A stretch of 35,074 bases of DNA from Saprospiraceae bacterium (GTDB lineage: Bacteria > Bacteroidota > Bacteroidia > Chitinophagales > Saprospiraceae), in NCBI GenBank assembly GCA_021739645.1, contig JAIPBL010000068.1, positions 1 to 35,074 on the forward strand. Direction: 5' to 3'. The first letter of the stretch is position 1. Every line of letters starts with the position of its first letter. Below, piece after piece: positions 1 through 35,074 of the stretch. Position numbers and translations under genes: made by a program. The notes under the pieces are model-generated. The model saw only the letters and a program-made list of their open reading frames with translations. It had not been told where the DNA came from and did not search any database.

Positions 1-2
1 TT

Positions 3-56
3 GTTGCGCAACCCCAATTGAAGAAGATCGAGGCAGAACTGGTAGCTTTTTTTTGA
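3..56 (+). CDS. 3' end of an unidentified upstream gene (partial)
   Basis: Frame 3 is open from the window edge to a TGA at 54-56 and would encode a short, charged, helix-like tail (VAQPQLKKIEAELVAFF). Too little is visible to name a family. The frame looks protein-like and stops just before an IS110 transposase leader, so this is either an intact gene end or one cut by the insertion. The other two forward frames give no better reading. Confidence 0.4.
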   Translation, partial: VAQPQLKKIEAELVAFF

Positions 57-170
57 TTTTTCATACCATCAAATTGCAACCAGTCTGTCTTTTTTCAAAG
101 AACTTTTTGTCGGGCAGCTAAAAATTGTCCAAAGTCTAAGTTTTTGTTCACAATCCAAAAAAGCGGAAAA

Positions 171-1529
171 ATGGGACGGAAAAAGAAAGAAGCAACCATG
201 CCGATTGTCAACCCACAGGCCGCAGGCATAGACGTGGGCAGCCGCAGCCATTACGTTGCCGTTGGCCAGCGGGCAGAGGACGTCCGTGAGTTCGGGGTCT
301 ATTCCGACGACCTTGAGGCCTTGTGCAAATGGCTGAAAGCAGAAGGGGTGACGGCGGTGGCCCTGGAAAGCACGGGCACGTATTGGCAGAACCTGTTCGT
401 CATGCTGGGCGACCACGGCCTGAACCCCATCTTGGTGAGCGGGAAGTTCACGAAGAACGTGCAGGGGAAAAAGACCGACGTGCAGGATTGCCAGTACATC
501 CAAAAAATGCACACGATGGGCCTGTTGCCCAGCAGTTTCCAGCCCTCCACCGGGACGGAAAAGCTGAGGCAGTATGTCCGGCACCGCCAAAGCCTGTTGG
601 AAAGCGGGGCGGACTACATCAAAAAGGTGCAAAAAGCACTGCGCTTGATGAACATCCGGTTGGACATTGCCATCTCGGACGTGACGGGCCAGAGCGGGAA
701 AGCCATTGTCAAGGCGATAATCGAAGGCCAGACGGACCCAAGGCACCTGGCGGGCCTGGCAAATTCCAAAATACGAAAGAGCAAGGAGGAACTGGAACGT
801 GCGCTGACGGGCATTTGGAAGGAAGAATATGTTTTGGAACTGAAGCACAGTTTAGAATTGTACGAGTTCTTCCATGCCAAAGCTGGCGAGTGCGACGTGG
901 CCATAGAAGCACTTTTAGAAAAACAAATCGAGGACAACGAGCGGGAAGACGGGGTGCAGCGCCCCCATTTGGAACGCAAGGAACGCAAGAAAGAGAACAA
1001 AAACCGGCCTAAAATGGACATTGAAAAATTGGCTTTTCAACTCACGGGCGGGGTTGATTTGGCAAAGATAGACGGCGTGAGCGGCCAAACGCTGTTGACC
1101 GTCATTTCAGAGGTGGGGGCAAATGTGGACAAGTTCCAAAGTGCGAAGCAATTTGCGGCCTGGCTGCGGCTGGCGCCGAACAACAAAAAGACGGGAGGGA
1201 AGGTGATATCAAGCCACACGCCCAAGCGGAAAAACCGTCTGGCCCTGGCCCTGCAGCGTGCCGCCAACGTGATTGGGAACAACCTCAAAAAAGGTGCGCT
1301 GCACCAGTTTTTTGTGCGCATCAAGGTAAAAAAGGGCTATATGGAGGCAATCGTGGCAACTGCCCGGAAACTTGCGGTCATCATTTGGAACATGCTTTCA
1401 AAAAAACAACAATATCAGCCCACGGAGGATAAGGCGTATACCGAAAGACTCAAGGTGCAGGCCATCAAAAATATCCAACGCAAACTCAGGAGGCTCAATA
1501 TATCACCTGAAAATTTGGTTTTTAACTGA
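171..1529 (+). CDS. IS110-family transposase (DEDD, bridge-RNA type)
   Basis: About 452 residues from the ATG at 171; a TTG at 144 would add nine residues and an ATG at 198 would remove nine. The N-terminal RuvC-like DEDD domain is visible: D21 in GIDVGSRSHYVAVG, E66 in ALESTGTYW, and D103/D106 in KTDVQDCQ. A charged linker (about 250-290) leads to the C-terminal IS110-type domain with IDGVSGQTLLTVISEVG and FAAWLRLAPNN, then the serine-rich segment GGKVISSHTPKRKN, where the family's serine nucleophile is expected. IS110 enzymes move without classical inverted repeats and, in studied members, are guided by a bridge RNA from the element's non-coding end. All catalytic acids are present and no frame break is seen, so it may be active. 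Exact element ends could not be set from one copy. Confidence 0.93.
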   Translation: MGRKKKEATMPIVNPQAAGIDVGSRSHYVAVGQRAEDVREFGVYSDDLEALCKWLKAEGVTAVALESTGTYWQNLFVMLGDHGLNPILVSGKFTKNVQGKKTDVQDCQYIQKMHTMGLLPSSFQPSTGTEKLRQYVRHRQSLLESGADYIKKVQKALRLMNIRLDIAISDVTGQSGKAIVKAIIEGQTDPRHLAGLANSKIRKSKEELERALTGIWKEEYVLELKHSLELYEFFHAKAGECDVAIEALLEKQIEDNEREDGVQRPHLERKERKKENKNRPKMDIEKLAFQLTGGVDLAKIDGVSGQTLLTVISEVGANVDKFQSAKQFAAWLRLAPNNKKTGGKVISSHTPKRKNRLALALQRAANVIGNNLKKGALHQFFVRIKVKKGYMEAIVATARKLAVIIWNMLSKKQQYQPTEDKAYTERLKVQAIKNIQRKLRRLNISPENLVFN

Positions 1530-1586
1530 TTGTTTGACAATTGGTTATAAGCTGTTAGTCAGAATTAAAAAGAAAAAACTTAAACT

Positions 1587-2015
1587 ATGGAAATACTTTG
1601 GATAGTATTGAAATTCATTGTTGCCAATATTTTGTTGGTGATTGTATCGTCAACCTTAATTGGTATAATTGTTCGAGGTATATTACAACCCAGAACAAAA
1701 CCAACTCACGGAAATCACGAGGCAGAATATTATTCTATTAGCCCAACTTATGGGAAAATTCTTTCGTTGGGCTCATTTGTTTTTAGTATTTTTCTGTTGG
1801 TGATTCTCTATTATTATGGTAATATTTACTTGGTAATAGGACTAATCTCATGGATGCTTGCTAGAATTAAAGACTTGATAAGAGAAATTAAAACAGGAAT
1901 AAAAACTACGAACAAGAGCATGACCAAGGACTCATTGGATTTTATCCTTACCGCGACCAATTGGATTGGGCTAGGAGTGTTTAACTATGGCCTTTACCTT
2001 CTGTGGATTAAATAA
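1587..2015 (+). CDS. small integral membrane protein, unknown function
   Basis: 142 residues with three to four hydrophobic stretches: about 4-30 (IVLKFIVANILLVIVSSTLI), 54-72 (ILSLGSFVFSIFLLVILYYY), 76-90, and a C-terminal one near 122-140. A short polar, lysine-rich stretch (about 92-115) lies between them. No family is recognised. Codon use is much more AT-rich than in the housekeeping genes to the right, as expected for acquired DNA lying between two insertion sequences. The ATG at 1587 follows a purine-rich leader. It could be cargo of a mobile element or a host gene in an IS-targeted spot; nothing in the sequence decides this. Confidence 0.6.
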   Translation: MEILWIVLKFIVANILLVIVSSTLIGIIVRGILQPRTKPTHGNHEAEYYSISPTYGKILSLGSFVFSIFLLVILYYYGNIYLVIGLISWMLARIKDLIREIKTGIKTTNKSMTKDSLDFILTATNWIGLGVFNYGLYLLWIK

Positions 2016-2102
2016 ATTTAAAGGGTAATTGTTAACGATGCGCCAGTGTCCAATTGCTGCAAAAACTGGGTACGTCAGCAGCTATTAATGCAAAAGAATT
2101 AA

Positions 2103-2126
2103 TCGTTCTTTGACAAATAGTGTGGA
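2103..2126 (+). repeat. left terminal inverted repeat of the ISL3 element
   Basis: Exact reverse complement of 3337-3360. The transposase start codon at 2143 lies 16 bases inside it. Confidence 0.93.
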
Positions 2127-2142
2127 ATAGGTACATTGTGGG

Positions 2143-3336
2143 ATGACACATTTAGAATTCTATGAAGAACTTTTGGGTCTTCCGGGCCTTAAAATCAACG
2201 CTATCGAGCAGTTTCCCCGCAAAATAATCCTTCACTGCGAGACGCAGGTCGGTAACGGCATTTGTCCGCAATGCGGTGAGCCGACCGGTATTGTAAACCA
2301 ATATGACTCACGACGGGTCCGTGACCTTGACATCTCGGGCAAGGAAGTATGGCTGCACCTCCGTACCCGACAGTTCGTCTGCCATGTGTGCAACCGTTGT
2401 TTCAACGAATCGCCCGAGTGGATAATGCCCGGCAAGAGCTACACCAAGCGGCAGGCAAAATGGGTGTTCGAGATGTGCGCCAAACAGCCGTTCACGGAGG
2501 TCGGCGCCCTGCTCAACATGTGCCACAGGACCGTCGAGCGGCTGTTCTACGAACAGGCCGTGCAGCAGATAGACCTGCCCGCCCGCTATGCCAAGGTCAG
2601 GAAAATGGGCATCGACGAGATTGCCAACCGCAAGGGCAAGAACGATTATGTCTGTGTGCTGACCGACCTTGAGAGGGGCACCCAGTTGGATGTCCTCAAA
2701 GACCGGAAGAAGGAGACCTTACGTGCTCATTTTCAGGCACTTGGGGAAGGTTTCTGCGAACAGCTAGAGGTGGTCTCCTGTGACATTTGGCGCACCTACA
2801 TCCATGTTGCCAAGGAGTGCTTCCCCAATGCGGAGGTGGTCATAGACCGCTTCCATGTGGTGAAGGCGCTCAACGGGGTGCTGGACGATATCCGCAAGGG
2901 CCTGCGGCGGGAATTCAAGGACGCTCCCTGTTTCAAGGGCATCAAATGGAAGTTGTTCAAACGGCCCGAAAAATGTGACAGGGCCGAACTGGACCTCCTC
3001 TAGGTTGCGGTGGAAAAATCCTGGGTGCTCGGCGAGGTCTACGAAATGCGCAATGCCTTCAACTCCATGTTCGACATCTCCACCGATAAAAACCAATTGA
3101 TGGGGCAGTTGGACCACTGGTTGGCCCATGCGGCGGCCTTGGGCAACAAGCCCCTGGACCGGTTTGTAAAAACCCTCAAGAACTGGAAGTCAGAAATTGC
3201 GGCTTTTGCATCAACTGGCATTGCCAATGCTGCTACCGAGGGCCTGAACAACTACCCGAGGTACTTCAAGAGGATTTCTTTCGGTCTGCCAAATTTCGAG
3301 CATATGAGGATTCGAATACTGCTCGCTGCTTCCTAA
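2143..3336 (+). pseudogene. ISL3-family transposase interrupted by an in-frame TAG
   Basis: The frame would encode about 397 residues, normal for ISL3, but codon 287 is TAG (3001-3003); the same frame continues without shift to 3336. The N-terminal zinc ribbon (CPQCGEPTG and CHVCNRC) and a helix-turn-helix-like region (about 100-130) are followed by the DDE core: first D in MGIDEIANRKGKNDYVCVL, second D in VVSCDIWRTYIHV, and VVIDRFHVVKALN. The expected catalytic glutamate, in NAATEGLNNYPRYFKR, lies after the stop. The truncated product would therefore lack the third catalytic residue. Readthrough or a sequencing error at one base remain possible; a simple nonsense mutation is the best reading. 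Sharp terminal repeats suggest a recent arrival. Confidence 0.9.
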
Positions 3337-3360
3337 TCCACACTATTTGTCAAAGAACGA
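3337..3360 (-). repeat. right terminal inverted repeat of the ISL3 element
   Basis: Exact reverse complement of 2103-2126. It begins directly after the transposase stop codon (TAA at 3334-3336), a compact layout usual for insertion sequences. Confidence 0.93.
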
Positions 3361-3365
3361 AAAAA

Positions 3366-3899
3366 ATTAGCAATTCCTCTTTAAATACATGGTTCACTTA
3401 TGATAGAGCAGAAGGTTCATTTCCATTTAAGGTAAAATCTACACAGTTAGGTGTATTTCTGGGTGGAAAAATGAATATATGGGGCTACAGGCCCTATTGG
3501 GGTGAATCTTTTCCTTGGAACCAATTACCTGAGGCTAAGCCTGAAATGATAGAGCCACCGCTCATAAAAACCGTTTATTACCTGCCAAACAGCGTTAGCG
3601 GTGAGCGAAGGTATGTCGAAGCCTACAACCAACGTCCTGAGTATAATAGCCCCTACTATTCCATTGTCGGTGGCGTGACCGCTATTTGGCCTATTAATAA
3701 GCAAGCTTATTTGAGAGCTTCAGCATCCTATACTCAAGGATTGGGGTATATTTTTGAAACATTTGAAGTAAAAACTATGCAAAGGGATGATTTCGGAGTA
3801 TTAGTGTTTTCAAGCCCTGAAAAAGGTTTTGAATCCGATACAAGACTTTCAAATATAGCTTTAGACCTAACACTATTGGTTTATCTTGAAAAGCGATAA
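3366..3899 (+). pseudogene. 3' portion of a gene truncated at the ISL3 junction (possible outer-membrane protein)
   Basis: The frame is open from the right IS junction to the stop at 3897-3899, with no start codon at its beginning. The first internal ATG is at 3471 and would give 142 residues, but protein-like sequence (NTWFTYDRAEGSFPFKV) continues upstream of it right up to the IS. This points to a gene that lost its 5' part. Alternating hydrophobic and aromatic residues (AYLRASASYTQGLGYIF, LSNIALDLTLLVYLEKR) suggest beta-strands, perhaps the end of an outer-membrane barrel; no family is recognised. The matching 5' half is not found left of the IS: the corresponding frame there has a stop at 2086-2088. 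AT-rich like the rest of the left patch. Confidence 0.65.
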
Positions 3900-3935
3900 A
3901 TTTCCAAAAAGTGGCGTGCGCCCTATATTATCCCC

Positions 3936-5345
3936 CTACCGCAACTCCAACAACGCCACCGTCTCCACATGGTGCGTGTGCGGGAACATATCCACCGGCT
4001 GTATTTTCACCATCCGATATTTTTCGCTCAGCAGGTTTAGGTCTCGGGCTTGTGTGCTGGGGTTGCAGCTCACGTACACGATTTTCGGGGCTTCCAGTTC
4101 CAGGAACATCTTTACCACATCGGCGTGCATGCCCGCACGGGGCGGGTCGGTGATGACGAGGTCGGGCTTGCCGTGCTGCTCCGCAAACTCGGCGGTGAGG
4201 ATGTTCTTCACGTCGCCCGCATAGAAAATACAGTTCTCCGTGCCGTTCATCTTGGCGTTTTCGCCCGCATCCACAATGGCCTCCTTCACCTCCTCGATGC
4301 CCACCACCTGCTTGCAGTATTTGGCGACGTAGAGCGCTATGCTGCCCACGCCCGTGTACAGGTCATAGACGTTTTCGTTGCCCGTCAGCCCGGCGAATTC
4401 CACCACTTTGTCGTAGAGCACCTTTGCCTGCATGGAGTTGGTCTGGAAAAAAGACTTCGGGCCAATCTTGAAGCGCACATGGCCGAGCTGCTCCTCGATG
4501 TAGCCTTTCCCGTGGTAGTTCACCATTTCGAGGTCGCCGATATAGTCGTTCAGCTTGGGGTTGATGCAGTACAAAACCGTCGTGAGCTGCGGCATCCGCC
4601 GGATGACCTCATCGAGGAAGCGCTTGATTTTCTTCGGGCTGTTTGAATGAAAACTCACGATGAGCATCAGCTCGCCGAGGGTCGTCAGGCGAATCATGAT
4701 GTGGCGCATGAAGCCCTCGTTGGCCATGAGGTCGTAAAAGCTGAGGCCATGCTCATCGGCCACGGCCTTCACGGTCAAGCGGAGTTCGTTGGAGGGGTCG
4801 GCCTGTAGGTAACAGTGTTTGATGTCCACGATTTTGTCGAAAGCGCCGGGGCGGTGGAAGCCCAGCACGTTCTGGCGGTTGGAGATACCCGCATCCAGTT
4901 GCTCTTTGGGTATCCAGGTTTTATTGGAAAAAGCGTATTCCAGCTTGTTGCGGTAGTAGGTGCTTTCCTCGCAAGGCACGATTGGCAGGAACTCGCCCTC
5001 CTTCACCTTGCCAATACGGCGGATGGCATCCACGACCACTTGCTCCTTGTGGCGCACCTGCGCCTCGTAGCTCAGGTGTTGCCAGCGGCAGCCGCCGCAC
5101 AGCGTGAAATGTTCGCAAAACGGCTCCACCCGGTCGGGCGAGCGGCGGTGGTAATGGATGGCGTAGCCATCCACGTATTCCGGTTTTTTCTTCGTAACGT
5201 GCACATCCACCACGTCGCCGGGTGCCACGTGCTCACTGAAAATCACCCGGCCACTGGCGTCCCGGCCAATGCCCCGGCCCTTGTCGGCCATGCCGGTTAT
5301 CTCCACGTTTTGAACGATGATTGGTTTTTTATGCTTTCTTGCCAT
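3936..5345 (-). CDS. rlmD: 23S rRNA (uracil-5-)-methyltransferase, RlmD/RumA family
   Basis: 469 residues, full length for the family, which makes 5-methyluridine in 23S rRNA using S-adenosylmethionine. An N-terminal TRAM RNA-binding domain (about 8-66) is followed by the iron-sulfur cysteines C77, C83 and C86 (CEHFTLCGGC), with a fourth probable ligand in DIKHCYLQAD. The Rossmann methyltransferase core carries NVYDLYTGVGSIALYVAK (SAM site), ITDPPRAGMH, and the catalytic cysteine motif VYVSCNPSTQARDL. Bacteroidota often carry one or two generic RlmD-like paralogues, so whether the target is U1939 or U747 cannot be read here. The ATG at 5343-5345 gives a normal start. It is divergent from the serine hydrolase gene, with 139 bases between them. 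Confidence 0.92.
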   Translation of the reverse strand: MARKHKKPIIVQNVEITGMADKGRGIGRDASGRVIFSEHVAPGDVVDVHVTKKKPEYVDGYAIHYHRRSPDRVEPFCEHFTLCGGCRWQHLSYEAQVRHKEQVVVDAIRRIGKVKEGEFLPIVPCEESTYYRNKLEYAFSNKTWIPKEQLDAGISNRQNVLGFHRPGAFDKIVDIKHCYLQADPSNELRLTVKAVADEHGLSFYDLMANEGFMRHIMIRLTTLGELMLIVSFHSNSPKKIKRFLDEVIRRMPQLTTVLYCINPKLNDYIGDLEMVNYHGKGYIEEQLGHVRFKIGPKSFFQTNSMQAKVLYDKVVEFAGLTGNENVYDLYTGVGSIALYVAKYCKQVVGIEEVKEAIVDAGENAKMNGTENCIFYAGDVKNILTAEFAEQHGKPDLVITDPPRAGMHADVVKMFLELEAPKIVYVSCNPSTQARDLNLLSEKYRMVKIQPVDMFPHTHHVETVALLELR

Positions 5346-5484
5346 GTTTCAAAATCTAATCGCTACAAATTTCAGCATGTTTTAAAAGAAAGGACAAAGA
5401 GAATGAATTTAACCTAAAAACAAGTCATGTGGTTGTTTTCGTTTTCAATTTCCTTCGTGCGTTTTACCTTGTGGCAAAAACAAG

Positions 5485-6729
5485 ATGGACCGTATTTGTT
5501 TCACCCTGCTTCTTTTAACTGCCTTTCTTTTGCCGATAACGGCACAAAAAAACCTGCTGCACAAGCTGATGAAGGCCCGCCCCGCCGCCTTCCAAACCCT
5601 GCTCGACCACCCGGAGCAGTACGATATTCAAATCATTTACACCCAAATTGACCGGGACGAGCACAACTTCCCGCACTTCAAGCAGCACAGTTTTCAGTTA
5701 GATAAAAACCTGTACTACTATCCCGCCAGCACGGTAAAGATGCCAACGGCCTTTTTGGCATTGGAAAAACTGAACCAGTTGAAAATCATTGGTTTGGATA
5801 AAAATTCGGTGATGAAAAACGGGGCTGCCAGTCCACCTCAAACCGCCGCCGAAACGGACTCCACTGCTGAAAACGGTCTGCCCTCTTTGGCACATTACGT
5901 AAAAAAAATCTTCCTCGTCAGTGACAACGACGCCAATAACCGGTTGTACGAATTTCTCGGTCAGCAGGCGATAAACGAAAGACTTTGGGCAAAGGGTTAC
6001 GAAGACCTGCGCATCGTTCACCGCCTCGGCGTAGGCGGCTACGATGCGGAGGCCAACCGCCACACGAACCCCGTCGGTTTTTACGAAGGTGAAAAAATGC
6101 TGTACTACCAAGGCGAGGTGGACAGCCGTGCCGACAAAGATTTTAACCTTAAAAAAACACTGAGGGGCAAGGGTTTTTACGAAGGTGACTCGCTAGTGAA
6201 CCGTCCTTTTGATTTCTCTGAAAAAAACTACGTCTCGCTCCAGTGCTTCCACGATATGCTGCAAGCTGTGATGTTCCCAGAGGCCGTGCCGCCAGCCCAT
6301 CGCTTCGATTTGACGGAGGACGATTACCGCCTGCTTTACCAAGTGATGTCGGAGCGGCCACGGGAGAGCCTGTACCCAAAATATGACCACGAGGCCGACC
6401 AACACTGCAAGTTTTTCATCTACGGAGACAGAAAGGAAGACGAGCGGATGCCGCCCAACGTCCGCATTTTCAACAAAGTGGGATGGGCCTACGGCTTCCT
6501 GACGGACGTGTCGTACATCGTGGACTTTGATGCTGGCGTAGAGTTTTTTCTGGCGGCCACCATCCATGTGAACGCTGACGGTGTTTACAACGACGACAAT
6601 TACGAGTATGAGTCGGTAGGGCTTCCGTTTTTCAGCAACCTCGGCCAAGTGGTTTACGACTTTGAGAAAAAACGGAAGCGGAAGCATAAACCAGACCTGC
6701 GAAAATTCGTTGTGGAGAGCTATGATTGA
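5485..6729 (+). CDS. secreted serine hydrolase of the class A beta-lactamase / PBP-like fold
   Basis: 414 residues with a signal peptide (about 1-21, ending LPITAQ), so periplasmic. Active-site motifs of the penicillin-recognising fold are present: S82-T-V-K85 (YYPASTVKMPTAFLALEKL, nucleophile S82 and K85), a second motif S-D-N in LVSDNDANNRLYEF, and K-V-G in FNKVGWAYGFLTDVSYIVDF in place of K-T-G. This fits the Beta-lactamase2 family of Bacteroidota, many of which are uncharacterised hydrolases rather than resistance enzymes. The protein is longer than a typical class A lactamase (about 290), with extra sequence between motifs two and three (about 160-330). Its stop overlaps the next gene's start by eight bases, so the two are probably co-transcribed. 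Confidence 0.82.
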   Translation: MDRICFTLLLLTAFLLPITAQKNLLHKLMKARPAAFQTLLDHPEQYDIQIIYTQIDRDEHNFPHFKQHSFQLDKNLYYYPASTVKMPTAFLALEKLNQLKIIGLDKNSVMKNGAASPPQTAAETDSTAENGLPSLAHYVKKIFLVSDNDANNRLYEFLGQQAINERLWAKGYEDLRIVHRLGVGGYDAEANRHTNPVGFYEGEKMLYYQGEVDSRADKDFNLKKTLRGKGFYEGDSLVNRPFDFSEKNYVSLQCFHDMLQAVMFPEAVPPAHRFDLTEDDYRLLYQVMSERPRESLYPKYDHEADQHCKFFIYGDRKEDERMPPNVRIFNKVGWAYGFLTDVSYIVDFDAGVEFFLAATIHVNADGVYNDDNYEYESVGLPFFSNLGQVVYDFEKKRKRKHKPDLRKFVVESYD

Positions 6730-7345
6730 GACCATACAAAGAATCGAACAGCGGATGCAAGCGCCGCTGCCGGGGCGAACGGCTCAACTGCGGATGGCGC
6801 ATGCCACCCGACGCCATTACGTGGAGGCGCCAACTATGGCAAGGCAAGCAGGTGTACTGATGACTTTGTTCCCAAAAAACGGGGAATGGAACATCGTGCT
6901 CATCGAGCGAAACGCCAACGACCGTGACCACCACGGTGGGCAAATCAGCTTCCCCGGCGGTAAGGCCGAGCCGTCGGATGGCACCATGCTGAACACGGCG
7001 CTGCGGGAGGCAGAAGAGGAAGTCGGCATTGCGCAGCACCAAGTAAAAATACTGGGCGGGCTGACGGAGCTGTACATTCCGGTGAGCAATTTTCAGGTGC
7101 ATCCGTTCTTGGGCTACCTGGAGGCCACCCCGACTTATCGGGTGCAGGTCGAAGAGGTGAACGCCGTGCTGGAGGCGCCGCTGTCGCATTTCTCGCAACA
7201 GGGGACGAGGCAGGTCACCGATATTCCCATCAACTCACAAATCACGTTGAAGAATGTGCCTTATTTCGACCTGCATGGCCGGGTACTTTGGGGGGCTACG
7301 GCAATGATGCTCAACGAACTGCTGGAACTGCTGGCCGACAATTAG
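6722..7345 (+). CDS. NUDIX hydrolase, coenzyme A pyrophosphatase type
   Basis: 207 residues from the ATG at 6722, which overlaps the previous stop. The NUDIX box is clear: FPGGKAEPSDGTMLNTAL followed by REAEEEVGI. Upstream of it lies VLLIERNANDRDHHGGQISF-like sequence, matching the CoA-pyrophosphatase signature (UPF0035) that precedes the box in this subfamily. Such enzymes split CoA or its oxidised and acylated forms into 4'-phosphopantetheine and adenosine 3',5'-bisphosphate in the cytosol. A longer start at 6662 would lie inside the hydrolase gene and adds sequence atypical of the family, so 6722 is preferred. Coupling to a periplasmic hydrolase has no obvious functional reason. Confidence 0.9.
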   Translation: MIETIQRIEQRMQAPLPGRTAQLRMAHATRRHYVEAPTMARQAGVLMTLFPKNGEWNIVLIERNANDRDHHGGQISFPGGKAEPSDGTMLNTALREAEEEVGIAQHQVKILGGLTELYIPVSNFQVHPFLGYLEATPTYRVQVEEVNAVLEAPLSHFSQQGTRQVTDIPINSQITLKNVPYFDLHGRVLWGATAMMLNELLELLADN

Positions 7346-7475
7346 TCTATTTTTTGCGTAGAAATATCCCTGAAAACACCTGCGCACTGCTATTTTCAAT
7401 AGTTTTTGGAGAACAAGTCAATACTTTTCGCAGTTGTTAACGTCAAGAAAGCAACTGTAAATCAAATAACAAAGC

Positions 7476-7937
7476 ATGACTTATCGCAAGACTTCGGGGT
7501 TCAGATTGGATGGCATCACGGGCATTTTAATTTTAATTGGCTTTTTGGTGGCCATGTATTTTATCGTAAAATACACACTGATTGCGCTCACGGTGGTGGC
7601 TCCGCTAATGCTCATCGCCACCCTCATCATTGACCGTTCGGTCATTTTCAACTATGTAAAATGGATTGGCAGCACCCTGAAAAGCAACCCATTGTTGGGC
7701 ATTGGTGCTATTCTGTTCACGATATTTGGCTACACACTGGTGTTTCCTTTCCTGTTCGGCAAGGCGATTTTGAAAAAGAAGTTCAAGCAAGCCCGGCAGC
7801 AGTACGAGAACCAGACCCAAGGCGAGTTGGTTGATTTCGAAGAAATTGAAAGCAAGCCCAGTCGGGAAAAACCACTCGAACTACCACAATTGAAAAAACA
7901 AGCGAAGAGCGGCGAGTACGACCAGCTTTTTGAGTAA
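7476..7937 (+). CDS. conserved small membrane protein, unknown function
   Basis: 153 residues. Hydrophobic segments at about 14-35 (GILILIGFLVAMYFIVKY), 36-50 (IALTVVAPLMLIATLII) and 75-95 (LGIGAILFTIFGYTLVFPF) are followed by a charged cytoplasmic-like tail (about 98-153) rich in lysine and glutamate that ends in DQLFE. No enzymatic motif is visible. It is preceded by 130 bases without a gene and followed by the VapBC-like pair. The start at 7476 is the only ATG that keeps the first membrane segment with a short polar lead. The family is not recognised. Confidence 0.72.
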   Translation: MTYRKTSGFRLDGITGILILIGFLVAMYFIVKYTLIALTVVAPLMLIATLIIDRSVIFNYVKWIGSTLKSNPLLGIGAILFTIFGYTLVFPFLFGKAILKKKFKQARQQYENQTQGELVDFEEIESKPSREKPLELPQLKKQAKSGEYDQLFE

Positions 7938-8051
7938 AACTGGGTCATTGTTTGGAGTTTGAAGCTGGTTAGTTTGTAAATAATTGCCTTTGGTGGTAAT
8001 TTGAAAATGAAACCACTATTTTTGTTGAATCTTTTCAAAAAAACGATTTCG

Positions 8052-8300
8052 ATGAAAGTCATCACCATAAAATTCGAAAATACTGGAGAATGGCATTTCC
8101 TCCTCGAACTGCTCAAGCGGCTCAATATCCGTTTTGAATGGAAAGAAGACACCAATATCCCCAACCAAAAGAAAAATAGCCCACCTTCCGATGCTGTTTC
8201 AAAATTGTTTGGAAGTTTCTCCTCCGATAAAACAAGTGATGAACTGGTCAAGTCAATTTATGATGCAAGGGTAACCCAAACTCGTGAAATCAGCCTGTGA
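8052..8300 (+). CDS. putative antitoxin of a VapBC-type pair
   Basis: About 82 residues from the ATG at 8052; ATGs at 8001 and 8007 would extend it by a hydrophobic stretch (PLFLLNLFKKTIS) that looks untranslated. It begins MKVITIKFENTGEWHFLLEL and ends with a charged region (SDELVKSIYDARVTQTREIS). No classical DNA-binding fold (AbrB, RHH, Phd) is obvious. The call rests on size and position: its TGA overlaps the GTG start of the PIN-domain toxin in a GTGA junction, so translation is coupled. Similar short proteins commonly sit in front of PIN toxins in Bacteroidota. If it is the antitoxin, it would bind the toxin and repress the pair's promoter. Confidence 0.66.
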   Translation: MKVITIKFENTGEWHFLLELLKRLNIRFEWKEDTNIPNQKKNSPPSDAVSKLFGSFSSDKTSDELVKSIYDARVTQTREISL

Positions 8301-8716
8301 AATACCTGCTTGACACCAATATCGTCGTGCATTTTCTTCGAGGCGCTTACCGCTTGGATGAGAAAGTGCGGGAAGTTGGCATCCAAAACTGTTTTGTTTC
8401 AGAAATAACCTTATTGGAATTGGAATATGGTGTTGAAAACAGCGAACCATCTTGGCAGGAACGTCAAAGGGTGGCACTTGACAACTTCATCGAAGTGTTT
8501 ACAGGTAGAATTTTACCAATTCGAGAAGCTTTTAACCTTTACGCCAAGAACCGTTCAAGGCTTAGAAAAGCAGGCACTCCAATCAGTGACTTCGACCTCC
8601 TTATCGGCACAACTGCTGTTCTACACAAATTCATTATCGTTTCAGACAATGTTACTGAACTTTCCCGAATTGAAAATATTCAACTAGAAAATTGGATTAT
8701 TCGACCTAAGAAATAA
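8297..8716 (+). CDS. vapC: PIN-domain ribonuclease toxin, VapC-like
   Basis: 139 residues, standard VapC length, starting at GTG (8297) inside the antitoxin stop. The PIN acids are present: D6 (MKYLLDTNIVVHFLRG), E41 or E43 (TLLELEYG), D98/D100 (PISDFDLLIGTTA) and D117 (IIVSDNVTEL). VapC toxins are Mg2+-dependent RNases that cut tRNA or rRNA when released from the antitoxin. The final LLIGTTAVLHKFIIVSDN segment is the usual end of the fold. The gene lies between core genes with only 17 bases before the convergent mscS stop, fitting a small mobile module inserted at a convergent junction. Confidence 0.9.
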   Translation: MKYLLDTNIVVHFLRGAYRLDEKVREVGIQNCFVSEITLLELEYGVENSEPSWQERQRVALDNFIEVFTGRILPIREAFNLYAKNRSRLRKAGTPISDFDLLIGTTAVLHKFIIVSDNVTELSRIENIQLENWIIRPKK

Positions 8717-8733
8717 CCCTTCTTAAAGCTGCT

Positions 8734-9558
8734 TTACTCCCCAATCGTCCCCATCTCAATTCCCTCTGAATAGGCCACATGGATATTATGGCCATGGAAG
8801 GCCGACTTGACTGCCTTATGCACCTCAAAAATACCCTCCCAGTAATCGTCGGGCTTCACATAAGGCCGCACCGCCAAGAGGATATTGTGACTGTCGAAAC
8901 GTTCGATTCCTATTTCGGGCGCTGGGGTTTTTAGCACCAGCGGCACGGTGTCCAAGGCCTCCATCACCACTTTTTTCACCTTCGGAAAACTCTCGATATA
9001 CGGCATGGACACGTTCAGTTCGATGCGGATGGCGCCTTTGGCGGAGAAGTTGGTGATGGTGTCGTCAATGACCTTTCCGTTCGGGATTATCAGGGTTTTC
9101 AGGCCCGGCGTGGTGAGGATGGTATTGAAAATATGGATTTCGTCCACCTTGCCGAACTTGCCGTTCACCTCCACCATGTCGTCCACTCGATACGGCTTGA
9201 ACACCATGATGAGGATACCTGCGGCAAAATTGCTGAGGCTGCCCTGCAACGCAAAACCCACGGCAAAGCCAGCCGCTGCAAGTATGCCAAAGATGGAGGT
9301 CGTCTCAATACCCACGATACCTGCCGCTGCCAACAAGACGAATATTTTCATAGCTATGCCTGTGAAAGAAACCAAGAACGGCGCTACTTCCTTGCTGAAA
9401 TTCGCCTTTTCGAGCGACAGGGTAAAAAGCTTCATCAGCTTTTTTATCAACCAAAACCCAACGGCGATGGCAATGATTGCGCCCGCCAATTTGGGCGCAA
9501 ACGTCACGGCGAAGTCGATTATCTTGTCGTAGTACAGGTTGAGTTTTTCCTCGTTCAT
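8734..9558 (-). CDS. mscS: small-conductance mechanosensitive channel, MscS family
   Basis: 274 residues from the ATG at 9558. Longer starts run through the terminator hairpin at 9588-9620 and are rejected. Three membrane helices are visible: about 18-38 (AGAIIAIAVGFWLIKKL), 60-80 (TGIAMKIFVLLAAAGIVGI) and the pore-lining TM3 about 85-113 (GILAAAGFAVGFALQGSLSN), with the small-residue packing typical of MscS. The beta domain follows (YRVDDMVEVNGKFGKVDEI) with LIIPNGKVIDDTITN, then the alpha/beta C-terminal cage. It opens under membrane tension during hypoosmotic shock. The size matches the short E. coli-type MscS (about 286). Confidence 0.95.
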   Translation of the reverse strand: MNEEKLNLYYDKIIDFAVTFAPKLAGAIIAIAVGFWLIKKLMKLFTLSLEKANFSKEVAPFLVSFTGIAMKIFVLLAAAGIVGIETTSIFGILAAAGFAVGFALQGSLSNFAAGILIMVFKPYRVDDMVEVNGKFGKVDEIHIFNTILTTPGLKTLIIPNGKVIDDTITNFSAKGAIRIELNVSMPYIESFPKVKKVVMEALDTVPLVLKTPAPEIGIERFDSHNILLAVRPYVKPDDYWEGIFEVHKAVKSAFHGHNIHVAYSEGIEMGTIGE

Positions 9559-9587
9559 AGCAGTTTTTCCATTGCTTTTTAATGAAG

Positions 9588-9620
9588 AAAGGCCCTTGCC
9601 AACCAATGACAAGGGCCTTT
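9588..9620 (-). terminator. stem-loop terminator downstream of the outer-membrane barrel gene
   Basis: A perfect 11-bp stem (AAAGGCCCTTG at 9588-9598 with its complement at 9610-9620) around an 11-base loop lies between the barrel gene stop and mscS. Read on the minus strand, it is followed by a moderately T-rich stretch. It separates the two genes transcriptionally. Confidence 0.75.
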
Positions 9621-9636
9621 TCAAAGGTCTTTTGTG

Positions 9637-10335
9637 TTAAAACATCACACCCAAGTGGATGATGACGGAGCTGATGGTGGCTTTCTCATCCACGCCACTG
9701 TAATCTTTGGTAACATCCGTAAAGCCACGCTGAAAGCTGACTCCACCAATCAACGACGTGCCATCGCTTACGCTGTACTCGATGCCACCGCCCACGCCCC
9801 AAGAGAGCGCAAGTGGCGTTACTTCTTTTTTGATGTCAATTTTATCCTTCTGGATACTGGTATAGCTTACTTGCCCACGTGCCTGCGACTTGAATCCAAG
9901 CGTAATGATGGGCAATTCGGCATAATAGCGCAGGTACCCGATTTCATTGGTCCGGAATTTCAGGCCAAACGGAATCTCCACGTATTGAAGGTTATAGCGC
10001 AGGTCAGTTCCCGTAGGGAACGGCACAAAAACACCATTCGGGATATCCGACCGCTGCCATGCATCGGAGGACTTACTGTGCAGCAACTGCCCGCCCGTGT
10101 TGAAGGCGAAGCCCAAACCGATGAGGAAAGCGTAGTTGTCCCGAAAAAAAACTTCGCCCCGAGCGCCGAGTTTCAGCCCAAGGTTCGTACCGTTGTTGTT
10201 CACTTCGGTGTCGTCGGTCGTCATCCAAGAAAACGTTGGACTAACTTGAAAGCCCAACCGGAGGTCGGTTTGCTGGGCGAGGGCTGCACTCGACAAGAGC
10301 GCAAAAAAGGCGGCGATTGCAACAATTTTTTTCAT
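9637..10335 (-). CDS. outer-membrane beta-barrel protein (porin-family OMP_b-brl type)
   Basis: 232 residues with a signal peptide (about 1-21, ending SSAALAQ). The mature part alternates polar and hydrophobic residues over short amphipathic strands separated by turns rich in G, N and D (LRLGFQVSPTFSW, LGLKLGARGEVFF, YAFLIGLGFAF, QYVEIPFGLKFRT, SWGVGGGIEYSV). It ends in a hydrophobic strand SVIIHLGVMF with a terminal aromatic, as needed for barrel assembly. PorT-like and OmpA-barrel-like proteins of this size (8 strands) are common in Bacteroidota; which type it is cannot be decided. Its start is divergent from gldB, with 96 bases between them. Confidence 0.82.
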   Translation of the reverse strand: MKKIVAIAAFFALLSSAALAQQTDLRLGFQVSPTFSWMTTDDTEVNNNGTNLGLKLGARGEVFFRDNYAFLIGLGFAFNTGGQLLHSKSSDAWQRSDIPNGVFVPFPTGTDLRYNLQYVEIPFGLKFRTNEIGYLRYYAELPIITLGFKSQARGQVSYTSIQKDKIDIKKEVTPLALSWGVGGGIEYSVSDGTSLIGGVSFQRGFTDVTKDYSGVDEKATISSVIIHLGVMF

Positions 10336-10336
10336 C

Positions 10337-10344
10337 TACTTTTG
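10337..10344 (+). promoter_or_regulatory. candidate Bacteroidota -7 element upstream of gldB
   Basis: TACTTTTG fits the TAnnTTTG consensus. It lies 88 bases before the gldB start and directly after the start codon of the divergent barrel gene. A clear TTTG-type -33 element is not obvious, so this is tentative. Confidence 0.35.
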
Positions 10345-10378
10345 TTTTTGGTTAGCTTTAAAACGGTTTAAAGTTTTT

Positions 10379-10422
10379 GGTTTCAGGCTTATCGTGAAAC
10401 CTGAAACCGAAAACCTGAAACC
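10379..10422. repeat. short CCTGAAACC repeats in the gldB leader
   Basis: One inverted copy (GGTTTCAGG, 10379-10387) is followed by two direct copies (CCTGAAACC at 10400-10408 and 10414-10422). The first and second can pair as a 9-bp stem. The block ends ten bases before the gldB ATG and so would be part of its mRNA leader. Confidence 0.7.
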
Positions 10423-10431
10423 GGATATTTT

Positions 10432-11475
10432 ATGAACGTTAGAAACGGCCTTTTTCTTCTCTTCGCAATTTTTCTCTGTGTAAATGCCTGCGAATGTGGC
10501 AAAGGTAAAGATATTCCAGATGTTTCAGACATCAAGGTGGACGTCAAAATCAAGCGCTTCGACCAAGACCTTTTTGCCCTTGATACCAACGATATAGCCT
10601 CAGGGTTAGCGGCGTTGGAAGAAAAATACCCCGAATTTGCGCCCATTTTCTTCGGACAGGTGCTCGGTTCCAACGACTCGACCATTGCCCCAGAGGGGCA
10701 CCTGCAATACATCCGGGGCTTTGTCTCGCACCCCGCCGTGCGCAAGTTGTACGATACCTGCCAGGTCGTTTACCCCGATTTGAAATGGCTGGAAAAGGAT
10801 TTTCAGCAGGCACTTCGCTTGTTCAAATACTATTTCCCCACGCAGCCGCTGTCCGGCGAGGTCGTCACCTATGCGTCCGAGTACACCATCGGCGGGTTTC
10901 TGTACGGTGAAAATTCCATCGGCGTGGGTCTCGATTTTTACCTTGGCGAAAAACACCCTTACCAGTCCATCAACCCCGAAAACCCCAATTTTTCGCAATA
11001 CCTCACCCGCACGTTCAACCGTGACCACATCGTCTCCAAATCCATGCAGCTGCTCATGCAAGACCTGCTCGGACCTGCAAGAGGCAGCCGAATGCTCGAC
11101 CACATGATGCACAATGGCAAAAAGCTCTACATCCTTGACCACCTGCTGCCCAATGCCCCGGACAGTGTGCGGCTGGAGTTTTCACAAAAACAAGTGGATT
11201 GGTGCCAACAAAACGAGGCAAACATCTGGGCTTATTTTTTCTCCGAAAAACTGCTGTACTCCACCGATTACAACACCTACCGCAAGTTCGTGGAGCCCAG
11301 CCCCGAATCGCCCGGCATGCCGGAAGAAGCGCCCGGCCGCACTGCCAACTGGCTCGGCTGGCAAATTGTCAAAGCGTTTATGGAAAAAAATCCGAAGACC
11401 ACGATGGAGCAGTTGATGACAATATCGGATGCGCAGTTTATCATGGATAAATCGAAGTACAAGCCCAAGAAGTAG
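10432..11475 (+). CDS. gldB: gliding motility lipoprotein GldB
   Basis: 347 residues with a lipoprotein signal peptide; the lipobox VNAC places the acylated cysteine at position 20 (LFAIFLCVNACECGKG). The mature start IKVDVKIKRFDQDLFALD and the central block IGGFLYGENSIGVGLDFYLG with FNRDHIVSKSMQLLMQDL match the GldB family as I know it. GldB is needed for gliding and, through GldB-type functions, for T9SS-linked motility in Flavobacteriia; in Saprospiria the gene is retained even where motility is uncertain. The protein is slightly longer than the Flavobacterium form, with a C-terminal extension (KYKPKK end). It is convergent with the HNH gene, with 8 bases between their stops. Confidence 0.82.
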   Translation: MNVRNGLFLLFAIFLCVNACECGKGKDIPDVSDIKVDVKIKRFDQDLFALDTNDIASGLAALEEKYPEFAPIFFGQVLGSNDSTIAPEGHLQYIRGFVSHPAVRKLYDTCQVVYPDLKWLEKDFQQALRLFKYYFPTQPLSGEVVTYASEYTIGGFLYGENSIGVGLDFYLGEKHPYQSINPENPNFSQYLTRTFNRDHIVSKSMQLLMQDLLGPARGSRMLDHMMHNGKKLYILDHLLPNAPDSVRLEFSQKQVDWCQQNEANIWAYFFSEKLLYSTDYNTYRKFVEPSPESPGMPEEAPGRTANWLGWQIVKAFMEKNPKTTMEQLMTISDAQFIMDKSKYKPKK

Positions 11476-11483
11476 GAAGTATT

Positions 11484-11894
11484 TTAAGGATAAATGCCAG
11501 CGGCAATTAAGTCCAACCGCTCAAGTATTCGACTGATTTCGTTGAGCTTGAGGATTTTTATTGTGGCCTCACCCACTTCGGATTTTGCGATAATTTCGCC
11601 CTCCAATACTTCGAAATGCTCGAACCAACCTTGTTTTCTCGGATTGAAAATCCGTATTATTATTTCTTCATCCCGAAGGACAGTCCCAAAATCTGTCCCT
11701 TTGCAGTTGTTGCAAGCTGGACAGGCAAAAGCAAGGTTTTGAAGTGTGGTTTTTCCACCATGTTTTCGACTGAGAATATGGTCTGATTGGAACCTAATGA
11801 AAGAATCTGATTCAGGACGACGACAGTATTCACAACGATGACCTGCCCGTTTGGCAACTTCAGCTCGTAGTATTTCTGGAATGCTGCGGCTCAT
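11484..11894 (-). CDS. HNH endonuclease-family protein
   Basis: 136 residues. The HNH fold is complete: the structural zinc pair C21/C24 (HRCEYCRRP), the catalytic D38-H39 (FQSDHILSRKHGG), N53 (TTLQNLAFAC) and the second cysteine pair C58/C61 with CNNCKG. After about residue 75 comes a tail (FNPRKQGWFEHFEVLEGEII) that may bind DNA or a partner. Short HNH proteins of this kind are found in many Bacteroidota and cyanobacteria, often behind a small gene like the one here. The start overlaps the stop of that small gene by four bases (ATGA), so the two are coupled. Substrate and role (mobile nuclease, defence or toxin) are unknown. Confidence 0.88.
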   Translation of the reverse strand: MSRSIPEILRAEVAKRAGHRCEYCRRPESDSFIRFQSDHILSRKHGGKTTLQNLAFACPACNNCKGTDFGTVLRDEEIIIRIFNPRKQGWFEHFEVLEGEIIAKSEVGEATIKILKLNEISRILERLDLIAAGIYP

Positions 11895-12139
11895 GCCCTG
11901 GCTTGCGAAAGGTGCAGCCTTGCACGGGATTTAGCAAGGCGAACAATGTGTTCCAAAATAAGGTAATGGTCTAGCTCTTCTTGCTCAGCTGCCGACAGGC
12001 CAGCCTCTTGTTTTTTTATTAATAGCCCGTCAACACGCTTTTGCATGGTCGTAGGTGCATGGAATTGAAGTACCTTTTCCGGGTCAAGTTTTGCCATGAA
12101 TTCGGCGAGGCTATCGTAGATGTTGGGATAGGCTATCAT
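11891..12139 (-). CDS. small protein coupled to the HNH nuclease (possible partner or antitoxin)
   Basis: 82 residues, mostly helical. The segment LSAAEQEELDHYLILEHIV followed by RLAKSRARLHLSQ resembles a short protein type that I have seen directly in front of HNH or PIN genes in cyanobacteria and Bacteroidota, where it is thought to act as partner or antitoxin; that link is from memory and is inference here. The ATGA overlap with the HNH gene is visible. The gene begins 74 bases after the SNF2 helicase stop on the same strand, so all three may share transcription. Confidence 0.68.
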   Translation of the reverse strand: MIAYPNIYDSLAEFMAKLDPEKVLQFHAPTTMQKRVDGLLIKKQEAGLSAAEQEELDHYLILEHIVRLAKSRARLHLSQARA

Positions 12140-12213
12140 GTGATGAATTTACCACAAAATAAGCATGATTCTGAGACAAAACAAAGTCAATGGTCAAACA
12201 AGAGTGTATCCAC

Positions 12214-15200
12214 TCACCCAAACACCCACTCCAATTCCGCCACGGTCAGTTCGCCAATCCAGTTTTCTCCGGCAGCCAGGGTGAGTTGTTGTAGTTCCTT
12301 GTTGCTTCGCAACAATTCGTCCAGCCGCTCCTCGAAGGTGAAAGCAGTGGTGAGCCGCCAAAGCAGTGCTGTTTTTGATTGGCTGATGCGACTGGCCCGC
12401 TCCACCAACTGCGACTCCAAGGCAGGATTCCACCATCGGTCGAAGAGGATGACGCTGGTGGCAGCAGTGAGGCTCTGCCCGGCGTGCGTGGGCGTCGCTA
12501 CCATAACCAGGGTATCAAAAACAGGATTTTTTTGAAAGGCAAAAACCACTTCGTCGCGCTGTACCATGCTCAGGGCATCATGGATAAAGAGCGGCTCTTT
12601 GCCGAAGGCGTCTTTGATGGCCTTCGTGAGGATTTCGCCCGTTTCGGGGAATTGGGTCAAAATCAAGGTCTTTTCCCCGTTTTCGTAGTTGTTTTCCAGT
12701 AGGCTGAGCAGGAGTTGGGCCTTTCCCGAAAGCCGTGGCACTTTAGCGCCCGTCCTCGAAAACTGGTAGGGGTGGTTGCATATTTTTCGCAAATCCTTTA
12801 CGAAAGCCAATACAATCGTTTGCCGACGCTGAACCTCTTTTTCCTCCAACATCAACTTCATGTCACGCTGCACAAGGCGGCGGTACATCTCCTCCTGTTC
12901 TGTTGAAAGCATGGCATACGCATCGCTTTGGAGCTGCGGCGGAAGTGTTGGCGCTACCTCCTTGTCGTTCTTCAGTCGGCGCAGCATGAACGGAGCAACT
13001 ATTTTACTCAACAACACTGCCCGCCTTTGGTCGTGCTCCCTCAGGATGGGGTGCTCGTACTGGTTCATGAACTGCTTCCGTGAGCCGAGGTAATCGTGGT
13101 TGAGAAAATCCATGATGCTCCAAAGCTCGCCCAAACGGTGCTCGATAAACCGCCCGATAATGCCGATGCGCACGGTTGCAGGCAATGATTTCAAGCCGTC
13201 GTCTTCCATCCCAGCATCGCTGACCCATTGCGCCTCGTCCGCCACGATGCAATACCACGGCATTTTCTCCAGCAGCTCCGCCTCCGTGTTGGCCGTTTCA
13301 TATGAAGTGACGATGACATCTGGCTCAGTGACGCCGAGCGGTCGCTTCTTTCCATGGTAAACGGCGGTGACGAGTGTCGGGGCGAATTGGCGCAACTTGA
13401 TTTGCCAACTAGCCAACATCGATGCTGGTGAAACGATGAGCACCTTGTCCATTTCCAGCAGACCCTCCTCCTTGAACTTGAGCAGGGCAGCGATGACTTG
13501 CACGGTTTTGCCAAGCCCTACCTCGTCGGCTAGCAGGCTACCGAAGCCGTGGCGGGCGTTTTTCATCAGCCAGTCGTAGCCTGTGAGTTGGTGGTCCAAC
13601 AGCTCGGCGTTCAGGCGCTTTGGCAGCATCACCTCTCTTGGTGCCAGGAAGCTTTGCAGGTGGTCCTCGGCGTCATTGGTGAGGCCAATTTTTGCCCCGC
13701 GATACCGTTTCGTGAACAGTACATGCAGCGCCTCCACATAGTCGAGCTTTGGCGGTTCTTCTAGTTTATCAAACAGGGAAATGAGCTGGTCCTCATCCAC
13801 CAAGACGTACCGCTTGTCCAGCTTCACCACACCGTTTTCGCTGCTCACCAATTTTTCAAACTCATCGATGGAAATGAGCACATCCCCAAGGGCGACTTGC
13901 CAGTCGAATGAAAACTGCTGTTCAAATGGCAGGGCGAGGTCGCTTTTTTTGCGGGCAAGTTTGTCCACGTTCAATGAAAGCTGGGGACGTACGGACTCCT
14001 TCATGCCAGCTGGCAGCAGTGTTTTTATGCCAAATATTTCGATGGCAGGCAGGTTTTTCAACAATACCTCCATGAAGCGTGTGGGGTTGTAGATGAGCTG
14101 CTTTCGGCCTTCCGATTCTAGTACTTTGTCGAGTTGCGGGAAGAATTCGAGGAGCAAGGCCATGTCCTTCATCACGTCTTCCTTCACCACTTCGTATTTT
14201 TTTTGGTTCAAAAAAACGTTCAGCGGTATGGGTGGCATCAGCGGTGTGGGTCGGTACTCCACCACGAGGTCAACGGAATAAAGCCCATTTGTTTCATCCA
14301 CTTTCACCACCGGCACATAGTCTTTTTTGGTGGTGTAAAAATTGTTGAGCCAACGGTGTATTTGTTGTACAACCTCCTGGTTGTCAAAAACTTGTAGAGA
14401 ATTTTCGGCGGTGTTTTGAAAAAGCTGCACCAGTGGGCGCTCGTCGTGCTCGGCTTTCGCCGCCACGCAGTAGCCGATGAAAAACGAACAGATGGAATTG
14501 AGCATTTCAGCTGCAGGTTGGGTACGCCGAGTACTCCTTTTTTCTATAAACATCAGGTCGGGCGCCAGGCTCGGGGCCAGTTTTTCGAAGAACTCCCGCA
14601 CCTCCACCACTGCTTGGGCGGGTACCCACCGGGCACGGTATTTACCCGGGGCACATTCGAGAAGCTGCGGCATGATAGCCCCATTTTTCGCCATGTTCAA
14701 TGCAAACGAAAACACGTGGAGCAGCACTTCGGTGTTCGGGTGGGTACGGTTCAGCGTACCGAAGTTGTAGGTGTAGAGCAATTGCACAAGGTCCTCTGGA
14801 CGGAAGTCAGGGAGCGGGTGTTGCCGACCGCTGATGTCACTGATCAGCAATTGTTTGAAGCGGAGGTTTTCGTCAAAGACCAGTTGCAAATGGTCTTCCG
14901 GGAAGATGCGGAAAGGGAGGATTTGAGTCTCCACGTCGCCGCCCAACAGCTCATCGGCAGTATCGGAGGCATCGGCGTAGCACTGGTGCAGCACCTCTTT
15001 TATCTCAACGCCATTGAAAAATTCATTGGCGCGGTAGAGCATCAGAATCTGTGTGCCCGCTTCCGGTATCGTCGTAAAATCAAGTGCCTGGGGCTTCAGC
15101 GGCTTCGACGCCCGGCCGCTTGTCACACTCATGAATTCCCCCTTCGATGCTGGGATATCCAGCAGGTTGACGACCTTGGCCACTTCTTCCGATTTCTTGG

Positions 15201-15723
15201 TTTCCAGCCGCTGGTGATACGCCTCCAGTTCCTTCATCAAGTTCATTTCGTGCATCTCGAACACCATGAACTGGTTTTTGTCAATCTCCTCGGCTATCTC
15301 AAAAATCACAGCGGCAAGGTGCTCGCAGGGCGTGGAAAAATCGCCACATGAACATTGCATGGAAAAATCTTTCCATGACTCCGGGAACAGTCGGATGCCC
15401 TGCTTATCGGCAATTGGCTTCAGCTCGTTTGGCAGCTCCAGCTTGATGAGCCGCAGTATCAGCGCATTCTCCTTGGCCAATGCCTCTATGAATTTTTCTT
15501 TTTCATTTTCGTTGAAAAGCGGCACACTGATGCTAACGCGGACAACCTCCGTTTGTGCGCCCTGCACTCGTGCGATGATTTGATTCCCCTTAATGTCTAT
15601 CGAACGCACCTTGCCAGTGCTGGCCAGTGCTCTGCCTCGTGGTAGGCGGGAGTTGTAATCTATCAAGGTGAGCGATTGAAGCCACTGTTGCCCCCACCAC
15701 GTAACTCCATATTTTTTTGCCAT
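12214..15723 (-). CDS. SNF2-family helicase with N-terminal SWIM zinc finger
   Basis: 1169 residues. The N-terminal region begins MAKKYGVTWWGQQWLQ, usual for bacterial SWIM/SNF2 proteins, and holds the SWIM finger C124-x-C126...C133-x-H135 (CSCGDFSTPCEHLAAV). A long middle region (about 200-690) resembles the bacterial SNF2 helicase-associated domain. The ATPase core follows: Walker A in LADEVGLGKTVQVIAALL, motif Ia (VLIVSPASMLASWQ), DEAQ box (CIVADEAQWVSD), and the C-terminal lobe with LILTQFPETGEIL, LVMVATPTHAGQSLTAA and the arginine-finger region ERASRISQSKTALLWRL. The DEAQ form instead of DEAH is a small deviation. These proteins are dsDNA translocases of unclear role. The gene is followed on the same strand by the small protein/HNH pair. 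Confidence 0.92.
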   Translation of the reverse strand: MAKKYGVTWWGQQWLQSLTLIDYNSRLPRGRALASTGKVRSIDIKGNQIIARVQGAQTEVVRVSISVPLFNENEKEKFIEALAKENALILRLIKLELPNELKPIADKQGIRLFPESWKDFSMQCSCGDFSTPCEHLAAVIFEIAEEIDKNQFMVFEMHEMNLMKELEAYHQRLETKKSEEVAKVVNLLDIPASKGEFMSVTSGRASKPLKPQALDFTTIPEAGTQILMLYRANEFFNGVEIKEVLHQCYADASDTADELLGGDVETQILPFRIFPEDHLQLVFDENLRFKQLLISDISGRQHPLPDFRPEDLVQLLYTYNFGTLNRTHPNTEVLLHVFSFALNMAKNGAIMPQLLECAPGKYRARWVPAQAVVEVREFFEKLAPSLAPDLMFIEKRSTRRTQPAAEMLNSICSFFIGYCVAAKAEHDERPLVQLFQNTAENSLQVFDNQEVVQQIHRWLNNFYTTKKDYVPVVKVDETNGLYSVDLVVEYRPTPLMPPIPLNVFLNQKKYEVVKEDVMKDMALLLEFFPQLDKVLESEGRKQLIYNPTRFMEVLLKNLPAIEIFGIKTLLPAGMKESVRPQLSLNVDKLARKKSDLALPFEQQFSFDWQVALGDVLISIDEFEKLVSSENGVVKLDKRYVLVDEDQLISLFDKLEEPPKLDYVEALHVLFTKRYRGAKIGLTNDAEDHLQSFLAPREVMLPKRLNAELLDHQLTGYDWLMKNARHGFGSLLADEVGLGKTVQVIAALLKFKEEGLLEMDKVLIVSPASMLASWQIKLRQFAPTLVTAVYHGKKRPLGVTEPDVIVTSYETANTEAELLEKMPWYCIVADEAQWVSDAGMEDDGLKSLPATVRIGIIGRFIEHRLGELWSIMDFLNHDYLGSRKQFMNQYEHPILREHDQRRAVLLSKIVAPFMLRRLKNDKEVAPTLPPQLQSDAYAMLSTEQEEMYRRLVQRDMKLMLEEKEVQRRQTIVLAFVKDLRKICNHPYQFSRTGAKVPRLSGKAQLLLSLLENNYENGEKTLILTQFPETGEILTKAIKDAFGKEPLFIHDALSMVQRDEVVFAFQKNPVFDTLVMVATPTHAGQSLTAATSVILFDRWWNPALESQLVERASRISQSKTALLWRLTTAFTFEERLDELLRSNKELQQLTLAAGENWIGELTVAELEWVFG

Positions 15724-15909
15724 AGTTTTAACTAACTTATACTTTGGACATCAGCCAACAGACGGTAAATAAAAGGTAGGGTTGTAATTAGTTAAGCATT
15801 GAAAATCAAGGGACGATTGTAAAAATGGCGATTATGAGCCAACGTCCAAGGCTTTTTGTCTCAGGTCTAAAATCTAAAAAATAAATATGTGGCTATACTT
15901 TGGGTGCCG

Positions 15910-15917
15910 CAAATGTA
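15910..15917 (-). promoter_or_regulatory. candidate -7 element for the SNF2 helicase gene
   Basis: CAAATGTA on the plus strand reads TACATTTG on the minus strand, fitting TAnnTTTG, about 190 bases upstream of the helicase start. No clear -33 element is seen. The 309-base gene-free stretch 15724-16032 otherwise holds a duplicated TATACTTTGG (15738-15747 and 15894-15903), a short TCTAAAATCTAAAA-type repeat near 15866-15880, and the cytochrome promoter described next. Confidence 0.3.
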
Positions 15918-15972
15918 ACCCACTTTCCATAAAATTGATCGAATACTTAAAGGTTTGCACTTGAAAGTAAGT

Positions 15973-16007
15973 TTTGAGCTAAAATTCAGGCCGAGCAGTT
16001 AACTTCG
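15973..16007 (+). promoter_or_regulatory. candidate promoter of the cytochrome c gene
   Basis: TTTG (15973-15976), a 23-base spacer and TAACTTCG (16000-16007) resemble the Bacteroidota -33/-7 pair with one mismatch in the -7 box. The cytochrome start codon is 26 bases downstream, a plausible leader length. Confidence 0.4.
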
Positions 16008-16032
16008 CCGCCAATAAAAACACTTTTCGCAC

Positions 16033-16362
16033 ATGAAGAAATTACTCATTTTGGCAGTGCTTGCCAGCATGGTTTATGCTTGCAGCCAATCCAATAGTGA
16101 CAAAGGGGCCAGCGAATCCACCGCAGCAGCACCAGCAGTGAACGGTGAAAAAGTTTACAAAACCTACTGCATCATGTGCCACGGCCTTGATGGAACAATG
16201 GGCGCTGCTGGTGCTTTCAACCTCCAGATATCCGAATTGCCTATCGAAGAGCGCATCAATGTCATCACCAACGGACGCAAAGGCATGACGCCATTTAACA
16301 CAACCCTATCCGAAGAAAAAATAAAGGCAGTGGCAGAGTACACCCTGACGCTGAAAAAGTAG
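16033..16362 (+). CDS. monohaem c-type cytochrome lipoprotein
   Basis: 109 residues. A lipoprotein signal (LAVLASMVYAC, acylated C17) is followed by a low-complexity serine/alanine linker (18-36), then one class I cytochrome c domain. The haem motif is C46-I-M-C49-H50 and the sixth ligand is probably M85 (GRKGMTPF). The fold ends with the C-terminal helix KIKAVAEYTLTLKK. It would be tethered to a membrane facing the periplasm and carry single electrons, for example to a terminal oxidase; no oxidase gene is in the window to name a partner. It is followed by anmK on the same strand, a gap of about 100 bases. Confidence 0.93.
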   Translation: MKKLLILAVLASMVYACSQSNSDKGASESTAAAPAVNGEKVYKTYCIMCHGLDGTMGAAGAFNLQISELPIEERINVITNGRKGMTPFNTTLSEEKIKAVAEYTLTLKK

Positions 16363-16467
16363 TAGAACTGGCCTGAACTTTATGAGGACAACTCAAAACT
16401 TCCAGGCCATCACCATACAATCGCAAACATCATCGCACCAACTAAAACCTACCACACCATCGGCCTC

Positions 16468-17556
16468 ATGTCGGGCAGCTCGCTCGATGGCCTAGATGTT
16501 GCCTACTGCCGCCTCGACACAGCATGGGACGGAGCCGTTTTTTTGGTAAAAAACTGGGAACTGCTCCTTGTCGATACCTTGCCATTTACACCAGAATGGC
16601 AAGACCGACTGAGGCAACTCCCCTCGGCCTCGGCGCTGGATTTTTGCTACGCCCATGCGGCTTTGGGGCATTATTTGGGTGAGTTGGTCAATCGCTTTTT
16701 TATTGAAAAAAAGCTCGACCCAGCAGCGGTTGACCTCATCGCCTCGCACGGCCACACCATTTTCCACGAACCAGCTCAGGGCTTTACCGTCCAAATCGGG
16801 GATGGCGCTGCACTGGCGGCGGCCACCGGATGTGCCGTGGTCTGCGACTTCCGCACTGCCGACGTGGCGCTCGGCGGGCAGGGCGCACCCCTCGCTCCGA
16901 TGGCCGATAAAATGCTTTTCCCCGGCTATGATTTTTACCTCAACCTCGGTGGCATCGCCAATATCACCTGCCGCACCCCGTCCGACCAGTTCGTCGCATT
17001 CGATGTTTGCGGAGCAAACCAAGCGCTGAACGCCCTCGCCAACCTCGTCGGCCAGTCCTACGACGCCGACGGCCAGCTCGCCGCCAGCGGTCAGCTCGAC
17101 CCCCAGCTTTGGGAGCAAATCAACGGACAAGGCTTTTTTGCACAGCCCTACCCCAAGTCGCTCTCGAACCAGTGGGTGCAGCAGCACCTGACGCAACCCT
17201 GCTTGGCTGCCACCTCGCCCATCGCAGACCGGCTGCACACCGTCTGCCAGCACGTGGGCTACCAATTGGCGCAGTCCGTGAAGCAAGTGCTTGATTGCGA
17301 GCATTTTGCAAAAGAAAAATACCGGATGCTGGCCACGGGCGGTGGCGTGTTCAACGGCTACCTGATGCACTGCATCCAGCGGCACCTCCCCAGCGTGGAG
17401 GTGGTCATTCCTTCGGAAAACGTCGTGAAGTTCAAAGAGGCGCTGCTCATGGCACTGCTCGGCGTGATGCGCCTGGAGGGTGCACCAAATTGCATGGCGA
17501 GCGTGACGGGAGCGAGGGAGGATACCATTGGGGGCGGGGTTTATGGAGCGAAATAA
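16468..17556 (+). CDS. anmK: anhydro-N-acetylmuramic acid kinase
   Basis: Hexokinase-like cytosolic enzyme of cell-wall recycling: phosphorylates and opens 1,6-anhydro-MurNAc to MurNAc-6-phosphate. Visible motifs are GLMSGSSLDGLDVAYC (phosphate loop), LIASHGHTIFHEP, the catalytic D block CDFRTADVALGGQGAPLAP, YLNLGGIANIT, and C-terminal ATGGGVFNGYLM. From the ATG at 16468 it has 362 residues, but this start drops the first beta-strand: the family's YxxIGLMSG lead is encoded directly upstream in frame (TKTYHTIGL, 16441-16467). The frame is open back to 16366 with no ATG, GTG or TTG. The true start is thus a rare codon (several ATC are available), or there is a frameshift from an ATG at 16382 in another frame. 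Confidence 0.93.
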   Translation: MSGSSLDGLDVAYCRLDTAWDGAVFLVKNWELLLVDTLPFTPEWQDRLRQLPSASALDFCYAHAALGHYLGELVNRFFIEKKLDPAAVDLIASHGHTIFHEPAQGFTVQIGDGAALAAATGCAVVCDFRTADVALGGQGAPLAPMADKMLFPGYDFYLNLGGIANITCRTPSDQFVAFDVCGANQALNALANLVGQSYDADGQLAASGQLDPQLWEQINGQGFFAQPYPKSLSNQWVQQHLTQPCLAATSPIADRLHTVCQHVGYQLAQSVKQVLDCEHFAKEKYRMLATGGGVFNGYLMHCIQRHLPSVEVVIPSENVVKFKEALLMALLGVMRLEGAPNCMASVTGAREDTIGGGVYGAK

Positions 17557-17644
17557 AGGCTTACGCCCGCTTTGTGTCTCGTCTTTGGAAAGCCTTTCAT
17601 CCAAAAAAATTATCATAAAAATTAGAGGACTGAATTTAGTATCC

Positions 17645-17788
17645 CGTGCCGCTAGGCACGAAATGTTGGCAGCAATCAACCGAACATTGTGCGACAGCGT
17701 GCCGTAGGTACGCCATATCAAGTGTACTTACGGCACACATTGTCGTGTTTAAATCATTTGCTACCGACATTTTGTGCCTAACGGCACA
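17645..17788. repeat. composite palindromic element A (four GTGCC...GGCAC units, nested inverted)
   Basis: Four related palindromic units lie in the order forward, forward, reverse, reverse: 17645-17660, 17697-17714, 17722-17738 and 17773-17788. The outer arms 17645-17675 and 17758-17788 match as inverted copies at 26 of 31 positions, including the AAATGTTGGCAGCAA-like tail; the inner two form their own hairpin. This fills part of the gene-free stretch 17557-18120. Such units resemble the REP-like intergenic palindromes of Bacteroidota. Confidence 0.82.
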
Positions 17789-17931
17789 TTTAAACCCCAA
17801 AATCGAATAAAAAACCAAACACACGAAACTGGCAAAGCTGATTTTTGAAACTCCCCAGATTACCCATCTTTTTTACCTTCGCAATTGGCAGGCAGGTGCT
17901 TGCTTTTTTAAAAAGCTCAAGTTGCGGATAG

Positions 17932-18080
17932 CGTCCCATGGGGACGGCATCTTTGTAGAAATTGAAAGAATGCAGGTACCCGTTCCATCGGAACGGCATC
18001 TTTTTGCCGAAATACCGTTCCGATGGAACGGCAAATCAGTGCTGTTTCTAAGGGCTACAAAGATTTTGTTCCTACGGAAC
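17932..18080. repeat. composite palindromic element B (four GTTCC/GTCCC units, nested inverted)
   Basis: Four units again in the order forward, forward, reverse, reverse: 17932-17946, 17980-17996, 18015-18031 and 18068-18080. The two inner units are exact reverse complements over 17 bases. The outer units share the tail ATCTTTGTAG (17949-17958, and inverted at 18055-18064). The element ends 40 bases before the start of the next gene, so it would lie in that gene's leader if transcription starts near a TACCTTCG at 17874-17881. Confidence 0.82.
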
Positions 18081-18120
18081 ATTTACCGCAACTTGAATTA
18101 CAAAACAAAACTTACCAACC

Positions 18121-21100
18121 ATGCGCCATCGCATCGCACTTGCCCTTGTAGGCATCCTCATCCTGTTGAGTCCCAGCCTTTTTGCACAAAAAAAGAAAGC
18201 CACTCCTGCACCACCAGCGGTGAAGTTCGAGGAGAAACTGTACCGCTCCCTCCAATGGCGAAACATCGGCCCATACCGGGGCGGACGCTCGGCGGCGGTG
18301 ACCGGGGTGCCGGGCAAACCCAACCTGTTCTACTTTGGCAGCACGGGTGGTGGCGTTTGGCGAACGACCGATGGCGGGCGCAGCTGGGAGAACCTCTCCG
18401 ATGGTTTCTTTGGCGGCTCTGTGGGGGCAGTGGCCGTCAGTGATAGCGACCCGAACGTCATCTACGTGGGCGGCGGCGAGGTTACCTTGCGGGGCAACGT
18501 CAGCTACGGCTACGGCGTCTGGAAATCGGAAGATGCTGGCAAAACATGGAAGTCAATGGGCCTGAAAAACAGCCGGCACATCCCCCGAATCCGCATTCAC
18601 CCCAACAACCCCGATGTGGTTTACGCTGCCGTGCTGGGCGATATTTTCACCAACAGCAGCGAGCGGGGTGTCTATCGCTCCATGGACGGCGGAAAAACCT
18701 GGGAGCGCACCCTTTTCGTCAACGACGAAGTAGGCGCCGTTGACCTCACTTTCGACCCCAACAACCCCCGCATCCTTTTCGCCTCTTCCTGGCGGGTGCG
18801 CCGCAGCCCGCACAGCCTCAGCAGCGGCGGCGATGGCTCCGGCCTCTGGAAAAGTACCGACAGCGGCAAGACCTGGGCCGATATCTCCCGCAGCGAGGGC
18901 TTGCCGAAGGATACGCTCGGCATCATCGGCGTCACCGTTTCGCCCGCCAACTCTGACCGGGTTTGGGCCATCATCGAAAGCAAAACGGGCGGCATCTTCC
19001 GCTCCGACGATGGCGGCAAAAAATGGCAGAAAATCAACGAAGACCGCAACCTCCGACAGCGGGCCTGGTACTACACCCGCATTTACGCTGACCCAAAAGA
19101 TGTGGATGTGGTGTATGTCGTGAACGTGAGTTACCACAAGTCGAAGGATGGCGGCAGGACTTTTACCGCCTCCAATGCCGCCCACGGCGACCACCACGAC
19201 ATGTGGATTGCCCCGGAAGACCCCAACCGCATCGTCATGGCCGACGACGGCGGCGCCTGCATCAGCTACGACGGCGGCGAAACCTGGAGCAGCTACCACA
19301 ACCAGCCCACTGCCCAGTTCTACCGAGTAACCACGGACAACCATTTCCCCTACCGCATCTATGTTGCGCAGCAAGACAATAGCACCCTGCGCATCCTGCA
19401 TCGAACGGGTGGCGGCAGCATTGGCGAAGACGACTGGGAATCCACGGCGGGCGGCGAAAGCGGCCACATCGCTGTGGACCCGCTGAACAACGACATCGTG
19501 TACGGCGGCAGCTACAGCGGCCTGCTGGAGCGCATGGACCACCGCACCCGCATCCAGCGCTCCATCGACGTTTGGCCGGACGACCCCATCGGCCACGGTG
19601 CCGAGGACAGCAAGTACCGTTTCCAGTGGAACTTCCCGCTGTTCTTCTCGCCGCACGACCCGAAGAAACTTTATGCCTGCTCCCAGCACCTGCACGTGAC
19701 CACCAACGAGGGGCAAAGCTGGCGCACCATCAGCCCCGACCTGACCCGCAACGACAAGTCGAAGCAGCAGGCATCTGGCGGCCCCATTACGAAGGACAAC
19801 ACAGGCGTGGAGGTTTATTGCACCATTTTCGCAGCGGCGGAAAGCCCACGGGTGAAGGATTTGCTTTGGGTCGGTAGCGATGATGGCCTGGTGAACATCA
19901 GCCGTGACGGTGGTGCCAGTTGGCAAAACGTGACGCCCCCCACCCTACCCGAATGGACGATGGTGAACGCCATCGAACCCAGCCCTTTCGAAGATGGCGG
20001 CTGCTACTTTGCTGCCACTTCTTACAAGTCGGGCGATTACCAACCGCTTCTTTTTAAGACAAATGATTACGGTAAAACTTGGGTGAAAATCACGAACGGC
20101 ATCGCTAACGACCATTTCACAAGGGTGGTGCGCTGCGACCCCAAGCGCCGTGGCCTCCTCTATGCCGGCACGGAGAGCGGCATGTACCTGAGTTTTGATG
20201 ACGGGGCAAACTGGCAGCCGTTCCAACTGAACCTGCCCATCGTGCCCATCACCGACCTGGCGGTGAAGAACGACAACCTCATTGCAGCCACACAGGGCCG
20301 CAGCATCTGGATGATTGACGACCTGACCGTGCTGCACCAGCTCAACGACGATGTTGGGAAGAAAACCACGCACCTCTACCGCCCGATGGACAGCTACCGC
20401 ACGGACGGCTATCAGTCCAGAAGGCCAAACGGTGAGGGAACGAACCACCCCGGCGGCGTGACGGTGCATTTTATTTTGCCAAAATTGGATACGGCAAAAA
20501 CAGTGGTGAAACTGGCTTTTTTGGAAAAAGACGGCGATGTGATTCGGGAGTTTTCCACCAAACCAAAGGACAAAAAGGACAAACTGGTGGTGAAGGACAG
20601 CGCCCAAACTTTCAACTGGAACATTCGCTACCCCGATGCCAAAACCGTGGACGGCATGATACTTTGGTGGGCCCAAACCAGCGGACCAAGGGCCATGCCG
20701 GGTGAATATCGGGTGCGCCTAACGGTGGGCGACGATGCGCCGATGGAGCAACCGTTCCGCATCCTGAAAGACCCCCGCTCCACCAGCACCGACGCCGATT
20801 TTCAGCGGCAGTTCGAGTTCCTGATGGGTGTGCGGGACAAGATGACGGAGGCGCACCAGGCCATCCTCGACATTCGGGATGTGCGGGGCCAACTGAAGGC
20901 TTTCACCAGCCGCCTCGACAAGGACAGCACCGAACTAAAACCCTTGCTCGACCTTGCGAAGCAAATGGACAGCACCATGACCGTGGTGGAGGAACAGCTT
21001 TACCAAACAAAAAACCGCAGCGGCCAAGACCCGCTCAACTTCCCCATCCGCCTGACTAACAAACTGGGCCACGTGGCGGCCCTGACCTACGGCGACTTTC

Positions 21101-21255
21101 CGCCCACAGACCAAGCCGTGGAGGTGCAGCGGGAGTTGTCTGCTGCCATAGATGGCTGGCTGGCGCAACTCAAAACCGTGAAGGAGCAGGATTTGCCCGC
21201 CTTTAATCGGATGGTGCGGGAGATGGAGGTGGATTTGATTCGGTTGAAGAACTGA
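18121..21255 (+). CDS. secreted VPS10/sortilin-like beta-propeller protein with Asp-box repeats
   Basis: 1044 residues with a signal peptide (about 1-22, ending SPSLFAQ). The first 750 residues hold about eleven Asp-box turns of the S-x-D-x-G-x-T-W type (TTDGGRSW, SEDAGKTW, SMDGGKTW, STDSGKTW, SDDGGKKW, SKDGGRTF, SYDGGETW, TTNEGQSW, SRDGGASW, TNDYGKTW, SFDDGANW), enough for two propellers or one large ten-bladed one. A C-terminal region (about 790-1044) has a beta-sandwich-like part and a helical end (RELSAAIDGWLAQLKTV). Databases often label these 'glycosyl hydrolase', but no sialidase catalytic set is visible and binding or peptidase-associated roles are equally possible. No T9SS sorting domain is seen at the C-terminus. 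Confidence 0.85.
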   Translation: MRHRIALALVGILILLSPSLFAQKKKATPAPPAVKFEEKLYRSLQWRNIGPYRGGRSAAVTGVPGKPNLFYFGSTGGGVWRTTDGGRSWENLSDGFFGGSVGAVAVSDSDPNVIYVGGGEVTLRGNVSYGYGVWKSEDAGKTWKSMGLKNSRHIPRIRIHPNNPDVVYAAVLGDIFTNSSERGVYRSMDGGKTWERTLFVNDEVGAVDLTFDPNNPRILFASSWRVRRSPHSLSSGGDGSGLWKSTDSGKTWADISRSEGLPKDTLGIIGVTVSPANSDRVWAIIESKTGGIFRSDDGGKKWQKINEDRNLRQRAWYYTRIYADPKDVDVVYVVNVSYHKSKDGGRTFTASNAAHGDHHDMWIAPEDPNRIVMADDGGACISYDGGETWSSYHNQPTAQFYRVTTDNHFPYRIYVAQQDNSTLRILHRTGGGSIGEDDWESTAGGESGHIAVDPLNNDIVYGGSYSGLLERMDHRTRIQRSIDVWPDDPIGHGAEDSKYRFQWNFPLFFSPHDPKKLYACSQHLHVTTNEGQSWRTISPDLTRNDKSKQQASGGPITKDNTGVEVYCTIFAAAESPRVKDLLWVGSDDGLVNISRDGGASWQNVTPPTLPEWTMVNAIEPSPFEDGGCYFAATSYKSGDYQPLLFKTNDYGKTWVKITNGIANDHFTRVVRCDPKRRGLLYAGTESGMYLSFDDGANWQPFQLNLPIVPITDLAVKNDNLIAATQGRSIWMIDDLTVLHQLNDDVGKKTTHLYRPMDSYRTDGYQSRRPNGEGTNHPGGVTVHFILPKLDTAKTVVKLAFLEKDGDVIREFSTKPKDKKDKLVVKDSAQTFNWNIRYPDAKTVDGMILWWAQTSGPRAMPGEYRVRLTVGDDAPMEQPFRILKDPRSTSTDADFQRQFEFLMGVRDKMTEAHQAILDIRDVRGQLKAFTSRLDKDSTELKPLLDLAKQMDSTMTVVEEQLYQTKNRSGQDPLNFPIRLTNKLGHVAALTYGDFPPTDQAVEVQRELSAAIDGWLAQLKTVKEQDLPAFNRMVREMEVDLIRLKN

Positions 21256-21263
21256 GGCTTGAT

Positions 21264-21336
21264 AGCGCACGGATTGGGACGGGTGTTACGGATTAAATCA
21301 GTGCAAATTCGTAACATCCGTTCCAATCCGTGTGCC
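21264..21336. terminator. long stem-loop between convergent genes (repeat-type, probable terminator)
   Basis: Arms 21264-21293 and 21307-21336 pair over 30 positions: 25 Watson-Crick and, read on the plus strand, four G-U wobbles, with a 13-base loop. It begins nine bases after the propeller gene stop and its right arm ends directly before the convergent lipoprotein stop. No T-run follows, so it may act by structure only, or may be a mobile palindromic repeat (CACGGATT...AATCCGTG type). Confidence 0.65.
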
Positions 21337-21337
21337 A

Positions 21338-22117
21338 TTAGTAATAAAACACAATATCCGACTTGGGCAGTTTGACTTCGTTTTCCCCAGGGCGAAAGCT
21401 GGCCATATTCGGCGGGCTGGCCAGCTTTACCACAAAGTCTTTTTTCTCTGTTTTGGTGACCGGATTTTCTTCGCTTTTCTCGCAATCTTCCGTGGTCTTT
21501 TTGTAGTTGATTTTCCCCGTGGAAAGATTGTAATCGAAGTCTTCGAAGTAGTCGCAAGGTGCGCCGTTGTTGACGGTAGCGCCGATTAGTTGCCAGGCAT
21601 TGTTCTGGTAACGGAAGCGGTGGGTGTAATGCCACTTCTGACGGCTCCCGCCGAAATGCTGGAGTACCAAGCTGCCATTTTCAATTGCTACCGCCTCAAA
21701 GGGGTCACCCATCACGCCGCCCTGCTCGCTCGGCAACACAGCCCCCAACGACTTGTGCCACAGCTCCCAACCACCGTCTTTTTGCTTGTAAATATGGAGT
21801 TCCCGCTCTGTGCCAAAGTCCGACTGGCGGTCAGTGTTAAAGACCACGACTTTTTCTTCCACGTTGTCCTTGTCCAAATCGCCCTTGGCATCTCCCATCA
21901 CTTCATAGCCTTTTGGCGTTTGGATTTTGTCTTGAAAGGGTGCCTTCTCCGCATCGGGCGCTGCGGTATTTGATTCCGTATCGGGTGCTGCGGTTGCTTC
22001 TGACTCATCTGAAGGTGCTGTCGTCACTGCATCATCCGTCGTGGACTTGCCTTTGTTGTCAGTGCAAGCTGAAAAGGCGAGGCAAATAAGCAATATTGCG
22101 TAGTTGTATTTTTTCAT
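21338..22117 (-). CDS. lipoprotein of unknown function
   Basis: 259 residues from the ATG at 22117; the longer frame upstream is basic, low in family character and places the signal peptide internally, so it is rejected. The lipoprotein signal ends LICLAFSAC (C17), followed by an acidic, threonine/alanine-rich linker (about 20-60). The folded part starts YEVMGDAKGDLDKDNVEEKVVVF, which resembles the D-x-D-x-D start of a VCBS/FG-GAP-like strand turn found in many Bacteroidota lipoproteins that report on cell-envelope values. No catalytic motif is visible. It is convergent with the propeller gene. Confidence 0.75.
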   Translation of the reverse strand: MKKYNYAILLICLAFSACTDNKGKSTTDDAVTTAPSDESEATAAPDTESNTAAPDAEKAPFQDKIQTPKGYEVMGDAKGDLDKDNVEEKVVVFNTDRQSDFGTERELHIYKQKDGGWELWHKSLGAVLPSEQGGVMGDPFEAVAIENGSLVLQHFGGSRQKWHYTHRFRYQNNAWQLIGATVNNGAPCDYFEDFDYNLSTGKINYKKTTEDCEKSEENPVTKTEKKDFVVKLASPPNMASFRPGENEVKLPKSDIVFYY

Positions 22118-22227
22118 AAACTTGGATTCAAATATAGAAGACTTGAAAGAGAGGAAGGAAGGAGGTAAAAAGTGGACCCCGGACCGACCCTTCCCTTTTT
22201 TTTTGTTACGCACTCTTATCGTTATTT

Positions 22228-23280
22228 CTACAACCCCAATATCTTCCGGTTCATCGCCTCATCCGCCTCTCCACCGGCGAAGTCGTCGAACGCCCGCTCC
22301 GTCACTTTGATGATGTGGTTTTCGATGAACGGCGCACCTTCGGCGGCACCTTGCTCCGAGTCCTTGATGCAGCATTCCCATTCCAGCACTGCCCAGCCGT
22401 CGTAGTCGTACTGCGCCAGTTTGCTGAAAATGGAGATGAAATCCACCTGCCCATCGCCGAGCGAACGGAAGCGGCCAGGGCGGTCCACCCAACCTTGGTA
22501 GCCGCCGTACACGCCACTGCGGCCAGTGGCGTTGAACTCGGCATCCTTCACATGGAACATCTTGATGAACTCGTGGTAAATGTCAATGTACGCCAGGTAG
22601 TCCAACTGCTGGAGCACGAAATGGCTGGGGTCGTAGAGGATGTTCACCCGTTGGTGGTTGCCGGTGGCCTTGCGGAACAGCTCGAAGGTGATGCCGTCGT
22701 GCAGGTCCTCGCCGGGGTGTATTTCGTAGCAGACGTCCACGCCGACCTCGTCGAAAGCGTTCAGGATGGGCATCCAGCGCTTGGCCAGTTCCCGGAAACC
22801 CGTTTCCACCAAACCCTGCGGACGCTGCGGCCACGGGTACACGGTCGGCCAGAGCAGCGCCCCGCTGAACGTAGCATGCACGTCAATGCCAAGGTTGCGG
22901 CTGGCCTTGGCGGCCCATTTCAGTTGCTGCACGGCCCACTCGGTGCGGGCAGCGGGGTTGTTGCGGTGCGCCTCCGGCGCAAACACGTCGAAGCCAATGT
23001 CATACGCCGGATGAACGGCCACGAGTTGGCCTTGCAGGTGCGTGGAAAGCTCGGTGATTTCAACGCCGCAAGCATTCGCACGGCCCTTGAGGTCGTCGCA
23101 GTAGGTCTTGCTGTTGGCGGCTTTTTCGAGGTCAATCAGGCGGCTGTCCCAGGTCGGGATTTGCACGCCAAGGTAGCCGTGGCCAGCTGCCCAGGTGCAT
23201 ACATTTTCTAAAGAATCGAACGGTGCTTTGTCGCCCATGAACTGCGCCAGGAAGATGGCAGGGCCTTTGATGTTTTTCAT
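22228..23280 (-). CDS. sugar phosphate isomerase/epimerase-like TIM barrel (AP endonuclease 2 fold)
   Basis: 350 residues from the ATG at 23280; the preceding 44 codons look untranslated. The xylose-isomerase-like TIM barrel shows the metal-site pattern: E in VCYEIHPGEDLHDG, D/H in ILYDPSHFVLQQLDY, H in IKMFHVKDAEF and E in WAVLEWECCIKDSEQG. The N-terminus FLAQFMGDKAPFDSLENVC and the block VGWVDRPGRFRSLGDGQVDF-type (YQGWVDRPGRFRSLGDGQ) are typical of a Bacteroidota subfamily often found with Gfo/Idh/MocA oxidoreductases in sugar-derivative catabolism. No such partner lies nearby here. The substrate is unknown; the enzyme is probably cytosolic. Confidence 0.88.
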   Translation of the reverse strand: MKNIKGPAIFLAQFMGDKAPFDSLENVCTWAAGHGYLGVQIPTWDSRLIDLEKAANSKTYCDDLKGRANACGVEITELSTHLQGQLVAVHPAYDIGFDVFAPEAHRNNPAARTEWAVQQLKWAAKASRNLGIDVHATFSGALLWPTVYPWPQRPQGLVETGFRELAKRWMPILNAFDEVGVDVCYEIHPGEDLHDGITFELFRKATGNHQRVNILYDPSHFVLQQLDYLAYIDIYHEFIKMFHVKDAEFNATGRSGVYGGYQGWVDRPGRFRSLGDGQVDFISIFSKLAQYDYDGWAVLEWECCIKDSEQGAAEGAPFIENHIIKVTERAFDDFAGGEADEAMNRKILGL

Positions 23281-23433
23281 TGATGTTTTATTTTTTGTTG
23301 AAAAATGCTGGTTCGGTGGAATTTTGGAGAGCGCCAAATTAGGGAAAATCTTTTGGGGTAAAAATTGAATTTTCAGATAACTGGTATGCTGTATTTTATG
23401 CTCAACTATCACATCTTTTAGCTGTTAAAAAGC

Positions 23434-23441
23434 TACCTTTG
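23434..23441 (+). promoter_or_regulatory. candidate -7 element of the aconitase gene
   Basis: TACCTTTG fits TAnnTTTG, 55 bases before the aconitase start, giving a leader of about 50 bases. The -33 region has no good TTTG match. Confidence 0.45.
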
Positions 23442-23496
23442 CAAGCCAAAAAACACCGTTAAACAGCATTTTCTCACCAAAATATAAACTCTCAAT

Positions 23497-25773
23497 ATGG
23501 TTTTCGACCTCGATTTGATACAAAAGCTCTACGCAGAGCTACCTGCCAAGCTCAAAAAAGCCCGCAAAAAACTGGGCCGCCCGATGCCCCTGGCCGAAAA
23601 AATCCTCTACTCGCACCTCCATAAGGAATCGCCGCTGAAGGAGTACACCCGTGGCGTGGACTACGTTTCCTTCGCCCCCGACCGGGTGGCCATGCAGGAT
23701 GCCACGGCGCAAATGGCGCTGCTCCAGTTCGACATGTGCGGCAGTGCAAAAACCGCTGTGCCGAGCACCGTGCACTGCGATCACCTCATTCTGGCGAAAG
23801 ACGGCGCAAAAACCGACCTCGCCGACTCGCTCGACAAAAACAAGGAGGTGTTCGACTTCCTAGCCTCCATTTCCAACAAATACGGCATCGGCTTCTGGAA
23901 GCCGGGCGCTGGCATCATACACCAGATTGTGCTGGAAAACTACGCCTTCCCCGGTGCGATGATGATTGGAACAGACTCCCACACCCCCAATGCGGGCGGC
24001 CTCGGCATGGTCGCCATCGGCGTCGGTGGTGCGGATGCCGTGGACGTGATGGTGGGCATGCCTTGGGAACTGAAAATGCCCAAGCTCATTGGCGTGAAGC
24101 TGACCGGCAAACTGAGCGGCTGGACTTCGTCCAAAGACGTGATTCTGAAAGTGGCTGGCATCCTGACCGTGAAAGGTGGAACCGGTGCCATCGTGGAATA
24201 CTTTGGCGAGGGCGCAAAATCGCTGTCCTGCACGGGCAAAGGCACCATCTGCAACATGGGCGCTGAAATCGGCGCCACGACCTCCACTTTCGGCTACGAC
24301 GAGGCAATGGGGCGCTACCTGCGCATCACGGGCCGCAAGGAAGTGGCTGATTTGGCGGACAAAATTGCGAAGGACCTCACTGGCGATCCAGAGTGCTACG
24401 CAAACCCAGAAAAATACTTCGACCAGGTCATCGAGATTGACCTGAACACCCTGGAGCCACACGTGAACGGCCCATACACGCCGGATTTGGCTTGGCCAAT
24501 TTCCAAGTTTGCGCAAGCAGTAAAAGACAACGGCTACCCGCAAAAACTCGAAGTCGGCCTCATCGGCTCCTGCACCAACTCCAGCTACGAGGACCTCGAC
24601 CGGGCTGCCTCGCTGGCACGTCAGGCCGTTGCGAAGAAACTGAAAGTAAAATCGGAGTTCACGGTGACGCCCGGCTCCGAGCAAATCCGCTACACCGTGG
24701 CCCGTGACGGGCAATTGGAGGCTTTCGAGCAAATGGGCGGCGTGGTGCTGGCCAATGCCTGCGGCCCCTGCATCGGACAGTGGGCTCGGCACACGAACGA
24801 CCCGAACAAGAAAAATAGCATCATCACGTCGTTCAACCGCAACTTCTCGAAGCGGAACGACGGCAACCCGAACACGCACAGCTTCGTGGCAAGTCCCGAA
24901 ATCGTGACAGCGCTGGCCATCGCTGGCGACCTCGGCTTCAACCCACTAACGGACAGCCTCATCAACGAAGATGGTGTGGCGGTGCGGCTTGACCCGCCGA
25001 CCGGCGTGGAGCTACCTCCAAAAGGCTTCGACGTGAAGGACGCTGGCTTCCAGGCACCCGCCAAGGACGGCAGCAAGGTGAAAGTGCACGTCAGCCCAAC
25101 TTCGAACCGCCTGCAATTGCTGACGCCGTTCGAACCAATCACGACCAAGCAGCTCCGCAACATGCGGGTGCTCATCAAGGCGAAGGGCAAGTGTACCACC
25201 GACCACATCTCTATGGCCGGACCGTGGCTCCAATACCGGGGGCACTTGGAGAACATCTCCAACAACTGCCTGATTGGTGCTTTGAACGCTTTCAACGAGC
25301 AGGTGAACAGCGTGGCAAACTTTGGCAAACTTGGAAGGAACGCCAAGTTCATGCCTGTGCCGGACAGTGGCCGTGCATACAAAGCGGCTGGCGTTGGAAC
25401 GATTGTTTTCGGTGAAGAAAACTACGGCGAGGGCAGCAGCCGGGAACACGCAGCGATGGAGCCAAGGTTCCTCGGCGTGAAGGCGGTTATTGTAAAATCA
25501 TTCGCCCGCATCCACGAGACGAACCTGAAAAAGCAGGGCATGTTGGCGCTCACTTTTGTGAACAACGCCGACTACGACAAGGTGCGGCAGGACGACAAAA
25601 TTGACATCAAAGGAACGCTGTCGCCGGGCAAGAACCTGACCGTGGTGCTGAAACACGCCGACGGGACAGAGGAGAGCTTCGAGGTGAAGCACACTTACAA
25701 TAAGGCGCAGATTGCCTGGGTAAAAGCGGGTTCTGCGCTGAACAAGATTAGGAAAGACAAGAGCGCTGCGTAA
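23497..25773 (+). CDS. acnA: aconitate hydratase
   Basis: 758 residues, the length of the mitochondrial-type aconitase common in Bacteroidota, not the 890-residue AcnA or the AcnB form. It converts citrate to isocitrate in the TCA cycle through a [4Fe-4S] cluster; the ligands are C359 ([11 protein letters not shown]), C422 and C425 ([10 protein letters not shown]). Other signatures are [15 protein letters not shown], the C-terminal swivel domain start [20 protein letters not shown] and the catalytic serine loop [18 protein letters not shown]. The frame is intact. It is followed by a strong terminator and convergent with a lipoprotein gene. The symbol acnA is a convenience; acn would do as well. 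Confidence 0.97.
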
Positions 25774-25798
25774 TCCGTTAGCGGTTTTGTTTTAGGAT

Positions 25799-25834
25799 AA
25801 AAAAGGCTGCGCCAGAAGTGGTGCAGCCTTTTTT
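25799..25834. terminator. bidirectional rho-independent terminator after aconitase
   Basis: A 12-bp stem (25799-25810 with 25823-25834) of the form A6-GGCTGC...GCAGCC-T6 around a 12-base loop. The T-run on both strands suits the convergent genes on either side. Confidence 0.9.
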
Positions 25835-25879
25835 GATAGAAAAAATTTCAGTTATCAATGTCTATTTCGACATTGTTTC

Positions 25880-26851
25880 TCAAATCTTAGCCATCTTGAA
25901 TTTGTCCTTTTCGGGTTTGGCGGTATTGTCGGGAAGGAGTTCTCCATCTTCTGTTTGGCGAAGGAGCGTAAGGCGCTCTTCTTTTATCTTCCCACGGTCA
26001 TCGGTGAGGGTATAGTGCTGTACGACGTCGGTGCGGCCGTCCTTATCGGTATCCGTGAGCCAAGCGTCCTGCTGGTTGCACCAGCCCTCGTCGCACCAAG
26101 CCCACGCTACTGTTTCGACGTGTTGCATTTCGCTGTCTTTAATCCAGAAAATGGCTATGTCGCTGGAAACATATCGACCAGGCACTCGGCAGATGAAAAA
26201 GCCGCCGTATTGCCCAACAGCCATCACCTCACCGCCGCTCCCCATCCACACGTCCCGTACGTCAGTGCTGAAATATTTGTAAAAACTGGTATCAATCAAT
26301 GTGCCTTTGTAGGGGTAGTTGCCGGGGCTGTCCACCCGCAGGATGGGGTGTAGGTGCAGCACGTCACCAGCATCCAGCATCGGAAATTGGGTGGCCAACT
26401 TGCCCACACCCTGGGAGAAACGGGTGGCCTCCGCCTTGTCATTTTTCATGCGGACAAAGCTGAGTTGGCCATTGGGGGAAAAGACATCGAGCTTGTCGCC
26501 GTTCACGGAGTAGGCTTGGGCCTTGGAGAGCAGGGATAGATAGGTGTTTTCCTGTTCCATTTCATCGCAAAAGCGTTTGGTAGCGCCCAGTTCGCTCAAG
26601 TTGATGGTGCTGCCATTGGTGGCATATCCAGCAAAATAACTGTTGCAGGGCGCCGTGCCGTTGAGTTTTCCTTCGGAAAAAACGAGGGTGATTTCGCTGT
26701 CCTTGGCGAGATTTGCGGCCTCGCCTGAGAGTTTAGCCGCTGAGAGCGTCCAGTAGCTGCCTTCGAGTTTTCCGCCAATGGGTTCGGACTTGCAGGCAGC
26801 AAACAAGGTCAACATGGCCATTGCGAAGCAAAATGTGGGTAAGTTATTCAT
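25880..26851 (-). CDS. META/HslJ-domain lipoprotein with an added C-terminal domain
   Basis: 323 residues. The lipoprotein signal ends AMLTLFAACKS (acylated C20). Residues about 30-135 form a META (DUF306, HslJ-like) domain: LEGSYWTLSAAKLSG, ITLVFSEGKLNGTAPCNSYF, TKRFCDEMEQENTYLSLLS and DKLDVFSPNGQLSFVRM, with the conserved N-x-Y/F and C-x-x-M-x-x-E blocks. The rest (about 150-323) is unrecognised: it has AVGQYGGFFICRVPGRY, a tryptophan- and cysteine-rich bit (WAWCDEGWCNQQDAW) and an acidic turn TDTDKDGRTDVVQHY like a calcium-binding EF-type loop. HslJ-type proteins are linked to envelope stress and novobiocin tolerance in E. coli, with no proven activity. Confidence 0.8.
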   Translation of the reverse strand: MNNLPTFCFAMAMLTLFAACKSEPIGGKLEGSYWTLSAAKLSGEAANLAKDSEITLVFSEGKLNGTAPCNSYFAGYATNGSTINLSELGATKRFCDEMEQENTYLSLLSKAQAYSVNGDKLDVFSPNGQLSFVRMKNDKAEATRFSQGVGKLATQFPMLDAGDVLHLHPILRVDSPGNYPYKGTLIDTSFYKYFSTDVRDVWMGSGGEVMAVGQYGGFFICRVPGRYVSSDIAIFWIKDSEMQHVETVAWAWCDEGWCNQQDAWLTDTDKDGRTDVVQHYTLTDDRGKIKEERLTLLRQTEDGELLPDNTAKPEKDKFKMAKI

Positions 26852-26859
26852 GGCATTTT

Positions 26860-26946
26860 AGTTGGCAGTTCGACAGTTGGGAGTGGGGAGGCAGTGGAAA
26901 GGTAGAAGGCCCTGGCTGCCCACTGCCAACTGTCGAACTGCCAACT
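26860..26946. repeat. long inverted repeat of the AGTTGGCAGTTCGACAGTT family
   Basis: A perfect 21-bp inverted repeat (26860-26880 and 26926-26946) that continues inward as an imperfect stem (AGTGGG/CCCACT and further). It fills nearly the whole 98-base gap between rbfA and the META lipoprotein gene, both on the minus strand, and abuts the rbfA stop. Related units lie near 32209-32235 and inside priA (33553-33671). Confidence 0.9.
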
Positions 26947-26949
26947 GCA

Positions 26950-27336
26950 TCATTCTTCCTCCTCCCGTCCCCGTCCCATCTGGTTGTCGGCTTCGAGGCG
27001 TTGGAAGAGGGTGTCCACCCGGTACATTTCGTCGAGGGTGTCGTCAATATAGAATTGGAGTTCGGGCATCCGCCGCATCTGCTTCCCTATCCGGTGTACA
27101 AGCGCTTGCTTCAATCGGGTATATTGGTTCTCCATTTCCAGGATGACTTCCTGTTTGTTTTCGGTGTTGAAAATGCTGAGGTAAATCTTGGCAGTATTGA
27201 AGTCCGGCGTCATTTTTACATTGGTCACCGTCACGAACGCTTCCGTGCCGTAGATGTACGACCCCTCCTGTTGCAGCAGCACGCTGAAGTGCCGCTTTAT
27301 CATTTCCCCTACCTGTTTTTGGCGAATTTCGGCCAT
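26950..27336 (-). CDS. rbfA: ribosome-binding factor A
   Basis: 128 residues, standard RbfA length. The KH-like fold signatures are present: IRQKQVGEMIKRHFSVLLQQ, VTVTNVKMTPDFNTAKIYLS, and the C-terminal LVHRIGKQMRRMPELQFYI followed by DDTLDEMYRVDTLFQRLE. RbfA binds the 30S subunit near helix 1 of 16S rRNA during maturation and is important in the cold. The tail (ADNQMGRGREEEE) is acidic and probably disordered. Its 3' end abuts the long inverted repeat at 26860-26946, which may shield the mRNA end. Confidence 0.95.
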   Translation of the reverse strand: MAEIRQKQVGEMIKRHFSVLLQQEGSYIYGTEAFVTVTNVKMTPDFNTAKIYLSIFNTENKQEVILEMENQYTRLKQALVHRIGKQMRRMPELQFYIDDTLDEMYRVDTLFQRLEADNQMGRGREEEE

Positions 27337-27350
27337 TTTTTATTAAACTT

Positions 27351-27465
27351 TTAGATGATAGACTTTAGATGGGTTTGTGGGTACGAGCTAATGTCTGTTT
27401 CATCGGCATGGGCAGTACATCAAACTTTAGAAATTAGCAGAGGTTGTCTAAAGTCTATTGTCTAA
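27351..27465. repeat. inverted pair of TCTAAAGTCTAT repeats between rbfA and metK
   Basis: 27351-27370 and 27446-27465 are inverted copies with 17 of 20 matches, sharing the core TCTAAAGTCTAT. The 245-base gap between rbfA and metK holds these repeats and the metK terminator, and no gene. Related short units (TCCAAAGTCTAAG near 128-140, TCTAAAATCTAAAA near 15866-15880) occur elsewhere in the window. Confidence 0.7.
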
Positions 27466-27533
27466 CATCTCCCCCAAGCGGCAAGTTATAAATCTTTTGC
27501 TTCGCAAAACGTTCCCGAAGGGCAAAAAGAAAA

Positions 27534-27561
27534 GGCCGTGCGGGAGATTACCTGCACGGCC
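27534..27561 (-). terminator. rho-independent terminator of metK
   Basis: GGCCGTGC (27534-27541) pairs with GCACGGCC (27554-27561) around a 12-base loop that can extend the stem. On the minus strand it is followed by a T-rich run (TTTTCTTTTTG). It lies 20 bases beyond the metK stop. Confidence 0.88.
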
Positions 27562-27581
27562 CTTCATGTTTTCGGCAAGTT

Positions 27582-28838
27582 TTAAGCGATTCCGAAGGCT
27601 TTTTTCACCTTGTCCACGTAGTCCAGTTTCTCCCAAGTGAAGGTTTCAACTTCCTTCGTGATGGTTTCGCCGGAGCCATTGGTCAGTGTTACTTTTTTCA
27701 CCTCTGGAGTACGGCCCATGTGTCCATAAGCAGCCGTTTCGGAGTATATCGGGTTGCGCAGCTTGAACCGATTTTCGATGGCGTATGGGCGCATATCGAA
27801 CAAGCCGTCCACAATATTGGCAATTTCACTGTCCTTCATTTTCACTTTGCTGGAACCGTAAGTGTTCACGTAGATATTGGTTGGCTTCGCAACGCCGATG
27901 GCGTAGCTTACCTGGACCAGTATTTCGCTGCAAACACCAGCAGCTACAAGGTTCTTGGCAATGTGGCGAGTTGCGTAAGCAGCAGAACGGTCTACCTTCG
28001 AGGGGTCTTTGCCGCTGAAAGCACCGCCACCGTGCGCACCTTTGCCGCCGTAGGTGTCCACGATGATTTTGCGGCCAGTAAGTCCCGTGTCACCGTGCGG
28101 GCCACCGATGACGAACTTACCTGTCGGGTTCACGTGGAAGGTGATACCCTCCTTGAACAGCCGCTGCACTTTCTGTGAACATTTCTTTTTCACACGAGGA
28201 ATCACGTAGCTGATAACGTCCTGCTTGATACGCTCCAACATGACGGTCTCCTCGTCGAAGTCGTCGTGCTGCGTCGAAACCACGATGGTATCAATGCGCA
28301 TCGGCACGTTTTTGTCAGAATATTCGATGGTCACCTGCGACTTGGCATCGGGGCGGAGGTACTTCATCCGCTTGCCTTCCCGCCGGATGTCGGCCATTTC
28401 CATCAATATTTTGTGGGAAAGGTCGAGTGCCAATGGCATGTAGTTGTCCGTCTCGTCGGTAGCGTAACCGAACATCATGCCCTGGTCACCAGCGCCTTGG
28501 TCTTCGGGATTTGTGCGTTCCACGCCCCGGTTGATGTCGGGCGACTGTTCGTGGATGGCCGAAAGCACCCCACAGGAATGTGCCTCGAACATGTACTCGC
28601 TCTTCGTGTAGCCAATGCGCCCAATCACGTTACGGGCAATGGACTGCACGTCGAGGTAGGTGGACGTTTTTACCTCGCCAGCCAACACCACTTGGCCAGT
28701 GGTCACGAGGGTCTCGCAAGCTACTTTGGAGCTTGGGTCAAAGGCAAGAAAATGGTCAACGAGCGCGTCAGAAATCTGGTCGGCTACTTTGTCGGGATGT
28801 CCTTCTGATACACTTTCAGAAGTGAAAAGGTATGGCAT
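27582..28838 (-). CDS. metK: S-adenosylmethionine synthetase
   Basis: 418 residues, slightly longer than the E. coli enzyme (384), as usual in Bacteroidota. It makes SAM from methionine and ATP with release of PPi and Pi, as a tetramer. Signatures: [20 protein letters not shown] near the N-terminus, [15 protein letters not shown] (ATP/methionine loop) and [20 protein letters not shown] (P-loop-like phosphate site), plus [20 protein letters not shown]. The frame is intact. A TAnnTTTG element (28901-28908) lies upstream and a terminator downstream, so it is probably a single-gene unit. No SAM riboswitch is recognised in its leader. Confidence 0.98.
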
Positions 28839-28900
28839 AGTTGCGATTTAAAAGATTAAATGATGTAGGTGAAATAGTTAGGGAATTTTAAAAAGCGGCG

Positions 28901-28908
28901 CAAAGATA
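28901..28908 (-). promoter_or_regulatory. candidate -7 element of metK
   Basis: CAAAGATA on the plus strand reads TATCTTTG on the minus strand, fitting TAnnTTTG exactly, 62 bases upstream of the metK start. A -33 match at the right spacing is weak. Confidence 0.5.
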
Positions 28909-28964
28909 GGAATTTGGACAAAATGGGTTCTTGTTGATACAAGGGCCTGCAAATTTTTGATTTG

Positions 28965-29072
28965 ACCTACCTAGCAAGCATTGGCAAACCTACCTAATCG
29001 CATTTCATGTACCTAGCTTTCGGTATGGGCTACCTAATATTTTGGGTTGGTCTGAAACTAACCTTTCGGTAT
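28965..29072 (+). promoter_or_regulatory. array of TACCTA and CTTTCGGTAT motifs upstream of the FecA-like gene (possible operator)
   Basis: TACCTA occurs four times, at 28968-28973, 28991-28996, 29010-29015 and 29031-29036, with start-to-start steps of 23, 19 and 21 bases, close to two helical turns. CTTTCGGTAT occurs twice, at 29017-29026 and 29063-29072. The array lies between metK and the FecA-like gene, just upstream of the candidate promoter at 29072-29102. Even same-face spacing suggests a DNA-binding protein, but no regulator is identified. Confidence 0.5.
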
Positions 29073-29102
29073 TGTCGGAGCCTTCGGGGAGGGCTACTTT
29101 TG
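29072..29102 (+). promoter_or_regulatory. candidate promoter of the FecA-like receptor gene
   Basis: TTG (29072-29074), a 20-base spacer and TACTTTTG (29095-29102) match the Bacteroidota -33/-7 arrangement. The start codon is 34 bases beyond the -7 box. Confidence 0.55.
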
Positions 29103-29136
29103 CGGTGCTATTTTTATTAAATCTAAATTAAAAAAG

Positions 29137-31599
29137 ATGCACAAGCACCTAATTTCCTGTACCATAGCGATGGTCGCTTTTTTGACTTTTAGCAACCTTT
29201 TTGCCCAAACCAGCATTATCTCTGGCCAAATATTGCTGAAAGGAGAACAACTGCCACAACCCGGAATTTCAGTTTTCATCAATGGCCTCGAAAAAGGTGA
29301 TGTCACCAATACCGATGGGAAATTCAAGTTTGAAAACCTAGCTCCCGGTGAATACGAACTTCAAACGTCCGGGGTAGGTTTTGCCAACACTTCGCAAATG
29401 GTATTGGTAAAGACAGGCGAGATTGCCCATGTGATCATAGAAATCGAAGAAGCAGTCATGGGGCTTCCAGCGGTAGTTGTACAAGGTGTTTCGCTCACTG
29501 GTGGCCTTCGGGGCTTGAAAAATACACCGGGTTCTGCCCACTATATTTCTCCACAGGAAATGGAGAAATTCAGCTACACCGACATCAATCGCACCTTGAG
29601 AGCCGTGCCCGGTGTCAATTTGCAGGAAGAGGACGGTTTTGGCCTCCGGCCAAACATTGGGTTGCGAGGTTCTGGCTCCGAGCGCAGCGCCAAAATTACG
29701 GTCATGGAAGATGGTGTACTGGCGGCCCCAGCGCCCTACGCAGCTCCGGCTGCGTATTATTTCCCTACAATAGGTAGGATGCAGGCGGTTGAAATCTTGA
29801 AAGGAAGCAGCCAGATACGCTTTGGACCTTACACGACAGGTGGGGCAATCAATCTTATTTCAACGCCTATTCCATTAAATTTTTCGGGCAGGCTCAATCT
29901 GCTCGGCGGCAGTTTTGGCAACCGCAACATTCATGCTTATGCAGGGGATTCGCATCGCAATTTTGGCTACCTCGTCGAGACTTTCCAATACAAATCCGAC
30001 GGGTTCAAAGACCTTGACGGAGGTGGGGAAACAGGTTTTGACAAAAAAGATTTCCTCGCAAAGTTTAACCTGAATACTGGGCCAAAGGCAACGATTTACC
30101 AATCACTCCAGTTCAAAGTGGCCCAAACTACGGAGCGTTCCGACGAGACCTACCTCGGTCTTACGCAGGAAGATTTTGAAAAAACGCCTTATCGCCGTTA
30201 CGCTGCTTCGCAAAAAGACAGGATGGTCACCCAACATGAGCAATATTCCGTCCGGCACTTGGTGCAGTTCTCGCCGTCCGTTGACCTTATCACCACTGCT
30301 TATTCCCAAAAATTTCACCGCAATTGGTACAAGCTCGACAAAGTGAGTCAAAGCAATGGCGCTGCGGCTGGCATTGCAGCATTGCTGGCTGACCCGTCTG
30401 CTTTCCCAGAAGCATTTGCCACGCTCACGGGTACAGCTAGTCCAATAGACCAGGCACTGGCCGTGAAGGCCAATAATCGGGATTACCGTTCGCTGGGGGT
30501 ACAGTCCGCATTGAGTTGGCGATATCAAACCGGGGCTATCCGGCATACACTTGACCTCGGCATCCGCTACCATTTTGATGAAGCAGACCGTTTCCAATGG
30601 ACAGATGACTACAAAATGCTGGATGGCGTTATGATGCTCACTCGCCACGGCGATCCCGGTACTGAAAGCAACCGGGTCGAAACTGGCAAAGCCATCGCCT
30701 CTTTTGCACAGCTTAAAATGCAGTGGGGCAAATTGACCTTCATTCCTGGCCTTCGACATGAAAACATCCGCATGGAACAAAAAGACTATGGAAAAGCTGA
30801 TACTGAGCGCCTTGGCACCGAAGTGAAAATTTCGGAAAACAAAGTGAATGTATTCATCCCCGGTGCTGGCCTGGATTTCAAAGTAAACTCGAACCTGAAT
30901 TTTTTTGCAGGGGTTCATAAGGGCTTTTCTCCGCCTGGAGTCAGGGAAGGCAGCAAGCCAGAGTCGAGCATCAACTACGAACTGGGCAGCCGCTACCAGA
31001 AGGGGGTGCTATCTGGTTCGGTCGTCCTGTTTTTCAATGATTACGAGAACCTGCTTGGCGCCGACCTTGCCGCAGCAGGAGGCACAGGTTCCGCAGACTT
31101 ATTCAATGGTGGGAAGGTGGAGACCAAAGGCGTCGAATTCCAATTGACCTGGGATTTTTTAGCGACTAAAAACCAAGACTGGAGTTTGCCTGTTTCGGTA
31201 GTTTACTCCTATACAGACGCAACCTTTCAAAGCAGCTTCAAAAGTGAATTTGAAGGATGGGGTGAGGTCGAAGCAGGCGATAAATTGGCCTATCTTGCTC
31301 CTAATCAATTGGCTTTGGTACTCGGCCTAAACTTTGACAAAATTGGCTTTAATCTCAGTGGGCGCTATCAAGACGCTATGCGGACAGTAGCAAGTCAAGG
31401 GGAGGTGCCAACCAGCGAAAGCACCGATGCCTATTTTATTTTGGATGCGAATATGAGCTACCGCCTTCACCCGAAGGTGACGCTGTTTGGCAGTGTGGCA
31501 AACCTTACCGATGAAGTGGCTGTCATCTCTCGTAGCCCTGCCGGCTTGCGACCAAATTTGCCACGGACATTTACAGCTGGCTTAAAGGTAAATTTCTAA
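29137..31599 (+). CDS. TonB-dependent receptor, FecA-like, with N-terminal carboxypeptidase-regulatory-like domain
   Basis: 820 residues. A signal peptide (about 1-24, ending FSNLFAQ) is followed by a CarboxypepD-reg-like beta-sandwich (about 27-108: GQILLKGEQLPQPGISVFI, GKFKFENLAPGEYEL). The plug (about 125-250) has FSYTDINRTLRAVPGVNL, GFGLRPNIGLRGSGSERSA, VMEDGVLAAPAPYAAPAAYY and VEILKGSSQIRFGPYTTGGA, which closely resembles FecA, the ferric citrate receptor. The 22-strand barrel ends in RTFTAGLKVNF with a terminal F for assembly. Ferric citrate or a related siderophore is the likely substrate; the FecA signalling domain and FecIR-type regulators are absent nearby. Regulation may involve the motif array at 28965-29072. 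Confidence 0.93.
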   Translation: MHKHLISCTIAMVAFLTFSNLFAQTSIISGQILLKGEQLPQPGISVFINGLEKGDVTNTDGKFKFENLAPGEYELQTSGVGFANTSQMVLVKTGEIAHVIIEIEEAVMGLPAVVVQGVSLTGGLRGLKNTPGSAHYISPQEMEKFSYTDINRTLRAVPGVNLQEEDGFGLRPNIGLRGSGSERSAKITVMEDGVLAAPAPYAAPAAYYFPTIGRMQAVEILKGSSQIRFGPYTTGGAINLISTPIPLNFSGRLNLLGGSFGNRNIHAYAGDSHRNFGYLVETFQYKSDGFKDLDGGGETGFDKKDFLAKFNLNTGPKATIYQSLQFKVAQTTERSDETYLGLTQEDFEKTPYRRYAASQKDRMVTQHEQYSVRHLVQFSPSVDLITTAYSQKFHRNWYKLDKVSQSNGAAAGIAALLADPSAFPEAFATLTGTASPIDQALAVKANNRDYRSLGVQSALSWRYQTGAIRHTLDLGIRYHFDEADRFQWTDDYKMLDGVMMLTRHGDPGTESNRVETGKAIASFAQLKMQWGKLTFIPGLRHENIRMEQKDYGKADTERLGTEVKISENKVNVFIPGAGLDFKVNSNLNFFAGVHKGFSPPGVREGSKPESSINYELGSRYQKGVLSGSVVLFFNDYENLLGADLAAAGGTGSADLFNGGKVETKGVEFQLTWDFLATKNQDWSLPVSVVYSYTDATFQSSFKSEFEGWGEVEAGDKLAYLAPNQLALVLGLNFDKIGFNLSGRYQDAMRTVASQGEVPTSESTDAYFILDANMSYRLHPKVTLFGSVANLTDEVAVISRSPAGLRPNLPRTFTAGLKVNF

Positions 31600-31681
31600 G
31601 GCAAACTGTTTTTTTGCAGGACAGGATGTTCAATTTATTGTGGCAGGTTGTTAATTTTTTGATAAACATCAGTTCCTCAAC

Positions 31682-31711
31682 TTGAATCTTAACTCTTTTG
31701 CACGTATTTTG
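31682..31711 (+). promoter_or_regulatory. candidate promoter of the small T9SS protein gene
   Basis: TTG (31682-31684), a 20-base spacer and TATTTTG (31705-31711), one base short of the TAnnTTTG form. The start codon lies 35 bases downstream. Confidence 0.35.
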
Positions 31712-31746
31712 CAGCCAAATCTAATTTTAGAAAACCTTTAACCTGC

Positions 31747-32070
31747 ATGAAGCAAACTTTACTCGTAGTTTTTCTCGCTTTTTCATCATTTGCCCTTTAT
31801 GGGCAGAGCAACAGTGAGCCAACAGGAACCCTACCTGTGAAAATTTCCATTTACCCGAACCCTGCCACCAATTATATTAGTGTAAACAAGGACGAGAACT
31901 TGAAGGAAATTTCCATTTACAACCTCGTCGGCAGGAAACTGAAGACTTTTGAGGAAATTGAAAAAGACGAGCATTACGATGTGAGTGACCTGCCCAACGG
32001 CATGTATCTTGTGCAAGTGATTGACAACAACAAGAAAATCGTCACTACGCAGCGCATCAGCAAAAGATAA
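31747..32070 (+). CDS. minimal secreted protein made almost only of a T9SS type A sorting domain
   Basis: 107 residues: a signal peptide (about 1-20, ending FALYGQ), about ten linker residues, then a full T9SS C-terminal domain. The usual blocks are all present: KISIYPNPATNYISV, LKEISIYNLVGRKLKTFEE, YDVSDLPNGMYLVQVIDN and the end KKIVTTQRISKR. In normal cargo this domain follows a large functional part and directs it through the outer membrane, where it is cut off and replaced by an anchor. Here no passenger exists. The reading frame is clean, with its own candidate promoter and terminator, so it is not an obvious gene fragment. Confidence 0.88.
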   Translation: MKQTLLVVFLAFSSFALYGQSNSEPTGTLPVKISIYPNPATNYISVNKDENLKEISIYNLVGRKLKTFEEIEKDEHYDVSDLPNGMYLVQVIDNNKKIVTTQRISKR

Positions 32071-32098
32071 TCTTTAATTTTTAGCGAGTTTTCTATAG

Positions 32099-32132
32099 AA
32101 AATCCTTTGTCAGTAATTCGGCAAAGGATTTT
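32099..32132. terminator. rho-independent terminator after the small T9SS protein gene
   Basis: An 11-bp stem (32099-32109 with 32122-32132) of the form AAAATCCTTTG...CAAAGGATTTT, 12-base loop, followed by more T. It also suits the convergent priA gene. A short unit of the GTTGGCAGTTTGACAGTG repeat family lies at 32216-32235, between it and the priA stop. Confidence 0.85.
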
Positions 32133-32238
32133 TTCATGCCCAAAATCGAACGCTTAGGATTTGCCCCACAGTCTTTTGATTTTGGAAAAAATGGCCAAAA
32201 GCAGATACCGACTGCACACTGTCAAACTGCCAACTATT

Positions 32239-34824
32239 TTACCCCGGATCCACATCCACGTTCACCCGCACCGTCGAAAATCCTTCCGTCTGCTGCATTA
32301 CCCTCGTCGCTTCACCAATTAAGTCTTTCGTGAGTTTCCAAAGATTGGGATTTCGCTCCATTTTTATCAAAATATCCAACAAATAATACTCCCGAACCCT
32401 GCCCACGGAGGGAACTGTCGGCCCGAGCAGCCGCTTGCCGAGCTTGCTTTTCAGCACCTGCACAAAATATTTAGAGCCCCGGTTCAGCACATCCGGCTTT
32501 TTGTGCTTCAAGGTTATTTTTATCAAACGGCTGAACGGCGGGTACTCGAACGCCTTGCGCTCCATGATTTCCCGTTCGTAAAATTCCTGAAAATCGTTGT
32601 CAATCACTTCCTTGATGACCGGGTGCGATGTGTTCATTGCCTGCACGATGACCTTACCCCGCTTATCCCGGCGACCAGCCCGCCCAGCCACCTGTGTGAT
32701 GAGTTGGAAGCCCCGCTCCCCCGACCGAAAATCGGGGAACTGCAACAATTGGTCGGCACTAACTACCCCAACTATGCTCACGTTCTCGAAGTCCAAGCCT
32801 TTCGTCACCATCTGTGTGCCCACCAAAATGTCGAGCCGCCGCTCCTCAAAGTCGTTGATGATGCGGGCATGGGCGTCTTTCGTGCGCACGGTGTCGTAGT
32901 CCATGCGGCCGATGTTGGCGTCGGGCAGGTAGATTTTTAGTTCGTCCTCGATTTTTTGCGTACCAAAGCCCTGCAAATTCAGCTCGTGGCTGCCGCAAGC
33001 TGGGCAGGTTTTGGCGAGTTCTTGCTGGTAGCCGCAGTAGTGGCACTGGAGGTTGTTTCGGAACTTGTGGTAAGTCAGACTCACGTCGCAATGGATGCAC
33101 TCCGAGTGCCAGCCACAGGTGTTGCAGCGCAGGGTGGGCGCATAACCACGGCGGTTTTGGAACAAAATGGCCTGCTCGCCCTTGGCCAGCGCCGTCTTCA
33201 GTTCCTCCACCAAAACACTGGTGAAATGACCCTGTAATTTTCGCTGCTTAGCCTCCAGCTTCGCATCCACCACCACGATTTCTGGCATCTGGATGCCGCC
33301 GAACCGCTCCGTCATTTCCACCAAACCGTACTTGCCACTGCGGGCATTGTGGTAGGTTTCGAGGGAAGGCGTGGCCGTACCGAGCACCACTTTTGCGCCG
33401 TGCAGGTGCGCCAAATAAATGGCTGCATCCCGCCCCTGGTAGCGGGGAGCCGGGTCGTTTTGCTTGTAGGAAGTATCGTGTTCCTCGTCCACGATGACCA
33501 GGCCGAGGTTGGTAAAAGGGAGAAAAAGTGCAGACCGAGCGCCGAGGATGCAAGTTGGCAGCTCTTCCTCAGTTGGCAGTTGGCAGTCGGTGGCTGCTGC
33601 CACTGTCTGACTGCCAACTGCCAACTGTCGAACTGTCGAACTATTTTCCCCACTGTCGAACTGTCGAACTTTATTCCAAATCTCCACCCGTTCATTGTTC
33701 GTAATCCGATGGTGGTAAACCGTCACCGCATCGCCCAGTGTTTTTTGCAAACGGCTGATAATCTGCGTGGTAAGTGCCACTTCTGGCAGCAGGTACAGCA
33801 CCTGTTCACCACGAGCCATGGCCTTCTGCATGAGTTCGAGATAGACCCGGGTCTTGCCGCTGCCCGTTACGCCATGCAGCAGCACGGTGTTTTTCTCTTC
33901 GGTAAAATGGTTGCCAATTTCCTCCAAAGCCCTTGTTTGTTGCGGAGCAAGTTCATCGGCTTCCGTCACCTCGTCCTCGTAGCCACCGAGGCGGCTGACC
34001 TCCCGTTCGTACAGTTCGAAGATGCCTTTTTTCGCCAGCGAATTGAGTACCGAGGAGTCCACGCTGGCTTTTTTGTACAATTCTGAGCGCAGGATGCCGC
34101 CGTCCTTGGAAGGCTGCTCTCGGGTCAATTGGATGAAGGCCATCAGCGCCTCGGTCTGCCGCTGTGCCTTGGCCACGAGGTTAAAAGCTTGCGCCAACTG
34201 CTTCGGTTCGGAGCGGTAAGGCTCGGCAAGGCGGACGCAAGAAACCTTTTTTGGGGCGTATTTTTCCTCCATTTCCTCGTAGAGGTAAATCACCTTTTTG
34301 TCCAACAGGCCCTTGATGACCTGGTAAATGGTTTTTTGGTTCAAAATCTTGCGCACATCATCAATCGTGATGGTCTCCTGGATGCTGAGTGCTTCCGCAA
34401 TGAGGTACTCCTTGTCGTTCAGACCAGTGAAACTGCCATCATAAAGCGGGCTAAGCACCAATCGGCGCTCGCTGGCCAGCTTGAGGTTGGCGGGCAAGGC
34501 AGCTTCCATCACTTCGCCGAGGGAACAGCAGTAGTATTCGGCGAGCCAATGCCAAAACTGGAGCGTCTTTTCGTTCAGCACCGGTTCCTCGTCAATGACG
34601 GAGAGGATGCTCTTGAACTTGTGCGCAGGCACTTCATGGTGCAGCCTCGACACCAGCCCTGCGTAACGCTTGTTACCCCCAAACTCCACCTCCACCCGCA
34701 AGCCAGGGCATACGGCAGCCACCAACTCCTCCGGCACAGCGTAGGTGTAGGGCTTGGGCACGGCCAGTGGCAGTATCACTTCGGCGAAAATGCCGTGGGC
34801 GGGTACGGGATGGTAGGTTTCCAA
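32239..34824 (-). CDS. priA: primosomal protein N' (replication restart helicase PriA) with an in-frame repeat insertion
   Basis: 861 residues. PriA recognises stalled forks, unwinds DNA 3' to 5' and loads the replicative helicase. The N-terminal 3'-DNA-binding domain begins FAEVILPLAVPKPYTYAVPE; the helicase core has VLLHGVTGSGKTRVYLEL (Walker A), VIVDEEHDTSYKQND (DEEH) and QVAGRAGRRDKRGKV (motif VI). Two zinc sites appear as CNTCGWHSECIHC and CHYCGYQQE...CPACGSHE. The start is TTG at 34824; no ATG is available in frame upstream. Residues about 386-423, between EIWNKV and CILGARSALFLPF, are encoded by a repeat also found between genes. Without them the length is about 823, normal for the family. 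The frame is not broken. Confidence 0.95.
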   Translation of the reverse strand: METYHPVPAHGIFAEVILPLAVPKPYTYAVPEELVAAVCPGLRVEVEFGGNKRYAGLVSRLHHEVPAHKFKSILSVIDEEPVLNEKTLQFWHWLAEYYCCSLGEVMEAALPANLKLASERRLVLSPLYDGSFTGLNDKEYLIAEALSIQETITIDDVRKILNQKTIYQVIKGLLDKKVIYLYEEMEEKYAPKKVSCVRLAEPYRSEPKQLAQAFNLVAKAQRQTEALMAFIQLTREQPSKDGGILRSELYKKASVDSSVLNSLAKKGIFELYEREVSRLGGYEDEVTEADELAPQQTRALEEIGNHFTEEKNTVLLHGVTGSGKTRVYLELMQKAMARGEQVLYLLPEVALTTQIISRLQKTLGDAVTVYHHRITNNERVEIWNKVRQFDSGENSSTVRQLAVGSQTVAAATDCQLPTEEELPTCILGARSALFLPFTNLGLVIVDEEHDTSYKQNDPAPRYQGRDAAIYLAHLHGAKVVLGTATPSLETYHNARSGKYGLVEMTERFGGIQMPEIVVVDAKLEAKQRKLQGHFTSVLVEELKTALAKGEQAILFQNRRGYAPTLRCNTCGWHSECIHCDVSLTYHKFRNNLQCHYCGYQQELAKTCPACGSHELNLQGFGTQKIEDELKIYLPDANIGRMDYDTVRTKDAHARIINDFEERRLDILVGTQMVTKGLDFENVSIVGVVSADQLLQFPDFRSGERGFQLITQVAGRAGRRDKRGKVIVQAMNTSHPVIKEVIDNDFQEFYEREIMERKAFEYPPFSRLIKITLKHKKPDVLNRGSKYFVQVLKSKLGKRLLGPTVPSVGRVREYYLLDILIKMERNPNLWKLTKDLIGEATRVMQQTEGFSTVRVNVDVDPG
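33553..33671. repeat. AGTTGGCAGTT/GTTCGACAG palindromic repeat inside priA
   Basis: Contains a perfect 19-bp inverted repeat (33570-33588 and 33609-33627) with a 20-base loop that holds a further 5-bp stem (GTGGC/GCCAC), plus flanking tandem GTCGAACT units at 33628-33670. It is of the same family as 26860-26946 and 32216-32235. Its length keeps the priA frame, and it has no stop in that frame. Confidence 0.88.
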
Positions 34825-34962
34825 ATTCAGGTTGTGATTTTGATGGGCGAAAGTCGGGATTTTTATTTTGAAAAAACGTCTAAACCACCCGATTGGTTTA
34901 TCCTAAAAAATAAGCACAGAGCGGTATTATCCTACCGGGTGCGGCTCCAATTTGATGTACTT

Positions 34963-35073
34963 TTATAGCCCATTTTTATCGAAATGTTTCCAGAATTGCT
35001 CCCACCGCCCAGTTGTGCAAATAAGCCCTCTGAGCAAAAGCATATGTTCAACGGGCTCTAAATTCCATCGCAT
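34963..35073 (-). CDS. probable 3' end of a gene entering from the right edge
   Basis: The minus-strand frame is open from the window edge to a TAA at 34963-34965. The last 36 residues include the protein-like string LLLRGLICTTGRWEQFW, with several tryptophans. A methionine codon sits at the very edge, so it might be a complete 36-residue ORF, but a partial gene is likelier. No family is recognised. The stretch between it and priA (34825-34962) shows no gene. Confidence 0.35.
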   Translation of the reverse strand: MRWNLEPVEHMLLLRGLICTTGRWEQFWKHFDKNGL

Positions 35074-35074
35074 T

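Follow-up and report, generated by a model that had tools for sequence, protein, structure and literature searches.

STRR of cyanobacteria are families of heptanucleotide repeats; they form plain direct arrays and are not known to have inverted partners. Heptamers of the TAACTGA type are reported from Beggiatoaceae, Cyanobacteria and five Bacteroidetes (PMC4679880), and GGGAATC heptamers from Xanthomonas and Nostoc, most GGGAATC repeats having the same flanking genes in both of two Xanthomonas species but varying in length and sequence (PMC4692102). Rickettsia palindromic elements (105-146 bp) occur between genes as well as in frame within genes for conserved proteins, where they are apparently tolerated (PMC2229807); Wolbachia palindromic elements, cited within the same paper, are likened here by name alone. 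Borg tandem repeats inside ORFs produce disordered protein stretches and have unit lengths that are all divisible by three (PMC9879509); the main text of that report contains no occurrence of "palindrom". REP/REPIN sequences are short dispersed palindromes of bacterial genomes, hairpins tagged with GTAG or CGTC and served by a cognate RAYT.

The repeats described here come from a Saprospiraceae genome of 6.16 Mb (G000), one contig of which, 35,074 nucleotides long, is the window. A sequence-only reading of the window had likened a repeat in priA to Rickettsia palindromic elements. The likeness holds for the effect, since both are palindromic, intergenic and also in frame in conserved proteins. 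It does not extend to sequence or build: the arms consist of 7- or 8-base tandem units, spacers are unlike, families are many and species differ at one and the same site, instead of sharing a defined 105-146 bp element with terminal inverted repeats that is alike between copies. With the heptanucleotide families the repeats share dispersed, mostly intergenic heptamer arrays, but those reports, in the parts drawn on here, describe one or few units and intergenic copies, whereas palindromic pairs, many families and copies in housekeeping ORFs are present here. As in Borgs, repeats inside ORFs yield disordered stretches; the units have 7 or 8 bases, however, and divisibility by three applies to the complete insert alone. 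Unlike REP/REPIN, they are built of tandem units and have in-ORF copies; no GTAG or CGTC tag was noticed by eye in the arrays inspected, and Y1_Tnp genes are present with no RAYT linked. As regards MITEs, which have terminal inverted repeats and a target site duplication, inverted arms are present here and the empty priA sites are too diverged to reveal a duplication. On the best reading, the repeats would act like Rickettsia palindromic elements but use heptamers of the cyanobacterial kind. Heptamer arrays as such are known from the five Bacteroidetes mentioned above. Searches of open-access literature, with subscription papers mostly outside their reach, yielded no report of in-frame heptamer palindromes in this phylum among the results listed.

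A repeat-coded loop in PriA

The following features of the window are relevant here:

32239-34824, minus strand: priA, replication restart helicase, 861 aa, TTG start (TIGR00595, 578.9 bits, cut-off 230.35)
33553-33666, minus strand: repeat-coded insert, residues 387-424 (alignment of 30 PriA and predicted disorder)
33609-33627, minus strand: hairpin 5' arm on the coding strand, TTGGCAG units
33570-33588, minus strand: hairpin 3' arm on the coding strand, CTGCCAA units
33623-33642, minus strand: octamer tandem, CGACAGTT units
33652-33670, minus strand: second octamer tandem, TCGACAGT units
26860-26946, no strand: intergenic palindrome (inverted repeat) beside rbfA, same family as the priA insert
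32208-32236, no strand: degenerate half copy just past the priA stop

The priA product carries the Pfam domains PriA_3primeBD, ResIII, Zn_ribbon_PriA, Helicase_C and PriA_C, and is encoded by a single open frame in which Walker A (GSGKT) and DEEH are unbroken, as the sequence-only reading had stated. The insert is a palindrome built from TTGGCAG and TTCGACAG units. The perfect 19-bp inverted repeat (CAGTTGGCAGTTGGCAGTC at 33570-33588 versus GACTGCCAACTGCCAACTG at 33609-33627) and the GTCGAACT tandems (33623-33642 and 33652-33670) were found exactly as described, and RNA folding of the insert gives z = -5.9. The predicted size of about 38 residues was right, and the position is one residue off (387-424 rather than 386-423). 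The insert is flanked by WNKV and CILGARS and stands where, in an alignment of 30 PriA sequences, family members have a short turn of about LxGKP. The claim that the flanking blocks are nearly adjacent in known PriA proteins is borne out by the solved structure 4nl4, in which the counterparts of query residues 388 and 425 are chain residues 309 and 314. An AlphaFold model on the 30-PriA alignment (mean pLDDT 78.6) predicts no secondary structure for residues 391-420 (pLDDT <50), placing this disordered stretch between a helix (376-390) and a strand (425-428).

The copy in the gap after rbfA, correctly assigned to the same family, contains a 35-nt inverted repeat with 91% complementarity. The unit reported next to the priA stop is present, but only as a degenerate half copy; half copies at this place are clearer in G008 and G005 than in G000. 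The 12-mer CAGTTSGRCAGT (at most one mismatch) has seven matches in the window, a number reached in 0/100 shuffles (mean 0.56). A repeat family known from intergenic gaps of this genome thus has a copy in frame within priA, at a position where other PriA proteins are short, and the earlier interpretation is partly supported.

Two further repeats were seen in the window. A 29-nt inverted repeat (2103-2131 and 3332-3360, 97%, 1200 bases apart) flanks an ORF pair and could represent element ends. Another inverted repeat, of 42 nt (74%) and itself containing direct and inverted repeats, occupies 17917-18096, just before the ORF at 18121.

Dispersed arrays and their place in ORFs

In 831 kb of G000, 67 period-7 and 31 period-8 runs were counted, compared with 1 and 2 in a control consisting of one copy shuffled in 3-base blocks. 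Dispersed 7-base tandem arrays of the STRR type are therefore well above chance (67 vs 1). Across the whole genome, CAGTTGGCAGTTGGCAGT (at most three mismatches) has 142+123 matches and its reversed control 16+19, overlapping matches within one array being tallied separately. With at most one mismatch it occurs in 13/14 genomes of the genus, sparsely in G001, G004 and G007 (1, 3 and 2 matches) and not at all in G010; it is also found in other genera (407 matches in G036, 17 in G021), giving 19/60 genomes in total. The reversed control is not silent (30 matches in G002, 18 in G006, 68 in G010, 290 in G028), because some genomes own heptamer families of that kind. The TGACGGT units of this control are abundant in G028 and G010 and form families of their own there.

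The assumption of one repeat family proved too simple, since the genome holds many and a given site is occupied by different ones in related species. In 851 kb of G000 the commonest unit class, TTGGCAG, accounts for 17/98 arrays among many classes. The top seven classes comprise 51 of the 98 arrays, indicating that units are copied between loci. Many G000 arrays resemble palindrome arms: for 31/98, against a control value of 0.7, an exact inverted partner lies no more than 120 bp away, and those without one may be half or decayed copies. Polarity is consistent over the sampled genomes, the 5' arm being G-rich in 22/25 and the 3' arm C-rich in 36/39 cases, counts in which both arms of one palindrome may be included. 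The first 140 bases of contigs C49 and C69 consist of about 20 head-to-tail TTGGCAG units (L300, L301). Long arrays of this unit seem to break the assembly at these contig starts, and no mobile gene was noticed in the first 600 bases of either.

The sequence-only reading had proposed counting copies inside ORFs genome-wide. Of 86 merged arrays in the 831 kb of G000, 30 lie within ORFs at a depth of 60 nt or more and 28 at a depth of 90 nt or more, although ORFs make up about 91% of the DNA; nine of these ORFs are judged to be spurious, terminally extended or chance matches. Pfam covered 26/27 listed ORFs; the excluded one crosses two stretches. In-ORF units are mostly free of stop codons in the coding direction; the comparison of stop-free coding-strand units (24/28) with intergenic strands (54/82) is borderline (p 0.055) and excludes nine ORFs judged by eye to be spurious, terminally extended or chance. 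In-ORF arrays also occur in G003, G006, G008 and G012, in stretches partly picked for the genes under test. G036, a TTGGCAG-rich genome of another genus, has 0/12 arrays in ORFs (55 kb) versus 28/86 in G000 (p 0.017). Five pooled genus genomes give 54/148 (p 0.009), a biased pool in which the G003, G008 and G012 stretches were fetched for genes under test and the G000 stretches came from contigs with TTGGCAG hits.

Different units at the same sites

Outside the genus, 18/18 rows of the PriA alignment lack a repeat insert, a few having a few extra residues, and the Walker A-to-GARS spacing is uniformly short, at 87 residues, in all 12 parsed of 17 family loci. The loop is lengthened in 14/14 genus genomes, so the 38-residue block is not unique to this species. 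By eye, eight genomes have clear tandem units in it (G000, G005, G006, G008, G010, G011, G012, G013), two have decayed units (G003, G009), and four have a longer loop without visible repeats (G001, G002, G004, G007). Since the eight with clear units belong to different species, an assembly artefact is unlikely. Across nine species the loop measures 54-240 nt; the spacers are not alike, and units vary from site to site. The priA loop of G006 has GGTGGAC and ACCAATC units, though this species lies within the TTGGCAG clade (G000, G008, G003, G011, G005). A PriA tree calculated without the insert joins it to G011 and G005 (100/99) inside that clade, so its change of units is derived.

PriA loop length at this site varies across Bacteroidota. 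Among the best 80 of 584 relatives, 66 loci were parsed and loops of at least 14 residues inspected; besides the congener L124, the only array cases are L140 and L149, two distant Bacteroidota MAGs with 46-47% identical PriA. In both, arrays of a third family (AAAGTTC) occupy this loop, that of L140 being palindromic, and further arrays precede Walker A, so that AAAGTT-type heptamers are arrayed in frame at two places in PriA (L140 3939-4420; L149). From these arrays, the loop has probably been occupied at least twice, the case of the window genus being counted.

The difference between related species is not confined to priA. In 6/6 genes (priA, mutY, lnt, a P-type ATPase, metG and ccoG) and in the rbfA gap, related species have different units at the same site; these loci were chosen for having an array in at least one species and are not a rate sample. 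In-frame insertion into genes for conserved proteins, as in Rickettsia palindromic elements, is thus seen in six genes across species. A repeat-written loop is present in lnt of eight species, seven with clear units and the eighth (G011) irregular; the units, read by eye, are AACCGTC, AAATCGT, AAACCTG, AATCGTC, AATCCGC, AATCCTTC and AAATCCG, some of them one base apart. At one mutY site, AATTCCCC, AATCCGC and AAATCCG types are distributed among G000, G005, G006, G008 and G012, with another type in G003. This loop is short in G001, G002, G004, G007, G009 and G010 and shows no visible repeat in G011; G013 has only a C-terminal piece of mutY. The P-type ATPase differs in units between species at three sites. 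In metG (20 loci, 16 entered, 7 read), ATCCCTC-type units occur in four species and ACCAATC in G000, while ccoG (14 entered, 13 read) has TTGGCAG, AACAGCC and AGTCC-type units. The rbfA gap contains TTGGCAG in G000 and G006, an ATTTACG-type palindrome in G008 and a weaker other type in G003. At ATPase site 3 of G008 and in metG of G003 the arrays are mosaics in which unlike families meet at sharp borders.

Loops of PriA, MutY, Lnt, MetG and CcoG with unlike peptides in related species constitute natural replicates, which can be used to measure which of the loops accept an insert and in what way palindromes are spread and homogenised. Annotators should be aware that repeat-coded loops are not conserved features.

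Possible explanations for the unit differences

The differences at orthologous sites point to restless, tolerated repeat DNA that repeatedly rewrites the same loops in one genus. The explanation we consider probable, with considerable doubt remaining, is that dispersing hairpin repeats are tolerated in loops and continue to be replaced at occupied sites. Palindromes whose 5' arm is G-rich and whose 3' arm is C-rich, both built of tandem units of 7 or 8 bases, would multiply within genomes of the genus and would mostly land or survive between genes; in-frame copies that fall in loops would be tolerated. In an occupied loop, old units may be replaced by further insertion or by patchwise copying from other families, and slippage together with copying between both arms would keep each palindrome homogeneous. 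Host proteins would retain their core and acquire a disordered loop, a disorder predicted for PriA alone. Copying between loci is required by the recurrence of few families at many loci, and the mosaics with sharp borders suggest that replacement is piecewise. Neutral tolerance, which we infer from location in loops, disorder and in-frame total length, would explain the coding copies; as the units have 7 or 8 bases, a single-unit slip would break the frame. Tolerance accounts for the observations; the gain of function that the word "domesticated" would imply is not called for.

Agreement between arms is consistent with copying between them. The priA arms agree more within than between species (18.1 v 11.7, permutation p 0.0001, n=9, relatedness uncorrected), and four of the nine (G003, G005, G006, G012) lack matching arms. 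The effect is marginal in mutY (n=5, p 0.049, relatedness uncorrected, G012 entered but unparsed) and absent at ATPase site 1 (n=4, p 0.25). What counts against dispersing, tolerated hairpins is that no insertion boundary, target duplication or transposase was linked to the repeats; 25/30 genomes have Y1 transposases, with or without the TTGGCAG repeat. More tentatively, turnover may be cassette-like, hairpins from a genome-wide pool repeatedly taking each other's place, one arm at a time, at fixed positions in the loops of housekeeping proteins while the genes stay open. If so, orthologous loops would be rewritten with unrelated peptides between related species.

An unlikely but serious alternative is drift in situ, with one ancestral array per site changing by fast slippage and point mutation and no copying between loci. 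It is in keeping with the lnt units AACCGTC and AATCGTC, which are one base apart like steps of a series, and with priA of G012, in which GGCAGAC adjoins GGTGGAC. A shared form of TTG plus purines also speaks for it, at 3.01 bits vs 2.66 for heptamers (sd 0.15, maximum 3.03 in 30 shuffles) and 3.34 vs 2.85 for octamers (sd 0.16, maximum 3.37). As a common form across unit classes this is weak and within the range of the 30 shuffles, and it leaves room for gradual drift. Against drift stand the recurrence of the same few families, both at many loci within one genome and across several species, and the sharp borders between unlike families in the mosaics.

That the repeats are functional, coding copies being kept as mRNA or DNA hairpins or as phase-variable frame switches, is improbable. 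The strong fold of the priA insert and the persistence of palindromy in several species while units change would fit, as would mutY of G003 (L212), whose frame is broken at the repeat array with one TGA, as expected of a slipping repeat, and which has intact relatives. The gene may be truly defective here, or the assembly may be wrong. Loss of MutY would give a mutator, which makes a slipping repeat in this gene notable. The host genes are unrelated to one another, however, the matching arm is lost in some species, and no PriA or Lnt match among those listed has an internal stop. A terminator role was also considered; array gaps are convergent in 21/102 cases versus 140/692 of gaps, and this lack of bias towards convergent pairs gives no sign of it.

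Least probable is an ordinary lengthened PriA loop of the genus with a repeat look due to low-complexity drift, which would suit the variable loop length in Bacteroidota and the four genomes without visible repeats, but is contradicted for G000, where the DNA resembles repeats found between genes and has inverted arms, and runs against the clear tandem units of several kinds in eight species.
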